Below, piece by piece: positions 1 to 64,000 of a DNA stretch of 64,000 nt. The DNA comes from a bacterium (GTDB lineage Bacteria; Oederibacteriota; JAAXVQ01; JAUVAV01). The stretch lies in NCBI GenBank assembly GCA_021108215.1, contig JAIORK010000018.1, positions 62,001-126,000 on the forward strand, read 5' to 3'. Each line of letters starts with the position of its first letter. The stretch's first letter is position 1. Under the pieces are notes generated by a model. The model saw only the letters and a program-made list of their open reading frames with translations, ran no database searches and was not told where the DNA came from. A program made the translations under genes and the position numbers.

Positions 1-435
1 CATTTTCCAAAAAGTTATCAGAAACAATTTGGCAGAGCTGCGATTGATGCCGGTGCCCATGTGGTTGTCGGCTCGCATCCCCATGTCCTGCAAGGTGTGG
101 AGTGGTATCAACAGGGCTTGATTCTTTATTCCCTCGGCAACCTGGCCTTTGGCGGCGGACGCAGTAAGCGCGCGGTGGAAAGTGCCTTGATTAAAGTGGA
201 AATGGATTTAGACTGCGGACGCCTTGCGGCATGGGCAATGCCTTTAAATGTGAACAATACCGCCACCGCTTTTATCCCCACGCCGCTACCCGGTAAGCAA
301 GGAACAAAAATTTTCAATGCATTGCAGGAATACTCGAAAAAATGGGGAACCCGCGTTGAAGTGGATGCTTCCGGTTGGGGTCAATTACTCCCGCCGTTGC
401 CCGAACCCGGGCCTATTGAAAAAACAATCGAGTAA
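1..435 (+). CDS. CapA-family metallophosphatase-like protein, 3' end only
   Basis: The reading frame is open from the first base, so the start lies outside the window; 144 codons remain. The fragment carries the histidine-rich motif GSHPHVLQG followed by LILYSLGNLAFGG, which is the C-terminal part of the PGA_cap/CapA domain (calcineurin-like fold, poly-gamma-glutamate capsule synthesis family). In such proteins the His pair helps bind a metal centre. The exact substrate cannot be told from the fragment; many bacterial members have no proven link to capsule. It converges with the leftward kinase gene 17 bp further on, and no clear terminator is seen between them. Confidence 0.8.
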   Translation, partial: HFPKSYQKQFGRAAIDAGAHVVVGSHPHVLQGVEWYQQGLILYSLGNLAFGGGRSKRAVESALIKVEMDLDCGRLAAWAMPLNVNNTATAFIPTPLPGKQGTKIFNALQEYSKKWGTRVEVDASGWGQLLPPLPEPGPIEKTIE

Positions 436-452
436 TACCGTTCACAGCAGCA

Positions 453-2858
453 TCAGGTGTTCTCGTCAATACTTTCAATATCACTCAACAACTTATTTAA
501 ATCTTCGTCACCACCCGGTATTGAGGGTTCCGGAGCTGTTCCCGCCGTCTCAGCGGCAGGCTCCGCCGCCGGCTGAGAATCAAATTCATCCAATTTCCCC
601 ATAAACGAGGTTAAATCATACGGTGACTCTTCCGAGACTTCCTCCGTCTCCGGGGCGTTTGTGCCGCCGGTTTCTTCCGAATCGGGCTTAACCTCATGCT
701 GATGATTTACAAACATCGTTGCATCCGCAGGTTCTGCGGGTGTTTCTTCCGCCATAAGCCCTTCCGTCTTTTTAAAAGATACAATAATTTCGTTGCCCTG
801 ATCCGGCAACCCCCGGTGTTCAATACTGCCGTCATGTGCATCCAGTATCTTTTTTATTATTGAAAAACGCAAACCGGTTCCGGAAATATCCAAACCCGCT
901 TCAGAATCGCTCCCGTGGAAAATCCCAAACACCTGCTCGCTTTGTGCGTCGCTCAAAGATGTGCCGCCGTCACGAATCTTGACCACCATATCGCTTAGAG
1001 TCTCCAGTGCGGTTATTTGAATCTCACCGCCAACCGCAGTAATCTTGATGGCATGTTGCACCAGATTGATGAATACCTGGCCCAGGCGATCGCTATCGAT
1101 CATAACCTGAGGAAGCGGTGACTGAATTTCCTGAATAATTTTAATCTGTTTGGTGTCTGCCTGCGGCTGGCTATTAAGCACCACATCCTGGAGCATGGAA
1201 ACCAGATCCGTCTTGGAGGGATATAGCTGAGTCACACCACTCTCCATATGTGAGATGTCCAGCAAATCCGTAATCTGTCTTTCCAAACGTGCGCTTTTAT
1301 TAATGACCACACCCAAAAACTCCTGTTGGGCATCTGTAATTTTTCCATCTTCCGAAGACAAGATTGAGGAAATATAATTTTTAATCACAGTCAACGTGGC
1401 CTTGAAGTCCTCAGACATACTGATAATTGCGTCAATACGCAGTGCGCCATCTGCTCTAATTTTTTCCAATAAGCCGTCTATTTGTGATGTGTCCGAGCCT
1501 GCCGAAGACACCTCGGCTTCCCCGGCCTGTTCACCGGCTGCGCTCAATTCTTGGTTGTGCTGCTGGAGCGATTCGATCTGCTGGCTGTAATCCTGATTCA
1601 CCACCATGGTCTGATCGTATTGCTGGCGTAGTTCGTCCAGTTCAGAGCGTGCCTGCATCAGGGCCTGATTGATACGCTCTATTTCGGCCGTATCAGCGGT
1701 GTCTGTTTCCGGGGTTGGCGCGTGTACCGGTTGACCGGTCAACCGTTCAATCAGGTCATTGATCTGATCCGTTAATTTTTCCCATTCACCTTTTCCCGGA
1801 GAATCCACCGGTGTAAGCTGGCTGCCGGGCTCAAGAATTTCCATAAGTTGACGATTAATTTTCTTCGCACCTGCTGCTGCTGTTCCGCTCACCAGGGACA
1901 TGAAAAAAAGCCCCAGCAACGCGATTAAACCCAATCCACCCAAAACAACCGGATCGCGAAACATAGATTCATTGGCAAAATTCGGGCCTACCACCCGATC
2001 CAATCCCGGCACTTCTAATAAAGTAACCGCATACACCTTTGGAATCACTGTAGGCAGATATGTCATCAAATAGCGGTTCTTTTTCCAATCCGCCTTAAGA
2101 TAACCGGCGCTTGGCTTGCGCATCATATTCTTCATCGCCTTGGGTTCTTGCTTGAGCAGCTCGCCCAGCGTCTGAGGAAATTCAGCTCTCGGCCCGGGCG
2201 TCAGACGGCGCCCGCCCTCAGTGGTAAGCAGTACCGTAAAACCGTTTTTACCAACCAACTTACGCAAAACATTCAAACCAAGTGAAATTTCTACTTGTAA
2301 AACGCCCAAATAAGCTCCGCTCCCGTTTAAACACGGCGTTGTAATCTGCAAAACAGAAAAGGTCTTGTCTTTTGAAAGAATGCGAATCGCGGTCACTCTT
2401 TGTTTGGAAGCTTCTTGATAGGCGGGTGTCGGCGCGATTGATGTCGGCGGTTTTTCTTTGCCGGTCCAGGCCAACACCTTTCCGTTTTGATCGGTAATCA
2501 ACGAGGCGTGCCAGCTTTTCTGCTTCAGCGCGGTTTGCTTAAAAATCTGTTTTTTCCGGCTGCGATCTCCCGGTCGGGTGTGCGGTCTGCGAAAACCCCG
2601 TGTATCCGCGATTTTTTCCAGCCCGGTACGATGGCGGTTAACCATGACATTAAAGCGTTCCACAGTCTGACGGCCGCTTTGTATCACCAAAGTGCCTTTC
2701 TCTTCCTCAAAGCGCTGCAATTCCATATGATTAAGACGGTCTTGCAGCATTTGAACTGACTGGACCTTCATCTGATCCCAATAGTGAAACAAGACCACGG
2801 TGCCTGAAAGCGCAAGCATCAACACCAGGCTGGAACCAAACCACGCCCTAAATTTCAT
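453..2858 (-). CDS. Degenerate membrane histidine kinase (probable pseudokinase)
   Basis: An 801-residue protein with a membrane segment at about 8-26, an extracytoplasmic sensor region to about 300, a second membrane segment at about 304-326, a coiled coil at about 390-440, a HisKA-like region at about 465-540 and a HATPase_c-like region at about 585-695, then an acidic tail of about 100 residues. The H-box reads MSEDFKATLTVIK, with Glu483 where the phospho-accepting His should be. The N-box reads NLVQHAIK (second Asn replaced by His602). The G1 box reads DGGTS instead of DxGxG, and the G2 box GTGLRFS instead of GTGLGLS. Phosphotransfer therefore looks lost, although the fold appears kept. 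A strong Shine-Dalgarno (GGGGAG) precedes the ATG. It lies downstream of gyrA on the same strand with a 163-bp gap. A scaffold or sensory role is inference; no partner regulator is adjacent. Confidence 0.8.
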   Translation of the reverse strand: MKFRAWFGSSLVLMLALSGTVVLFHYWDQMKVQSVQMLQDRLNHMELQRFEEEKGTLVIQSGRQTVERFNVMVNRHRTGLEKIADTRGFRRPHTRPGDRSRKKQIFKQTALKQKSWHASLITDQNGKVLAWTGKEKPPTSIAPTPAYQEASKQRVTAIRILSKDKTFSVLQITTPCLNGSGAYLGVLQVEISLGLNVLRKLVGKNGFTVLLTTEGGRRLTPGPRAEFPQTLGELLKQEPKAMKNMMRKPSAGYLKADWKKNRYLMTYLPTVIPKVYAVTLLEVPGLDRVVGPNFANESMFRDPVVLGGLGLIALLGLFFMSLVSGTAAAGAKKINRQLMEILEPGSQLTPVDSPGKGEWEKLTDQINDLIERLTGQPVHAPTPETDTADTAEIERINQALMQARSELDELRQQYDQTMVVNQDYSQQIESLQQHNQELSAAGEQAGEAEVSSAGSDTSQIDGLLEKIRADGALRIDAIISMSEDFKATLTVIKNYISSILSSEDGKITDAQQEFLGVVINKSARLERQITDLLDISHMESGVTQLYPSKTDLVSMLQDVVLNSQPQADTKQIKIIQEIQSPLPQVMIDSDRLGQVFINLVQHAIKITAVGGEIQITALETLSDMVVKIRDGGTSLSDAQSEQVFGIFHGSDSEAGLDISGTGLRFSIIKKILDAHDGSIEHRGLPDQGNEIIVSFKKTEGLMAEETPAEPADATMFVNHQHEVKPDSEETGGTNAPETEEVSEESPYDLTSFMGKLDEFDSQPAAEPAAETAGTAPEPSIPGGDEDLNKLLSDIESIDENT

Positions 2859-3021
2859 GTTGCACGCTCCCCGGGCAAACCGTTGCCGATTTGCCCTGCT
2901 TCGTTGTTTTTTTTGTCCCCGCCTTATGCGGTTTCGAACAGATCAAAAAAGCTGCGCGGATCATCCTGTACTGCGTCATCCTGTGAGTGGTGTCAGCGAC
3001 ATGACTTCCACCCAACAACGT

Positions 3022-5457
3022 CTATGCTTCTTCTTTAATCGCAATTCTCGCCACAGCACTGACGTAATCATTTTGAGACATTTTGATGACACGCACACCC
3101 TGGGCATTGCGCCCCACCATGTTAATATGCTTTAACGGGGTGCGAATCAATGTTCCGTTGGAGGCAATCATCATCAATTCATCCTGATCGGAAACCGACA
3201 TGATGGTCACCACCTGTCCATTTCGTTCTGTGGTCTTGATGTTGATCATACCCTGCCCGCCGCGACTCTGCGCGCGATAAGCATTTTGTTTTGTTCTTTT
3301 TCCAAAACCCTTGGTGGTCACCGTCAACAAACTTTGTTTTTCTGTTACGATCTGCATTCCCACCAAAATGTCCTTGGGTTTAAGCGAGATGCCGCGGACA
3401 CCTTTACCCGTTCGTCCGATTTCACGAATCTTCGAAACATTAAACCGGATGGCTTTACCCAGACGGGTTGCCAGCACCACATCATTTTCATCTGATGTTT
3501 CTAAAACCTGAATAAGATTATCGCCTTCCGTGAGGGTTAGTGCAATGATTCCGCCGGCGCGTGGATTGGCGTACGCCGTAAGCCGGGTTTTTTTAATCAA
3601 GCCTTTTTCCGTCGCCATAACCAAAAAGCGATCTTCGCTGAACTCTTTTACCGGGATCATGGCCTCCACGGATTCTCCCTGTTGAAGGCGGACCAAATTA
3701 ATAATCGCTTTGCCCCGCGAAGCACGCGCTGCTTCGGGAATTTCATAAACCTTAAGCCAATAGACCCTGCCTTGGTTCGTGAAAAATAAAATGTAATGGT
3801 GTGTGGATGCCACAAAAAGGTGCTCCACAAAATCGCCGTCTTTAGAACCCATGCCCATGACACCGCGTCCACCCCGCCGTTGGGCGCGGTAGGTTGATAC
3901 CGGCAGTCGTTTAATATAGCCCTTGTGGGATATGGTGATAACCATATCCTCTTCTTCAATCAGGTCCTCCACCGAGAAATCCTGGAGTGCGCCAATTATT
4001 TCTGTGCGCCGATCATCACCATATTTTTTCTTAATTTCTGCAAGCTCTTCTACGACAATCCCGAGAACCCTTTTAATACTGGCAAGAATCGAGCGCAACC
4101 GTTCGATGGTTTTGAGGAGCTCGAGATATTCATCCTCTATTTTTTTGCTTTCCAGACTGGTCAGCTGATGAAGCCGCATATCTAAAATCGCCTGTGCCTG
4201 AACATCCGACAATTTAAAATTATGAATCAACGCTTCTTTGGCAATCGGAACCGTCGCGGAAGCGCGGATAATTTTAATTACCTTATCCAAAAATTTAAGC
4301 GCAATTTTCAGACCTTCCAAAATATGAGCGCGGCGCTCTGCTTTATCAAGTTCAAACCGGGTACGCCGAAAAATAACTTCTTTGCGGTGCTCAATAAAAT
4401 GCTCTAATATTTCTTTTAAATTTAAATGCTGCGGACGACGATTCACCAGCGCAACGGTATTGACGCCAAAACTTGTACGTAATGAAGTATATTTAAAAAG
4501 ATTGTTCAATACGATCTGGGAATTATCATTTCGCCCGACTTCAATAACAATCCGAATGCCGTCGCGGTCAGACTCATCACGCAGATCTGTAATACCATCT
4601 ATTTTCTTACTTCGCACCAGGTTAGCAATATTTTCAATTAACATGGATTTATTTACCTGGTAAGGCAGTTCGGTGACAATTAAACGCTCCTTGCCGTTTT
4701 TCAACTGTTCAACCTTGACCTTGGCTTGCATTTTGATTGATCCCCGGCCGGTTTTAAAAGCACTTATAATTCCGTCACGTCCCAGGATATAGGCACCGGT
4801 CGGAAAATCCGGACCAAAAATATGTTTTTTAACCAACTGCTCAATTTTTATTTCCGGATCTTCAATGACGGCAATAATCGCATCAATCACTTCTCTCAAA
4901 TTGTGCGGCGGAATATTTGTGGCCATGCCAACAGCGATGCCGGTGGTGCCATTGACGAGCAATGCGGGGATTTTTACCGGCAGCAAACCGGGTTCGGTCA
5001 ACGAGTCATCATAGTTGGGTACAAAAGGAACCGTATCTTTATCAATATCCGCCAACATTTCCCCGGCAATTGATGCCAAGCGGGCTTCCGTATACCGCAT
5101 GGCAGCTGCCGGATCTCCATCAACCGATCCAAAATTACCCTGCCCATCCACCAGCATATAACGCATATTAAAATTCTGTGCCATGCGTACCAAAGATTCA
5201 TAAATTGCAGAATCGCCATGCGGATGGTAATTACCCATCACTTCACCAACGATCTTGGCGGATTTACGATAGGGCTTGCTGTGATGCAGTCCCATGTCAT
5301 ACATCCCGTACAAAATACGGCGATGAACAGGTTTAAGCCCATCACGGACATCCGGGAGCGCACGACCGACAATAACGCTCATGGAATAATCGAGATAAGA
5401 ATTTTTCATTTCTTCTTCGATCAATATTGGATACTGCTTTTGACCTTCGTTCTCCAT
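3022..5457 (-). CDS. gyrA: DNA gyrase subunit A
   Basis: An 811-residue breakage-reunion subunit of DNA gyrase, which with GyrB introduces negative supercoils. The N-terminal part shows [18 protein letters not shown], the quinolone-region motif [17 protein letters not shown] (Ser and Glu at the positions equivalent to E. coli Ser83 and Asp87) and the catalytic tyrosine in MRYTEARL at about residue 122. The GyrA box QRRGGRG is present in the C-terminal beta-pinwheel, which marks gyrase rather than topoisomerase IV. The length is slightly short because there is no long acidic tail. Shine-Dalgarno GGAG precedes the ATG. It is 36 bp downstream of dnaN in the same leftward run. gyrB lies on the other side of the origin, so the usual gyrB-gyrA pair is separated. 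Confidence 0.97.
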
Positions 5458-5493
5458 AGAAAAAAACTCCTATTAAAACAAATTCATTTTTAT

Positions 5494-6594
5494 TTAAATA
5501 CGCATGGGCATCACAACACAAAGATAACCCGCATCACTTTTTTCCGGTTTAAATATTCCCGGATTTAAACTGGTGGAAAGCTCCATACAACATTTTCCAT
5601 CATCCAAATTTTTTAAAACATCTAAAACATATTTTGCATTAAATGCAACCGAAAGATTTTCACCCTGATAATCAATATCCATTTCTTCCTGAGCTTCCCC
5701 CACCTCAGGTGTATTGGCGGTAATCAATAGTTTATTATTACTAATTGTATATTTAACCGAACTGGATTTATCAGATGCCATCAAGGATACACGCCTGGTT
5801 GCTGCAAGCAATTCAGCTGTTTGACTTATAATATTTTTATCGGACTCTTTTGGAATAACTTGATTGTAATTTGGAAATTGTCCATCAATTAAACGCGACA
5901 TCAAAACAACTTCTTTATCAGAAAAAATAATTTGATTATCATTTAATTGAATATTAATTTCACCTTCATCATCCATAATTTTACTTAATTCCTGCAGTGC
6001 TTTGGCTGGAACAATATAATTAAATTTTTGTGTCGGTGGTTTTTCCAGTTTTTCTTCTATAATGGCAAGACGGTGGCCGTCTGTGGATACCATGAGCATT
6101 TTATCCTTATCCACCATAAATAAAACACCATTTAAAACATAACGGGTTTCATCTGTGGAAACTGAAAAAATGGTTTTTCTTATTTTGGCATGTAACTCTT
6201 TTTTTGAAAGATTAAATCCTTTTTCAGTTTTAACTTTTGGCAATACAGGGTAATCATCTTTGGGCAGACCATTTAATTTAAAAAGTGATTTATCACATGA
6301 AAGAGTTATCATGGAATTATCACTGACTGACAAAGTCACATCACTATCAGGTAATTCTCTTACAATTTCCGATAACCGTTTGGCAGGTATGGTAATACTT
6401 CCGGGTGATGTTATTTGAGCACTTATTTGACATTTAATGGAAACTTCAAGGTCTGTTGTTGTAAGTAGTAGTGTGTTTTCATCTGCTTCAAAAAGAATAT
6501 TGGAAAGGATGGGTAGGGTGTTCCGACTTGAAACGGCGTTGAGGACGGTTTGAACACCGTGAGAAAGATCTGTGCGTTTACATATGAATTTCAT
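5494..6594 (-). CDS. dnaN: DNA polymerase III beta sliding clamp
   Basis: A 366-residue protein of normal length for the beta clamp, the ring that tethers DNA polymerase III to DNA. It opens with MKFICKRTDLSHGVQTVLNAVS and shows the three-fold clamp pattern, including the family-typical SIKCQI, TDGHRLAI and LIDGQFPNY segments, and it ends with the usual MPMRI. The start has an excellent Shine-Dalgarno (GGAGG, 8 nt upstream). It follows dnaA in the same direction after 239 bp of very AT-rich DNA, as in most bacteria, and precedes gyrA by 36 bp. Confidence 0.97.
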   Translation of the reverse strand: MKFICKRTDLSHGVQTVLNAVSSRNTLPILSNILFEADENTLLLTTTDLEVSIKCQISAQITSPGSITIPAKRLSEIVRELPDSDVTLSVSDNSMITLSCDKSLFKLNGLPKDDYPVLPKVKTEKGFNLSKKELHAKIRKTIFSVSTDETRYVLNGVLFMVDKDKMLMVSTDGHRLAIIEEKLEKPPTQKFNYIVPAKALQELSKIMDDEGEINIQLNDNQIIFSDKEVVLMSRLIDGQFPNYNQVIPKESDKNIISQTAELLAATRRVSLMASDKSSSVKYTISNNKLLITANTPEVGEAQEEMDIDYQGENLSVAFNAKYVLDVLKNLDDGKCCMELSTSLNPGIFKPEKSDAGYLCVVMPMRI

Positions 6595-6833
6595 ACTATA
6601 ACCTCCTATTAGATAAGTAAGTAGTACTAGTAATAGAGCCTGTTAATTTGTTAGTAACTCTAAAAAGCATTATGAAAAAAACATAAAGCTTAAGAAAAAA
6701 ATGTTTAAAAAAAAAAATAACCCAGGTAGAAATCAACACTATTAACAAAAAACACATAAAAAGAAAATAATTAACAAATAAAAAAAATTATTAACATAAA
6801 TATCCAAGTATTCAACAAAAAATTATAAAATTA
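6595..6833. other. AT-rich dnaA-dnaN intergenic region
   Basis: This 239-bp stretch is extremely AT-rich, with runs of A and several TTAACA and ATTAAC words. Near the dnaN side (6622-6636) the plus strand reads TAGTACTAGTAATAG, which can be parsed as five TAN triplets like the DnaA-trio element of some origins. I see no good DnaA box beside it. It may be an alternative unwinding region or just leader DNA for dnaN. Confidence 0.35.
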
Positions 6834-8219
6834 TTAACTGCTATTGTCTTTTAATTGTGTCATTAACCGGTTAACTAAATTGCGAAGTTTCTCATCACTG
6901 ACAAGTTTATCCTTAATTTTATCAAAACCATAAATAACAGTGGTATGGTCTTTGCCACCGAAAAAGCGGCCTATTTCAGGTAAAGAAAAATCAGTCATTT
7001 CTCTGGCAAGATACATCGCAATCTGTCGTGGATAAACAATGGTTGCGGTCCTTTTTTTAGCTTTAAGATCGGAAACTTTTAAATTAAATTCCTTGGCAAC
7101 GTTTTCGGTAATGCGTTCAATTGTTATTGGACGATAATCATCTGAAAAAAGATCGCGTAAAACCTCTTTGGTTAAATCAAGGGAGATGTCACTTTTGGTT
7201 AAAGAAGAATAAGCCATAACCCGAATGAGCGATCCTTCTAATTCCCGGATATTGGATTTAACCTGATTGGCAATATACGCCAACACATCGTTGGGAATAA
7301 ATACTTTTTCAGATGCAGCTTTTTTGCTTAAAATAGCGACCCGGGTTTCAAAATCGGGTAATTGGATATCGGAAACCAACCCCCACTCAAAACGTGAACG
7401 GAGCCTTTCTTCCAGTTTTATTTCCTTGGGATGAGAATCAGAGGTGGCGACAATCTGTTTATGAACATTATAAAGATCATTAAACGTATGAAAAAATTCT
7501 TCCTGCGTACTTTCTTTGCCAACCAAAAATTGAATATCATCAATCAACAAAACATCCACCGTTCTGAATTTGTCACGAAAATCCCGCATTTTTCCGGATC
7601 CGATTGAAGAAATCATTTCATTCATAAAGGTTTCAGAAGAAACATAGAGGACGCGTTTTTCGGAATTGGACTGTTTTATATAATTGCCAATAGCCTGCAG
7701 GAGGTGGGTTTTTCCCAGACCCACGCCGCCATAAATAAAAAGAGGATTATAAGATTTTGCGGGAGATTCGGCAACGGCCATGGAAGCGGCCTGGGCAAAA
7801 CGGTTGCTGTTTCCAACAACAAAACTGTCAAAGGTATATTTTGTATTAAGCGGTGTACCCAAATTTGCAATATTTTGTGTTTCATGAGCATGGAAATAAG
7901 CAGAAGGATTCATTTGCGAGGAAGTTGCCTCGGAAGAGATGGCAGTGGATTGTTGTTGCGCTTGTAATTCAGTAGAAATATTGAATAAGACAGAAACATC
8001 CTGTTGCGCTATCTTGGAAGTAATTTCTTTGAGTAATGAAAGATAATGTTCATTGAGCCAATCACAAAAAAAACGGGAAGGAACTTCAATCACGAGTTTG
8101 TTTTCAGAAAAAAGAATGGCTCGTGTTGGTGTGAACCATGTTTCAAAACTTTGTTTATTTAAATTATTTTCAAGCTCGGATAAAACGCTTGACCACAATT
8201 CATCTGCCGAAAATGACAT
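6834..8219 (-). CDS. dnaA: Chromosomal replication initiator DnaA
   Basis: A 461-residue initiator ATPase that binds DnaA boxes and melts the origin. Domain I (about 1-85) begins SADELWSSVLSELE. Domain III has Walker A GGVGLGKTHLLQ, Walker B VLLIDDIQFL and sensor residues. Domain IV ends with the DnaA-box-binding signature FGGKDHTTVIYGFDKI. I chose the second in-frame ATG (8219) because GAGG lies 6 nt before it; a start four codons upstream at 8231 would place that Shine-Dalgarno inside the gene. It reads away from the proposed origin and is followed by dnaN. Confidence 0.96.
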   Translation of the reverse strand: MSFSADELWSSVLSELENNLNKQSFETWFTPTRAILFSENKLVIEVPSRFFCDWLNEHYLSLLKEITSKIAQQDVSVLFNISTELQAQQQSTAISSEATSSQMNPSAYFHAHETQNIANLGTPLNTKYTFDSFVVGNSNRFAQAASMAVAESPAKSYNPLFIYGGVGLGKTHLLQAIGNYIKQSNSEKRVLYVSSETFMNEMISSIGSGKMRDFRDKFRTVDVLLIDDIQFLVGKESTQEEFFHTFNDLYNVHKQIVATSDSHPKEIKLEERLRSRFEWGLVSDIQLPDFETRVAILSKKAASEKVFIPNDVLAYIANQVKSNIRELEGSLIRVMAYSSLTKSDISLDLTKEVLRDLFSDDYRPITIERITENVAKEFNLKVSDLKAKKRTATIVYPRQIAMYLAREMTDFSLPEIGRFFGGKDHTTVIYGFDKIKDKLVSDEKLRNLVNRLMTQLKDNSS

Positions 8220-8558
8220 ACAAAACCTCATGAAAAAATAAAAAATTTAATATGTGAAAGAAGATAGCATAAATACGAGATTATGGGAATACAAAAAAAA
8301 GTATTCCACAAAATTATTAACAATTGTGGAAAACCGCAAAAACAATTAAAAACTAAAGGTAAAAATGAATAACAAGAGGTAAGACTGGAGATATATGCTT
8401 GAAAAATCAATAAAAAAACGGAAAATAGTTTTTAGACTGTGGAAAAAAAAAATTGCGGTATATATTAATAATGTAGCCCCATTAAACTTGACAATAAAAT
8501 AATGATTCAGTAATATGCCACATTGTAGAATTGTCTCAATAAAAGAAAGGAAATCATA
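8220..8558. other. Probable replication origin (oriC)
   Basis: This AT-rich region lies between the divergent genes dnaA and rpmH. It contains two exact matches to the relaxed DnaA box TTWTNCACA on the minus strand (8325-8333 and 8438-8446, both seen as TGTGGAAAA on the plus strand) and a weaker TATTCCACA at 8302-8310. Replication genes run outward from here on both sides, so they are co-directional with forks starting at this place. The number of boxes is modest, so the dnaA-dnaN gap could contribute too. The promoter for rpmH occupies the right end. Confidence 0.6.
8488..8516 (+). promoter_or_regulatory. Sigma70-type promoter of the rpmH operon
   Basis: A consensus -35 TTGACA (8488-8493), a 17-bp spacer and a good -10 TAATAT (8511-8516) lie 43 bp before rpmH. 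The expected start of transcription is about 8523. It would drive rpmH, rnpA, yidD and yidC. Confidence 0.75.
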
Positions 8559-8696
8559 ATGTCGAAAAGAACGTTTCAGCCGAACAATGATAAAAAGAAA
8601 AAGGATTCCGGGTTCCGGGGAAGAATGAAGACCAAACCCGGCCAAAAGACGATCAACGCAAGAAGAAAAAAGGGAAGAAAGCGAGTGAGTGCATAA
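8559..8696 (+). CDS. rpmH: 50S ribosomal protein L34
   Basis: A short gene of 45 codons starting [10 protein letters not shown] and ending in [10 protein letters not shown]. This matches L34, whose hallmark is (M)KRTFQP at the start and a basic KGRKRL-like end. The usual Arg/Lys-rich middle is present, with [11 protein letters not shown] corresponding to the common GFRxRMxTKxG. An AAAGAAAGGA Shine-Dalgarno precedes the ATG. The next gene, rnpA, starts 6 bp after the stop, its ribosome-binding site overlapping the end of rpmH. This is the standard gene order beside an origin. Confidence 0.96.
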
Positions 8697-8701
8697 GGTG
8701 A

Positions 8702-9049
8702 ATGCCTAAAGAAGCTTCTTTTTCAAAAGTCGAACGTATAACAACCAAGAAAGAATATCAGGCTGTTTTTGAGAAGGGACGAAGAATTAACGGACCCTTT
8801 ATGAAAATCCTTTGTTCTTCGGGAGAAAAAGATAGAAAAATAGGCATTATTATCAGCCGGCGCATTAAGGGTTCGGTAAAGAGAGCTCGCTACAAACGGC
8901 TTTTACGCGAGGCCTATCGCAGAAATAAAAATATGATTCCATTTGATATGAAAATTGTTGTCGTGGTTTTTAAAGATATCCGGGATGATAATTATGCGTG
9001 TGTGACGCAAGCGTTGTTGGCGATGATTAAAAGAGCAGGCGTAGAATGA
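8702..9049 (+). CDS. rnpA: Ribonuclease P protein component
   Basis: A 115-residue basic protein that assists the RNase P RNA in trimming the 5' ends of tRNAs. It has the family pattern: RITTKKEYQAVFEKGRRI near the start, GIIISRRI in the middle, and the RNA-binding RARYKRLLREAYRR motif (the RNR motif, here with Ala in place of Asn). The length is normal. It starts directly after rpmH with AAGGTGA as Shine-Dalgarno, and its stop overlaps the yidD start by 4 bp (ATGA), so the two are translationally coupled. Confidence 0.95.
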   Translation: MPKEASFSKVERITTKKEYQAVFEKGRRINGPFMKILCSSGEKDRKIGIIISRRIKGSVKRARYKRLLREAYRRNKNMIPFDMKIVVVVFKDIRDDNYACVTQALLAMIKRAGVE

Positions 9050-9255
9050 AAAAAATAGTCATAGGTCTGCTGGGAATTTATAAAAAATATTTTTCACCGA
9101 TTTTACCACTCGGCTGTCGCTTCACACCAACGTGTTCAGAATATATGATGATCGCGGTAGAAAAATACGGTGTCATTAAGGGCATGACGCTTGGAACTAA
9201 AAGACTATTAAGATGCAATCCGTTTTTTAAGGGCGGCTATGATCCGGTTCCTTAA
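9046..9255 (+). CDS. yidD: Membrane protein insertion efficiency factor YidD
   Basis: A 69-residue protein with the YidD (formerly haemolysin-like DUF37) signature: IYKKYFSPILPLGCRFTPTC followed by SEYMMIAVEKYGVIKG, LLRCNPFFKGGYDPVP at the end, and three conserved Cys. YidD helps insert membrane proteins near YidC. It overlaps rnpA by ATGA and is 27 bp upstream of yidC, which is the normal arrangement. Confidence 0.95.
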   Translation: MKKIVIGLLGIYKKYFSPILPLGCRFTPTCSEYMMIAVEKYGVIKGMTLGTKRLLRCNPFFKGGYDPVP

Positions 9256-9282
9256 AGAACAGGATTACCATTGGAGATAATT

Positions 9283-10869
9283 ATGGACAGAAAATTTGTT
9301 ATATTTATTGTGATTTCGATTGGAATAATTGCGTTTTCTAACTATTTTATGATGAAAAATACTAAAAACCGTATAAAAAGCGCACAAATTGAATCAACCA
9401 AAGTGGTTAAAACGCCACAGGAAACGCGAAGAGATATTGTTGAAATCGCGCCTAAAGTAGAAAAAAGAGAAGAAAAAAGTATAGAAATACTTAAAAAAGA
9501 GGAATTAAACACAAAATATGTTCAAATAAGCGCTGTTTCAATGGGTGGTAGAATTTCTAACATTAGAATTGAGCGTCAAAAAAATAAAAAAGAGGTATCG
9601 GAACTAATTACCCAGCTTGACGAGCGCAATCATTTTGCAATGCGTGCAAAAGTAAATGGTACAGACCTGGAATTAGATCAAAAGAGTTGGGATATTAGGA
9701 AATCGGGGAGTACTCTGATTTTTTCCATTCAGCCGGCAGAGGGACTGCTTATGGAAAAGCGGCTGCAATGGGATGGTGATGCCTATACCGGCACAATGAT
9801 TTTTTCTATTCAAAACAATACCGGCTATATGATTGATGTTGAGGAGATTGCTCTATTGTGGGGACCTGGCAAGACAATTGGCAAGGGACGCTATAACATA
9901 CGGCAAGCAGTTGCGTTTAACGATGGCAAGATAACACGCATTAAACCTAAGAAAAAAGCGGAAGTTATTCCGGTTGAACTGAAAAATGGATGGATCGGCA
10001 TGAGCGACCAATATTTTTGTGCGCTCTTTTATGGTGATCCAGGTACATTTAAAAACGCAGTGGTTAATCGCCGGGAGGATCAGTCGATTATCATGAGCGT
10101 TTTTTTACCAGAGAAAAAAATAGCACCGCAGGCAAAGACGGAGTATGTCGTCAAAGTCTATTTTGGGCCGCAAAACTATCAAGACATGAAAGCCGTGGGT
10201 TACCAAATTAATAAGATTGTCAATTTTGGTATGTTTACTTTTTTGAGTGTACCGATGTATTATCTGCTGAAATTTTTCTTCAAACTAACCAGTAATTACG
10301 GGTTGGCAATTATTCTATTAACCCTGCTTATCCGTATTATTCTGTGGTGGCCTACTCAGAAAAGCTATACCTCCATGAAAAAAATGCAGACATCAATGAA
10401 TTCAATGCAACCTCGCGTAAAGACCTTAAAGGAAATTTATCGCGATAATCCTTCAAAGCTGAACGAAGAAACAATGAAACTGTATAAGGAGTACAAAATT
10501 AATCCAATGGGCGGATGTCTGCCAATGCTGCTGCAGATGCCGGTCTTTTTTGCATTGTTTGCTACATTGTCATCTGCCGTGGAATTGAAAGGTGCTGAAT
10601 TTTTCTGGGTATGGACCGATCTTTCGGCAAAGGATCCGGTTTATATTCTTCCAATTCTGATGGGTCTTTCAATGTTTATACAGCAAAAAATATCAACACC
10701 GCCGGCGGCAACGCCTGAATCCGCCGCGCAACAAAAAATGATGCTTTATATGATGCCGGCCATGCTGACATTTTTCTCATTTATTTGGCCGTCCGGATTG
10801 CTGTTGTACTGGGTTATTTCAAATATCCTGTCAATTGGGCAGCAAGCATTTATTAATCGCAAGACGTAA
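9283..10869 (+). CDS. yidC: Membrane protein insertase YidC (long, Gram-negative type)
   Basis: A 528-residue Oxa1/YidC insertase. An N-terminal membrane segment (about 6-24) is followed by a periplasmic P1-type domain (about 60-310), then the conserved core from about 330 with the LTLLIRIILWWPTQKSYTSM segment (the Arg inside the groove), a basic cytoplasmic hairpin, NPMGGCLPMLLQMPVFFALF, and further helices to the end. The large periplasmic domain is typical of two-membrane bacteria. I use the ATG at 9283, because GGAG lies 6 nt ahead of it; a TTG at 9271 is inside that site. khpB follows after a repeat-bearing gap. Confidence 0.95.
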   Translation: MDRKFVIFIVISIGIIAFSNYFMMKNTKNRIKSAQIESTKVVKTPQETRRDIVEIAPKVEKREEKSIEILKKEELNTKYVQISAVSMGGRISNIRIERQKNKKEVSELITQLDERNHFAMRAKVNGTDLELDQKSWDIRKSGSTLIFSIQPAEGLLMEKRLQWDGDAYTGTMIFSIQNNTGYMIDVEEIALLWGPGKTIGKGRYNIRQAVAFNDGKITRIKPKKKAEVIPVELKNGWIGMSDQYFCALFYGDPGTFKNAVVNRREDQSIIMSVFLPEKKIAPQAKTEYVVKVYFGPQNYQDMKAVGYQINKIVNFGMFTFLSVPMYYLLKFFFKLTSNYGLAIILLTLLIRIILWWPTQKSYTSMKKMQTSMNSMQPRVKTLKEIYRDNPSKLNEETMKLYKEYKINPMGGCLPMLLQMPVFFALFATLSSAVELKGAEFFWVWTDLSAKDPVYILPILMGLSMFIQQKISTPPAATPESAAQQKMMLYMMPAMLTFFSFIWPSGLLLYWVISNILSIGQQAFINRKT

Positions 10870-10959
10870 AATTTATTTGAGCTTATCAGGACAAAAATAC
10901 CACAGGCTGCGACGTGTCCCGGTGATATATTATTCATCAGGTTGGGGCAGCCTGCCCGG

Positions 10960-11072
10960 AGTACTGCGTCCGGCGGACCGTGTCCAGCGGACTTGCCCAG
11001 CTTGCCCTGCGTATGCGGGGGCGAATGCCGGGTGCCGGGAGCTATATGCCGGGTAAGTCCGTGAATTTTTAT
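10960..11072 (+). repeat. GC-rich dispersed repeat, copy 1 (yidC-khpB gap)
   Basis: The gap of 286 bp between yidC and khpB is noncoding and holds this GC-rich unit. Its 51-bp core (10989-11039) is identical in 50 of 51 positions to the reverse complement of 32587-32637. It shares GCGAATGCCGGGTGCCGGG with 38403-38421 and a closing GTGAATTTTTAT-like end with both. The core can fold into GC-rich hairpins (TGCGTATGCG, GCCGGGTGCCGGG). The function is unknown; it may be a REP-like or mobile-element relic. Confidence 0.75.
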
Positions 11073-11155
11073 TGATCGTGATTGCCATAAGCTGCTAGGA
11101 TTGTTAATGACGCGATAACATGGCTTATGGATTTTTATTGGGGAGGTATTCTATT

Positions 11156-11845
11156 ATGGCGGAAAGTATTCAGGAAGCAAAAACAGTTGATGCTGCTATT
11201 GAGGCGGCAATTAAGGAGTTGGGTTGCTCGAAAGAGAGTGCACAGATCGAAATTATCCAGGAACCGACAAAAGGGATTTTTGGATTGGCTAAAATGGCGA
11301 AGGTGCGTGTTATTTATAATGATACCACTGAAAAAAGAGACAGCGACTTTCCTGAGGTAGACCAGGAAACATTGCGCGAGGCTACCTCTCAGAGCCAGGA
11401 TATTTTAAAAAAGGTCCTAACCCTCATGGGAATTTCGAATGCAAAAATAAAGGCCAGTGAAGTTGAAAATTCAGTCTATTTAGACATCCATTGTGACGCT
11501 GAGGGCCTGCTCATCGGCCGGCATGGCCAAACACTCTCTTCTTTGCAATATTTGATCAATCGCATGGTACACAATCACGCGACCCATCGAGCCCGCGTGG
11601 TTGTTGATGTTGGTGGGTACAGAATTCGGCATAAAGTAATTCTTGAGAAGATGGCAAAGCGAATTGGCCAGAAGGTTGCCGAGACAAAAGAGGAAGAGGA
11701 ACTTCAGGCGATGAGTCCCTATGACCGGCGCATTATCCATCTCTACATGAAAGAAAATCCAGAGGTAGTTACATACAGTACAGGTGAGGGTAATTATCGG
11801 CGCGTGGTGATTGCCCCAAGGAAAAATGAAGCAGCGAGTGAATAG
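11156..11845 (+). CDS. khpB: RNA-binding protein KhpB (Jag/EloR)
   Basis: A 229-residue protein with an N-terminal Jag_N domain (about 1-55, including KGIFGLAKMAKVRV), a KH domain in the middle with the GLLIGRHGQTLSSLQYLINR signature (the GxxG loop is GRHG), and a C-terminal R3H domain (MSPYDRRIIHLYM...VVIAPRK). This RNA-binding protein is usually encoded after yidC, as here, and is linked in other bacteria to cell elongation control. The start at 11156 has GGGAGG upstream; an earlier in-frame start at 11120 has no good site. Confidence 0.93.
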   Translation: MAESIQEAKTVDAAIEAAIKELGCSKESAQIEIIQEPTKGIFGLAKMAKVRVIYNDTTEKRDSDFPEVDQETLREATSQSQDILKKVLTLMGISNAKIKASEVENSVYLDIHCDAEGLLIGRHGQTLSSLQYLINRMVHNHATHRARVVVDVGGYRIRHKVILEKMAKRIGQKVAETKEEEELQAMSPYDRRIIHLYMKENPEVVTYSTGEGNYRRVVIAPRKNEAASE

Positions 11846-11868
11846 CAAGTCACATAAAGAGAAAAATA

Positions 11869-13242
11869 ATGGTTGATGGGCAGGACACAATTGCAGCGAT
11901 TAGCTCTCCGCCCGGGAGAGGTGGGATCGGAATTATACGGATATCAGGTCCGGACGCCCTTACCATTGCAAGCCGGATCGTTTTTTCAAAAAAAGATATT
12001 CTTCAGATGGCATCCAGTCATACGCGAAGGTTTTTTCATGCAGTTCTCAAAAATTTAAATAAAGAAAAAATTGATGAAGTTTTAGTTGCATATCTACCGA
12101 AAAGCAAGTCTTATACTGGCGAATGTACCGTTGAATTGAATTGCCATGGTGGTAAGGCGATTATGGCATATGCGCTTGAAACAGTTATTCAGGCAGGTGC
12201 CAGAATGGCGGAGCCAGGCGAATTTACCAGAAGGGCCATGGAAAGCGGGCGCATAAACCTTATACAGGCAGAAGCGGTTAATGAAATTATCCATGCCAGG
12301 ACCAAGAAGGCGGTCCATGCGTCCTGGCAGCAAATGGATGGCGCTTTGACAGATAAATGCAATGATTTGAAGTTAAAAATTACAGGTATTATATCGGAAA
12401 TGCAGGCTGTAATTGATTTTGAGGTTGATTCAAAAGGGAAAGATTGGGAAAATAGAATCACACAGGTCATTAATATTATTATGGAAATGCTTAGCAGTGC
12501 GGAAAAAGGACGCTATCTTACACATGGTTGCTGGGTGGTATTGACCGGACCGCCAAATGCCGGTAAGTCAAGTTTATTTAACAGCATACTTAATATTGAA
12601 AGGGCCTTGGTTACTAATATTCCCGGAACAACGCGGGATCATATTTCAGAAGTAATAGAGATTGAAGGTATTGAGGTCCGCCTGTCGGATACTGCAGGAA
12701 TACGCGATGTAGAGGATGTAATTGAGAAAATAGCGGTAGAAAGGAGCAAAACGCAGCTTAAGGCAGCGGATATTGTTGTCTATGTCCTTGACCAGAACAC
12801 GATATTGGATAGTGTACAGGAGGAGATGGCGTCACAGATACTCAATACCGGCGGCTTTGTACTGCTCAATAAGTGTGACTTAGAGCGACACCCAACAGTG
12901 GATGGATTCTACCTACAGAACAAGGGAAAAAATGTCATCCCAGTATCCATGATTTCAAAGCAGGGTCTTGATGAGTTTCTTAACAGAATGGCAGAAGTTA
13001 TTAATGATAAGGCATTTGGTCAGGGAAACCCTATCATTACCAGCTTGAGACAATCAAAATTGCTTAAGTCTGCCGGTATTAGCCTAGAACATGCGAGATT
13101 AAGTATTTTGAAGGATAAAGCATATGATATTTCTATGTTTGAAATACACAGCGCACTAAAAAGCCTGGCTGAAATTATTGGTGAAGTGTCAGATGAGGAT
13201 ATTTTAAATAGTATATTTTCGAAATTCTGTATTGGGAAGTAG
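11869..13242 (+). CDS. mnmE: tRNA modification GTPase MnmE
   Basis: A 457-residue GTPase which with MnmG installs the cmnm5 group on wobble U34 of certain tRNAs. N-terminal folate-binding domain: TIAAISSPPGRGGIGIIRIS and PGEFTRRA. The G domain is inserted in a helical domain, with G1 GPPNAGKSSLFN (about residue 227), G2 TTRD, G3 DTAG and G4 NKCD. The C-terminus is CIGK, the conserved catalytic Cys motif. It follows khpB by 23 bp and precedes rsmG by 53 bp, a gap that holds a parS site. Confidence 0.96.
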   Translation: MVDGQDTIAAISSPPGRGGIGIIRISGPDALTIASRIVFSKKDILQMASSHTRRFFHAVLKNLNKEKIDEVLVAYLPKSKSYTGECTVELNCHGGKAIMAYALETVIQAGARMAEPGEFTRRAMESGRINLIQAEAVNEIIHARTKKAVHASWQQMDGALTDKCNDLKLKITGIISEMQAVIDFEVDSKGKDWENRITQVINIIMEMLSSAEKGRYLTHGCWVVLTGPPNAGKSSLFNSILNIERALVTNIPGTTRDHISEVIEIEGIEVRLSDTAGIRDVEDVIEKIAVERSKTQLKAADIVVYVLDQNTILDSVQEEMASQILNTGGFVLLNKCDLERHPTVDGFYLQNKGKNVIPVSMISKQGLDEFLNRMAEVINDKAFGQGNPIITSLRQSKLLKSAGISLEHARLSILKDKAYDISMFEIHSALKSLAEIIGEVSDEDILNSIFSKFCIGK

Positions 13243-13259
13243 CAGATGAAGGGAAGGTA

Positions 13260-13275
13260 TGTTTCACGTGCAACA
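13260..13275. promoter_or_regulatory. parS centromere-like site 1
   Basis: This 16-mer, TGTTTCACGTGCAACA, fits the widely conserved ParB-binding consensus TGTTNCACGTGNAACA at every position. It lies just after mnmE and before rsmG, the classic place for origin-proximal parS. A second site lies at 14026-14041. Confidence 0.88.
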
Positions 13276-13295
13276 TTTCCCTCAAGGATAATAAA

Positions 13296-14015
13296 ATGAG
13301 AATTGAAAAATTGTTTTTAGAGAGCCTCAATAGTCTTGGAATTGAATTATCAAAGGACAAAGTAAAAAAATTCAATATCTATTACAACCAAATAATATTT
13401 TGGAATGAAAAAATAAATATTACTGCACTGAAGGACAAAGAAGACATCTATATTAAGCACTTTGTTGACTCCCTAAGTATTGTAAAGGCGATAAATTTTT
13501 CAAAGCAGAGTGTTGTAGACATTGGGACGGGTGCTGGATTGCCAGGACTACCACTTAGAATAGTATATCCTGAGTTAAGCGTTACATTCATTGATTCGTC
13601 AAAAAAAAAAATAATGGTATTGAACAGTATTCTGGAGGAGTTAGATATTAAGGATTGCTGCTTGATTGATAATAATGTTGAGAATGTGGGGAGAGACCCA
13701 AAGCATAGAGAAAGGTATGATATTGTCCTTTCAAGAGCTTTGGGAGAGTTCAATTTAGTCTCGGAGCTGGGAATTCCGCTTTTAAAGACATCAGGTATGC
13801 TGGTTCAGTATAAGGGACCAAATGTGGATAAAGAAGTGGAAAACTCTTTAAAAGCACTACATGTTTTAAGCTCAAAAATCAAGAATAGCATTGAGTTTAA
13901 ACTGCCTTTCTCGAATATAAAGCGAGCAATTGTGGTTGTGGAAAAAACACAACAAACCGAGGATAAATATCCCAGAAAAGTTGGGATTCCTAAAAAAAAG
14001 CCACTACAGGGCTAA
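13296..14015 (+). CDS. rsmG: 16S rRNA (guanine527-N7)-methyltransferase RsmG
   Basis: A 239-residue SAM-dependent methyltransferase (also called GidB) that makes m7G527 in 16S rRNA. It has the early NITALKDKEDIYIKHFVDSL segment typical of the family and the SAM-binding motif VDIGTGAGLPGLPLRI at about residue 70, then a basic tail. Its base composition is more AT-rich than that of gyrB or serS. It is framed by two parS sites, 21 bp before the start and 11 bp after the stop. Confidence 0.95.
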   Translation: MRIEKLFLESLNSLGIELSKDKVKKFNIYYNQIIFWNEKINITALKDKEDIYIKHFVDSLSIVKAINFSKQSVVDIGTGAGLPGLPLRIVYPELSVTFIDSSKKKIMVLNSILEELDIKDCCLIDNNVENVGRDPKHRERYDIVLSRALGEFNLVSELGIPLLKTSGMLVQYKGPNVDKEVENSLKALHVLSSKIKNSIEFKLPFSNIKRAIVVVEKTQQTEDKYPRKVGIPKKKPLQG

Positions 14016-14025
14016 TTATTGTTTG

Positions 14026-14041
14026 TGTTGCACGTGAAACA
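14026..14041. promoter_or_regulatory. parS centromere-like site 2
   Basis: TGTTGCACGTGAAACA fits the ParB-binding consensus TGTTNCACGTGNAACA at every position. It lies between rsmG and recF and touches the leader of recF; the recF Shine-Dalgarno (GGGG, 14044-14047) starts 3 bp after the site. ParB bound here could influence recF expression (inference). Confidence 0.88.
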
Positions 14042-14053
14042 CCGGGGATGTAT

Positions 14054-15175
14054 ATGAACATAACTCATTTAATTACAAACAATTTTAGAAACATAGAGAA
14101 TGGATCAGTGTCATTTTCTGATGGTATCAATGTGCTGTATGGGAGCAATGCCCAGGGAAAAACCAATATTATCGAGGCAATCTATCTTGTGGGTACCACA
14201 AAATCCTTTAGAAAAGCAGAGGATGAACAGTTTATCCGGTTTTCTGAGGATGTGTCTAAAATAGAAGCGCGGATAAGTAAGCAGGGGATTGAAAAAGATG
14301 TAAAATATCTATTTGACAGGACTAAAAGTAAAAAACTTTTTGTAAATGATAAGCAAGTTTACAAGCATGCGGACTATCTTGGCAGCTTGAATGTTACGCT
14401 ATTCTGTCCTGAAGATTTGATGCTGCTAAAAGGTGATGCTTCCTACCGAAGGCGCTTTATGGATATCCTATTTTGCCAGATCGATAAGTCATATTTGTTT
14501 GATTTAATGAATTATCAAAAAATTTTGAAGCACAGAAATAATGCGCTAAAGGAAATTCGTGACAATCAAGCCAATCCATCAATAAAAGAGCCATGGGATA
14601 TACAAATTGCACAGTATGCAACCAAAATATCGCAAAAAAGAAGTAAAAACATATGTGAAATTAACAAAATAGCAGAGAAAAAGCACTTTTTTCTCAATAA
14701 AAGTGAACAATTAAAGGTTTCATACAGTGATTCAATATGTGGTAGTCATGAGATAAGCCCTGCGGATTACGAAAAAGCCTTTGTAGATAAGCAAAAGAGA
14801 GTACATCACGAAGAGCTACGGAAAGGGTGGACAATGATCGGGCCACATCGCGATGACCTGGAAATAAGTATTAACGGCATAAATACAAGGATTTTTGGGT
14901 CACAGGGGCAGAAAAGGTCGGTTGCGATCAGTATCCGCATGGCAGAAGTAGATTTTATTTATCAAGTCGCCGAGGAGTATCCGGTGCTGCTTTTGGATGA
15001 CATTTTCTCGGAACTGGACGACTATCGAAAAAAAAAATTGATGGACATACTGGATAAAAGGATGCAAATATTTATCACAGGTACAGAGAAAACACAATTC
15101 CTTCCGCTGGAAAGCAGGGCTCGGAGTTTTAATATTTTGAATGGAAAGGCAGTAAACGAGGGACATGCATCATAA
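14054..15175 (+). CDS. recF: DNA replication/repair protein RecF
   Basis: A 373-residue SMC-like ATPase that with RecO and RecR loads RecA at gaps. It has Walker A GSNAQGKTNIIEAI at about 30-45, the ABC-like signature SQGQKRSVAISIRMAE, and Walker B PVLLLDDIFSELD. Of two close ATG codons I favour 14054 because GGGG is 6 nt ahead; the ATG at 14048 directly abuts the GGGG. The stop overlaps the next gene by 11 bp. Separation of recF from dnaN and its placement after rsmG is unusual. Confidence 0.95.
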   Translation: MNITHLITNNFRNIENGSVSFSDGINVLYGSNAQGKTNIIEAIYLVGTTKSFRKAEDEQFIRFSEDVSKIEARISKQGIEKDVKYLFDRTKSKKLFVNDKQVYKHADYLGSLNVTLFCPEDLMLLKGDASYRRRFMDILFCQIDKSYLFDLMNYQKILKHRNNALKEIRDNQANPSIKEPWDIQIAQYATKISQKRSKNICEINKIAEKKHFFLNKSEQLKVSYSDSICGSHEISPADYEKAFVDKQKRVHHEELRKGWTMIGPHRDDLEISINGINTRIFGSQGQKRSVAISIRMAEVDFIYQVAEEYPVLLLDDIFSELDDYRKKKLMDILDKRMQIFITGTEKTQFLPLESRARSFNILNGKAVNEGHAS

Positions 15176-15488
15176 TAAGAAAAGACCCAAAGTTAAGCCG
15201 AAAAAAATAGACGGCCTGGTAGGCGACTTGCTTGCCAAATGGGAGAATCAGTCAAAGAAGCAGGAAATTATTATGGGCGCAATTTGGAAAAAAATTGTTG
15301 GGGACAGGATTGCGAAAAACACCCGGGTTGACCAAATTCGTGGAAAAAGACTCATTGTTTTAACAAAAAGCGCCGCATGGATGAATGAGTTGACTTTTCT
15401 AAAGGAAAAGATTAAAATTGAAGCCAAAAATATATTTTCTACATATAATATAGAAGTAGAGGATATTATTTTCAAAATTGGGCAATAA
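15165..15488 (+). CDS. DUF721/DciA-like protein
   Basis: A 107-residue basic protein of the DUF721 family: an N-terminal Lys-rich tail, then WKKIVGDRIAKNTRVDQIRGKRLIVLTKSAAWMNELTF, a KH-like fold. DciA members are thought to help load the DnaB helicase in bacteria lacking DnaC/DnaI. It overlaps recF by 11 bp, so both are probably translated together; recF-dciA-gyrB order is seen in several phyla. The helicase-loading role is family knowledge, not shown by the sequence. Confidence 0.8.
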   Translation: MHHNKKRPKVKPKKIDGLVGDLLAKWENQSKKQEIIMGAIWKKIVGDRIAKNTRVDQIRGKRLIVLTKSAAWMNELTFLKEKIKIEAKNIFSTYNIEVEDIIFKIGQ

Positions 15489-15516
15489 TCAGTATATTTA
15501 GGAAGCGGTTGATTCC

Positions 15517-18556
<3,040 letters not shown>

Positions 18557-18590
18557 CGTATAATTGCAAGATAATTGTGATGTCGTCGGT

Positions 18591-18690
18591 TTTGACCAGG
18601 CGTACTTTGTTTTTTTGAAGTGCGTTATGTTTGAGCTTCGCGAAGCGGGCGGGTTACGCAACAAGAAAAAACAAAGTACGCCTGGTCAAA
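18591..18690. repeat. 25-bp perfect inverted repeat (hairpin/MITE-like)
   Basis: The left arm 18591-18615 is the exact reverse complement of the right arm 18666-18690 (25 of 25). The 50-bp loop contains the self-complementary GCTTCGCGAAGC. The unit lies alone between gyrB and serS, which are 191 bp apart. A transcript would fold into a long hairpin with T-rich arms, possibly working as a terminator. No clear target-site duplication is seen at the edges. Confidence 0.85.
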
Positions 18691-18747
18691 GCGCACCACA
18701 CAATGAGTTCTTCAGTATTTATTAAATAGCGATAAAGGATAAAGATA

Positions 18748-20034
18748 ATGTTAGACCGAAAATTATTTCGCGAACAACCGGAGATGATACAGCAGATGTT
18801 AAAAGACCGCTGTATGGAATTTGATTTAGACGCTTTATTGGCGCGGGATAAGCAATGGCGGGAAATGACAGCGCAAGTGGAAAAGCACAAGGCCCACCGC
18901 AATGAAGTCAGCGATCAAATTGCGCAAAAGAAAAAAAAGCAAGAAGATGCAACGGCTGATATTACAGCCATGCGCGCGGTTAGCGAGCAAATCAAAACGC
19001 AGACCCAGACGATTACAGATTTGGACGCCCAATTACGCGATGAGTATTTGCGTATTCCCAACATTCCGCATGCCTCGGTACCGCGCGGCGCAGACGAGAA
19101 GGCAAATGTAGAAATTCGAAAATGGGGAGAAACGCCGGCACTCTTTGAAACCGCCAAACCGCACTGGGAGTTGGGTGAGAGCTTGGGCATGCTCGATACC
19201 GCACGTGCTGCAAAAATCACAGGCGCGCGGTTTGTGATTTATCGCAATATTGGCGCACGTTTGGAACGCGCATTGATCCAGTTTATGCTGGACATGCAGA
19301 CGGAGCAGGCGGGATATATAGAGATCATTCCGCCCTTACTGGCAAACCGTGACTCCATGACCGGTGTGGGACAACTCCCGAAATTTGAAAATGATATGTT
19401 CAAGACAGATGAAGAAGATTTTTTTTTAATTCCCACAGCAGAAGTTCCGCTGACCAACCTTCATCGACAGGAAATTCTTGCGGCAGATCAGTTGCCTATC
19501 AAGTATGCTGCATATACACCGTGTTTCCGGCGTGAAGCAGGATCCTATGGAAAAGACACCAAAGGGATTGTACGCCAGCACCAGTTTAATAAGGTGGAGC
19601 TGGTCAAAATCGTACATCCGGAGCAGTCGTATGAAGAGTTGGAAAAATTGGTAGCAGATGCGGAGGCGATTTTACAAAAACTTAATTTGCATTACCGCGT
19701 GGTTGTGCTTTCTACCGGCGACATGTCATTTGCCAGTGCCAAAGGGTATGACCTCGAAGTGTGGCATGGTGGTGTGAAACGCTATTGGGAAGTTTCCTCC
19801 TGCTCAAATTTCGAGGATTTTCAAGCACGGCGGGCAAGTATCCGCTTTAAAGATACGGATGGTAAAACCAAGTTTTGTCATACCTTAAACGGATCGGGTT
19901 TGGCAACCTCACGTTTGTTGCCTGCGATTATGGAAAATTATCAGACACCGGATGGCGGTATCACGATTCCAGAGGTACTGTGTCCGTATATGGGCGGGAA
20001 GAAGCGGATTACGCCGGAAGGAAATTTGGAATAA
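18748..20034 (+). CDS. serS: Seryl-tRNA synthetase
   Basis: A 428-residue class II synthetase that charges tRNA-Ser (and tRNA-Sec where present). The N-terminal coiled-coil arm (about 30-100), which grips the long variable arm of tRNA-Ser, is rich in charged residues. Motif 2 is [14 protein letters not shown], and motif 3 is [17 protein letters not shown] near the end. Length and order are typical. The gene is followed 55 bp later by tRNA-Ser(UGA) and then tRNA-Ser(GCU), so the enzyme sits beside its own substrates. Confidence 0.97.
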
Positions 20035-20043
20035 ATATTAGGC

Positions 20044-20072
20044 TTGTTTTTCGGGGTATAAAATTATATTAT
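20044..20072 (+). promoter_or_regulatory. Promoter for the tRNA-Ser(UGA) gene
   Basis: TTGTTT (20044-20049), a 17-bp spacer and TATTAT (20067-20072) lie 17 bp before the mature tRNA 5' end. It would allow tRNA synthesis independent of serS. Confidence 0.55.
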
Positions 20073-20089
20073 GCTTTTCCTGTGTATCT

Positions 20090-20175
20090 GGAGGGCTAGT
20101 ATAACTGGTAATGCAGCAGACTTGAAATCTGCCGTCCTTACGGACTTGGGGGTTCGACTCCCTCGCCCTCCGCCA
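20090..20175 (+). tRNA. tRNA-Ser (anticodon UGA)
   Basis: The acceptor stem GGAGGGC pairs with GCCCTCC. The D stem is GTAT/ATGC. The anticodon arm GCAGA-CTTGAAA-TCTGC gives anticodon TGA, reading UCA and related Ser codons. A long variable arm and a GGTTCGACT T-loop follow. G73 and an encoded CCA end the gene. The 7-bp acceptor stem and the TGA anticodon exclude tRNA-Sec. Confidence 0.93.
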
Positions 20176-20275
20176 TAATTTTTTCGCAAAGCGAAAAAAT
20201 TGGAGCAGCCGAAAGCAGACCAGCGGAACAGTAATAAAGGCGGCGATTTACGGTTCAGCTGATCAATTGTTCATG
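20176..20275 (+). repeat. tRNA-linked 100-bp repeat, copy A
   Basis: It starts directly after the CCA end of tRNA-Ser(UGA). It has two hairpins: ATTTTTTCGC/GCGAAAAAAT and a second around CAGCGGAACAGTA. The same 100-bp unit follows tRNA-Ser(GCU) at 20440-20539 and, with a few changes, tRNA-Ser(GGA) at 28586-28684. The first hairpin could work as a terminator or 3'-processing signal. Confidence 0.85.
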
Positions 20276-20314
20276 GTTTTATATACTGTTATGTAAGTGA
20301 ATTAACATCAGAAA

Positions 20315-20347
20315 GCAGAGCAGCAGAGCTGTTTTGCTGCGCAAAAC
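20315..20347 (+). repeat. 33-bp leader repeat before tRNA-Ser(GCU)
   Basis: These 33 bp, up to the first base of tRNA-Ser(GCU), are identical to 28892-28924 just before tRNA-Ser(CGA). They include the hairpin-forming word GTTTTGCTGCGCAAAAC. This suggests the two tRNA genes were duplicated with their leaders. Confidence 0.85.
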
Positions 20348-20439
<92 letters not shown>

Positions 20440-20539
20440 TAATTTTTTCGCAAAGCGAAAAAATTGGAGCAGCCGAAAGCAGACCAGCGGAACAGTAATA
20501 AAGGCGGCGATCTACTGTTCTGCTGATCAATTGTTCATG
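20440..20539 (+). repeat. tRNA-linked 100-bp repeat, copy B
   Basis: This begins directly after the CCA end of tRNA-Ser(GCU). The first 78 positions or so are identical to copy A (20176-20275). The second hairpin is best preserved here: CAGCGGAACAGTA pairs with TACTGTTCTGCTG. Confidence 0.85.
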
Positions 20540-20546
20540 ATTTAAA

Positions 20547-20575
20547 AAGCTCACCGTAAAGGTGGGCTTTTTCTT
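20547..20575 (+). terminator. Rho-independent terminator after the tRNA-Ser pair
   Basis: The stem AAGCTCACC / GGTGGGCTT with loop GTAAA is followed by TTTCTTT. It would end transcription from the serS/tRNA region. The 189 bp from here to the next gene hold a short piece resembling the dispersed repeat family (TTTATCGTG at about 20575) and a possible -10 TATAAT at 20745-20750. Confidence 0.8.
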
Positions 20576-20764
20576 TATCGTGCCGGCGTGAATGAAAAAA
20601 CGGGGAGACGAGACGTGATTGTTGTGGGTGCGGAAGGTATCTGGCAGAACAGTTGCGACTTTACGCCAACGACAGTATCGTTTGCTTTTCACCGATAATA
20701 ATTTAGGTATACGAAAAAACCAATTTAAATTAAGTGTTTTCCGATATAATGAAATGAGGAAAAA

Positions 20765-21247
20765 ATGAAACGTTTAGGTGTTTTATCAGACACACATATA
20801 CCGGTTCGGTCACCTATCCTGCCGCCCAAATTATTTTCACTTTTCAAGGGCGTGGATTATATACTGCATGCCGGTGACGTAGAAGTCCAGAAAGTACTGG
20901 ATGAACTCGAAGGCATCGCGCCGGTCTTGGCAGTTGCCGGAAATATGGACAGCGCGTTGAACAGCCTGCCACTGAAACGGCAGATGGAGATAGACGGTAT
21001 CCGGATTGGTTTAATCCACGGTTATGGAGGCCCGAGGAATCAGATCCGCGAACGTATTCGGAAACAATTTAATAAACCAGATGTGATTATTTATGGACAT
21101 ACTCATCTGCCTTTTTGGGGCGAAGAAGCCGGTATTTGGTATATGAATCCCGGAAGTCCGACGGATTCACTTTTTGCACCCTATCCCTCTGTGGGTATTT
21201 TGGAAATAGAGTACGGAAAAATAAACGGGGAGATCATTTCGCTGTGA
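20765..21247 (+). CDS. YfcE/MJ0936-type metallophosphoesterase
   Basis: A 160-residue calcineurin-like phosphodiesterase. Metal-binding motifs in order: GVLSDTHIP (DxH) near the start, HAGDVE (GD), VAGNMD (GN), LIHGYG (GH-like) and YGHTHLP (GHTH), all in the expected spacing, then MNPGSP. The length is normal for the family. Such enzymes hydrolyse phosphodiesters in vitro, but the natural substrate is usually unknown. The stop overlaps the following kinase start (GTGA), so the two are co-translated; a possible -10 TATAAT lies 15 bp before the ATG. Confidence 0.9.
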   Translation: MKRLGVLSDTHIPVRSPILPPKLFSLFKGVDYILHAGDVEVQKVLDELEGIAPVLAVAGNMDSALNSLPLKRQMEIDGIRIGLIHGYGGPRNQIRERIRKQFNKPDVIIYGHTHLPFWGEEAGIWYMNPGSPTDSLFAPYPSVGILEIEYGKINGEIISL

Positions 21248-23118
21248 AAAACAAGCAGGAAACGGATAAATTATTTTCCGAGCGACGGCAGGCAAAGGAA
21301 ACTGATTTTCCAGAGTTTACCGAAAAGATTAAGACGGGATTACACCTTAAATTTACCATTGCCATCACGTTAGTGATTGTCGGTATTATTTCGGTGTTTT
21401 TTCTTTTTTTTCACCAAATCGCTGTTTTATCTGTGCAGTCGGAATCGGATCACTGGGGATTTGATCTGGCCAAGTCGCTTGCCCGGCAGCTGGAACAGGG
21501 GGTAAAGCCGGGGGCGCCGGCAATGGGATTATTGGGACAGGCTTTGTTGGGGCTTGAGGCGGTCGCTTATGTACAGGTGATTTATTCCGACGGCATCGCG
21601 AAAATGCATCTGGTCAAGCATGCTGAGCAAGAAGTCACGAACCTTTCAGCAGACGAGAGATTGCTGCAGACACCGCTTAAGGTTATTTATTCACAGGAGG
21701 CGGGTAAAAATATTCTGGAGTACAGGGTTCCCGCCAAAGTTAAGGGCACAGCGGACACTCTGACACAGCAGGAGGTGGCGCATCCTATTGTGCGGGTGGG
21801 TATTTTGAAGCAATCCCGGCACGAGACAAAGCAGCTGCGCAGTTTTACGATTGCCGGGCTTGTTGCTTTGTTTGTTATTTTGGGTGTGGGGATTGCCTGG
21901 CTTTTTTCACGTATTATTATTAAGCCCATCCAACGCTTGGCACGGGCCATGAAGTTGGTGGCGGATGAAACGTTTGAATTTGATGAAAATGGTTTGTCCC
22001 TGGGGAAACGTTTCCGGCGTGTCAATGATTTTGAACTGAACATTCATACACAGGATGAAATTGAGCAGCTTGCGGATGAATTTATGGTCATGCTGAAAAA
22101 ACTCGAAAAATCCTATCAGCAATTGGAGGAGATTATCAAGGATAAGCATGTGATTGTTCAAGAAAAATCCAAACTGGCCGAAAATTTGAAAAAAATGAAT
22201 TTCAAAAACGAAATTATCATCAAGGAACGAACGCGGGAAGTGGTGGAGAAAAATCTTCGGCTGTATGAAATTTTCGAGGAACTCCAGTTTCAAAAAGAAG
22301 AGCTGATCAGTATGAACGCCCAACTGGAAAGAATATCCAGAATGAAATCCGAATTTTTAGCAAATATGTCGCATGAGTTACGCACACCGATGAATTCCAT
22401 TCTCGGGTTCACGGAGGTTTTGCGGGAAAAGATGTTCGGCGAGTTAAACGAGAAGCAGGAAAAATATTTATATAACATTCACACCTCGGGACGGCATTTA
22501 TTGCAGCTGATTAACAATATTTTAGATATTTCAAAGGTAGAAGCCGGGAAAATGAAGTTGGTTATCGAACCTTATTCCATCAATCGGGTGATCGAAGAAG
22601 TTCAAAACACAATCCGAACATTGGCGTATAAAAAAAATATTCATCTGCATGCACAGCTGGCACCGGATGTTGTTATGCACGGTGACGCCTCGAAGTTCAA
22701 ACAAATTTTATATAATCTATTGTCCAACGCGATTAAATTTACCGAAGAAAAAGGCGAAGTGGTTATTGGCACCAAAGAAATTAAACCGAACACCTATTTT
22801 GAAGGCGGGCCGGGGGCGGAGTCTTTCAAGGTGGCGGTTGAGTCGGTTTACCTTACGGTTCGTGACAACGGCATCGGGATTAAGCAGGAGGACCAAGAAC
22901 GAATTTTTATTGAGTTCGAACAAGCCGATCAGACGCCTAAACGCAGATATGAAGGCACGGGCCTGGGATTGGCGCTTACGCGCAAACTGATCGGATTGCA
23001 CAAAGGCGCTATTTGGTTGCAAAGCACGGTGGACCAGGGAACCACTTTGTCGGTGGTTTTACCGGTAAAAACCAAGCCGGAAGAAAATGAAAATTCCGAG
23101 GAGATAAATAAAGGATGA
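21244..23118 (+). CDS. Membrane sensor histidine kinase
   Basis: A 624-residue kinase. A GTG start overlaps the stop of the previous gene; in-frame codons further upstream lie inside that gene. Membrane segments are at about 37-57 and 203-222 with an external sensor region between, then a HAMP-like region (about 222-290), a coiled coil (about 290-365), HisKA with FLANMSHELRTPMNSILGF (His377), and HATPase_c with NLLSNAIKFT, VRDNGIGI and GTGLGLALTRKL. All catalytic boxes are intact, unlike those of the kinase beside gyrA. It overlaps the response regulator by ATGA. The signal is unknown. Confidence 0.93.
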   Translation: MKNKQETDKLFSERRQAKETDFPEFTEKIKTGLHLKFTIAITLVIVGIISVFFLFFHQIAVLSVQSESDHWGFDLAKSLARQLEQGVKPGAPAMGLLGQALLGLEAVAYVQVIYSDGIAKMHLVKHAEQEVTNLSADERLLQTPLKVIYSQEAGKNILEYRVPAKVKGTADTLTQQEVAHPIVRVGILKQSRHETKQLRSFTIAGLVALFVILGVGIAWLFSRIIIKPIQRLARAMKLVADETFEFDENGLSLGKRFRRVNDFELNIHTQDEIEQLADEFMVMLKKLEKSYQQLEEIIKDKHVIVQEKSKLAENLKKMNFKNEIIIKERTREVVEKNLRLYEIFEELQFQKEELISMNAQLERISRMKSEFLANMSHELRTPMNSILGFTEVLREKMFGELNEKQEKYLYNIHTSGRHLLQLINNILDISKVEAGKMKLVIEPYSINRVIEEVQNTIRTLAYKKNIHLHAQLAPDVVMHGDASKFKQILYNLLSNAIKFTEEKGEVVIGTKEIKPNTYFEGGPGAESFKVAVESVYLTVRDNGIGIKQEDQERIFIEFEQADQTPKRRYEGTGLGLALTRKLIGLHKGAIWLQSTVDQGTTLSVVLPVKTKPEENENSEEINKG

Positions 23119-23522
23119 TAAACACAGCTGTGGTCCTGATTGTTGAAGATAATTCGTTGAACATGGAGTTGTTTTGTGATGTGCTCGTAGCGGATGGGTT
23201 TTGTGTTCTCAAGGCGGAGGATGCCGGGGAATGTTACAAAGTGCTTCAGACCCATATGCCGGATATCATTCTCATGGATTTGCAATTACCGGGCAAGGAC
23301 GGCTATACTCTGATTAGGGAGCTCCTTGAGAATATCGCGTACAAAGCCATTCCGATTGTCGCGCTTACCGCTTATGCGATGCCGGAGGACCAGGAAAAAA
23401 TTTTGGCAACCGGCTGCCAGGGGATTATTACTAAGCCCATCAATGTCCGCGACTTCCCAAAACAAATTAAGCAGGCAATTCGCCGGGATGGTGCTGAGAA
23501 GAAGGATGCAAAGAGTGCATAA
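23115..23522 (+). CDS. Single-domain (CheY-like) response regulator
   Basis: A 135-residue receiver domain without an output domain. VLIVEDN carries the acidic pair, ILMDLQLPGKDG the phospho-acceptor Asp at about residue 55, VALTAYAM the conserved Thr, and ITKPI the conserved Lys. It overlaps the upstream kinase gene by 4 bp (ATGA), which makes that kinase its likely phosphodonor. With no output domain it must act by protein contact or in a relay. Its 3' end overlaps the convergent cyclo-ligase gene by 56 bp. Confidence 0.93.
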   Translation: MINTAVVLIVEDNSLNMELFCDVLVADGFCVLKAEDAGECYKVLQTHMPDIILMDLQLPGKDGYTLIRELLENIAYKAIPIVALTAYAMPEDQEKILATGCQGIITKPINVRDFPKQIKQAIRRDGAEKKDAKSA

Positions 23523-24066
23523 TCCGTTTTTCTGTAACAAGCATATCCACGGGGATATCATACGGCGCGGAAGGTAGCTGTGAAACAAGTTGGATATCAA
23601 AGGCGATGCCACAGCGATGCGCAAGACAGTCGGGAAGATAACGGTCATAAAATCCTTTGCCCATACCGATTCGGTTGCCATGGGTATCAAAGGCGACACC
23701 GGGAATCAGTAGTAGATCCTGCCGGCCAAAGCGGACTTTGGACGCAGGAACACGCGGTTGTAAAATACCCAGTGGTCCGGGTGCTAATTGATCAAGAGAA
23801 TCAAGCTGTTGAAAATGCATTTGCCGACGGTCCGGGGAAACGACCGGCACGGCCACCTGTTTTCCAACTTGCCAGGCCTGCTCAAGGATAAGCTGTGTGG
23901 GGACTTCCTCCGGCATGGCCAGATAGCATCCAACCCGGATAGACGTTTTCCAGCGCTTGTCAGACAGGAGTTTTTCCAAAATCAATTCAGCAGCGTGTGC
24001 CCGAAACGCAGAGGATAAGGCACGGCGTTTTATCAGCGCAGGTCGGCGCAACCGGGATTTATCCAT
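23467..24066 (-). CDS. 5-formyltetrahydrofolate cyclo-ligase
   Basis: A 199-residue MTHFS-family enzyme, making 5,10-methenyl-THF from 5-formyl-THF with ATP. It starts KSRLRRPALIKRRALSS, has the family segments VGCYLAMPEEVPT and DLLLIPGVAFD, and the signature GNRIGMGKGFYDRYL with Gly/Lys residues for ATP binding. The C-terminal tail (about 18 codons) lies opposite the end of the response regulator. It follows fixX by 50 bp on the same strand and may be in that transcript. Confidence 0.92.
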   Translation of the reverse strand: MDKSRLRRPALIKRRALSSAFRAHAAELILEKLLSDKRWKTSIRVGCYLAMPEEVPTQLILEQAWQVGKQVAVPVVSPDRRQMHFQQLDSLDQLAPGPLGILQPRVPASKVRFGRQDLLLIPGVAFDTHGNRIGMGKGFYDRYLPDCLAHRCGIAFDIQLVSQLPSAPYDIPVDMLVTEKRIMHSLHPSSQHHPGELPA

Positions 24067-24116
24067 GTGTCATCCAGTCGAGAAGGTAGGTGCGGTGGGC
24101 AACAAGAAAATTACGA

Positions 24117-24395
24117 TCACCCAAAACGGTACTTGACCCCAAAACCACCACGCGGGTATTTCCAATCAACATTGTCATGAGGACAGATGATTCGGCATGT
24201 CCCGCATTCCAGGCATCCCTCAAAAGCAACCATGACCTCGTTTTTTTCATGCTCTAATTCCCAACAGGCGGCAGGACAACCATTGATACAGGGTTTGTCC
24301 CGGCATTTTTCACAGACAGCCTGATCCTTGATCGAAAGATGCGATTCTGTATCCGCGTTGAAGGTGACCAGAAAGAGTTTATCTTCGAGTTTCAT
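24117..24395 (-). CDS. fixX: FixX ferredoxin-like protein
   Basis: A 92-residue ferredoxin of the FixX type, the iron-sulphur part of the ETF-quinone oxidoreductase system. It has CEKCRDKPCINGCPAACW and a second cluster motif CLECGTCRIICPHDNVDWKYPRGGFGV; the DWxYPRGGxGVxYR end is diagnostic for FixX. The start at 24395 overlaps the fixC stop by ATGA; a longer in-frame start lies inside fixC and is not supported. Confidence 0.93.
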   Translation of the reverse strand: MKLEDKLFLVTFNADTESHLSIKDQAVCEKCRDKPCINGCPAACWELEHEKNEVMVAFEGCLECGTCRIICPHDNVDWKYPRGGFGVKYRFG

Positions 24396-25690
24396 TTGAG
24401 TGTGAGTCCTCCTTTGATGGCATCCAGAGCAGCTTTGATAATCCCCCGTCTTTTTTTCACCATCGTAAGAATGCGTTTTTGCATTTCCCACTTGGTTTCG
24501 CCGTTGACCGTGAAAAATGCCGCTCCGGCATCATTGATAAGGTCGGGATAAACATCGAAGAAGTGGGGGTTGCTTTCCAGATAATGGGAGAGTCCTTTAT
24601 ATTTTTTTAAATCCTGCATAACAAAACTGGCATCAAGTGACTTGCGGTAATCCGCCAGAGTTGTCTCGGAAAAGTCATTTTTTTCCTTAGCCTGGATAAT
24701 GGTTTGGGCGGCCAGCATGCCTGATTTGATTGCCAGGTTGGAGCCTTCACGATGGATGCTGTCTACCAGCATGGCGGCATCTCCAACGGCAACCCACCCA
24801 TTGCCATGGACTTTGGGGACGGCATGATAACCGCCTTCAGGAATGAGATGGGCCAAATATTCTTCGGTTTTACCCCCGGCAATGAGCGGCTTGATGCTGG
24901 GGTGGTTTTTGACCCCCTCTAAAATATCGTTTGGTGTCACACGCATCTTTGCCAGATCGGAAGTCAGAACACCCACCCCCAAAGAGATGCTGTCCTGATT
25001 GGAATAGAGAAACCCCAGACCCACCCCGCCTTGGGTGATGGAACCGAAAAGTTCGATGGAGACACCTTGGCCGGGTTCGACATTGAAGCGATCTTCTATT
25101 TTTTCAGCAGGCAGGGAAATAATTTCTTTGACCGCGGTTGCGACCTGGTTGGGTTTAATTTCAGCGTGCACACCCAGGTCGCGCAGCAAAAGCGAGTTTA
25201 CACCGTCAGCGATGACCACGACATCACCGCGAAGATCACCATCCTCAAGGTTTGTGTGTACCCCCACGACCTTGCCGTTTTCCTGGAGAAGTGATTCCAC
25301 GGTTGCCTCGGTTAGCATCATCACGCCGGCTTCTTCCGCCTTTTCTGCCAACCAGCGATCGAATTTTGCCCGGCAGACGGACCAACAGTTGGGCTTATCA
25401 CCGGCAAAGGTCTGGCTTCTTACGCCGCCGCCGGTATGTCCCTGCGATCCAAGCATCCAGAAACGCTGCTCAATAATTGTGCGTTCTAAAGGTGCGTTTT
25501 TCCAAAAATCAGGAATTAATTCTTCCAGGGGGTGACGGTAGAAAATTCCGCCCATAACATTTTTAGATCCGGCAAACGCGCCGCGCTCTAAAAGAGCTAC
25601 TTCGAGACCAGCCTTGGCCATCGCCATTGCAGCGGCCAGCCCGGAAGGACCGGCGCCTACAACGATTGCATCAAATTTATCTTCAGCCAT
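24392..25690 (-). CDS. fixC: FixC electron-transfer flavoprotein-quinone oxidoreductase
   Basis: A 432-residue FAD enzyme that passes electrons between electron-transfer flavoprotein and quinone or ferredoxin. The FAD-binding motif VVGAGPSGLAAAMAMAKAGL is at about 8-27, with the second family motif GSKNVMGG and later VGDAAMLVDSIHREGSNLAIKSG. The start at 25690 has GGAGG 5 nt upstream; 15 codons of an upstream extension lack a site. It is coupled to fixX. The partners fixA and fixB (ETF subunits) are not in this window. Confidence 0.93.
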   Translation of the reverse strand: MAEDKFDAIVVGAGPSGLAAAMAMAKAGLEVALLERGAFAGSKNVMGGIFYRHPLEELIPDFWKNAPLERTIIEQRFWMLGSQGHTGGGVRSQTFAGDKPNCWSVCRAKFDRWLAEKAEEAGVMMLTEATVESLLQENGKVVGVHTNLEDGDLRGDVVVIADGVNSLLLRDLGVHAEIKPNQVATAVKEIISLPAEKIEDRFNVEPGQGVSIELFGSITQGGVGLGFLYSNQDSISLGVGVLTSDLAKMRVTPNDILEGVKNHPSIKPLIAGGKTEEYLAHLIPEGGYHAVPKVHGNGWVAVGDAAMLVDSIHREGSNLAIKSGMLAAQTIIQAKEKNDFSETTLADYRKSLDASFVMQDLKKYKGLSHYLESNPHFFDVYPDLINDAGAAFFTVNGETKWEMQKRILTMVKKRRGIIKAALDAIKGGLTLK

Positions 25691-25917
25691 AAATACCTCC
25701 GTGGTTGTTGGGTGGGATCGGTTTAACCATCTCACATGAAAGTGCAGGAAAGAGAAGCTGTATCGAGGAAACTGATTTGTATCGTCGTTTGCTAGTGTAA
25801 AAACATTCCCGACATAAGGCCTGCGAATTCACGGCTATTATAGTAAGCAAAGGAGGTCATAACGTCAAGAAAGAAGCCTAAAAAATGAGGGTGCCGCCAA
25901 GCAGGTGGTTGACAGCA

Positions 25918-26235
25918 TCAAGGTTTGGGTGACATGAAGCTGGAAACCAGTAACGGCTTCTTGGTGTTGTTTTGAATGGAATGGATTGTTTCCCGCGGGA
26001 CAAATACAACCTGGTGCGGTTTTACTTCCACCGTTTCAACACCGACAGAGATGACGGCATCGCCTTCAATAACAGTAAGATATTCATTTGAAAAAGGATG
26101 GGTATGGTCGGTCATGGTCTGTCCCGGTTTAAAGCTATAAAGAAAAAGCGCCGCGTTATCTGAGCTCATGACCACAGAGCGTCCGAAACGGTCTTTTTGA
26201 AAGTTGATATGGTTTTTTAATTTTTCAATACGCAT
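25918..26235 (-). CDS. Small cupin-domain protein
   Basis: A 105-residue single cupin. Motif 1 is DHTHPFSNEYLTVIEGDAVI with the metal-binding His, His and Glu; motif 2 is KPHQVVFVPRETIHSIQN with the final His. A good Shine-Dalgarno (AGGAGG) precedes the ATG. Small cupins have many roles, and nothing here fixes the substrate. It lies 19 bp after the membrane-protein gene on the same strand, so they may be cotranscribed. Confidence 0.85.
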   Translation of the reverse strand: MRIEKLKNHINFQKDRFGRSVVMSSDNAALFLYSFKPGQTMTDHTHPFSNEYLTVIEGDAVISVGVETVEVKPHQVVFVPRETIHSIQNNTKKPLLVSSFMSPKP

Positions 26236-26254
26236 TGTAAAACCTCCTGGAAAA

Positions 26255-27031
26255 CTAGGTCGCCGCGTTTCGTTTTAAAAGATAAGAGATCGGCACAAAA
26301 ATAAGGTTGGCCAGAGCAACAATCTCTATGGTTTGCAGCAGTGTTGCCAATAAGGGATAGGCAGATAAAATTAACACGCTATAAAATAAAAACAGAAAAA
26401 TAATATTCACGATAAGCAGCTGGACCAATTGCAGTGATGGATTGGAAAGCAGCGCCATTGCGAAAAGCCAAAAAATCGTGAACACAAAGACGGCCAAAAG
26501 CAGTCCCTGGGCAAACAAGGTGGTTTTCCAGTTTTCTGAAGAGTGATAAAGCATATCAAAAAGCGCATCCTTGGTTTTTGCCAGAGCAAAAAGATTGAGT
26601 CCGGAGTCCCCCCGGCGCCAACCGATGAAATGGAGGGGTTCATTAAAAACATACTCTTTATACTTATCCGCGGTTTTCGGTAAACCGTGGGACAGAATTT
26701 CTACCGCGCCGGTTTCGTCATAAAAAAGAGCAGTGTCCAGTACCGGAGGATGATTGGTTTGGAACATGTTTTTGGTGGATTTTTCATCCGCCGCTGAGAC
26801 GATTGGACCCTGCAAATAAAGATATTTGTTTATATTCATGATTTGGAGGTCATCCAGATTCCGTGCTTTGCCCGGTCCTTTTTCCACAACAATACAGGCA
26901 TTAATATAACGGCTGGGTTGTGATAGTGTTTTCATAAGTTTAAATGATAGGGCGATAAGAATTATTGCCAGAATGGTCATTAAAATTCGTACAATAATAG
27001 GAAAGGGTTTTATGCTTGCGTTTGCGCTCAT
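26255..27031 (-). CDS. Membrane protein of unknown function
   Basis: A 258-residue protein I do not recognise. It has one membrane segment at about 11-29, a polar region of about 135 residues that may lie outside the membrane (containing YINACIVVEKG and GWRRGDSGLNLFALAKTKD), then three membrane segments at about 172-192, 200-222 and 230-250, with a short basic end KRNAAT. No catalytic motif is apparent. It is followed by the cupin gene. Confidence 0.65.
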   Translation of the reverse strand: MSANASIKPFPIIVRILMTILAIILIALSFKLMKTLSQPSRYINACIVVEKGPGKARNLDDLQIMNINKYLYLQGPIVSAADEKSTKNMFQTNHPPVLDTALFYDETGAVEILSHGLPKTADKYKEYVFNEPLHFIGWRRGDSGLNLFALAKTKDALFDMLYHSSENWKTTLFAQGLLLAVFVFTIFWLFAMALLSNPSLQLVQLLIVNIIFLFLFYSVLILSAYPLLATLLQTIEIVALANLIFVPISYLLKRNAAT

Positions 27032-27376
27032 AGGATTCCTGCCTGTTATTAGAATGAAAACAGCCCATTATAGCGAGGATAAGCGTATACAGCAAGCCAT
27101 TTATCGTGATACACGAACACGATGGGAGGCATAGCGTCCCAGAATGATTACCCTTTAGGACGGAGCGCCAGGTATGGATATGAAAGGTTGGATTATATAG
27201 CATGCATATTAAGCCCCGACCAGTAAAGATATTGAAAACTTGGGACGCTGGCGCAGCCCGTTGATGAAGCGAGTGGATATCGTTGAGTAAAAACGGAGCA
27301 CTGAATTGATATTTTTATTATAGGCATGGACGAGAGGTACTATTGGATGGGCAAGGCAAAAAAACAATATTTTTTC
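27032..27376. other. Noncoding gap before tRNA-Arg, with a repeat unit
   Basis: No gene is seen here. Positions 27100-27262 hold a member of the dispersed repeat family: TTTATCGTG plus CGAACACGATGG match 38365-38390, and TGGGACGCT with GCAGCCC (27241-27259) is an inverted partner of AGCGTCCCA (27133-27141). The rest is AT-rich leader DNA. Confidence 0.55.
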
Positions 27377-27405
27377 TTGTGTGAAAAAGCCTGGTTGCGT
27401 ATAAT
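27377..27405 (+). promoter_or_regulatory. Promoter of tRNA-Arg(ACG)-tadA
   Basis: TTGTGT (27377-27382), a 17-bp spacer and a perfect TATAAT (27400-27405) stand 22 bp before the tRNA. Transcription may continue into tadA, as I see no terminator between them. Confidence 0.7.
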
Positions 27406-27427
27406 TCTAAATCTCTTAACGGATTAT

Positions 27428-27504
27428 GCGCCCATAGCTCAATTGGATAGAGCGTTTGACTACGGATCAGAAGGCTAGGGGTTCGACTCCTCTTGGGCGC
27501 ACCA
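27428..27504 (+). tRNA. tRNA-Arg (anticodon ACG)
   Basis: Acceptor GCGCCCA pairs with TGGGCGC. The anticodon arm TTTGA-CTACGGA-TCAGA gives ACG; A34 must be deaminated to inosine to read CGU, CGC and CGA. A73 and encoded CCA are present. The gene lies 64 bp before tadA, which encodes the enzyme for this change. Confidence 0.95.
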
Positions 27505-27568
27505 TTTTTTAAAATATGTAGGGGCGAACCTGAGTGTTCGCCCGCCAGGCCAATTGCCGGGAGCTTTT

Positions 27569-28063
27569 ATGAAACAAGATGAAGCCTACATGGCATTGGC
27601 GTTGCGGGAAGCTCGCAAAGCTTTTAAGCAGGATGAGGTTCCGGTGGGTGCAGTGATTGTCCATCAAGGGAAAATTATCGGGCGGGGATATAACCGGGTA
27701 GAGCAGAAACAGGATGTGTCTTATCATGCAGAAATGATTGCCTTGCGGCAGGCGGCACGCCGTTTGAAAAGCTGGCGTTTGGAACAATGTCGGCTTTTTG
27801 TGACTTTGGAACCTTGCGCGATGTGTGCCGGTGCTATTGTCTGGTCTCGAATAGAGCAGGTGGTGTATGCGGCTTCTGATTCAAAAGCCGGTGCATGTGG
27901 ATCTGTTGTAAGGGTTTTGGGAAACAAAAAATTAAATCATAGTCCAAAAGTGGTTTCCGGGATTTTAGCATCGGAAGCTGCGTTGTTGCTAAAAAGATTT
28001 TTTAAAAATTTGCGACAAAAGACAAAGAAAAAAATTAAACGGAGAGATGTCCGAGTGGTTTAA
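27569..28063 (+). CDS. tadA: tRNA-specific adenosine deaminase
   Basis: A 164-residue zinc deaminase making inosine at position 34 of tRNA-Arg(ACG). The zinc and catalytic residues are in SYHAEMIAL (His, Glu) and TLEPCAMCAGAIVWSRI (PCxxC). ASDSKAGACGS is also typical of TadA. ATG 27569 has GGGAG 6 nt upstream; a TTG start five codons earlier is unlikely. The last eight codons (RRDVRVV and stop) lie inside a tRNA-Ser-like sequence, so the end of the protein is encoded by that tRNA relic. It is preceded by its substrate tRNA. Confidence 0.95.
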   Translation: MKQDEAYMALALREARKAFKQDEVPVGAVIVHQGKIIGRGYNRVEQKQDVSYHAEMIALRQAARRLKSWRLEQCRLFVTLEPCAMCAGAIVWSRIEQVVYAASDSKAGACGSVVRVLGNKKLNHSPKVVSGILASEAALLLKRFFKNLRQKTKKKIKRRDVRVV

Positions 28064-28163
28064 GGAGCACGCCTGGAAACCCGGCATGCGCCGGGCAAGG
28101 CTGATAAGAAAACGCGTCTCCAGGGTTCGCCCCGCATTCGCAGGGCGCCCGGCGCATGCCGGG
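28041..28163 (+). pseudogene. Broken tRNA-Ser(GGA) with inserted GC-rich repeats
   Basis: The first 39 bp (28041-28079) are identical to the start of the intact tRNA-Ser(GGA) at 28496-28534, through the anticodon loop. Then 31 foreign bp replace the 3' half of the anticodon arm and part of the variable arm. A further 19 bp (28111-28129) match the tRNA again, after which the T stem and acceptor are lost. Two 16-bp GC-rich words, at 28080-28095 and 28148-28163, are exact reverse complements of each other and each can form a hairpin. No mature tRNA could form. Confidence 0.85.
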
Positions 28164-28190
28164 AGAATCCTAAATAGGTGATACAGAAGA

Positions 28191-28457
28191 ATGATGTACG
28201 TAGTTTATATATTGCAGAGTAAAAAAGACAAAAATTTTTATATTGGAATGACAGGAAATATTGAGCGTAGAATAAAAGAACATGAAGAAGGAAAAGTTGA
28301 GTCAACAAGATATCGCAAACCATTGAAGCTGCTTGCGTATGAAGTGTATATGACCAAACAAGAGGCGATGAGGCGAGAAAAGTATTTAAAAAGTAGTGAT
28401 GGAAAAAAAGATAAAAAAAAACGAATTAAGGAAAGTTTAATAGAATTAGAAAGATGA
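28191..28457 (+). CDS. Small GIY-YIG nuclease-domain protein
   Basis: An 88-residue protein that is almost only a GIY-YIG domain: YVVYILQS and FYIGMTGNIERRIKEHEEG form the two motif strands and the catalytic Arg helix, and REKYLKS belongs to the C-terminal helix. A basic tail follows. Such stand-alone domains are common in bacteria; some relatives are DNA-repair or homing-type nucleases, most are uncharacterised. The Shine-Dalgarno is weak, and two ATG codons in a row (28191 and 28194) could start. It lies between the broken and intact copies of tRNA-Ser(GGA). Confidence 0.85.
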   Translation: MMYVVYILQSKKDKNFYIGMTGNIERRIKEHEEGKVESTRYRKPLKLLAYEVYMTKQEAMRREKYLKSSDGKKDKKKRIKESLIELER

Positions 28458-28495
28458 AGGTAAAAGCAATATAACAAATTTTTCAGTAATGTTTT

Positions 28496-28585
28496 GGAGA
28501 GATGTCCGAGTGGTTTAAGGAGCACGCCTGGAAAGCGTGTGGGCGTTAACGCGTCTCCAGGGTTCGAATCCCTGTCTCTCCGCCA
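28496..28585 (+). tRNA. tRNA-Ser (anticodon GGA)
   Basis: Acceptor GGAGAGA pairs with TCTCTCC. The anticodon arm CACGC-CTGGAAA-GCGTG gives GGA, reading UCC/UCU. A long variable arm, GGTTCGAATCC, G73 and encoded CCA are present. Its first 39 bp are repeated 455 bp upstream in the broken copy. Confidence 0.95.
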
Positions 28586-28684
28586 TAATTTTTTGCTTTG
28601 CGAAAAAACTGGAGCAGCCGAAAGCAGACCAGTGGAACAGTAATAAAGGCGGCGGTCTACTGTTCTGCTGATCAATTGTTCATG
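28586..28684 (+). repeat. tRNA-linked 100-bp repeat, copy C
   Basis: This follows the CCA end of tRNA-Ser(GGA) and is a slightly changed copy of 20176-20275 and 20440-20539; the first hairpin is now ATTTTTTGC/GCGAAAAAA with a modified loop. Further similarity to the sequence after copy A continues to about 28730 (ATCAGAAAGCAGAGCAGC). Confidence 0.8.
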
Positions 28685-28767
28685 ACTTTATATTAATGTT
28701 GTGCAAGTGAAGTGACATCAGAAAGCAGAGCAGCCGACCAGCAGAGTCGGCTCTTTACGTTTGTCGT

Positions 28768-28844
28768 GGGGCAGTAGCTCAGTTTGGGAGAGCGCCGCGT
28801 TCGCATCGCGGAGGTCGACGGTTCGATCCCGTTCTGCTCCACCA
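28768..28844 (+). tRNA. tRNA-Ala (anticodon CGC)
   Basis: Acceptor GGGGCAG pairs with CTGCTCC (one G-U). The anticodon arm CCGCG-TTCGCAT-CGCGG gives CGC, reading GCG. GGTTCGATCCC, A73 and encoded CCA are present. The G-U near the acceptor top agrees with alanine identity. Confidence 0.93.
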
Positions 28845-28891
28845 AGTAAATTTTGTGAAACAAAATTTACAGAACAGCTGAAAAAGAAACA

Positions 28892-28924
28892 GCAGAGCAG
28901 CAGAGCTGTTTTGCTGCGCAAAAC
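28892..28924 (+). repeat. 33-bp leader repeat before tRNA-Ser(CGA)
   Basis: This is identical over 33 bp to 20315-20347 ahead of tRNA-Ser(GCU), including the hairpin word GTTTTGCTGCGCAAAAC. Confidence 0.85.
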
Positions 28925-29016
28925 GGAGAGGTGTCCGAGTCCGGTTTAAGGTGACAGACTCGAAATCTGTTGTGCTCGCAAGAGCACCCAGGGTTCGAAT
29001 CCCTGCCTCTCCGCCA
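28925..29016 (+). tRNA. tRNA-Ser (anticodon CGA)
   Basis: Acceptor GGAGAGG pairs with CCTCTCC. The anticodon arm ACAGA-CTCGAAA-TCTGT gives CGA, reading UCG. The variable arm, T arm, G73 and CCA are like those of tRNA-Ser(GCU). Compared with that gene, the D loop has two extra C residues (CGAGTCCGGTTTAAGG), which should be checked for function. Confidence 0.9.
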
Positions 29017-29023
29017 GGAATAA

Positions 29024-29055
29024 AACAACCCCGCCAATAAGGCGGGGTTGTTTTT
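29024..29055 (+). terminator. Strong rho-independent terminator after the tRNA cluster
   Basis: A 12-bp perfect stem AACAACCCCGCC / GGCGGGGTTGTT with a 5-nt loop is followed by TTTT. It closes the tRNA transcript; the RND gene begins 240 bp later. Confidence 0.92.
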
Positions 29056-29295
29056 CTTATCAGTATAATTTGGATTTTGATGATACAGATACAGATTTGC
29101 AGTGACTACCAATGTGTACCATTGAAAAACACCGACTAAAAGCATTGTAACAAAAAGGTATTATTCAACAAGCACGAGTTGCAGATGCATTTTGCGGAAA
29201 TTGCGATTATTTACAATATTTCCTGCATCAAGCCGTGGTATAAGTATGAAGCTAATAGTTAGCATTATTTTATTTTTTAATCGAGGAATTATACC

Positions 29296-32200
29296 ATGGA
29301 ACATATCATCCGGTTTTTTATTAATCGAAAGCTCTTGGTTTATCTGGTATCCATTTTAGTTGTTGCAGCAGGAATTATGGCCATGACCAGCTTGAGCCGC
29401 CAGGTTCTTCCCAACGTGGATATGCAGCAGGTTAATGTGGAAACTGTTTATCCGGCAGCCTCTGCCCGGGACGTGGAACTTAACGTGACCACGCCGCTGG
29501 AAGAAAAAATTATTGAGGTTGAAGGTATTGATAAAGTCCGCTCTATTTCGATGGAAAATTTTTCATCCATTGCCATCACACTTGATCCGGACGCAGAAAA
29601 TCTCGAAGCGGTTAAAGCAGATATCCGTCGCGCGGTGGATCAGGTGACTGATTTACCGACCGAGATCCGCGAGCGGCCAAATGTCTATGATATTGAAACA
29701 TCCTGGATTCCAGTGATCATGCTTGGTCTTGCCGGCCAGACCATGTCGGAGATGGAGCTGCGGGGTATTGCCAAGCGCATGGAAACGGAGATTGAAGGGC
29801 TTCCCCATATTTCCCGGGTGGATAAAATCGGGTATCGGGACCAAGAGATCAAGGTTCAGGTTTCTCCAGAGAAACTTGATGATTTTTATCTCGCGCTGCA
29901 AGATATTGCCTACGCGATCCGAAGCCGGAATATCCGGCTGACCGGGGGCGCGCTGGAAACATTTACGAACGAAGCAACGGTACTGACAATGGCGGAATTT
30001 GTTCATCCGCAGGAAGTGGGCGAGGTAATTGTCCGGTCCAATTTTGAGGGACGCCGGATCCAAATTAATGATATTGCCGAGATCATTGATGGTTTTGAGG
30101 AAACACATATGCAGTACCGGGTAAACGGCATTGATAGTATCGGTCTGCGGATTCACAAAAAAGCCTCCGCAGATTCCCTTAAAGTCATGAAACATTTGAA
30201 TAAGTATTTGGCAGAGGCGGAAAAAAATCTTCCGTTGAATATGACGATTCAAAAGGTTAGAGATAACACCGCAGTTACCAAACGGCGGCTCGCTATTTTA
30301 CGCAACAATGCCATCATCGGGTTTGTCCTGCTGCTGGCAATTTTGATTATGTTTTTAAATCTGCGGGTGGCATTTTGGACCGCGCTGGGGATTCCGATTT
30401 CGCTGGGGGTTGGTATGATGCTGCACGCCTGGACCGGCGGAACCATTGATGCTATTTCCCTGATGGTATTTATTCTTGTGCTGGGGATGCTGGTGGATGA
30501 TGCCATTGTGGTGGCGGAGAATATTTATCGTTATCAAGAAGAGGGGCTGTCGTTGGCCAAGGCGGCAATCAAGGGGACGATGGAGGTTGCGGCCCCGATT
30601 ACTGCAACCGTGAGTACTACGATTGTGGCCTTTTTGCCTTTGCTTGCCCTGGGGGGAATGCTGGGGCTGTTTGTTAAAATGATTCCGGTTATCATCATTG
30701 GCACTTTGTTGGGATCATTGTTGGAATCATTTTTTATTTTGCCCATTCATTTGGCAGCCGGTGGTCAGAAAGCCGGGAACGGGAAAAACCGGGGCGCTAT
30801 CATTGATTCCCTATTTAAACCGGCGAAGAGGATTTACCGCCGATTGCTGGAAAAAGTATTGCAGCATCGATATTGGGTTGTGCTTTCCGGATTGTTGTTT
30901 TTAACCGGGATTGCCTATGTGGCCGGGAATCATATGCGTTTTATTCTGTTTCCGGCTGACGGAGCAGAGGAATTTTTAATACATATCGAAGCTGAGGTGG
31001 GAACAGCCTTTCAATCCAGTTTGGAGAAAGTTAAGCAAGTTGAAAAAATTGTCAGGGCGCTGCCGAAGCATGAATTAAATTCATTTGAAACCTGGGTGGG
31101 AATGGATTCTACTGGTATGGCCAATGACAGCTGGGGAGACAATCTGGCTTTGATTTATGTCGTGCTCCGTCCCTACGGGCGCCAGCGCCCGCGAAAAGCC
31201 ACCGAGATTATTGAGCACTTGCGAAACGAAACCGCCCGGCTGGAGGGATTTGTAAATATTGGATTTGAGTTGGACTCGGGCGGACCGCCGGTGGGCCGTC
31301 CGGTGGAACTGAATGTCATCGGGGATAATGAAAAACTGCAACGCCAGGCCACAACAGAGGTGCTGGCCTACTTAAAGACCGTGCCCGGTGTTTTGGACCC
31401 GGGGACCGATTTGAAGTACACCAAGGATGAAGAAGTGATCCAGATGGATTATAGCGAGTTGGCCCGGCTGGGGCTTACTGTGGCGGATGTGGCCACCACG
31501 GTGCGCATGGCTTTTGAAGGAGAGATTGTAACCAGTGTGCGCTTCAAACAAGAAGAGGTGGACATTCGGGTCCAGCTGACAAAGCAGAGCCGCAAAACCA
31601 AGGAAACCCTCAAGGAGCTGGTGGTGCGCAACCAGTCAGGCAAGATGATTCCTTTGAAACGGTTTATCAGTTTGAAAAGACGGCCGGCACTTCAGTCTAT
31701 CCGGCACTACCAGGGTCAACGGGTGATTACAATTACAGCAGATATTGATAATAGTATTTCCTCTGCCAGTGAGGTGAAACAAAAGGTGGAGAAGAAATTT
31801 TCCGGATTTTCCAAGCGTTATCCGGGAACCCACTTAGAGGCGACAGGTGAATCCGCAGAATCGGACGAGGTGGTACAGAATATGGCCAAAGCAGGTTTTT
31901 TGGCGGTTTTGGCGGTTTATTTTATATTGGTGGTTTTACTTAATTCGATTTCTCAACCGTTGATTATTATGCTTTCGATTCCTTTTGGTGTGATCGGGGT
32001 GCTCATCGCTTTCGGCGCGCAGGGTATGACCATTGGCTTCATGGCTTTATTGGGCATGTTGGGCATGAGCGGCGTGGTGGTCAATGACTCGCTGATTATT
32101 CTCAGCTTTATCAATCATCTTTCCCGCGAGCGTGATGAGGCGGCCGGCACGCATCTGGAGACAGTATTGGATGCCTCGCAGACCCGGCTCCGCCCGGTCG

Positions 32201-32529
32201 TCCTGACCACGCTCACGACCACTGCGGCGCTGATTCCCACTGCGTACGGCTTGGGCGGCGAAGATCCTTTTGTTGTTCCCATGGTTATGGCCATGCTTTG
32301 GGGAATTGTTTTCGCCACCACACTGACGCTTTTTTGGGTACCTACCTTGTATACCATTGGACAGGATATTAAAGGGAGGCTGCATTTAAAATCAAGGCCC
32401 CTACTATCGGAAGTGGCTGTGCTTCCCAGGGTTTCCCGTGTAGTTTCCTTGCGTACAAAAACTTCCCGCCGCTCGCAGAAGGCAGTCAAACCTAAAGCAA
32501 CTGGTAAACGCATCCCTGGTAAGGGGTAA
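29296..32529 (+). CDS. RND-family efflux transporter (AcrB/MdtB-like)
   Basis: A 1077-residue inner-membrane pump of the HAE1/AcrB type. The first membrane helix is at about 12-30, two large periplasmic loops follow the first and seventh helices, and the proton-relay motif GMLVDDAIVVAENIYRY in helix 4 keeps both Asp. The second half repeats the pattern (GMLGMSGVVVNDSLIILSFINH). The C-terminus adds about 45 basic residues rich in Ser/Arg/Lys. Normally such pumps need a periplasmic adaptor and an outer-membrane channel; neither is encoded next to it. Shine-Dalgarno GAGG precedes the ATG. Confidence 0.93.
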   Translation: MEHIIRFFINRKLLVYLVSILVVAAGIMAMTSLSRQVLPNVDMQQVNVETVYPAASARDVELNVTTPLEEKIIEVEGIDKVRSISMENFSSIAITLDPDAENLEAVKADIRRAVDQVTDLPTEIRERPNVYDIETSWIPVIMLGLAGQTMSEMELRGIAKRMETEIEGLPHISRVDKIGYRDQEIKVQVSPEKLDDFYLALQDIAYAIRSRNIRLTGGALETFTNEATVLTMAEFVHPQEVGEVIVRSNFEGRRIQINDIAEIIDGFEETHMQYRVNGIDSIGLRIHKKASADSLKVMKHLNKYLAEAEKNLPLNMTIQKVRDNTAVTKRRLAILRNNAIIGFVLLLAILIMFLNLRVAFWTALGIPISLGVGMMLHAWTGGTIDAISLMVFILVLGMLVDDAIVVAENIYRYQEEGLSLAKAAIKGTMEVAAPITATVSTTIVAFLPLLALGGMLGLFVKMIPVIIIGTLLGSLLESFFILPIHLAAGGQKAGNGKNRGAIIDSLFKPAKRIYRRLLEKVLQHRYWVVLSGLLFLTGIAYVAGNHMRFILFPADGAEEFLIHIEAEVGTAFQSSLEKVKQVEKIVRALPKHELNSFETWVGMDSTGMANDSWGDNLALIYVVLRPYGRQRPRKATEIIEHLRNETARLEGFVNIGFELDSGGPPVGRPVELNVIGDNEKLQRQATTEVLAYLKTVPGVLDPGTDLKYTKDEEVIQMDYSELARLGLTVADVATTVRMAFEGEIVTSVRFKQEEVDIRVQLTKQSRKTKETLKELVVRNQSGKMIPLKRFISLKRRPALQSIRHYQGQRVITITADIDNSISSASEVKQKVEKKFSGFSKRYPGTHLEATGESAESDEVVQNMAKAGFLAVLAVYFILVVLLNSISQPLIIMLSIPFGVIGVLIAFGAQGMTIGFMALLGMLGMSGVVVNDSLIILSFINHLSRERDEAAGTHLETVLDASQTRLRPVVLTTLTTTAALIPTAYGLGGEDPFVVPMVMAMLWGIVFATTLTLFWVPTLYTIGQDIKGRLHLKSRPLLSEVAVLPRVSRVVSLRTKTSRRSQKAVKPKATGKRIPGKG

Positions 32530-32561
32530 TCACTTTGCACATCACTGTTTTCGATAAAAAT

Positions 32562-32690
32562 TTACAGGTTTACCCGGTATATGGCACCCGGCACCCGGCA
32601 TTCGCCCCCGCATACGCGGGGCAAGCTGGGCAAGTCCGCCGGGCAGATTGCCTATCGTGTTCGCGCTCACAGGATAAAAAATTCCTTGCA
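32562..32690 (-). repeat. GC-rich dispersed repeat, copy 2
   Basis: It lies in the 218-bp gap between the RND gene and typA, in the reverse orientation. Core 32587-32637 matches copy 1 (10989-11039) in 50 of 51 positions. On the minus strand the unit reads from a TTTATCCTG-like start through GCGAACACGATAGGC and TGCCCGGCGG to an AAATTTTTATCG end, the same order as copy 3 at 38365-38442. Confidence 0.8.
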
Positions 32691-32747
32691 TGATTGTCTC
32701 TGGCTGTGTACACTATGCGCTCACTTTTTTTTGAAAGGAAAACCGCA

Positions 32748-34586
32748 GTGCCTATTCGTAAAAATATTAGAAATATTGCCATTGTTGCCCATGTTGATCA
32801 TGGCAAAACAACCCTCATTGATGCCATGCTCCAGCAGAGCGGGGTTTTCAAAAGTTATGAAGCGGTCCAGGAACGCGTCATGGATAACAACCCCCTGGAA
32901 AGGGAGCGGGGTATTACTATTTTTTCCAAACATGCCTCTATTGAGTATAAGGATATTAAAATTAATATTATCGATACGCCCGGTCATGCTGATTTTGGCG
33001 GTGAGGTTGAGCGGATTCTTCAGATGGTGGATGGCGTCTTGCTTCTGGTTGATGCAGCCGAAGGCCCTTTACCCCAGACAAAATTCGTTTTACGCAAGGC
33101 GCTGGAACGCGGTTTAAATGCAGTGGTGGTGATTAATAAGATTGACCGTCCCGATGCCCAGCCGCATGATACCCTGGATAAAATTTTTGATTTATTTGTT
33201 TCGCTTAATGCAACGGACAGCCAGTTGGATTTTCCGGTATTGTATGCCAGCTCCCGCGATGGGTATGCCCAAACAGAGATGGATGATACCAAGCGGGATT
33301 TATCCCCGCTTTTTGAAGCAATTATTAATGACCTTCCCGGGCCTGAGGTTGAACCGGATAAACCGCTGCAACTGTTGGTCACCAATACAGATCACTCGGA
33401 TTATCTCGGGCGGCTCACCATTGGAAAAATTAGCCGCGGGAAAATACAAAAAGGCCAGAGCGTTACGGCGATACATCAAAAGGACGGCTCACAAACACGT
33501 TTTAAATTGTCAGCGCTCTATGAGTATGTTGGCGTGAAGCGGGCAGACGCAGAAATGGCTGAAGCGGGCGATATCATCGTGACCGCCGGTTTGGATGACA
33601 TCATGATCGGGGATACCATTGCTGATGGTGACCAGCCCGAGGCACTGCCCGGTCTTACAGTGGATGATCCCACGTTGACCATGGTTTTTTGCGTCAACAA
33701 CAGTCCCTTTGCCGGCAAGGAAGGAAAGTATGTCACCACCCGGCATCTTAGGGACCGTCTTTATCGGGAAGCCTTGACCAATTTAAGTCTGCGGGTGGAA
33801 GATACCGACACCCCGGATGCAATCAAGGTTTCCGGCCGGGGTGAATTGCATTTGGCGATTTTGATTGAGACCATGCGGCGTGAGGGGTATGAATTTCAGG
33901 TGAGCAAACCGGAAGTTATCCTGCATGAGGAAAACGGTAAAGTTCTTGAACCCTACGAAGAATTGATTCTTGAAGTTGATAGTACTGCGGTGGGGGCTTG
34001 TATCGAACGACTGGGTCAGCGAAAAGCCGAGATGGTTACGATGCAGGCATCACTTGAAAATAAAACCCGGATTGTGTTTAATATTCCTTCGCGCTGTTTG
34101 ATGGGATTTCGGACCGAGTATTTGACCATCACACGCGGCGAAGGCATCATGCATCATATGGTTTCCGGCTACCAGGAATTCAAGGGCGGCGCAGTGGGCA
34201 GGACACGGGGCGTGTTGGTGGCATCTCATCCCGGGCAGACAACCGCCTATGCGCTTTTTCAACTCTCAGACCGCGGGGATTATTTTGTTCCGGCAGGGCA
34301 CGAAGTCTATGTCGGCATGGTGGTGGGCGAACATACGCGGGAAAGCGATTTGACTATCAATGTTTGCAAGCTCAAGCAATTAAGTAACATGCGCAGCAAG
34401 TCATCGGATGAGGCCTTGACGATTGCACCGCCGCGGATAATGAGCTTGGAACAGCTGTTAGAGTATTTAAATGAGGATGAACTTCTGGAAATCACACCGA
34501 AATCTTTGCGTTTGCGGAAAAAGCTGCTGGATGCATTGGACCGCAAACGGGATGATCGGGCGCGGGAAAGAGGTCAGGTGTTGTAA
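32748..34586 (+). CDS. typA: Ribosome-associated GTPase TypA/BipA
   Basis: A 612-residue translational GTPase of the EF-G group. G1 is AHVDHGKTTLID, followed by ERERGITIFSKH (switch I), DTPGHADFGGEVER (G3) and NKIDRPDA (G4). The C-terminal part has RGELHLAILIETMRREGYE and ends in KKLLDALDRKRDDRARERG, which is BipA-specific. I favour the GTG at 32748, with AAAGGA 8-10 nt upstream and the normal length; an ATG further upstream (32715) adds a non-conserved stretch. BipA helps ribosome assembly, mainly at low temperature. Confidence 0.93.
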   Translation: MPIRKNIRNIAIVAHVDHGKTTLIDAMLQQSGVFKSYEAVQERVMDNNPLERERGITIFSKHASIEYKDIKINIIDTPGHADFGGEVERILQMVDGVLLLVDAAEGPLPQTKFVLRKALERGLNAVVVINKIDRPDAQPHDTLDKIFDLFVSLNATDSQLDFPVLYASSRDGYAQTEMDDTKRDLSPLFEAIINDLPGPEVEPDKPLQLLVTNTDHSDYLGRLTIGKISRGKIQKGQSVTAIHQKDGSQTRFKLSALYEYVGVKRADAEMAEAGDIIVTAGLDDIMIGDTIADGDQPEALPGLTVDDPTLTMVFCVNNSPFAGKEGKYVTTRHLRDRLYREALTNLSLRVEDTDTPDAIKVSGRGELHLAILIETMRREGYEFQVSKPEVILHEENGKVLEPYEELILEVDSTAVGACIERLGQRKAEMVTMQASLENKTRIVFNIPSRCLMGFRTEYLTITRGEGIMHHMVSGYQEFKGGAVGRTRGVLVASHPGQTTAYALFQLSDRGDYFVPAGHEVYVGMVVGEHTRESDLTINVCKLKQLSNMRSKSSDEALTIAPPRIMSLEQLLEYLNEDELLEITPKSLRLRKKLLDALDRKRDDRARERGQVL

Positions 34587-34630
34587 GCGATTGATGCATT
34601 GTTCGCATCGCGTCTGCGCCGCAACCGCTT

Positions 34631-34783
34631 AGGAGTCTGAGCATTTAGTCTGTTTTTGGTATTGTTCGTCACCCCGGTGAAAACCAGGGTCCAAAAAAAG
34701 CTTTAAAATTCAGATTCCTGGATACCGGCTTCCGCCGGTATGACGGCAAAATATAAATAATCCGACTAAATGATCACACTCCT
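34631..34783. repeat. MITE-like unit with 22-bp imperfect terminal inverted repeats
   Basis: The left end 34631-34652 and the right end 34762-34783 are inverted repeats with 19 of 22 matching positions (AGGAGT and CATTTAGTC are shared). Inside (34668-34746) is a sequence beginning GTCACCCCGG and ending CCGGCTTCCGCCGGTATGACGG, a palindromic type known from many genomes. The right end overlaps the stop codon of the convergent gene by two bases. Confidence 0.75.
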
Positions 34784-35240
34784 AGTCTTTTTCCGCATAC
34801 AGCTTGCGCATTTTAACAATATAGGCTTCGCTGTAGGATTTTGGATATCCCTGGATTTTTTGCCGGGCAAGAGTGAATGCCACAAAGAGCGGTAGGTTTT
34901 GATTCTTTTTATTTTGATAAAATAAATCAATTTGGCGTTTAATTTCTGTGTTGGTAAATTGATCAGGAAATTTCAGCAGGGTGATGAAGGCCGCCAAATC
35001 TTTTTGCGAATAGGGCTGTTTTTGTAAGGCTGCCAATACCTGGGACAAAGCATAGTCATAGCCACTGACATAACCAGAGGTATAAAGAAGTAACGAACCC
35101 TCACTTGTTCGCGTGGAGAGGGTTTCCCAATAGGTTCCGTTTACAGCGTTTGTTTCCACCGGCCCTTTCACAGGGACCTCAGAGCGCCCGCCTCCGGAAA
35201 AGAGCAGCAGCATTCCCATGGCAAATATTATTGTTTTCAT
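34782..35240 (-). CDS. Secreted small protein of unknown function
   Basis: A 152-residue protein with a clear signal peptide (MKTIIFAMGMLLLFSGGG, cleavage likely near residue 20) and no lipobox Cys. The mature part is mostly helical in appearance and rich in Gln, Lys and Tyr (SGYVSGYDYALSQVLAALQ; GYPKSYSEAYIVKMRKLY). I do not recognise a family. Shine-Dalgarno GGAGGCGGGG precedes the ATG. The stop codon lies at the edge of a MITE-like unit. Confidence 0.7.
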   Translation of the reverse strand: MKTIIFAMGMLLLFSGGGRSEVPVKGPVETNAVNGTYWETLSTRTSEGSLLLYTSGYVSGYDYALSQVLAALQKQPYSQKDLAAFITLLKFPDQFTNTEIKRQIDLFYQNKKNQNLPLFVAFTLARQKIQGYPKSYSEAYIVKMRKLYAEKD

Positions 35241-35551
35241 CCCCGCCTCCGGCTCACATAGTGAGTGTCTTTTTGTGACATGATTATGATATAGAAGCCG
35301 GGAGAAAGAAACTGTAAAAATTTAAAAACCATACAATTCGGCATGAAAAAGTTAGGCGGGATGCAGCTCCGACGGAAGCAATTATTGAAAAGCAAGGACG
35401 CTACGCAGCCCATTGTGTTCGCGCCGGCAGGATAAAGCACGAAGACTTTTTTGCGGTCTCGGCGGAAAGGATATATTTGTCAGAACAATCCACTTGGGTT
35501 ATTCTGTGTGAAGTGCTATAAATAACAAAACGCAAAGGAGCCGACCTAATC
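35241..35551. other. Noncoding gap with a repeat fragment
   Basis: The two genes here diverge. The only recognisable element is 35396-35441, which on the minus strand reads like the dispersed family (TTTATCCTG, GCGCGAACACAATGGGCTGCG, AGCGTCC) and resembles 27100-27141. No promoter stands out. Confidence 0.5.
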
Positions 35552-36424
35552 ATGGTATCCGATGATTCGATTATTGAGGTGATACGCAAGCGCCGTTCCT
35601 GGCGGACATACATCCCGGAAGCGATGGAGGAGCAGGTCAGAGAAAAACTTGAAATACGACTGGCGGAGAAACATCTTGGTCCTTTTCCAGGTCAGGTACG
35701 CTTTCGTTTGATTGAACTGCAAAATGATCCGGTGCAGGCAAAACAGAAAATAGGGACTTATGGCATGATCAAAGATGCCCGCTATTATATTGTCGGTGCA
35801 GTCACCCGGGGGGAAAAGGCGCTGGAAAATTATGGCTACCTGTTTGAGAAAATTATCCTGGCAGCCACGGAGATGGGTTTGGGAACCTGCTGGGTTGGGG
35901 GTGCGCTGCATCGCAATGATATTGCCCGGCGTATTGAAGCAACAAAAGAAGAATATATTCCGGCCATTTCTCCGGTCGGGAAGGTGGTTGAAAAACGCGC
36001 ACTGCGCGATCAGATGGTAAGCTTGGCCGCCGGTTCAAAAAATCGCAAAAAGTGGCAGGAGCTTTTTTTTTATAATCATTTTTCAACACCACTCAGAAAA
36101 GAGGATGTCCCGGAGTATGCCAATCCTTTGGAAATGGTGCGTTTGGGTCCTTCGGCATCCAATCGCCAACCATGGCGCATTGTCAAGGAAGGCGGGCGCC
36201 CGCGTTTTCATTTTTATTTACAAAAAAATCGTTTTTATGGGAAAATTGCGCACTCTGTTTTGGGTGCTGAGGATATTCAGTATTTGGACATGGGTATTGC
36301 CATGTGCCATTTTGCCATGGCAGCCAAAGAGCAGGGATTGCAGGGACGCTGGCTGGTCGCGCCGCCGACATACTTTGAACCGCCCGAGGGTGTGGAATAT
36401 AGCGTGAGTTGGATTGAAAACTAG
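35552..36424 (+). CDS. Nitroreductase-family protein (TM1586 type)
   Basis: A 290-residue flavoprotein-like sequence. The N-terminal half opens with IIEVIRKRRSWRTYIPEAM, the FMN-binding region of the nitroreductase fold, and TEMGLGTCWVGGALHR. The second half has LGPSASNRQPWRIV, the pattern of the PF14512-type nitroreductases, in which one chain holds two half-domains. The function is probably NAD(P)H-dependent reduction by bound FMN, with unknown substrate. Shine-Dalgarno GGAG lies 12 nt upstream, rather far. Confidence 0.85.
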   Translation: MVSDDSIIEVIRKRRSWRTYIPEAMEEQVREKLEIRLAEKHLGPFPGQVRFRLIELQNDPVQAKQKIGTYGMIKDARYYIVGAVTRGEKALENYGYLFEKIILAATEMGLGTCWVGGALHRNDIARRIEATKEEYIPAISPVGKVVEKRALRDQMVSLAAGSKNRKKWQELFFYNHFSTPLRKEDVPEYANPLEMVRLGPSASNRQPWRIVKEGGRPRFHFYLQKNRFYGKIAHSVLGAEDIQYLDMGIAMCHFAMAAKEQGLQGRWLVAPPTYFEPPEGVEYSVSWIEN

Positions 36425-36491
36425 ATGGTTTGGCAATCCTTGAAAAAAATGACACGGTTCGGAACAGCCCTCAAAAAGAGCGAAAGAATAT

Positions 36492-36521
36492 TTGACAAGT
36501 TCAGCAAACGGATGCTAAAGT
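36492..36521 (+). promoter_or_regulatory. Promoter of cold-shock gene 1
   Basis: TTGACA (36492-36497), an 18-bp spacer and TAAAGT (36516-36521). The neighbourhood TATTTGACAAG ... TAAAGTNCGAAT is shared with the second cold-shock gene at 54113-54150. A leader of about 50 nt follows. Confidence 0.65.
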
Positions 36522-36575
36522 CCGAATAATAAGCCGAAACCGGCAAGGATCTAATAGAGAAGGAGATTGAGATTC

Positions 36576-36797
36576 ATGTCAGTACAAGGAAAAGTCAAAT
36601 GGTTTAACAACGCAAAAGGGTACGGTTTTTTGGAACAGGAGGGCAGTGATAAGGATATTTTCGTTCATTTTTCTTCTATTCAGTCGGAAGGATTCAAAAC
36701 GCTTAAAGAGGGCGAGGTGGTTGAATTTGAAATCACGGAAGGACCCAAAGGCGCACAAGCCGCAAATGTAAAAAAGATTGGCGGCGAAGAGGCTTAA
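36576..36797 (+). CDS. Cold-shock protein, copy 1
   Basis: A 73-residue single OB-fold protein that binds single-stranded RNA/DNA. RNP1 is KGYGFLEQ and RNP2 is DIFVHFSS, both intact. It is 80% or more identical to the second copy at 54216. The ATG at 36576 starts the conserved [11 protein letters not shown]; the in-frame codons before it are leader. AAGGAG lies 10 nt upstream. A terminator follows directly. Confidence 0.95.
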
Positions 36798-36816
36798 TCG
36801 AAACTAAAAAAACTAA

Positions 36817-36841
36817 CGGCCCCAAGGGGTCGTTTTTTTTT
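36817..36841 (+). terminator. Terminator of cold-shock gene 1
   Basis: Stem CGGCCCC / GGGGTCG with loop AA, followed by ten T. The T run lies just before the Shine-Dalgarno of the sir2 gene, so sir2 may be expressed mostly by read-through. Confidence 0.88.
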
Positions 36842-36856
36842 TGGTAGGATTGAACC

Positions 36857-37591
36857 GTGGAGAGACAGTTACAGACAGCAGCAGCCATTTTAAGAAATGC
36901 TCGCCGGGTCACCGCGTTTACCGGCGCGGGGGTTTCTGTGGAAAGCGGCATCCCGCCTTTTCGCGGAGCCGGTGGACTCTGGGAAAAAGTCGATCCGATT
37001 TTTTTAGATTTGCAATATTTTATAAAAAATCCGCTCACATCCTGGCAGATGATCAATAAAATTTTTTATGATTTTTTTGGTCAGGCAAAACCCAACGCAG
37101 CGCACAAAGTGCTCGCCCGGTTGGAACAATCAGGCCGGCTTGCCGGTGTGATCACCCAAAATATTGATCACCTGCATCAGCGGGCCGGCAGCCGGCAGGT
37201 GATTGCATTTCATGGAACCGCCCAGGAGCTGGCCTGCCTAAGCTGCGGTAAAAAGCATGCGTTGGCGGCGGTCTCCCTAAAAAATCTTCCACCGGTTTGT
37301 CTTGTTTGTGAGGGGATTTTAAAACCAGGCTTCATTTTTTTTGGGGAAGCAATTCCCGAACCTGCACAGTCTGATGCTTTTGCCGAGGCTGAGGCTTCGG
37401 ATGGTTTTTTAGTCATTGGAACGACCGGGGAGGTTATGCCGGCCTGTATGCTCCCCCGGGTCGCCAAGGAGCACGGTGCGAAAATTATTGAGGTGAATAC
37501 AGTTCCGTCACTCTATACGCGTGACATCACGGATATTTTTTTGGAGGGGACTGCGGCTGCCGTGCTGCCCCGGTTGGAAGCGCTCTGGTAG
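36857..37591 (+). CDS. Sir2-family NAD-dependent protein deacylase
   Basis: A 244-residue sirtuin with FTGAGVSVESGIPPFRG (NAD binding), TQNIDHLHQRAG, the catalytic His in FHGTA, two CxxC zinc pairs (CLSC, CLVC), GFIFFGEAIP and IGTTGEVMPA. The GTG start is preceded by TAGGA. Removal of acetyl or other acyl groups from Lys is the family reaction. TTGEV in place of the more usual TSLxV and the small differences in the Rossmann loop are minor. Confidence 0.92.
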   Translation: MERQLQTAAAILRNARRVTAFTGAGVSVESGIPPFRGAGGLWEKVDPIFLDLQYFIKNPLTSWQMINKIFYDFFGQAKPNAAHKVLARLEQSGRLAGVITQNIDHLHQRAGSRQVIAFHGTAQELACLSCGKKHALAAVSLKNLPPVCLVCEGILKPGFIFFGEAIPEPAQSDAFAEAEASDGFLVIGTTGEVMPACMLPRVAKEHGAKIIEVNTVPSLYTRDITDIFLEGTAAAVLPRLEALW

Positions 37592-37627
37592 GCAGATCAC
37601 CTGTAATCAGGATAGGTGAGGAGCAAC

Positions 37628-38092
37628 ATGGAATATACGCAAGGTTTATTGGGCAGGGTTTTTATTTTAAAATTTTTTCATGATGACGACATACTTGAAT
37701 GTCTCAAACCGTTTATAAAAAAGGAAAAAATAAAGACAGCTGTGATCCAATTAATGGGTGCGGTTCAATACGCTACGCTGGTGACTGGTCCAAAGCAACC
37801 CAAGATCCCACCGGACCCGCAATGGGAAACCATCACCGGTGGCTGGGAAACCATCGGCATGGGCACGGTTTTTTCCGACAAACAGGGGCCGCATATTCAT
37901 ATTCATGCAACTTTTGGGAGCGGGAAAAAAACCCGAACCGGGTGTCTGCGAAAAACCGGTAAAGTTTTTCTGGTGGTGGAAGCGATCGTGACGGAAATAA
38001 AAAATACCCGGGCGGAAAAACAGCTGGATCAGGCCAGTGGTTTGGAACTGCTGCATATAGCGACCCAACCGAAAAAACGCAAACACGAATAG
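37628..38092 (+). CDS. PCC-domain (DUF296) protein
   Basis: A 154-residue protein of the PCC/DUF296 family: it begins YTQGLLGRVFILKFFHDDDI and has the conserved HIHIHATFGSG segment, whose His residues form a putative metal site, and a following Gly-rich strand. ATG 37628 has GAGGAG 5 nt ahead. Bacterial members are stand-alone and of unknown role; the plant fusion partners are DNA-binding. It follows sir2 by 36 bp and may be cotranscribed. Confidence 0.85.
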   Translation: MEYTQGLLGRVFILKFFHDDDILECLKPFIKKEKIKTAVIQLMGAVQYATLVTGPKQPKIPPDPQWETITGGWETIGMGTVFSDKQGPHIHIHATFGSGKKTRTGCLRKTGKVFLVVEAIVTEIKNTRAEKQLDQASGLELLHIATQPKKRKHE

Positions 38093-38184
38093 CATTTGAC
38101 AAACCAGGAGCTTGAGGCGTAAAAAAGTACCAGTGAAATAGGTGTTTGGTGGATGAAAAACATCAGCGAAACAGGAGGCACAAA

Positions 38185-38361
38185 ATGCACACCGTGGGTG
38201 AATATAAAGGCAATGCAGTGATTACACTAAAACGTACAGAGGAAGACAATTATGGATTTACCTTCGGGCTGGCCAAGGCAAAACTTATTATTGACCATCT
38301 GGAAGCCATTCAAAAATTTTATGAAGAAAATAAGGACAAAGCCAAGAAAAAAAGTGAATAA
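38185..38361 (+). CDS. Small conserved-looking hypothetical protein
   Basis: A 58-residue protein beginning MHTVGEYKGNAVITLKRTEE and containing YGFTFGLAKAKLIIDHLEAI, then a Lys-rich tail. GGAGG 6 nt before ATG 38185 gives a convincing start. I do not know a function. The gene ends 4 bp before a dispersed repeat unit. Confidence 0.7.
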   Translation: MHTVGEYKGNAVITLKRTEEDNYGFTFGLAKAKLIIDHLEAIQKFYEENKDKAKKKSE

Positions 38362-38364
38362 AAT

Positions 38365-38443
38365 TTATCGTGCTAGTGCGAACACGATGGACAGCCTGCC
38401 CGGCGAATGCCGGGTGCCGGGTAAACCCGTGGATTTTTATCGC
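38365..38443 (+). repeat. GC-rich dispersed repeat, copy 3 (short form)
   Basis: This copy has the outer parts of the family (TTTATCGTG ... GCGAACACGATGG ... GCCTGCCCGGCG at the left, GCGAATGCCGGGTGCCGGG at 38403-38421, and an ATTTTTATCG end), but lacks the middle segment of the 51-bp core. Its right end supplies the stop codon and last base triplet of the convergent DUF1667 gene. Confidence 0.78.
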
Positions 38444-38796
38444 TCAATGGTACGCGTGGCGATGAGATCGACATTGAAAGACATGAAATTTTTTCTTAGC
38501 ACTTGATTTGCCTTCACAGGTTGGGTAATGACGATTTGTTTAATAAGCTGCATGGCTTCGCGTAAAGCCGGTTTGGGAATGGGGCCTGTTGTTCTAACCG
38601 GTATCATCGCGACGGTCAGCTGTTGTGCCGCGACGGTTGTCGTAAGCGTTCTCAGCGGATGTTCGATTTCCTGTTTGGCATACACCTCGCCCTTGGGGCA
38701 TTGATTTCCCAGTACTTCCCGGACAATCTCATTTTCCACCCGGACAGTGAGTTGACAACCTTTAGGACATTCAATACAAGTGAAGTTTTTTTTCAT
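38437..38796 (-). CDS. DUF1667 protein (glycerol operon)
   Basis: A 119-residue protein with Cys motifs FTCIECPKGCQLTV and GNQCPKGEVYA, like a small iron-sulphur or zinc-binding domain, followed by HPLRTLTTTV. DUF1667 proteins are usually encoded beside the anaerobic-type glycerol-3-phosphate dehydrogenase in Clostridia and Thermotogae, as here. It overlaps the upstream FAD gene by ATGA. The role in electron transfer is inferred from context. Confidence 0.88.
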   Translation of the reverse strand: MKKNFTCIECPKGCQLTVRVENEIVREVLGNQCPKGEVYAKQEIEHPLRTLTTTVAAQQLTVAMIPVRTTGPIPKPALREAMQLIKQIVITQPVKANQVLRKNFMSFNVDLIATRTIER

Positions 38797-41291
38797 GATA
38801 TGGTCTCCAGATAGTCGGCAGCTTGTTGTCCCGCCAGAGCGCTGTCGTGTGTGACTGAATCCGCCAAGTCATAAATTTTAAAGGCATTGCCACAGACAAA
38901 CAATCCCGGGATTGAGGTGCGGTTCAATTCGGCGGACACAGGCGTGTGGGTCGATTTTTCCATGGCAACACCGGCCATTTCGATCAATTCATTTTCCGGG
39001 ATCAGTCCGACAGAGAGCAAGACCGTATCGCAGTCAATTTCAAAATTTGATCCCGGTTTTTCGCTGAAATCATCATGGACGGCCGCGACACGGATTTTTT
39101 CTACACGCGTAAGACCGAGAATTTCAGTTACTTTGTGTTGATAATAAATTGGAATATCAAAGTCATCCAAACATTGTGCAATGTTGCGTGTGAGCCCGCG
39201 GGAGGTTTTTTCAATTTCAATAACCGCTTTGACATGGGCGCCTTCCAGCGTAAAGCGCCGCGCCATAATCAACCCGATATCACCGGAACCGATTACCACA
39301 ACCTTTTTTCCCGGGAGCCAGCCTTCGATATTCATCATTTTTTGGGCCAATCCGGCCGGAAAAACACCGGCCGGGCGTGTGCCGGGAATCGAGATCATTT
39401 CCCGAGTCCTTTCCCGGCAGCCGGTGCACATAATCAAAGCCTTGGCCGCAATGGTTTCAAAAGCGCCGGGTTTCAAACAGGTTAATACTTTATCGGTGGT
39501 TAGATTGACCACAAAGGTTTGTAAGCTAACTTGAATGGCCGGGTGTGTTTGGATTTGCCGGATGTAGTGATCAGCAAACTGGGGACCGGTTAAGTCCTGT
39601 TTAAATTGACGAAGGCCAAAGCCAGGATGAATACACTGGTTTAAAATGCCGCCGAGAAATTGGTCGCGTTCAATCAGCAGGATGTCCGAGACACCGGCAT
39701 CGTATGCGGAGAGCGCAGCGGCCATACCGGCCGGCCCCCCGCCTACGATGACGAGATCATGTTCTTGGAGAGTCACCGTTTTTTGGTTCTTTTTTTGCAG
39801 ACGTGATTCACCCTGATGGGAAGCGAGCGTGTGTTTGGGGACTTCCACGGGTCGTGAATCTCCCCGACCCGCCTTGATTAATTCTGAACCTGGACCGCGT
39901 TTGGAGATTTGTGAATAGCGCAAACCGCGTTCTTCGTTGAGAATTTTCATAATCCGGGTGGTGCAAAAACCGCCGTGACAGCGGCCGGCTTGTGCACGGG
40001 TGCGGAATTTAATGCCATCCATGGTTTTGGCACCCCGTGCAATTGCGTCGCGAATTTCGCGGGCAGAAACCATCTCGCAGCGGCAGACAATATCACCGTA
40101 TGCCGGATCCTGTTGTACCAGTTTTTTGGCTTCTTCCAAAGGGAGTGCAAAAAGATGGGTGGAAGCCGGACGGTGTGCGAGAAACGCCGCTTTGGGTTTC
40201 AGCTGCAGTCCGTGGGTTTGCAGCAGGTCACAGACATACCGTGCAATAGCAGGTGCTGCGGTTAATCCGGGAGACTGGATGCCTGCCACCTGGATAAACC
40301 CGGGAACCGCAGCTTCATGTCGGATAATAAAATCATTTCCAGCCACCGGTCGCAGCCCGGCAAAGTAGGCAATCAGGTCATGGGGAGAAACCGCAGGGAG
40401 CATTTTTTGGACTTGAGACAAAACCCGTGCCAGCCCTTCATCGGTTGTACTGAGGTCCTCTTTATCTGAGACGGATTCTGCGGTAGGTCCGATCATGGGA
40501 TTGCCGTCTGAGGTTTTAATCATAAGCGTGCCTTTGGATGTCGGTGTGGGCAGCGGAAAGATCAAATGGTTGGCCAACGGCTCGCTTTTTTTATCCAGGA
40601 GATATTCCTCGCCTTTGCGGGGATGGATGACGATATCCGTGATACCCACCATACCGGCGATGGTATCCGCATAAAGACCTGCCGCATTGACCACATAACG
40701 TGAATGAAACATGGCGCCGGACTGGGTTTGAATGGCGAAGCCTGCATTTGTCCGGGAAATCGCAGTAACCAGCCGGCTGGTAAAAATTTCCACGCCGTTT
40801 GCTTGTGCATTTTCAGCCAAGTCATAGACCAGGCGATAGGGACTGATAATCCCGGCAGTGGGAGCGTAGAGAGCGGCCACAACGGCCGGGCTTAGGTTGG
40901 GCTCATGCGCATCCAACCAGGGTCGGTCCACGATCTGTAAATCAGGCACACCCAATTTTTCTGCATTCGTTTGGATGGCTTCCAGCCTAATACGATCCGT
41001 TTCATCAAAAATGACAATCAACTCACCGACCTCGACAAAATGGACGCCCAGATCTTGCGCAAGTTTTCGCATGAGGTGATTGCCCTGGACGCAGAGTTTG
41101 GCTTTGAGGGTGTGGGGTGGATTTTGGGTTCCAGGATGAACAATACCGCTGTTGGACTTGGAAACACCGAATGCCAATTCAATTTCTTTTTCCAGCAGAC
41201 ATACCGTCAAGTTGTATTGGGAAAGTTCCCGTGCCAGCGCGGTTCCGCTCACGCCACCGCCAATAATTAAAACATCATAAATTTTTTTCAT
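38793..41291 (-). CDS. Fused glycerol-3-phosphate dehydrogenase / BFD / pyridine-nucleotide oxidoreductase
   Basis: An 832-residue fusion. The N-terminal part (1-370) is a GlpA/LhgO-like FAD domain with LIIGGGVSGTALARELS and GLYADTIA. The middle (about 395-455) is a bacterioferritin-ferredoxin-like [2Fe-2S] domain with ligands Cys403, Cys405, Cys438 and Cys443. The C-terminal part (about 510-832) is a second FAD/NAD(P) domain with VIVGGGPAGMAAALSAYDAG, CTGCRERTREM, VVIGSGDIGLIMARRF and FVCGNAFKIYDLAD. In many anaerobes these parts are two neighbouring genes. It sits between glpK and DUF1667 with 4-bp overlaps on both sides. Probable role: oxidation of glycerol 3-phosphate with electron delivery to NAD or another carrier. 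Confidence 0.88.
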   Translation of the reverse strand: MKKIYDVLIIGGGVSGTALARELSQYNLTVCLLEKEIELAFGVSKSNSGIVHPGTQNPPHTLKAKLCVQGNHLMRKLAQDLGVHFVEVGELIVIFDETDRIRLEAIQTNAEKLGVPDLQIVDRPWLDAHEPNLSPAVVAALYAPTAGIISPYRLVYDLAENAQANGVEIFTSRLVTAISRTNAGFAIQTQSGAMFHSRYVVNAAGLYADTIAGMVGITDIVIHPRKGEEYLLDKKSEPLANHLIFPLPTPTSKGTLMIKTSDGNPMIGPTAESVSDKEDLSTTDEGLARVLSQVQKMLPAVSPHDLIAYFAGLRPVAGNDFIIRHEAAVPGFIQVAGIQSPGLTAAPAIARYVCDLLQTHGLQLKPKAAFLAHRPASTHLFALPLEEAKKLVQQDPAYGDIVCRCEMVSAREIRDAIARGAKTMDGIKFRTRAQAGRCHGGFCTTRIMKILNEERGLRYSQISKRGPGSELIKAGRGDSRPVEVPKHTLASHQGESRLQKKNQKTVTLQEHDLVIVGGGPAGMAAALSAYDAGVSDILLIERDQFLGGILNQCIHPGFGLRQFKQDLTGPQFADHYIRQIQTHPAIQVSLQTFVVNLTTDKVLTCLKPGAFETIAAKALIMCTGCRERTREMISIPGTRPAGVFPAGLAQKMMNIEGWLPGKKVVVIGSGDIGLIMARRFTLEGAHVKAVIEIEKTSRGLTRNIAQCLDDFDIPIYYQHKVTEILGLTRVEKIRVAAVHDDFSEKPGSNFEIDCDTVLLSVGLIPENELIEMAGVAMEKSTHTPVSAELNRTSIPGLFVCGNAFKIYDLADSVTHDSALAGQQAADYLETIS

Positions 41292-42772
41292 ACATTAGAC
41301 CGCGTACGGCGAATCGCGTCTTGCCAGCCCTGGTAATAGCGGGCGGCGGTACGTTTGGGCATGCGAGGTCGAGAGACCTTCTCCGGTATCCAGAATTTTT
41401 TTATGGCAGCGGCATTCGGCCAAATTTTGACAGCCAGGCCCGCCAGATAGGCGGCGCCCAATGCGGTGGATTCAAGGTTGCGGGGACGTATGACGGGTTT
41501 GCCCAGGATATCAGCTTGGAACTGACAAAGAAACGGATTGGCTGTCGCACCACCGTCCACCTGCAGGGAGGGGATTTTTAGATGGGATTCCTTCAACATG
41601 GTGTCCAGTACATCTTTGGTGGCATAGGCCATCGCTTCCAAGGCAGCTCGTACCAGATGGGACGGGCCGGAACCGCGGGTCAATCCGCAGATCATTCCCC
41701 GCGCGTCCTGGTCCCAATAGGGAGTACCCAGACCAACAAAAGCAGGGACCAGATAAACGCCCTCATTGGACGTGAGACGCTGCGCCATTTTTTCCGTCTC
41801 ACGGGCATGGACAAAAAGTTTGAAATTATCGCGCAACCATTGGATCGCGGCTCCGGCAATAAAAATAGCACCTTCCAAAACATAAACCGGCTGGCCACGC
41901 CCATCACATCCCAAGGTGGTAATCAAACCGTGTTTGGAATGAATCCGTTTTTTTCCAGTATTGAGCAAGACGAAGCAACCAGTGCCATACGTATTTTTTA
42001 TAGTACCGGGGGTAAAACAGGTTTGGCCGAAAAGAGCAGCCTGTTGATCGCCGGCAATACCGGCAATGGGGATGCCGGAAGGCAGCCGGCCATGACGGCG
42101 GGTATGTCCAAATAGACCGGAGGAGGGTCGTACCTGCGGGAGTAAAGAGAGCGGGATTTTGAATAATTTAAGGATATCTTTATCCCAAATACGTTTATCA
42201 ATATTAAATAAAAGTGTACGCGCGGCATTGGTATAATCCGTCGCATGAACTTTACCGCCGGTGAGGTTCCAAAGCACCCAAGTGTCCGTGGTGCCGAAGC
42301 AAAGCCGGTCTTGTTTGGCCAGGTGTTTGGCCTGCAAATTATGTTTGAGCATCCATTCGATTTTGGTTCCGGAAAAATAAGCATCAATCGGAAGACCGGT
42401 GCGCTTGCGAAAAAAATCAGGCAGTCCTTTTTGGCGGCTCAATGCTTGACAGCGTGCTGCGGTGCGGCGGCACTGCCAGACGATGGCATTGCCGATAGGT
42501 TTTCCGGTTTTGCGATCCCACAAGACAGTGGTCTCACGCTGATTTGCGATGCCGATGGCGGCAATGTCGACCTGGGGTTTTTGGCTTAATACGGATTGGA
42601 TGGTTTGCCGGACACTGGACCAGATTTCATCAGGGTTATGTTCGACCCATCCCGGGTGTGGAAAATATTGTGGAAATTCCTGATAGGCGTTGGCAATGGG
42701 CTTGCCAAAACGGTTGTATAAAATGGCCCGGCTGCCGGTAGTGCCTTGGTCAATGGCAAGAATCGCCTGCAT
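41288..42772 (-). CDS. glpK: Glycerol kinase
   Basis: A 494-residue FGGY kinase making glycerol 3-phosphate. It has AIDQGTTGSRAILYN near the start, GWVEHNPDEIWSS, IANQRETTVLWDRKTG, the family motif GDQQAALFGQ, and GLGTPYWDQDARGMI. The start is set at 42772, where the conserved MQAILAIDQGTT begins; upstream codons are not conserved. The stop overlaps the next gene by ATGA. A possible -10 TATAAT for this operon is visible on the minus strand (42822-42827). Confidence 0.95.
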   Translation of the reverse strand: MQAILAIDQGTTGSRAILYNRFGKPIANAYQEFPQYFPHPGWVEHNPDEIWSSVRQTIQSVLSQKPQVDIAAIGIANQRETTVLWDRKTGKPIGNAIVWQCRRTAARCQALSRQKGLPDFFRKRTGLPIDAYFSGTKIEWMLKHNLQAKHLAKQDRLCFGTTDTWVLWNLTGGKVHATDYTNAARTLLFNIDKRIWDKDILKLFKIPLSLLPQVRPSSGLFGHTRRHGRLPSGIPIAGIAGDQQAALFGQTCFTPGTIKNTYGTGCFVLLNTGKKRIHSKHGLITTLGCDGRGQPVYVLEGAIFIAGAAIQWLRDNFKLFVHARETEKMAQRLTSNEGVYLVPAFVGLGTPYWDQDARGMICGLTRGSGPSHLVRAALEAMAYATKDVLDTMLKESHLKIPSLQVDGGATANPFLCQFQADILGKPVIRPRNLESTALGAAYLAGLAVKIWPNAAAIKKFWIPEKVSRPRMPKRTAARYYQGWQDAIRRTRSNV

Positions 42773-42985
42773 GGCCCCCCCCTGTACAGTGTAAAGAAGC
42801 GTGGTGTTAAATCCGGTTTTTATTATAGCACAGCAGAAAACCATTTTACCAGCCGGTGTGGTTTGGATGAGCAAAAATATTCCTGCTTATCCAAACCTAT
42901 ATGTATTGTTTTTTATAACAGGAGACGGACACGAAATATTCCGTCGGTGAATAGGGCCGGCGGTGTTTCAAATGAATAGTAAAGA

Positions 42986-43372
42986 TTAATTGGTGAGTGT
43001 GTTCATATAGAGCGCTTGCCGGTCTCCCGCGAGTTCAATGAGAAGATTTTCCAATTCTTCGGAGGGAGATGTCTCCATGGGCAGCAGCTCCAGACCCAGA
43101 TGGGTTTGCCAGTTTTCTTCATCCCAATATCCCCAGCGGATAATACCATGGCCGTTGATTTCGGAAAAAGGATTCGGCAAATTCAAATCATAATCAATTA
43201 AACGCGCGGTTATTTTGATTAATCGAAACGGCAGGCTGATATGCATACCGCCCAAGCAGAGGTTGGCCACCTTGCCCGATGAGGAGATCACCAATTCATT
43301 GCGATGGTTACGGATTTTGCATTTGATGGGAATATCGACATCAAGACGAGTAAATTTTCTTCGCTGGATCAT
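42986..43372 (-). CDS. PilZ-domain protein
   Basis: A 128-residue probable c-di-GMP receptor. The N-terminal RRKFTRLDVD supplies the RxxxR motif, and VANLCLGGMHI resembles the second motif (D/N)xSxxG but with Cys instead of Ser. The rest is a beta barrel. It has no other domain. Next to it are a c-di-GMP hydrolase and a cyclase, which supports the assignment. Binding needs testing because of the Ser-to-Cys change. Confidence 0.8.
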   Translation of the reverse strand: MIQRRKFTRLDVDIPIKCKIRNHRNELVISSSGKVANLCLGGMHISLPFRLIKITARLIDYDLNLPNPFSEINGHGIIRWGYWDEENWQTHLGLELLPMETSPSEELENLLIELAGDRQALYMNTLTN

Positions 43373-43614
43373 GGTGTGAAATTCCTCCCAAAGGTTGACG
43401 GTTTTTTTGCTTATTTAAAGTATCGGTTATGGGAGGAAAAGATTGATTTTTTTAGGATACTTTCACAGCAGCTTGGTTTTGTGTTTGCCGGTGCCCTGTC
43501 ACGGATTATTCGCCTTGATTAAGGTTTCACGAGTCCGGCCCGATAATACAAGTGTGCATTTTAGCGGTTGCATCCGGAGCGTTGCGGCCTTTTATATTTT
43601 CAGGAGAACAACAC

Positions 43615-44754
43615 ATGGCATCCAATCCGCAAGAAGAACTGAAACGCATGAATAAGCGTAAATACAAACAGCTGCTTTCCGCCCATGATCCGGAAAAAAT
43701 TTTAGGTATCCTGGGGTGCAAAATCCCCGGATTTTTGGATGAAAAAGAAATATTTCACGCCATCTTACGGCAAATGGTAAAAACCTCCCAGGCCCGGATC
43801 GGAATATTACTAACCATAGAAGAAGAACGCAGACAATTTGTCTTTTCTGGTGCTCAGGGGATCCATCTTTCGGAACAAACTGTGGAGAGTTTTGCCTGGT
43901 CGCTTAGGACCATGCAGGGGAAACTCAAAGAGGGATATGAAAAACCACAATTATTTACTAGTGCTGAGATTGCAAGACGAAACGACTTCATATTTGAGCG
44001 GTCCATGGGATTTCAATCGCTTTTTTATCAGCCGCTGGGCATTGAAGGGCATGTATTCGGTGCCGTCCTGCTGGGCAACCGGGAAGCGCGCGTAAATTTT
44101 TCCAGCGAGGATATGCGCCGGATCAAAGCATTGCTACCCATTGTTTGCACTGAGATGGAACGCATCTGGCTCTATCGCGAGTTACAAAGTATGGCCATTA
44201 ATATGATTCATGCGTTTGCCAGTGCGATTGAGGCCAAGGACACCTTTACGCGCGGGCACTCGGAGCGGGTGACGAAATTTTCCGTAGAGATGGCCCGGCT
44301 TTTAGGGTGGAAGAAAAAAACCCGGGAAGTTTTGCGAATGTCTTCCATCATGCATGATATTGGCAAGATCGGGGTCCCGGAAAGTATTCTCACCAAACCA
44401 GGAAAACTCACGGCACAGGAATACGCGGTGATTAAGCGTCATCCTGAAAATGGCGCAGAAATTGTGGGTAAAATTCCACAGATGCTGCAAACCCTTCCGG
44501 GAATTTTATGTCACCACGAACGGTATGACGGCAAAGGATATCCGCAGGGGATTGGCGGTAAGGATATTCCTGAATTCGGACGTCTTATCGCGGTGGCCGA
44601 TGCTTTTGATGCCATGACCGGTACCCGCCCTTATCGTAACGAGCTATCCATGAATACAGCACTGGAGGAGTTACGCCGTCATCGCGGAACTCAGTTTGAT
44701 CCTGAGATGGTGGATGTTTTTCTGCAAGCCTATTACACCGGCATTATTCCCTGA
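43615..44754 (+). CDS. GAF/HD-GYP phosphodiesterase
   Basis: A 379-residue protein. An N-terminal GAF-like sensor (about 50-200) precedes an HD-GYP domain with HSERVTKFSVEMA, the catalytic HDIGKIGVPE and HHERYDGKGYPQG (the GYP triad is intact), and VADAFDAMTGTRPYR. The expected reaction is hydrolysis of c-di-GMP. The start at 43615 has AGGAG 8 nt ahead; the 21 codons before it are not supported. It is divergent from the pilZ gene and convergent with the GGDEF gene. Confidence 0.92.
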   Translation: MASNPQEELKRMNKRKYKQLLSAHDPEKILGILGCKIPGFLDEKEIFHAILRQMVKTSQARIGILLTIEEERRQFVFSGAQGIHLSEQTVESFAWSLRTMQGKLKEGYEKPQLFTSAEIARRNDFIFERSMGFQSLFYQPLGIEGHVFGAVLLGNREARVNFSSEDMRRIKALLPIVCTEMERIWLYRELQSMAINMIHAFASAIEAKDTFTRGHSERVTKFSVEMARLLGWKKKTREVLRMSSIMHDIGKIGVPESILTKPGKLTAQEYAVIKRHPENGAEIVGKIPQMLQTLPGILCHHERYDGKGYPQGIGGKDIPEFGRLIAVADAFDAMTGTRPYRNELSMNTALEELRRHRGTQFDPEMVDVFLQAYYTGIIP

Positions 44755-44850
44755 AGGACAAGTTCAAGAATTGAAAAACAGTTTAATCCGGAGCGGGCAG
44801 ACAAGGACTTGTCCGAATATTTTTTTGATATCAAGCGGGGTTGATTTGAA

Positions 44851-45834
44851 TCAATGCTGTGGTTTGGATGCCCGAATACGCTTGCGGATGATTCTTTGTC
44901 CCTGGCAGATACAGTTACGCCCGCCGCGTTTAGCCCGGTACAGCGCCTGGTCGGCGGCATCAATCAGATCTTCAGCAAATTTTCCATCCCGGGGGAAATT
45001 TGCGACACCAATCGAGAGCGAGACCTCTTTTAAATGGATTCCCTGCCGGCCGGTAAAGGGACGATCACCAAAGGTATGGGTAAGGCGCGAGGCTAAGATC
45101 AAGGCTTCCTGATTTTTGGTTTCAGGTAAAATGATGGCGAATTCATCCCCGCCGTAGCGTGCCACTTCATCCGATTGCCGGCAGGAATACTTTAAAAATT
45201 CGGCAATTTCTTTGATGAGAATGTCACCCTTGAGATGACCGTAGGTATCATTGAATTTTTTGAACCGGTCAAGATCAATGAACAAAAGGGTAAACGTGTG
45301 CTTGTAACGCTTGCTCCGATCCAGTTCATAACGCAGTCTTTCCTGAAAATAGCGGTGATTTAAAAGCCCGGTCATACCATCACGGTTGGCAAAGAGCAGC
45401 AGCGTATCCAGGTCTTCCTCCGGCAATATTTGCAGGGGTTGAAATTGATCGGCATGCTGTTCCATATAATCCAACACTGCGGCTTTCATACCAATCTCGC
45501 GTCCGATTTTTTTCGTCAGGTCTTTTTTATGCGCCACCAGCAAGTCCCAGAGTCGGCGTGCATCTTTTGGGGGGAAATATTTATGGGTTAGTGCGTAAAG
45601 CAATTCAACAAAAAGAGCTTTGGATTTTTTAATACGCAGGGTTTCCAGAGTAATCCAGAGTTCGCGCGGAACGGTTTTGGGTTTGCCTGCAAAGTAATCC
45701 AGCACAGCAAGATCCTTGGATAACCAGCGGGCAAAATCGCGTTCCTCTTGGAGCATGGAGAAATCATGATCCAGCAAATTTCCCTTGGTCTTCATTCGGG
45801 ATCGAGGGGTTGCTGATTTTTTTGTTTTTTTCAT
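44851..45834 (-). CDS. GGDEF diguanylate cyclase
   Basis: About 327 residues. The N-terminal 150 residues form a helical domain without a recognised sensor motif. The GGDEF domain follows: DGMTGLLNHRYFQERL, FIDLDRFKKFNDTYGH and the active site RYGGDEFA at about 226-233. An RQSD inhibitory site stands exactly five residues before it, so product inhibition is likely. The start is uncertain: I use 45834 (MKKTKKSATPRS), but an upstream start at 45882 is possible and neither has a strong Shine-Dalgarno. Confidence 0.88.
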   Translation of the reverse strand: MKKTKKSATPRSRMKTKGNLLDHDFSMLQEERDFARWLSKDLAVLDYFAGKPKTVPRELWITLETLRIKKSKALFVELLYALTHKYFPPKDARRLWDLLVAHKKDLTKKIGREIGMKAAVLDYMEQHADQFQPLQILPEEDLDTLLLFANRDGMTGLLNHRYFQERLRYELDRSKRYKHTFTLLFIDLDRFKKFNDTYGHLKGDILIKEIAEFLKYSCRQSDEVARYGGDEFAIILPETKNQEALILASRLTHTFGDRPFTGRQGIHLKEVSLSIGVANFPRDGKFAEDLIDAADQALYRAKRGGRNCICQGQRIIRKRIRASKPQH

Positions 45835-45951
45835 GGGCTGCCCAGCCTCTCGCAAGCAAGTGACACCATGGTGGCGCATCAACCGTGTTCATATTCTCTT
45901 TATTATAAGAAATAATACGGCGGGTGTAAAATTTTTTTTTAATATACCACC

Positions 45952-45985
45952 CCGAAATCACCGGCTTAAAAGCCGGAGATTTCGG
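45952..45985. repeat. 34-bp near-perfect hairpin
   Basis: CCGAAATC-A-CCGGCTT, loop AA, AAGCCGG-A-GATTTCGG forms a 15-bp stem with a single A-A mismatch. It lacks a T run on the plus strand. It lies between the divergent GGDEF gene and the small hypothetical gene. It could be a regulatory RNA hairpin or the end of an IS200/IS605-like element; no transposase is near. Confidence 0.75.
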
Positions 45986-46102
45986 TACAGCCGGGAATAG
46001 AAAAGAGAGAGCCCGAAGTCAGGGGTCCCTTGCACAAAAAAATGTAATATTATGTGTGCGCGAGCCATCTAATATAGATATAATGGGTTGGATTGGGGGC
46101 GT

Positions 46103-46543
46103 ATGCTTTTAAAGAATCGTATAAAAAAAATCGCCATTACATTAACTTCAGAACAAAGCATTCATCTTTTTATACTGCTGTGTGCGGATGGAAGCATTCA
46201 GCGTATGGGTAGTGGAAAACTGGATACCGTGGAGAGCGAGATGTATTCAGATACTATGGAGGTAGATGTTTTTTATCGTGTGATGTCTCTGATTCCGGAG
46301 AAAATGACAAAGCAGGGAGGGGTTTTTGAGACGCCCAAACGGAGCGGCAGGTTGTGTGAGATGGATATTGTATTAGCGGACCGAATGGAGAAAGAAATTA
46401 TTGGTTATCGGTTCCTCTATGGCTCTAAGTCTCTAGGGTTGCCCAAGGAGATTAGCAAATTACTGGAGGGAATTCTTTTGTACACAGACACGTGGTATCA
46501 AGCCAAAAAAGCGGAAAGTAGAAAAAAGAAAAAAACACACTGA
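46103..46543 (+). CDS. Hypothetical cytoplasmic protein
   Basis: A 146-residue protein not recognised. It starts MLLKNRIKKIAITLTSEQSI after GGGGGC and has mixed alpha/beta character (IHLFILLCADGSIQRMG; MEKEIIGYRFLYGSKS), ending in a strongly basic tail (AESRKKKKTH). There is no signal peptide or membrane segment. It stands alone between the c-di-GMP genes and a long noncoding gap. Confidence 0.6.
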   Translation: MLLKNRIKKIAITLTSEQSIHLFILLCADGSIQRMGSGKLDTVESEMYSDTMEVDVFYRVMSLIPEKMTKQGGVFETPKRSGRLCEMDIVLADRMEKEIIGYRFLYGSKSLGLPKEISKLLEGILLYTDTWYQAKKAESRKKKKTH

Positions 46544-46936
46544 TGTTATACTTATGAGAATATTCCGGAGATAGAGCGAATTACTAGTTTAAAAAAGATT
46601 ACTCCTTACAGTATAGCGGCTAGTATATAAGTGTTTGTCTTGTGAAGCGTTTTGTGAAGGGGATACATGTGTTCATCTACAAATAAACACCTTAAAAATA
46701 GGGGTTATTCAGGTTTCGTCCGGTGACACATAGAAAACCAGTCTGAAAAATAAGCAGATACAATGATATCGATAAAACAACACATCATTTTCTTTTATTT
46801 GCACAGCAAAATCAAAGAACCGGTGAAACGTGTTCATCTGGTAGACTCCTGAAAATGACATGTATTAAGCTGCGGTTGACGAACAGTACACATTGAACCG
46901 GAAAAAGCTGTTTGTAAAAAAATCAGGGAAAATAGT
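46544..46936. other. Noncoding gap, no feature identified
   Basis: These 393 bp hold no convincing gene on either strand and no hairpin with a T run. The word TGTTCATCT occurs at 46670-46678 and 46831-46839, which is too little to define a repeat. Confidence 0.5.
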
Positions 46937-46990
46937 TTGACGCGATACTATACATAGTGTATAGTATTTAAACTTATACAAGTTGTATAA
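46937..46990 (+). promoter_or_regulatory. Promoter with two palindromic operators for the TetR export operon
   Basis: The promoter is TTGACG (46937-46942), 17 bp, TATAGT (46960-46965). Operator 1, 46945-46967, is a perfect palindrome of 9-bp arms (ATACTATAC / GTATAGTAT) around 5 bp, covering the spacer and the -10. Operator 2, 46974-46990, has 8-bp arms (TTATACAA / TTGTATAA) around one base, just after the transcription start. The arms are related (TATAC), so the TetR protein probably binds both and represses its own operon. Confidence 0.85.
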
Positions 46991-47032
46991 CTAACCTCGC
47001 AGCAATCGTTGCGCGACAAGGAGTTGTTTACC

Positions 47033-47758
47033 ATGACCAGGCCTTCACGAAAAACCGATGACAAACTCGTTGCAGCTGCGATAGCAATGCTTCCGAAAAC
47101 CGGTTTTTCCGGGTTGAAAATGCGGGCGGTTGCCGGGAAAGCCAAAGTTAATCTCGGAATGTTTCATTACCATTTTAAAAATAAGGAAGCTTTTATTGAG
47201 CGGGTGGCAGCTGAATTATATGAACGGTTTTTCCAAACATTTACGCTGGAAGTCGAGACCGGTGCGGACTCCGGGGAGCGATTACAAAATGCCATTAAAA
47301 ATTTGGCCCGGTTCGCCCGGGATAACCGAAGCCTGCTACTGGCACTGATGCGGGATGTCATGGACGGTAATCAGCAACTTGTACGCTTGTTGGAGTCCTT
47401 TATTCCGCGTCACGGGATTGTAATTCTTAAGCTTTTACGGGAATGTCAGAAACAGGGCACCATCAGCAACCTGCCTTTGCCGGTTATCATTCCTTATATG
47501 ATAGGGAGTATGATAGGGCCGGTATTCCTGACAGCGCTACTCGAACAAGTCCGGCTGCGCCAACCGTATGATTTTCTCAAAAAATTTGCAGTTCCATTGA
47601 TTCTTTCGGACACCAGTCTGGATAAGCGGCTTACGTTTGCATTCCGCGGAATAGCGTCCCAAGTCACACAGGAACTGGTGGATAAAAAGTGGGAGCAGCA
47701 GGTGGACCGGTTTGTCAAAGACTTGGAGCGTGAGCAAAAAAGGATGGGCCAAAGATAA
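47033..47758 (+). CDS. TetR-family transcriptional repressor
   Basis: A 241-residue regulator. The N-terminal helix-turn-helix (about 10-58) reads KLVAAAIAMLPKTGFSGLKM then VNLGMFHYHFKNKEAFIERV, the typical TetR recognition region. The C-terminal ligand domain is mainly helical, with no recognised ligand. The ATG at 47033 has GGAG 9 nt upstream; the in-frame ATG at 47009 is not preceded by one. It is the first gene of an export operon and has two palindromes in its promoter. Confidence 0.92.
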   Translation: MTRPSRKTDDKLVAAAIAMLPKTGFSGLKMRAVAGKAKVNLGMFHYHFKNKEAFIERVAAELYERFFQTFTLEVETGADSGERLQNAIKNLARFARDNRSLLLALMRDVMDGNQQLVRLLESFIPRHGIVILKLLRECQKQGTISNLPLPVIIPYMIGSMIGPVFLTALLEQVRLRQPYDFLKKFAVPLILSDTSLDKRLTFAFRGIASQVTQELVDKKWEQQVDRFVKDLEREQKRMGQR

Positions 47759-47808
47759 AAAGCGAAGACAGTTCAAGGGCAAAAGAAAAAAAGGACAAGG
47801 AGTGCATG

Positions 47809-49203
47809 ATGAAGAAATTTTTTTTGGTGAGCAGCCTGCTAGTTGTCCTGGCAACAAGGGTAGCGGCACAACCTCCGATTTTTACGTTGCAACTGGATGA
47901 CGCGGAAGCGCAGGCACAGGTTTTTTCACCGGCCCTCAAGGCAGCGCAGCAGGAAACAACTGCGGCCTTGGCCAAAGCGGCAAGTCAGTCCGCCCTCTTA
48001 TGGCCTCGCTTAAGTCTGGAGGGGAGTGCACGCTATATAACGGAAATTCCTGAATTTGAGCTGGCGCTGCCGGTACCCAATGCAACTCCCATGGTGATTA
48101 CCATGGGAGATCATATGAACTATTCAATCGGCGTTCAACTGGGATGGAAGCTATGGGATTCTTTTGCGATCCAAGGCATGGTCGCGGCACTGGGAAAGAG
48201 CGCAGAAGCCAAAGCGCTGGAAATCCAGGCGATTCGGCGGAATGTTTTATTGAAAACACGGCTGGCATATTTTCAGACGCAATTAGCAGTGGAACAGGTT
48301 GGAGTATTGGCAGAAGCCCTGTATTTGGCCCAGGCACAAAACCACGATATCCGTGTCAAGTCAAACGCCGGGGCTTCTTCACGGATTGACAGCCTCGCAA
48401 GCCGGATGGATGTGAATGAACGGAAAAAACAATTACGTGAGGCCAGGACAACCCTGGCAGAGACACTGCATCAATTGTTGCGTCTTACCGGGCAGACGTA
48501 TGACCTGGATATCCAGCTGCCCCTGGGCAGCGAGGTTAAACCGCATCTGTTAAAAATAATTTCCCAGCCAACCGTTTTATTGCAGCTTGATTCCATGGCA
48601 AAGACAAAGAAAAAATTAGCCACACTACCGGCCAAAGCGGTAATCAGACAGCATCCCAATATTCAGGCGGTGTTGAAAAAGGTTGAAGCGGCAAATCAGA
48701 TGGCACGCAGCGCAGCGGCAGGTTATTGGCCCCAAATAGCGGTTTATGCCAAGAGCAGCCTGGACTATCCCAATCAGGCGGCGGTTGAGCAGGTCCGGCA
48801 AAATACTGCGGGTGCGTCTTTGAGTTGGACACTGTGGCAAAAAGGACATACCAATGCTCAAGTGCGTGAACAAAAGGCGCGGGCACGGGCGGGAGAAAAT
48901 TTTCAGGTACAAATAGAAATGGATTTGGGATTGGCGTGGGATATGGCCAGGGACCGCGTTGCCCAGTTGACGGATGTCCAAAAATTGAATCAACAAATCG
49001 AGGCGGATGCCCGTGAATTGGTACGTCTGGTTTATGCGGCTTATCGTGCCGGACGTGTAAACTACCTTGAGGTACAGTCAGCCAATCTACGGGTTTTACA
49101 AGCCGGTACGCAAACGGCGGTGACAGAAGCGCAACTGCTTATTCAGCTTGCTTTGCTCAACAGTTTATACGAAGGGGAGACGGGAAATGAAAAACTCAAA
49201 TAA
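47809..49203 (+). CDS. TolC-like outer-membrane efflux protein
   Basis: A 464-residue channel protein with a signal peptide (MKKFFLVSSLLVVLATRVAA). The OEP family pattern of two helical repeats is present: ALKAAQQETTAALAKAASQ, LSLEGSARYITE, and the second half with NIQAVLKKVEAANQMARSA, YWPQIAVYAKSSLDYP and YRAGRVNYLEVQSANLRVLQ. Such trimers form the exit tunnel of tripartite pumps. The start could also be three bases earlier (ATGATG). The stop lies 17 bp inside the following adaptor gene. Confidence 0.9.
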   Translation: MKKFFLVSSLLVVLATRVAAQPPIFTLQLDDAEAQAQVFSPALKAAQQETTAALAKAASQSALLWPRLSLEGSARYITEIPEFELALPVPNATPMVITMGDHMNYSIGVQLGWKLWDSFAIQGMVAALGKSAEAKALEIQAIRRNVLLKTRLAYFQTQLAVEQVGVLAEALYLAQAQNHDIRVKSNAGASSRIDSLASRMDVNERKKQLREARTTLAETLHQLLRLTGQTYDLDIQLPLGSEVKPHLLKIISQPTVLLQLDSMAKTKKKLATLPAKAVIRQHPNIQAVLKKVEAANQMARSAAAGYWPQIAVYAKSSLDYPNQAAVEQVRQNTAGASLSWTLWQKGHTNAQVREQKARARAGENFQVQIEMDLGLAWDMARDRVAQLTDVQKLNQQIEADARELVRLVYAAYRAGRVNYLEVQSANLRVLQAGTQTAVTEAQLLIQLALLNSLYEGETGNEKLK

Positions 49204-49927
49204 AATCAGAACAGTCATGGTCCTGCTCGTGCTCACGGGGATCGGGATTACGCTTTGGTGGTTTACCCGGCCGGGACCTTTTTTATATGCCGGAACCGTA
49301 GAGGGGATTGAGGTTACGTTGTCAGCCAGAGTGGCGGGAGTGATTGAAGACATTGCGGTCATAGAAGGGAGTGCGGTCAAGGCAGGGCAAATCCTGATAA
49401 CGTTGGCCGGAGAAGATCTAAAATTATCTGCAGATCTGGCTGCCAAAGAGTATCGCAGGGCACAGCGTCTTTTAAAAAGCGGCGCCTTGCCAAAAGCGGA
49501 GTATGACAAAATTCAATTTCACTATGAGAAAGCACAACTGGCAGTTACCTGGTGCACAATTCGTGCACCCCGGGCCGGCCGGGTTGAGAATATTTATAAA
49601 GAATCCGGTGAGTTGGTTGGACCGGGGGTACAACTTTTATCACTCACCAATAGTGAAACAATCTGGGTGTTCGTGTATGTAGCGCAGCCGAAACTGGCAG
49701 GACTCTCCCAGGGGAGGGAAGTACACGGGTTTCTGCCGGAAATGCCGGGAAAAATTTTCAAAGGTAAAATAGCCATGGTACGGGACCAAGCTGAGTTCAC
49801 ACCGAAAAATGTACAGACGCGTAATGAGCGGACACGTCTGGTCTACGGCGTGAAGATTATGTTTGATAACCCGGAGAGGCTATTGAAGCCGGGGATGACA
49901 CTTGAGGTGATCCTGCCGGAAAAATGA
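49187..49927 (+). CDS. HlyD-family periplasmic adaptor
   Basis: A 246-residue membrane-fusion protein. One membrane segment lies at about 8-26; then come the first half of the biotinyl-lipoyl domain (GTVEGIEVTLSARVAGVIED), a short alpha hairpin (about 85-120: KEYRRAQRLLKSGALPKAEYDK), the second lipoyl half (TIRAPRAGRVENIYKESGELV) and a beta barrel. The hairpin is short, as in YbhG-like adaptors. GGGGAG precedes ATG 49187. Confidence 0.9.
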   Translation: MKNSNKIRTVMVLLVLTGIGITLWWFTRPGPFLYAGTVEGIEVTLSARVAGVIEDIAVIEGSAVKAGQILITLAGEDLKLSADLAAKEYRRAQRLLKSGALPKAEYDKIQFHYEKAQLAVTWCTIRAPRAGRVENIYKESGELVGPGVQLLSLTNSETIWVFVYVAQPKLAGLSQGREVHGFLPEMPGKIFKGKIAMVRDQAEFTPKNVQTRNERTRLVYGVKIMFDNPERLLKPGMTLEVILPEK

Positions 49928-49992
49928 AATGGTGGTAAGCAGGGGCACGGCTTGCCGTGTTCCTATAACTATAGATACAGGATGTAGTAGAA

Positions 49993-50724
49993 ATGACTCA
50001 GATCAGTATTCACGTTAAAGACGTACATAAAAACATGGGTGCCACACCGGCCTTGCAGGGTGTTTCCACTGTGTTTGCACCGGCCAAACTGCACGGACTT
50101 ATCGGACCGGATGGTGCCGGTAAAACGACGCTGCTTCGAATTTTGGTCGGGCTGCTTTCGCCGAACCAGGGTGCAATCAATTTCTTCAAAAAAAAACAGC
50201 TGATCGCCTTTGACCGGATTCGCCCCAAAATTGCTTATATGCCGCAACAACAAAGCTTATATGCGGATCTTTCGGTAGGAGAGCATCTGGAATTTTTCAA
50301 AGATTTATATGTGATCCCTCAAGAGGCGTATAGGCTGCGTCGCGCTGAGCTGCTGCACATGACCCGGATGGAACCTTTTCAGAATCGGCAGGCCGGGAAA
50401 TTATCCGGTGGCATGTACAAAAAACTTGGATTGATGTGCGCCCTTTTACAGTCACCGGATATTCTTTTTTTAGATGAGCCGACAAATGGTGTTGATCCGA
50501 TCAGCCGGCGTGAATTTTGGGAAATGCTTTATCAATTGCTAAAGAAAAACATTCTCATTATTGTTTCCACCGCCTATATGGATGAAGCGGAGAGGTGCAG
50601 CCGGGTCCATGTCTTGGAGGAAGGGAAAATACTTGCCGCCGGGGAACCGCGGAGCATCCTGGAACATGCCGGAGTGAAAAATTTTGAGGCGCTATTTTTA
50701 AAGATCGCCGGGACGGGGAAGTAA
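49993..50724 (+). CDS. ABC-2 type exporter ATPase 1
   Basis: A 243-residue ABC ATPase. Walker A is GPDGAGKTTLLRIL, the Q-loop is around AYMPQQQSLY, the signature is LSGGMYKKLGL and Walker B is ILFLDEPTNGVDP, with the H-loop His replaced (IVSTAYMDEAERC, where STH is usual). It corresponds to the first half of the double ATPase YbhF of E. coli. It ends at the first base of the next gene. Confidence 0.92.
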   Translation: MTQISIHVKDVHKNMGATPALQGVSTVFAPAKLHGLIGPDGAGKTTLLRILVGLLSPNQGAINFFKKKQLIAFDRIRPKIAYMPQQQSLYADLSVGEHLEFFKDLYVIPQEAYRLRRAELLHMTRMEPFQNRQAGKLSGGMYKKLGLMCALLQSPDILFLDEPTNGVDPISRREFWEMLYQLLKKNILIIVSTAYMDEAERCSRVHVLEEGKILAAGEPRSILEHAGVKNFEALFLKIAGTGK

Positions 50725-51656
50725 TGGGCAAGCCAAGACCGTTGGCGGTGATGGTCAACAATTTAACGATTCGCTTTGGGGACTTCACGGCCGTAAATCA
50801 TATAAATTTTTCCGTACGGCAGGGAGAGGTTTTTGGATTTCTGGGTGCCAATGGCGCCGGTAAAACCACGACAATTCGCATGTTGTGCGGGCTGCTGGTT
50901 CCCGATGAGGGCGAGGCCGTGATTTCCGGGAGTAGTATTCATGATAATGTCCAAGACATTAAAAGCAAGGTTGGCTATATGTCGCAGCGCTTTACGCTCT
51001 ACCCCGACCTTACCGTAGCGGAAAATCTTTCATTTATCGCCCAATTACGAAAACTGGAGACCCGTCATTTTGATGCGCGCCGGCAAGAACTATTTGCATT
51101 TATTGGTTTTAATCACCCGGAAAGCACTTTGGTGAAAAATTTGCCGGGCGGTGTCAAGCAACAGATGTCTTTGGCAGCGGCTATTTTGCATGATCCGGAA
51201 ATTATTTTTCTGGATGAACCGACCGCCGGTGTTGCTCCGCAGATTAGGTCCCGGTTTTGGAAGTTGATAGGAAAACTCGCAAAAGGCGGGAAGACTATTT
51301 TTGTGACAACTCACTACTTGGACGAGGCTGAGCAGTGTGATCGGATTGCGCTGATGCGGGATGGGGAAATTATTGCGCTGGACACACCAAAAAAATTAAA
51401 GCAGAAAACATTTCCTGAGCCGCTCTTGGAAATTGAGCCCCCCGTGGGTGCTTCCCGGGCCTGGATGGAAAAATTGAAAGTAGATCCGGCCACAGCAACC
51501 ATCCAACCCTATGGACGGCGATATCATGTTTTGGTTAAAAATGAACCGGCATGGAAAAAAATAATCCGGAAAATTCCGAAAGCCTATCGGGTACAGATAA
51601 TTCAGCCGTCTTTGGAGGATGTGTTTATTCGTCAGGTGGAAGGAGACAGGCGATGA
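50724..51656 (+). CDS. ABC-2 type exporter ATPase 2
   Basis: A 310-residue ABC ATPase. Walker A is GANGAGKTTTIRML, the signature LPGGVKQQMSLAAAI (Pro in place of Ser), Walker B IIFLDEPTAGVAP and the H-loop VTTHYLDEAEQCDR. A C-terminal extension of about 70 residues follows. It resembles the second half of YbhF. The start overlaps the previous stop by one base (TAATG), and its stop overlaps the first permease by ATGA. The two ATPases probably pair as a heterodimer, with one normal and one altered site pair. Confidence 0.92.
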   Translation: MGKPRPLAVMVNNLTIRFGDFTAVNHINFSVRQGEVFGFLGANGAGKTTTIRMLCGLLVPDEGEAVISGSSIHDNVQDIKSKVGYMSQRFTLYPDLTVAENLSFIAQLRKLETRHFDARRQELFAFIGFNHPESTLVKNLPGGVKQQMSLAAAILHDPEIIFLDEPTAGVAPQIRSRFWKLIGKLAKGGKTIFVTTHYLDEAEQCDRIALMRDGEIIALDTPKKLKQKTFPEPLLEIEPPVGASRAWMEKLKVDPATATIQPYGRRYHVLVKNEPAWKKIIRKIPKAYRVQIIQPSLEDVFIRQVEGDRR

Positions 51657-52774
51657 ACAACGGGTTCCGCTGGGGGCGTGCATTCTCCATTGCACGCAAA
51701 GAAATACGGCATGTCATGCGTGACCCTTTTACCCTTGCCTGGTCACTCGGATTACCGCTGATTCTGGTGGTTTTTTTTGGCTATGCCATTGATTTTAATG
51801 TTCGTGATGTTCAACTTAATATCGCAGATGGGGATAAGTCCCGGGCATCGCGGGAGTTGCTCCAGCAATTTTCCAGCTCGCAATATTTTCGGCTTAAACA
51901 AGTCAATCCGGGACAAAACGTACGCCGGGATTTGGATCAAGAAAGAAGTAAAGGTGTCCTGGTTATTGAACCGGGTTTTGGCCGGGCGGTGGGCGAGGGC
52001 GTACCCGCGTCAATTCAGCTGTTGCTGGACGGGGCGGATAATTCCACGGTGGGAATTATCCTGAGCTATGTGACCGGCATTCAGCAGGCAACGCAAGAAA
52101 AATTGTTCGGCAGCAGCCGGTCACTGCCCATTAAATTGAAAAGCCGGTTTTTATTTAATCAGGAACAAAGCAGTCAATGGTTTGTGGTGCCCGGCCTGGT
52201 TGTGATCGTGGTGGGTTTGCTGTCTGTTTTGCTGACATCGCTTACCGTCGCGCGGGAATGGGAGACCGGGTCTATGGAATTGCTTTTGAGTACACCGGTC
52301 AAACCTCTGGAAATTATTTTGGGAAAATTGACGCCTTATTTAGTGCTGGTGTTAATTGGTGTCGGCATGGTTTATGTCATTGCCCGGGCACAATTTGCAA
52401 TACCGTTTCGCGGCAGTCATACACTGTTTATTGTCGGGATTATTTTATTTTTAGCCCAATGCCTGGCGCAGGGCCTGCTTATCTCAGTGATAACACGCCA
52501 GCAGCAATCGGCCATGATGCTGGCGTTTATTACCGGGTTACTGCCTACGCTATTGCTATCCGGTTTTATTTTTCCGGTTGAAAGTATGCCTGTTTTTTTT
52601 CAGTATTTTACGTATAGTCTGGCACCCCGGTGGTTTATGGTGGTCAGCCGTGGTCTTTTTTTGAAGGGGGCAGGTATTTTTGAATTGGCAGAACCTATGA
52701 TTATGCTTTTGGTGCTTACGATTATAACGATTGTAATTGCCCTGAAATATTTTAAAAAGGATTTGGAACCGTGA
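51653..52774 (+). CDS. ABC-2 type permease 1 (YbhS-like)
   Basis: A 373-residue permease: an N-terminal cytoplasmic stretch with RKEIRHVMRDPFTLAW, a first membrane helix at about 26-46, an extracytoplasmic domain of about 130 residues, then five membrane helices, with VAREWETGSMELLLSTPV (the coupling-helix signature of the family) between the second and third. The start ATG 51653 overlaps the ATPase stop; a longer reading frame upstream lies in the ATPase gene. Confidence 0.92.
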   Translation: MNNGFRWGRAFSIARKEIRHVMRDPFTLAWSLGLPLILVVFFGYAIDFNVRDVQLNIADGDKSRASRELLQQFSSSQYFRLKQVNPGQNVRRDLDQERSKGVLVIEPGFGRAVGEGVPASIQLLLDGADNSTVGIILSYVTGIQQATQEKLFGSSRSLPIKLKSRFLFNQEQSSQWFVVPGLVVIVVGLLSVLLTSLTVAREWETGSMELLLSTPVKPLEIILGKLTPYLVLVLIGVGMVYVIARAQFAIPFRGSHTLFIVGIILFLAQCLAQGLLISVITRQQQSAMMLAFITGLLPTLLLSGFIFPVESMPVFFQYFTYSLAPRWFMVVSRGLFLKGAGIFELAEPMIMLLVLTIITIVIALKYFKKDLEP

Positions 52775-53868
52775 ACGCCACGATTAAAGGTTTTATTAAA
52801 AAGGAATTTATTCATGTGCTGCGCGATAAACGTATGTGGGTTCTTTTATTTATCTCTCCGATTATTCAATTGACGCTTTTCGGTTATGCAATCTCCAATG
52901 AAGTGCATAATATCCGGCTGGCGGTACAGTTTGCCCCAGGGGATGTCATTGCGCAGAAGCTTACGCAGCGCTGTTTGGCATCCGGTTGGTTTATTCCAGC
53001 CAAGAGCGGGGGTGACCCGTATTTGTTGGTTCAATCCGGCCGGGCCGAGGCCGTGTTGGTGGCTCCGCCCGGCGGCGTGACCAAGTCCTTGCGTAGCGGT
53101 CAAGGTGAAATCCAGGTATTGTTGGATGCGACCAATATGATACGGGCACGCAGTATTGAGCAATATATCCAGGCGATTGTTCTCGAGGTTCTCTTGGAGG
53201 AGTTTCCACGGCAGACCATGCAGCCCTTTTTAAATGTTGACATACGTGTGCTTTACAATCCAGCCATGAAAACCGCTTATTTTCTTGTCCCAGGTGTCAT
53301 GGTGGTGCTGTTGTGTCTTCTTACCATCATCATGACCAGCATGTCAATTGTGCGTGAGCGGGAAATGGGGACCTTTGAAACTCTGGTCACAGCACCGATT
53401 CATAATTGGGAAATTCTTTTTGGGAAAACACTTCCTTTTGTTATTTTAGCTTTGGCGCAAGTCACCTTGATCCTGATTGCCGCAGTGCTGATTTTTGGAT
53501 TACCCATGCAGGGTCCGCTGTGGAAATTTTACCTGGCTGCCTTAATGTTTATCTGCACCACGGTAGCGGTTGGGACCATGATTTCCACCATTTCCCGCAC
53601 ACAGCAACAAGCCATGATGGGAAGTTTTCTTTTTATGTTTCCCGGAATCCTGCTCTCCGGCATGATGTTTCCTCTGGAAAATATGCCTAAGGTAATTATT
53701 GGAATTTCATACCTAAATCCGTTAAGATATTTTTTGACCTTGTTGCGAAATATTTTACTTAAAGGCGGAGATAACTGGGTTTTTTGGACAAATTTGAGTG
53801 TTATGGCAATCCTGGCGGTCATTGCCATAGCCTTTTCTTTCTACCGTTTCCGCCAGACATTGGATTAA
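52771..53868 (+). CDS. ABC-2 type permease 2 (YbhR-like)
   Basis: A 365-residue permease homologous to the previous one: FIKKEFIHVLRDKRMWVLLF at the start, first helix at about 24-44, external domain to about 175, then five helices, with IVREREMGTFETLVTAPI as the matching coupling segment. The GTG start overlaps the preceding stop (GTGA). The pair would form the membrane part of the pump with the HlyD adaptor and the TolC-like channel. Confidence 0.92.
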   Translation: MNATIKGFIKKEFIHVLRDKRMWVLLFISPIIQLTLFGYAISNEVHNIRLAVQFAPGDVIAQKLTQRCLASGWFIPAKSGGDPYLLVQSGRAEAVLVAPPGGVTKSLRSGQGEIQVLLDATNMIRARSIEQYIQAIVLEVLLEEFPRQTMQPFLNVDIRVLYNPAMKTAYFLVPGVMVVLLCLLTIIMTSMSIVREREMGTFETLVTAPIHNWEILFGKTLPFVILALAQVTLILIAAVLIFGLPMQGPLWKFYLAALMFICTTVAVGTMISTISRTQQQAMMGSFLFMFPGILLSGMMFPLENMPKVIIGISYLNPLRYFLTLLRNILLKGGDNWVFWTNLSVMAILAVIAIAFSFYRFRQTLD

Positions 53869-54115
53869 TAAATTGCGTAAATTCCTTTAAAAGTGCACAT
53901 TTTTTTGATTAGTACGTGATACTGGGAAATAAAATAATGGAAATTTTGAAAAGTAGACAGATAAAAAAAGTGTTCAATAAATTATGCAAACACGAGCAGT
54001 GGTGATGAGGGTAAAATAGGATGATTAAAAAAAAACACGGAAAGTAAAGCATTATTTTGCCCAAAAAAATTCTATCAGGTGCATAAAATAAAATACAAAA
54101 ACACGGAAACAATAT
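53869..54115. other. AT-rich gap, no feature identified
   Basis: The space from the permease stop to the cold-shock promoter holds no convincing gene. It is rich in A runs. No clear terminator for the export operon was found. Confidence 0.5.
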
Positions 54116-54144
54116 TTGACAAGGGATTATCCAGGTGATAAAGT
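54116..54144 (+). promoter_or_regulatory. Promoter of cold-shock gene 2
   Basis: TTGACA (54116-54121), a 17-bp spacer and TAAAGT (54139-54144). The context ATATTTGACAAG and TAAAGTGCGAAT is shared with the promoter of cold-shock gene 1. A leader of about 65 nt precedes the gene. Confidence 0.7.
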
Positions 54145-54215
54145 GCGAATCACGGGGTTGATTTTAGTTTTTTAACAGGATCACACGTTATTCAAACCAG
54201 GAGGGGTACATTTCC

Positions 54216-54422
54216 ATGTCTGTTCAAGGAAAAGTAAAATGGTTTAATGCAGCAAAGGGCTATGGTTTTTTAGAGCAAGAAGACGGTAAGGATGTATTTG
54301 TGCATTTTTCAGCAATTGAGTCTGATGGGTTCCGCACACTGAACGAAGGTGATGCTGTTCAGTTTGAGGTTGTTGAGGGTCCTAAAGGCGCTCAAGCAGC
54401 CAATGTAAAAAAAGCAGACTAA
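54216..54422 (+). CDS. Cold-shock protein, copy 2
   Basis: A 68-residue OB-fold nucleic-acid-binding protein, beginning [18 protein letters not shown] with RNP1 KGYGFLEQ and RNP2 DVFVHFSA. It is very like copy 1 at 36576 but five residues shorter and without the GGEEA end. Shine-Dalgarno GGAGGGG lies 8 nt upstream. It has its own promoter and terminator. Confidence 0.95.
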
Positions 54423-54448
54423 AGTATAATTGAAGTATTGAGTGTGAA

Positions 54449-54484
54449 TTATCGGTCCCAAAAAATTGGGGCCGATTTTTTTTT
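54449..54484 (+). terminator. Terminator of cold-shock gene 2
   Basis: Stem ATCGGTCCC / GGGGCCGAT (G-U pairs tolerated) with an A-rich loop, followed by nine or more T. Confidence 0.85.
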
Positions 54485-54573
54485 GCAAAGAGCCCATCTT
54501 CTGCATACTGCGCTTGCGAGATCCCAGCCAATCCGGGCTCTATGAATCATTTGGACGGCACTATATCATCCGT

Positions 54574-56613
54574 TTAACGCAAAATGACGAGCTTGCCTTT
54601 ACGCGATCCCGAAACAGAGCGAATGACATATAAATAGACACCTGAAACGACAGAGTGTTTTTTACTGTTGGCCAGATTCCAAACGACCCGGTTTCCGGGA
54701 TCATCCTTCACAATTTTTTTTACCAAACGTCCGTCCAAAGTATAAAACCGAATAACTGCTTTTTCCGGAAGGTTCATGAGTGTGACGGTATGGCTCACAC
54801 TGAGGTCAGCGCGGAAAGGATTGGGATAAACAATGACCGCATTCAAATCCGGGGCCGCTAATACGGGGGTGGACGTCAGGGTAATGGTAGGCGACAAGGT
54901 GGCGGTTCGCGTGATGGTGACAGTCGGGGAAATGGTCGAGGTTCTTGTGATGGTACATGTCGGGGTGATGGTGCGTGTCAGGGTGACGGTTGCGGTCAGG
55001 GTAATGGTATGGGTGACAGTATAAGTCGGTGTGACTGTCGGGGTATGGACAGGAGAATTGGTTGAAGTCAAGGTGACAGTCGGTGTTGCCGTATAGGTGG
55101 CAGAGTTGGTCAAAGTGGGTGTGGCAGTAAAGGTCGGCGTGTAGGTCGGTGTCACAGTCAGGGTCGGTGTATGGGTCGAAGTGGGTGTGGCAGTAAAGGT
55201 CGGCGTGTAGGTCGGTGTCACAGTCAGGGTCGGTGTATGGGTCAGTGTGGGTGTGGCGGTATAAGTCGGTGTATGGGTCGGTGAGGGTGTCAAGGTGGCG
55301 GAATGGGTCAGCGTGGGTGTGGGTGTAAAAGTTGGTGTCTGTGTTGGTGTTGTTGTTAGCGTGGCGGACTGTGTCGCAGAAGGGGTGATGGTATAAGTCG
55401 GTGTATGTGTGCCTGATGCTGTCAGGGTTGCGGTTGGCGTGACAGTCGGCGTTATTGTCGACGAGGGTGTTATGGACGGGGTGACAGTCAAGGTGGATGA
55501 AGGCGTGGCGGTGGGTGTAATGGTTGGTGTGCCGACAAAGATCTCGGTACCGGCAGAAGAAAAACCGCCCGGGCTATTTTGATTGCTGTACTCGGTTTGG
55601 ATCCAATCTGAACTTTTGGTGCTGCTGAGAATGCGGACCTCATCCAGCTGTCCATTGAAAAATTGTGCTTGGCTGGCGGTACGGTTGCCAATATAGAGAT
55701 CCGTGGTGACACTGGCGAGGGTATCGATCGTGCTGTCATCCATGGACAACGCTGTGCCGTCTACAAAAAAACTTACAGTGGTGCCATTGACCACACTCAC
55801 CACATAGTGCCAATTGGTATCTAAAGTATGATCTTCATAAGCGTAATTTCCGTTGGCATCACCGTAAAAAAGAAAATAATCCGAACCCGGTCGGAACGTG
55901 ATCCCATAGCCGGTGTTGTCGTAAATAGAATTTTTGTGGAAGACAAGGCCGGTATTGGAATCTGGAGAATTTACATTGTCCAAATTCATCCAGAGACTGA
56001 GGGTAATATTTCCGGTTAAATCAAGCGAACTGTCATTGCCGCAATTAATGAATTCACTGCTGGTATAATCAAAGTTTAGACAATCACCAATTTGACCTGC
56101 CACGAGGTCGGATATTTCCATATTCTGTGAAGAGCCGTGGTTGCCGTGGGAAGTACTTTCGCTTACATCATCGGCAGATCCGGTGGGTATATCCTGCATG
56201 TGCCAGACGCCGCAGAATTCGCTCGGCCATGTTCCTGAATTATTGGCAACGCCCGATGCCGCGCCATAGTAAATATAAATCATGGTATTCGCGCTTCCTG
56301 ACAGGGAGGGAATCCGGACCCAGGCCTCAAGTTCCTGATTACCGGAATCAAAGTGAACAATCTCGCGGTCAAGCGTGGTGGTTTCAGTTGAATCCATAAA
56401 GATGATATCCATACTGGCAGGGTTGGATTGTGTGCAGTGAGAGAAAAAGGCGGAATCCAGATTGGCTTCTGTGATAAGGACAGGAAAATTGGTATGGCCG
56501 GTCCCGGAGACCTGGCTGCTTTGGATCGTTATTAACTGTTTATAGCTGTAGGCAGCCTGGATAGAGACGGAAAGGAGCAGTAAAAATAATGTAGAAAGAA
56601 ACAGTGTCTTCAT
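54574..56613 (-). CDS. Secreted DUF2341/LamG protein with Thr-Pro repeats and C-terminal anchor-like domain, copy 1
   Basis: About 679 residues. Signal peptide (MKTLFLSTLFLLLLSVSIQA), a DUF2341 domain with MIYIYYGAASGVANNSGTW, a LamG/concanavalin-like domain with GVWHMQD, LNFDYTSSEFINCGNDSSLDLTG and ISLWMNLD, then about 220 residues of Thr/Pro-rich repeats (TPT-type words), and a C-terminal FlgD-like domain (VIVYPNPFRADL ... GVYLYVIRSVSGSRKGKLVILR). The last part resembles the sorting or anchor domains of type IX-like secreted proteins, but I cannot prove the route. The start 56613 precedes the signal peptide. Likely a surface-exposed carbohydrate-binding or adhesive protein. Confidence 0.85.
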   Translation of the reverse strand: MKTLFLSTLFLLLLSVSIQAAYSYKQLITIQSSQVSGTGHTNFPVLITEANLDSAFFSHCTQSNPASMDIIFMDSTETTTLDREIVHFDSGNQELEAWVRIPSLSGSANTMIYIYYGAASGVANNSGTWPSEFCGVWHMQDIPTGSADDVSESTSHGNHGSSQNMEISDLVAGQIGDCLNFDYTSSEFINCGNDSSLDLTGNITLSLWMNLDNVNSPDSNTGLVFHKNSIYDNTGYGITFRPGSDYFLFYGDANGNYAYEDHTLDTNWHYVVSVVNGTTVSFFVDGTALSMDDSTIDTLASVTTDLYIGNRTASQAQFFNGQLDEVRILSSTKSSDWIQTEYSNQNSPGGFSSAGTEIFVGTPTITPTATPSSTLTVTPSITPSSTITPTVTPTATLTASGTHTPTYTITPSATQSATLTTTPTQTPTFTPTPTLTHSATLTPSPTHTPTYTATPTLTHTPTLTVTPTYTPTFTATPTSTHTPTLTVTPTYTPTFTATPTLTNSATYTATPTVTLTSTNSPVHTPTVTPTYTVTHTITLTATVTLTRTITPTCTITRTSTISPTVTITRTATLSPTITLTSTPVLAAPDLNAVIVYPNPFRADLSVSHTVTLMNLPEKAVIRFYTLDGRLVKKIVKDDPGNRVVWNLANSKKHSVVSGVYLYVIRSVSGSRKGKLVILR
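55115..55243 (-). repeat. 66-bp tandem repeat within the Thr-Pro coding region
   Basis: Positions 55115-55177 and 55181-55243 are identical over 63 bp (period 66 bp, 22 codons). They encode two copies of the Thr-Pro linker unit. Shorter, more diverged periods surround them. Exact identity suggests recent slippage or unequal recombination, so length may vary between strains. Confidence 0.9.
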
Positions 56614-56667
56614 AAAATTTTTACTCCGGAAGTCATTAACTTGATTCAAGCAAATTTTTGAATATTG

Positions 56668-58371
56668 CTATCGCAATATCACAATTTTGCCTTTGCGTGA
56701 TCCGGAAACAGATTTAATGATATACAGATAGATTCCAGAGGCCACATCCGTTTCCTGTTCATTGGTCAGGTTCCAGACCAGACGGTTGCCCGGGGTATTT
56801 TTATTCAATTCCCGTATGAGATGTCCGTCCAGACTATAGAGCCGGATGATCGCTTGCGCCGGCAAGTTTATGAAGGTGACCATCTCCCGGGAATGAAGAT
56901 CTGCCCGGTAGGGATTGGGATAGGTAATGACATTTACCAGGTTGGGCGCAGCCAGGTTGGGTGTCGGGGTCACTGTAACGGTCGGTGAATGCGAGGGTGT
57001 CGGCGAGACAGTTAAGGTCGCGGAAATCGTGGGTGTCGGTGATACGGTGGAGGTTATGGTGATTGTACGTGTAGACGTAATGGTGAATGTCGACGTTGGC
57101 GAAAAAATTGGAGAAGGCGTTGAGGTCAGTGTAATGGTCGAGGTATGTGTGATGGTCGAGGTATGCGTGATGGTGGCGGAAGGTGTTGCAGTGGGAGTCG
57201 GTGTGGGTGTGCTGGTCCGGGTCCCGGTCAGGGTAGGCGTTGCGGTAGGTGTGATTGTGGATGTGGGTGTGACAGACGGCGTATAGGTGGGTGTCCCTAA
57301 AAAAATTTCCGTGCCAACCGTATAAAAAGATCCCGGATCACTCTGGTTATTATATTCAGTTGTCAGCCAGTCATGATCACGGACACCATTGATTACGCGG
57401 ATTTCGTCCAGGCTGCCGTCCCAGTAGTCGCTGTCACTTGTACTCCGGTCTGCGATGAGGAAGTTGGCAGTACTCGCGGTAATGGCGGTGAGTCCGCTAT
57501 TGGACATAAACTGGTTTACACCATTAATATTCATGTCAGCGGTCGTGCCATTGATTGTAAAAACCACTAGAGTCCAGCTGGTGCTGGCACTGTAAAATTC
57601 ATAGGCACGGTCGGAAGTATTTCCGTAAATGTAAAAATAATTGGAATTTGTGTTATAGGTCATGCTATACCCTTGTGCAGTTGTAAGGTCAACTTTACGC
57701 GAGACAATCCCCATATATGAATTGGGACTACTGGTACTATCCAGTTTGATCCAGGCGGAAATGGTAATCGTACTGGTGAGGTCCAGGGTACTGCTGTTTC
57801 CGCACGTAATATATTCATTTGATCCGTCAAATACCAGTGCATGTCCAATCTGGCCGGTAACATGATCACTAGCTTCCATATTTTGCGAGGAGCCGGCATT
57901 GTTATTTGTGGTGCTTTCATTAATATCCCCGACTGTGGCATTGGGTGTGTCTTGAAGATGCCAGACACCGCGAAATTCACTGGACCATGTCGCCGTATTA
58001 TTAGCAACTCCGGAGGATGCACCGTAATATATATATATGATAGTATTCGCACTGGCATTGAGTGTGGGAATTCGGACCCAGGCCTCAAACTCCTCGTTGG
58101 CCTGATCAAAATGAACTATTTCACGGTCCAGGACCGTTGTCTCCGTTGAATCCATGAAAATAATGTCCATACTGGCTGGATTAGATTGGAGACAGTGTGT
58201 GAAAAAAGCAGTATCCAAATTAGCTTGTGTAATAAGCACTGGAAAACTGAATTTATTAGAACCGGGAATTTCACTGCTTTGTATTGTTAGTGCGCGTTTG
58301 TAGGTATAGGCAGCCTCAAGTCCGTTGGCTAGCAGAAAAACAATTGAAATACTTATCAAAAAACACTTCAT
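56668..58371 (-). CDS. Secreted DUF2341/LamG protein with Thr-Pro repeats, copy 2
   Basis: About 567 residues, homologous over its whole length to the neighbour at 54574. Signal peptide MKCFLISISIVFLLANGLEA, DUF2341 with IIYIYYGASSGVANNTATW, a LamG domain with GVWHLQDTPN and ITISAWIKLDS, a shorter Thr/Pro/Ser linker (about 105 residues), then the FlgD-like end VITYPNPYRADL ... GIYLYIIKSVSGSRKGKIVILR. The start is placed at 58371 before the signal peptide; the upstream extension is another hydrophobic stretch without conservation. It probably precedes copy 1 in one transcript, 54 bp apart. Confidence 0.85.
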   Translation of the reverse strand: MKCFLISISIVFLLANGLEAAYTYKRALTIQSSEIPGSNKFSFPVLITQANLDTAFFTHCLQSNPASMDIIFMDSTETTVLDREIVHFDQANEEFEAWVRIPTLNASANTIIYIYYGASSGVANNTATWSSEFRGVWHLQDTPNATVGDINESTTNNNAGSSQNMEASDHVTGQIGHALVFDGSNEYITCGNSSTLDLTSTITISAWIKLDSTSSPNSYMGIVSRKVDLTTAQGYSMTYNTNSNYFYIYGNTSDRAYEFYSASTSWTLVVFTINGTTADMNINGVNQFMSNSGLTAITASTANFLIADRSTSDSDYWDGSLDEIRVINGVRDHDWLTTEYNNQSDPGSFYTVGTEIFLGTPTYTPSVTPTSTITPTATPTLTGTRTSTPTPTPTATPSATITHTSTITHTSTITLTSTPSPIFSPTSTFTITSTRTITITSTVSPTPTISATLTVSPTPSHSPTVTVTPTPNLAAPNLVNVITYPNPYRADLHSREMVTFINLPAQAIIRLYSLDGHLIRELNKNTPGNRLVWNLTNEQETDVASGIYLYIIKSVSGSRKGKIVILR

Positions 58372-58525
58372 AATGAGTTCTTTATTCTCCTGTTTAGTTA
58401 TAGTTAGTGTAACTATTATTAAGTATAGCAAAAGGATTGCTATTTTGAAAGGTGTGACCAAAAATCTAGTAGAAAAAGAAGAACGCGCTGTATAAAAATA
58501 AAGCAGCAACAAAGTAAAAATTTAG

Positions 58526-58577
58526 TTGACAAAGAAAGAAAAAACTAATACTATTTGCAAATGATTATCAATTGCAA
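58526..58577 (+). promoter_or_regulatory. Promoter and Fur/PerR-type operator across the regulator start
   Basis: TTGACA (58526-58531), 17 bp and TACTAT (58549-58554) form a near-consensus promoter. The expected first transcribed base is about 58561, which is the A of the ATG. A 23-bp near-palindrome at 58555-58577 (TTGCAA ends around TGATTATCA) resembles a Fur/PerR box and covers the transcription start and first codons, so the regulator probably represses itself. Confidence 0.75.
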
Positions 58578-58971
58578 GCAAGAGAACAAAATAGAGCCTT
58601 ACCGGCTCACAAAACAGCGCAAAGTGATTCTGGGAGAGATGAAAAAGATGCACGATCATCCGACAGCAGAAGAGTTCTATGACAGAATCAAGGGAAAATT
58701 ACCAGGAATAGGGCTATGTACGATTTATCGTAATTTGGAGAAATTTCAGGAACTCGGGCTTATTCAGAGAATCAAAAGTATTCCTGTCCGGTATGATAGC
58801 AATATTCAGCCGCATAATCATATTAAATGTATTCGCTGCGGCAAGGTTGAGGATGTGCCGGAAGTGATTCAGTTGGATGTAGCCATGATTGAAAAAACAG
58901 GGTACAAGCTCCATGCTTTTAATCTGGAGATCAATGGCATCTGCAAAGCCTGCCAAGACCATAACCACTAA
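58561..58971 (+). CDS. Fur-family regulator, probably PerR-like
   Basis: A 136-residue metalloregulator. The winged helix covers about 12-82 (LTKQRKVILGEMKK, PTAEEFYDRIK, GLCTIYRNLEKFQELGLIQR), followed by the dimerisation domain with HNHIKCIRCGKVED and a second Cys pair CKACQ for structural zinc. The start is placed at ATG 58561; a TTG two codons earlier is in frame. There is no Shine-Dalgarno, in keeping with a leaderless message. The downstream genes are peroxide and superoxide defence genes, which favours a PerR-like role over iron uptake control. Confidence 0.9.
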   Translation: MIINCKQENKIEPYRLTKQRKVILGEMKKMHDHPTAEEFYDRIKGKLPGIGLCTIYRNLEKFQELGLIQRIKSIPVRYDSNIQPHNHIKCIRCGKVEDVPEVIQLDVAMIEKTGYKLHAFNLEINGICKACQDHNH

Positions 58972-58982
58972 GGAGGAAGAGA

Positions 58983-59558
58983 ATGGCGGAATTGAAAGGA
59001 AGTAAAACCGAGAAAAATCTTTTAACCGCATTTGCAGGAGAATCACAAGCAAGAAACCGTTATACCTATGCAGCGTCGAAAGCTAAAAAAGAAGGGCTGG
59101 TCCAAATTTCAGCTATTTTTGAAGAAATTGCAAACCAAGAGAAAGAGCATGCCAAACGACTCTTTAAATTTTTGGAAGGCGGAGAGGTGGAAATCAGTGC
59201 TGCATTTCCGGCAGGTGTGATTGGTGATACAGCTGCCAACCTGGCCTCGGCAGCTGCCGGTGAGCACTATGAGACAACCGAGATGTATCCTGCTTTTGCC
59301 AAGATTGCCCGCGAAGAAGGTTTTGAAAATATTGCCAAGGTCTTTGATGCCATTGCCATTGCGGAAAAAAATCACGAAGACCGCTACAATGCACTGGCAA
59401 AAAATTTGCAGGATGGAGCAGTATTTAAAAAATCAAAAAAAGTAACCTGGGTATGTAGAAATTGTGGTTATGTGCACGAAGGCGAGGTTGCACCGGAAGG
59501 CTGCCCGGCGTGTGCGCATCCGCAAGCACATTTTGAAGTATTGGCGTGGAATTTTTAA
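58983..59558 (+). CDS. Rubrerythrin
   Basis: A 191-residue protein that reduces hydrogen peroxide using electrons from rubredoxin. A four-helix domain with ligand motifs FAGESQARNRY, EIANQEKEHAKRL, GEHYETTEMYP and IAEKNHEDRY forms the diiron site, and a C-terminal rubredoxin-like domain has CRNCGYVHEG and CPACAHP. Shine-Dalgarno GGAGG precedes the ATG. It starts 11 bp after the regulator gene and is the first structural gene of the island. Confidence 0.95.
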   Translation: MAELKGSKTEKNLLTAFAGESQARNRYTYAASKAKKEGLVQISAIFEEIANQEKEHAKRLFKFLEGGEVEISAAFPAGVIGDTAANLASAAAGEHYETTEMYPAFAKIAREEGFENIAKVFDAIAIAEKNHEDRYNALAKNLQDGAVFKKSKKVTWVCRNCGYVHEGEVAPEGCPACAHPQAHFEVLAWNF

Positions 59559-59599
59559 AATAGTCATCTTACCTGTGAGGGTTTTAAAAGGAGAAAAAA

Positions 59600-59980
59600 A
59601 TGGGAACCAAAAGTTTGGAAGTCTATAAGTGCGGGGAATGCGGCGGGATTGTTGAGGTGCTGCACGGCGGCGCCACACCGGTTTGTTGCGGAACACCGAT
59701 GAAAAAGATTGAGGCGGGGGTTGTGGATGCTGCCAAGGAAAAACATGTTCCGGTAGTTGAAAAAAACGGGGACGTTGTACGGGTGGTATTGGGCAGTGTG
59801 CCCCATCCCATGGAAGAGAAACATTATATTGAGTGGATTGAGCTGGTTGCCGATAGTGTTAGTTATACCCGGTTTCTCAAGCCCGGGGATGAACCGAGGG
59901 TTGAATTTACGGTGAAGGCTGAGAAAATAACTGCCCGGGCTTATTGTAACCTGCATGGTTTGTGGGAAGCTGCGGTTTAA
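59600..59980 (+). CDS. Desulfoferrodoxin (2Fe superoxide reductase)
   Basis: A 126-residue enzyme reducing superoxide to peroxide without making oxygen. The N-terminal desulforedoxin domain has YKCGECGG and PVCCGTPM (four Cys, centre I), and the C-terminal domain has [15 protein letters not shown] and [12 protein letters not shown], giving the four His and one Cys of centre II. AGGAG precedes the ATG. It lies between rubrerythrin, which removes the peroxide it forms, and the flavodiiron gene. Confidence 0.95.
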
Positions 59981-60090
59981 ATAGATCAGCAGGCATATTT
60001 GAATTTTTGATTTCCGGAGCAGGGGAGTTGAATTGGTAGTGCAGGGATCTCGGGATTTTGTGTAAGGTTTTGAATGGAGGGTGGATTAGC

Positions 60091-61263
60091 ATGAAAGCTG
60101 TTGAAATTAAACCGGGGATTTATTGGGTGGGTGTTAAGGATTGGAATCTGCGTGATTTTCACGGTTACAAGACCCAGCGCGGCTCCACCTACAATGCATA
60201 TTTGATCATAGATGAAAAAATTGTTCTGGTCGATACGGTCAAAGCGCATCTTGCGGACGAAATGTTTGCCAGGATTGCGAGCATTGTTGATCCGGTGAAG
60301 ATAGATATTGTGGTGTCCAATCACGTAGAGATGGACCACTCAGGGTGTCTTGGCGAAGTGGTCAAACGGGCGCCCAATGTGGAAGTGCTGACGTCGACCA
60401 ATGGTGAGAAGGGATTAAAACTCCATTTTGACACTTCTGCCTGGAATATGCGGGCTGTGAAAACCAACGAAGAATTATCCATTGGCAAGCATACGCTTAA
60501 GTTTGTACATATGCCTTTGGTTCATTGGCCTGACTCCATGGCAACCTACGTCCCGGAGGCCAAACTGCTTATGCCCAATGATGCGTTTGGCCAGCACATT
60601 GCCACTGAGGGCATATTTGAAGATGAGACGGCCAAAGATGTTGTGATGGAAGAAGCGGCTAAGTATTATGCCAATATTATTCTGCCGTATGGTGCACAGG
60701 TGGACAAAGCCTTGACAGCGCTTTCCGGCCTGGAGTTTGACATGATCGCCACCAGCCACGGATTGATTTGGCGGAAGTATTTTACGGAAATTATTGAGAA
60801 GTATAAATTTTGGACTCAGTATAAAACAGTCGAAAAGGCGGTTGTGATTTATGACACCATGTGGGGCGCGACGGAGACCATGGCGCATACGGTCAAGTCG
60901 GCGTTTGAAAACATGGATATTCCAGTTGTCATGCGCAGCCTCAAGCATATGCATATTTCTGATCTGGTTGCCGATGTTTTGGAAGCGCGGTATATTGCAC
61001 TGGGATCCCCAACATTGAATAATATGATGCTCCCCACCATGGGAGCATTTATGACATATATTCGGGGATTGAAGCCGCAGAATAAAAAAGCCATGATTTT
61101 CGGTTCTTATGGATGGAATCCCAATACCATGAAAGAGCTGGAAACCTGGGTCCGCGAGATGGGCTGGGAATTACCCGGCTCGGTGGTGAACGCCAAGTAT
61201 CGCCCCACATCGGAACTCCTTGCGCACTTGCGTCAGACAGTAGGGCAGCTAAAGGATTCGTGA
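60091..61263 (+). CDS. Flavodiiron protein (FprA type)
   Basis: A 390-residue oxygen or NO reductase. The N-terminal beta-lactamase-like domain has the diiron ligands in NHVEMDHSGCLGE, and further His and Asp in HMPLVHWPDSM, MPNDAFGQH and TSHGLIW. The C-terminal flavodoxin domain (from about 250) has VIYDTMWGATETMA for FMN phosphate binding. The start 60091 (MKAVEIKPGIYW) has GGAGG upstream; the earlier in-frame codons are leader. It takes electrons from rubredoxin, which is encoded nearby. Confidence 0.95.
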   Translation: MKAVEIKPGIYWVGVKDWNLRDFHGYKTQRGSTYNAYLIIDEKIVLVDTVKAHLADEMFARIASIVDPVKIDIVVSNHVEMDHSGCLGEVVKRAPNVEVLTSTNGEKGLKLHFDTSAWNMRAVKTNEELSIGKHTLKFVHMPLVHWPDSMATYVPEAKLLMPNDAFGQHIATEGIFEDETAKDVVMEEAAKYYANIILPYGAQVDKALTALSGLEFDMIATSHGLIWRKYFTEIIEKYKFWTQYKTVEKAVVIYDTMWGATETMAHTVKSAFENMDIPVVMRSLKHMHISDLVADVLEARYIALGSPTLNNMMLPTMGAFMTYIRGLKPQNKKAMIFGSYGWNPNTMKELETWVREMGWELPGSVVNAKYRPTSELLAHLRQTVGQLKDS

Positions 61264-61285
61264 GATTACAAAGGAGGCAGGAGGC

Positions 61286-61801
61286 ATGAATAAAAATTTG
61301 GAAAAAGCGCTTAATGATCAGATTAATGCCGAGTTTTACTCCGGTTATCTTTACCTGGCCATGTCCGCATATTTTGAGGAACAGAATATGACCGGGTTTG
61401 CCGGCTGGATGTATGTCCAGTATCAGGAAGAAATCACCCATGCGGTTAAGTTTTTCCGCTATGTTTTGGAGCGGGGCGGAAGTGTCACACTGGATACAAT
61501 TGCCAAGCCGGCGACCGACTGGAAGAATGCGGAAGAAGTTTTTGCCGAAGTCGTGAAGCACGAACACTATGTAACCGGTTTAATCAATAAGTTGGTGGAT
61601 CTGGCTATTGCGGAGAAGGACCATGCCACCAATAATATGCTGCAATGGTTTGTTGCCGAGCAGGTTGAAGAGGAGGCCAATGTCGCGCAGATTTTCGGCC
61701 AAATTAAGATGGTTCAGGAATCCAAACAGGGATTGTATATGTTAAATAAAGAGCTGGGCCTGCGCGTCTTTGTGGATGCGACAGCCAAACCCACGGCATA
61801 A
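61286..61801 (+). CDS. Ferritin
   Basis: A 171-residue non-haem ferritin. The ferroxidase ligands are in NAEFYSGYLYLAMSAYFE, EEITHAVKFF (ExxH) and WFVAEQVEEEA. Length and the ADWKN-like segment (ATDWKNAEEVF) are typical of prokaryotic FtnA. GGAGGCAGGAGG-like sequence precedes the ATG. It stores iron and withholds it from peroxide, in line with the surrounding genes. Confidence 0.94.
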   Translation: MNKNLEKALNDQINAEFYSGYLYLAMSAYFEEQNMTGFAGWMYVQYQEEITHAVKFFRYVLERGGSVTLDTIAKPATDWKNAEEVFAEVVKHEHYVTGLINKLVDLAIAEKDHATNNMLQWFVAEQVEEEANVAQIFGQIKMVQESKQGLYMLNKELGLRVFVDATAKPTA

Positions 61802-61810
61802 GCCGCTCAA

Positions 61811-62356
61811 ATGGGAATGAAACCGACGCCGCAAGAATTAATCAAACACGAGCAGGCATTGGGTCTGCTTAATTACGGCATGTATATCGTTTCGTCACAC
61901 GCGCAGGATAAGAAGAATGGTCAGATTATCAATGTGGCCTCTCAGGTGACGGCCGAACCCATGCAGGTGGTTATTTGTCTGAATAAACAGAATTTGACCC
62001 ATGATTATATTACGCAAAGCGGTGTTTTTGGTCTTTCAATTTTGGAGCAGTCGACACCGTTTAAAGTTATCGGAACTTGGGGATTTAAATCAGGTCGTGA
62101 TGTGGATAAATTTAAGGAGGCCGGTCATCGCGAAGGCAAAACCGGTGTACCGCTTCTTATCGATCATACACTGGCAACCCTGGAGTGTGAGGTGGTTTCA
62201 TGCTGTGATGCCAACACGCATAGCCTTTTCTTGGGGCGGGTGGTCGGCGGAGAAGTTTTACGTGAAGGGGTTGCCCTAACCTATGATTACTATCGTCACG
62301 TGATTAAAGGTAAGGCATCTAAAAACGCACCAACCTTCCGGACGCAGGGGCACTAA
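61811..62356 (+). CDS. Flavin reductase-like FMN-binding protein
   Basis: A 181-residue split-barrel flavoprotein. ALGLLNYGMYIVSSH and INVASQVTAEPMQVVICLNK are the FMN-binding parts, and HTLATLECEVVSCCDANTHSLFLGRVVGG closes the domain. In Moorella and relatives this domain is fused to rubredoxin in the high-molecular-weight rubredoxin that reduces FprA; here the rubredoxin is a separate gene further on. The start at 61811 has no strong Shine-Dalgarno; 61817 is an alternative. Confidence 0.88.
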   Translation: MGMKPTPQELIKHEQALGLLNYGMYIVSSHAQDKKNGQIINVASQVTAEPMQVVICLNKQNLTHDYITQSGVFGLSILEQSTPFKVIGTWGFKSGRDVDKFKEAGHREGKTGVPLLIDHTLATLECEVVSCCDANTHSLFLGRVVGGEVLREGVALTYDYYRHVIKGKASKNAPTFRTQGH

Positions 62357-62470
62357 TGTCGTGTCTCACGCTGTTTGTACTGCATAAAAGTCATTGCGAG
62401 GAGCGGCGTACTGAGCCGATCCCTGAACTTTTCGGGAATGGTTTCCGGTATGCCGGAGGACGAGTGCACA

Positions 62471-62600
62471 ATCTTCCAGGAAGCGTTTTCAGCATTGCAC
62501 AACGAAAAAGCCAGGGAATGAATAGTGGGGCTGCTTGGAATACAGTTGGCTGGTTGAGTGAAAATTTCTTGTGCAGTACTGAAAACGCTCCCTGGAGAAT
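62471..62600. repeat. MITE-like unit with 32-bp imperfect inverted repeats
   Basis: Arms 62471-62502 and 62569-62600 match as inverted repeats at 28 of 32 positions (shared words CCAGG, AGCGTTTTCAG and TGCACAA). The unit lies in the 306-bp gap between flavin reductase and rubredoxin. The rest of the gap is noncoding; GTCATTGCGAGGAGCG at 62390-62405 is a word common in other dispersed repeats. Confidence 0.78.
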
Positions 62601-62662
62601 TTAGACAGTACGGTCATCATTGGTGATGGCAGGTTGTTTATTAAACCATATGAGGTGACAAG

Positions 62663-62824
62663 ATGCAAAAATATGTATGCGAAGTTTGTGGGTATGTTTA
62701 CGATCCTGAAAAAGGCGATCCGGATGGCAACATAGCACCTGGAACACCTTTCGATCAGATCCCGGATGAATGGGTCTGCCCGGAATGCGGTGTGGGGAAG
62801 GATTCTTTCTCGCCGGCAGAGTAA
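62663..62824 (+). CDS. Rubredoxin
   Basis: A 53-residue one-iron electron carrier, found by reading the frame directly: [20 protein letters not shown] at the start, then [20 protein letters not shown] and a short acidic end. Two CxxC motifs bind the iron, and the length is standard. GAGGTGACAAG-type Shine-Dalgarno precedes the ATG. It can supply electrons to rubrerythrin, superoxide reductase and the flavodiiron protein. A terminator follows 23 bp later. Confidence 0.96.
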
Positions 62825-62847
62825 GCTGATTTAGCAGTCACTTTTGT

Positions 62848-62884
62848 AGCAGGGCGGGACATCCGTCCTGCTGCATCTTTTTCT
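62848..62884 (+). terminator. Rho-independent terminator after rubredoxin
   Basis: A 10-bp stem AGCAGGGCGG / CCGTCCTGCT (one G-U) with loop GACAT, then GCATCTTTTTCT. It ends the oxygen-defence gene set. The 235 bp from here to ldh show no further clear feature. Confidence 0.85.
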
Positions 62885-63119
62885 CACACCCTGGAAACCA
62901 GCCGGTATGGGAGAAGGTGGTTGAAGCAACCAGGTTCATCAGACGTCAATCCACGATATAGTTCCCATCTTCATTATTATTCATAGTTAGCGGTGTCAAA
63001 AAAAAACAGAGAGAAAATAATTTATATCCAAAGGCAGTAAAATTTTATAAAATGGCCAAACTGTCGGGGCTGCGAAACGTCCCAAATTTTCAAAATCTTT
63101 TCCGGTCGGGGAGGGTGTT

Positions 63120-64000
63120 ATGAATCAGAAAGTGGTTATTATTGGAGCCGGTTCAGTGGGTGCGACCTTTGCTTATGCATTGATGCAGAGCCATTTGGCC
63201 CGCGAGATTGTGCTGATTGATTTAAATAAAGAAAAAGCCCAGGGGGAGGTTATGGACCTTCAGCAGGGGATCGCTTTTACACGTCCGGTAAATATTCGGC
63301 TGGGCGATTACAGCGACTGCCAAGATGCTGCTGCAATTGTAGTAACGGCCGGGGCCAAACAAAATCCAGGCGAAGACCGTCTCGCGTTGGCAGGACGCAA
63401 TGCCGGAATCTTAAATACGATGATTCCGGAAATTATCAAGGACGGGTTTGCCGGTGTTTTAATTATGACCTCGAATCCCGTGGATGTCTTGACCCAGATG
63501 GCTTGGGACATATCCGGACTACCCCGGGAGCGTGTCATCGGGTCGGGCACGGTATTGGATAGCTCCCGGTTGCGGGCCTTGCTCTCGGAGCATTGTCAGG
63601 TTGATGCTGCCAATATTCATGCCATGATTATCGGAGAACACGGTGATTCTGAGGTGGCCGCATGGAGCGCAGCGACCATTGGCGGTGTACCGATCCAGCA
63701 ATACTGTGAGGCGTGTGGTAGATGTGCTCCGGTGGATAAATACCCGCAACTTTTAGAGCAGGTGAAAAATGCGGCGTATGATATTATTCAACGTAAAGGC
63801 GCGACCTATTATGCGATTGGATTGGCCTTGGTTCAGATCGTGGGTGCGGTCTTGCGGGATGAGCACCGCGTTTTGCCGGTCTCCTATGTCATGCCTGCAT
63901 TTGAAGGCATTGAGGATGTGGCGCTTTCCCTGCCGGCTTTAGTGGGCCGTAAGGGCGTGGAAAAAATTTTGAAGTTACCGTTGGCAGAGGCAGAGCAGGC
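63120..64000 (+). CDS. ldh: L-lactate dehydrogenase, 5' part (runs off the window)
   Basis: The frame is open from ATG 63120 to the window edge, 293 codons, so about 20 residues are missing. GAGSVGATFAYALM binds NAD. GAKQNPGEDRLAL has Gln at the position that separates lactate from malate dehydrogenases (Arg in malate enzymes). TSNPVDVLTQ, GSGTVLDSSR (substrate Arg) and the catalytic His in IGEHGDSE are all present. GGGGAGGG lies ahead of the ATG. It regenerates NAD by making lactate from pyruvate. Confidence 0.93.
   Translation, partial: MNQKVVIIGAGSVGATFAYALMQSHLAREIVLIDLNKEKAQGEVMDLQQGIAFTRPVNIRLGDYSDCQDAAAIVVTAGAKQNPGEDRLALAGRNAGILNTMIPEIIKDGFAGVLIMTSNPVDVLTQMAWDISGLPRERVIGSGTVLDSSRLRALLSEHCQVDAANIHAMIIGEHGDSEVAAWSAATIGGVPIQQYCEACGRCAPVDKYPQLLEQVKNAAYDIIQRKGATYYAIGLALVQIVGAVLRDEHRVLPVSYVMPAFEGIEDVALSLPALVGRKGVEKILKLPLAEAEQ

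Follow-up and report, generated by a model that had tools for sequence, protein, structure and literature searches.

SegB of phages T4 and T6 is a free-standing GIY-YIG homing endonuclease of the phage tRNA region that causes duplication of tRNA segments (PMC13096335, PMC2988022). In vitro it breaks DNA inside tRNA genes, with the motif RAWTSGAAC, and its authors remark on the poor cleavage of donor alleles by free-standing GIY-YIG enzymes (PMC13096335). RAWTSGAAC is the complement of GTTCSAWTY, which in our own reading would represent the tRNA T-loop. Small standalone GIY-YIG proteins (UPF0213 and prokaryotic Slx1-like proteins) are also known from a 2006 survey of the superfamily, in whose consulted passages an association with tRNA genes or tRNA remnants is not mentioned (PMC1564403).

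In this study, a stretch of 64,000 nucleotides of a bacterial genome (the window) was analyzed, which contains a GIY-YIG gene with the same minimal fold as these standalone proteins. Similar to SegB, this gene lies outside introns and beside tRNA genes. Unlike SegB, a phage gene located between whole tRNA genes, it is cellular and smaller, it is flanked by two copies of a single tRNA, one broken by hairpins and the other intact, and its cleavage activity is predicted. SegB of T6 is its nearest tested precedent. REP/RAYT systems comprise short palindromes with conserved features, some of them in inverted pairs, that are scattered in a genome. The window genome likewise harbors scattered short palindromes, although the enzyme linked to them here is of the GIY-YIG type and palindromes lie inside tRNA loops. 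Some mitochondrial endonuclease genes, such as that at Allomyces atp6, carry the end of the target gene and leave a displaced piece behind. The window gene similarly appears with a piece of its target gene while a displaced piece stays, whereas elements of the Allomyces type target mitochondrial protein genes rather than bacterial tRNA genes. Within the open-access literature searched, no description of cellular GIY-YIG units on disrupted tRNA genes was found, and the locus looks like a member of a class of minimal selfish elements, not described as yet, that break tRNA genes and leave a working copy beside them.

Organization of the tRNA-Ser(GGA) locus

The element sits within the tRNA-Ser(GGA) locus of the window genome, and all of its parts share one strand (forward). 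The upstream anchor is tadA, encoding tRNA adenosine deaminase (27569-28063), as identified by Pfam and by synteny with relatives. It is followed by the 5′ part of a broken tRNA-Ser copy (28041-28079), the GIY-YIG gene (28191-28457), and, directly after the latter, an intact tRNA-Ser(GGA) (28496-28585), which is the only copy called by ARAGORN. Consistent with the initial annotation, which described a direct repeat with a broken upstream and an intact downstream copy, positions 28041-28079 and 28496-28534 are identical over 39/39 bp at a spacing of 455 bp; the chance expectation of such an exact repeat within the 3.3-kb locus is E ~1e-18. The tadA frame extends into the broken copy (28041-28063), where a TAA within that copy serves as its stop codon.

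The same annotation took the upstream copy to end at the anticodon loop, which does not hold because its variable/T-arm half persists. A palindrome, CCCGGCATGCGCCGGGCAAG (28080-28099), a member of a genome-wide family, is inserted in the anticodon loop of the broken copy, and a few degenerate bases separate it from the resumption of tRNA sequence at 28111. The surviving variable/T-arm part (28111-28129) reaches as far as TTCG of the T-loop and constitutes a second exact match between the two copies, being identical to 28548-28566. Two T-loop hairpins follow: hairpin 1 (CCCCGC-ATTC-GCAGGGC, 28130-28146), whose position and loop motif are the same at loci L182, L228, and L229, and hairpin 2 (GCCCGGC-GCAT-GCCGGG, 28147-28163), whose loop is oppositely oriented. 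The AATCC at 28166-28170 corresponds in sequence to the start of the 3′ side of the T-stem. The broken copy is thus a tRNA gene that carries hairpin insertions in two of its loops and has decayed past the second one. In the intact tRNA, the position equivalent to the T-loop break of relatives lies between 28566 and 28567.

The gene between the two copies (88 aa) was confirmed as a GIY-YIG nuclease by Pfam (PF01541, E 2.4e-17). Residues Y6, Y17, G19, R27, and E63 are invariant in the window protein and the 13 relatives aligned with it, and its AlphaFold2 model is confident (mean pLDDT 92). The best fold matches of the model are UPF0213 and SLX1, with 1zg2 and 1ywl as the best solved structures. 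SLX1 enzymes cut branched DNA; therefore, recognition of a loop or cruciform structure by the window nuclease is possible. The protein contains no separate DNA-binding domain, which counts against the explanation favored below. A second, distant GIY-YIG gene of the window genome (G000:C19:10671-10898; 39% identity) has no tRNA gene within its locus. Two candidate identities of the unit were rejected: an Rfam scan for a group I intron at a relaxed threshold returned only tRNAs and chance matches, and no tyrosine or serine recombinase of an integrase island accompanies the GIY-YIG gene, which stands alone between the tRNA copies.

Association of the nuclease family with tRNA genes

We compiled 185 unique loci of nuclease relatives. 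The genomes covered were 192 around the window genome, four belonging to a single genus, and 380 sampled from the phylum that includes the closest relative (a Moraniibacteriota genome). A tRNA gene was identified within 300 bp of the nuclease at 97 of these 185 small GIY-YIG loci, and each of the 97 has one on the nuclease's strand. At 47 of the 185 loci, a partial copy of that same tRNA adjoins the nuclease. Because the sample was picked by similarity to the window protein, these proportions do not represent all small GIY-YIG genes; the tie to tRNA genes is tighter among the closer relatives (50/70) than among the more distant ones (38/89). The 88 relatives without a tRNA within 300 bp count against the favored explanation. 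The density of same-strand tRNAs is 0.99/kb within 300 bp versus 0.03/kb at 700-1500 bp of the same loci (~30-fold), and nearby tRNAs on the same and the opposite strand number 108:3 (p 1.8e-28). Partial copies accompany 51 of 115 nuclease-adjacent tRNAs versus 3 of 51 tRNAs in control genomes for which no nuclease match was listed (p 2e-7). In a second control, taken from tadA loci within the phylum of the window genome, 8 of 69 tRNAs had relics, one of them at a nuclease locus. That partial copies occur also without a nuclease counts against the favored explanation.

The tRNAs next to the nuclease are of many types and occur in very different bacteria, and the unit measures ~350-500 bp in many unrelated genomes. 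Two gene orders were observed, broken-nuclease-intact, as in the window, and intact-nuclease-broken (e.g., L102, L139, and L141). A search of a phage collection for nuclease relatives gave one weak match only. In a genome of the window's phylum (L079 in G021, 728-1332), an intact tRNA-Ser(GGA) precedes two broken copies with a GIY-YIG gene between them, and a short hairpin replaces the anticodon arm in both broken copies. Elsewhere, the first 30 bp of tRNA-Ala(CGC) are duplicated upstream of the intact gene (L070, 1227-1256; L078, 1455-1484); no nuclease is found nearby, and these duplicates are perhaps old relics.

A single-protein search of GTDB contigs with the window nuclease retrieved five loci, with a Candidatus Moraniibacteriota protein (L182, 62% identity) as the best match. 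The nearest relatives (56-64% identity), which belong to the phylum of this genome, are mostly located at tRNA-Ser and share the same hairpin pair. At L182, a broken tRNA-Ser(GCT) (positions 1-71), the nuclease, and the intact tRNA follow one another, with the hairpin pair at the T-loop position seen in the window. At ~3535-3920 of the same locus, a small ORF that contains an internal repeat separates the intact tRNA-Ser from an additional 3′ remnant of this tRNA. A tree of 97 tRNA-linked nucleases, based on 80 columns and with many unresolved forks, places the window protein in a supported group with five others (SH-aLRT 96), all of which come from the sample of the Moraniibacteriota phylum; five of the six are at tRNA-Ser genes (four anticodons) and one at tRNA-Asp. 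The tRNA type is clustered on the tree (58 changes versus 71.1 when shuffled; none of 200 shuffles as low). The natural reading of these sequences is that the nuclease spread between hosts while retaining its tRNA preference.

Empty sites with a single tRNA, which the initial annotation had suggested looking for, were found both after tadA and in one genus. Five relatives of the window genome at the family or order level, the only levels at which the window's own empty-site comparison was made, possess one intact tRNA-Ser(GGA) after tadA on the same strand, and no nuclease is present there. This tRNA starts 17-125 bp past TadA residue 152 in the relatives; the corresponding distances in the window are 17 bp for the broken copy and 472 bp for the intact copy. 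The broken copy therefore occupies the ancestral position, and the intact copy has been displaced or added. In the other case, genomes G193 and G192 have the unit at tRNA-Gln(CTG), where G173 and G194 of the same genus have an uninterrupted tRNA-Gln. Upstream of the tRNA, the flanks share 86-87% identity; uninterrupted homology breaks off at tRNA-Gln position 54 (GGTTC|GAATCCC), inside the T-loop, so that the alignment places the apparent insertion exactly in this loop. About 7 kb away from its intact site, G173 contains a lone tRNA-Gln remnant with the T-loop insert of the sister units and no nuclease (L346, 1501-1591; G173:C5:129946-130036), which consists of CGGGGTTC, ~75 nt of the same insert, and GAATCCC.

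With a GIY-YIG domain whose catalytic residues are kept, no surrounding intron or intein, and such empty sites, the unit shows the sequence-level hallmarks of a free-standing homing endonuclease gene of the Seg type. The family-wide association and the empty sites indicate that the unit is very probably a tRNA-gene-associated mobile GIY-YIG unit, and the earlier proposal of a minimal mobile unit made of a GIY-YIG gene and a tRNA fragment is strongly supported in this respect.

Break points, hairpins, and palindromes

The other half of that proposal, that the target is the anticodon loop of tRNA-Ser, was rejected. The hairpin at that position copies a genome-wide palindrome, and the break common to the closest relatives is at the T-loop; across the family, tRNA loops in general appear to be the target, the T-loop most often. 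Hairpin CCCGGCATGCGCCGGGC, which ends the 39-bp repeat, has 53 matches (up to one mismatch) in the 3.56-Mb window genome (G000) versus none for a reversed-pattern control; because it belongs to a genome-wide family, the apparent anticodon-loop break is a repeat inserted there. The REP-like family CCCGGC-ATNC-GCCGGGCAAG of this genome has copies in the window at 28080-28096, 28147-28163, and 38399-38414, and several of its copies are nested in loops of other copies. Five Y1-transposase genes are present in the same genome, and no such palindrome was observed near the one inspected (L329). Membership of the unit in a REP/RAYT system was rejected because the linked gene encodes a GIY-YIG protein rather than a Y1 (HUH) transposase.

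Most broken copies contain a strong hairpin, often a pair, within a tRNA loop or in place of the anticodon arm. Clean insertions were identified in the T-loop (L182, L228, L229, L234, L241, and L270), the anticodon loop (L232, L290, and L291), and the D-loop (L227, L251, and L265). Forty-three of 70 break points lie in or at a loop versus 40% expected (p 2.6e-4, an approximate value that treats the points as independent), and the T-loop leads with 18 of the 70. That the break points are spread over several loops rather than one site counts against the favored explanation. With intact tRNAs masked, a count of single strong hairpins gave 1.29/kb up to 200 bp from the nuclease versus 0.25/kb beyond 600 bp, a fivefold difference. 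Strict searches for hairpin pairs gave few matches, enriched near the nuclease; a lax search was noisy, and a count of the loop motif gave no clear separation of nuclease carriers. In the clade of the window nuclease and its neighbors, the loop of hairpin 1 is C-ATNC-G and that of hairpin 2 its reverse complement GNAT, with differing stems.

Possible mechanism and alternative explanations

On balance, the locus is likely to be a minimal, free-standing GIY-YIG element of the homing type that invades tRNA genes, mainly at the T-loop, and leaves a working tRNA; that cleavage of the T-loop drives the unit is somewhat less firmly favored. We infer cleavage, mobility, and self-immunity of the element as follows. 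The nuclease would act on tRNA genes that lack the element and cleave them within or close to a loop, mostly the T-loop (TTC^GA). A copy that contains the element would then serve as the repair template, with the conserved halves of the tRNA providing the homology. In this way, the hairpins and the nuclease gene would be introduced along with sufficient tRNA sequence for one functional gene. The hairpins would abolish the cut site in the broken copy, and the intact copy would restore tRNA function. The nuclease is probably expressed from the tRNA promoter, which fits the strict same-strand rule. The main gap for self-immunity, which counts against this explanation, is that the intact copy retains the presumed target site; poor cutting of donor alleles, as stated for free-standing GIY-YIG enzymes, may by analogy apply to the window nuclease.

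Three other explanations were weighed against this homing-type element. A tandem duplication of the tRNA, after which the first copy decayed and gathered palindromes and a GIY-YIG gene landed there by chance, would leave a direct repeat as seen; tRNA relics without a nuclease do exist, and one of the hairpins is a member of a genome-wide repeat family. This scenario, already named as the rival in the initial annotation, is nevertheless unlikely because it leaves unexplained why this class of gene is repeatedly found next to incomplete copies of many different tRNAs, with a tRNA on its own strand at every tRNA-linked locus, why the T-loop hairpin pair is common to the window and to relatives of another phylum, and why a clean T-loop insertion separates sister genomes. 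A decayed tRNA-integrated island or group I intron, with the nuclease as its sole remainder, would agree with the common targeting of tRNA genes by integrases and with the GIY-YIG enzymes harbored by group I introns. It is considered highly improbable given that no integrase or intron is found in or near the unit, that the window repeat is the 5′ part of the tRNA instead of the usual 3′ end, and that the units span only a few hundred base pairs across many unrelated genomes.

A REP-like system deserves separate mention, in which the nuclease would mobilize hairpins into hairpin loops, including those of tRNA genes, with the copy at the tRNA locus as the autonomous one and the genomic palindromes as its non-autonomous offspring, in parallel with the RAYT transposases that drive REPs. 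The C-ATNC-G loop common to T-loop hairpin 1 and the genome-wide palindrome, the nesting of palindromes in the loops of one another, the enrichment of hairpins around the nuclease, and the relic at L346 with the same insert but without a nuclease are consistent with this reading. It is nonetheless judged improbable, since the Y1-transposase genes (RAYT family) of the window genome could themselves drive the palindromes, and the genome of the closest relative has no Y1-transposase gene and few palindromes of this type.

If the homing-type reading is true, a large set of genes annotated only as "GIY-YIG nuclease family" would become recognizable as a class of selfish elements whose defined target is hairpin loops in tRNA genes; this class would account for many bacterial tRNA relics and show how a nuclease without an obvious targeting domain settles in many tRNA genes. 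It would also provide a natural parallel to synthetic cleave-and-rescue gene drives. Given the SegB precedent, the hypothesis can be tested using a single protein and a panel of tRNA genes as substrates.

The parallel can tentatively be carried further. At L229 and L230, remnants of both ends of an original tRNA-Ser (acceptor GGAGAGG/CCTCTCC) lie to the outside of the nuclease and of an entire tRNA-Ser whose acceptor stem is different but self-consistent; the acceptor stem at L228 differs too. As far as sequence can tell, the layout at L229 and L230 is the trace expected of an element that brings its own tRNA. In the window, the overlapping parts are identical; therefore, the intact copy there may be part resident and part element-borne. 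It is conceivable, though doubtful, that the unit is a widespread natural cleave-and-rescue element whose ~85-residue nuclease disrupts an essential tRNA gene in its T-loop or in some other hairpin loop, whose hairpin pair seals the broken copy, and whose substitute tRNA, in some lineages with a different acceptor stem, makes the cell dependent on it, with the enzyme possibly seeding hairpins elsewhere in the genome. At L231, L115, and L110, tandem hairpin-bearing broken tRNAs are located beside an intact one, as if the broken copy were a repeating unit.
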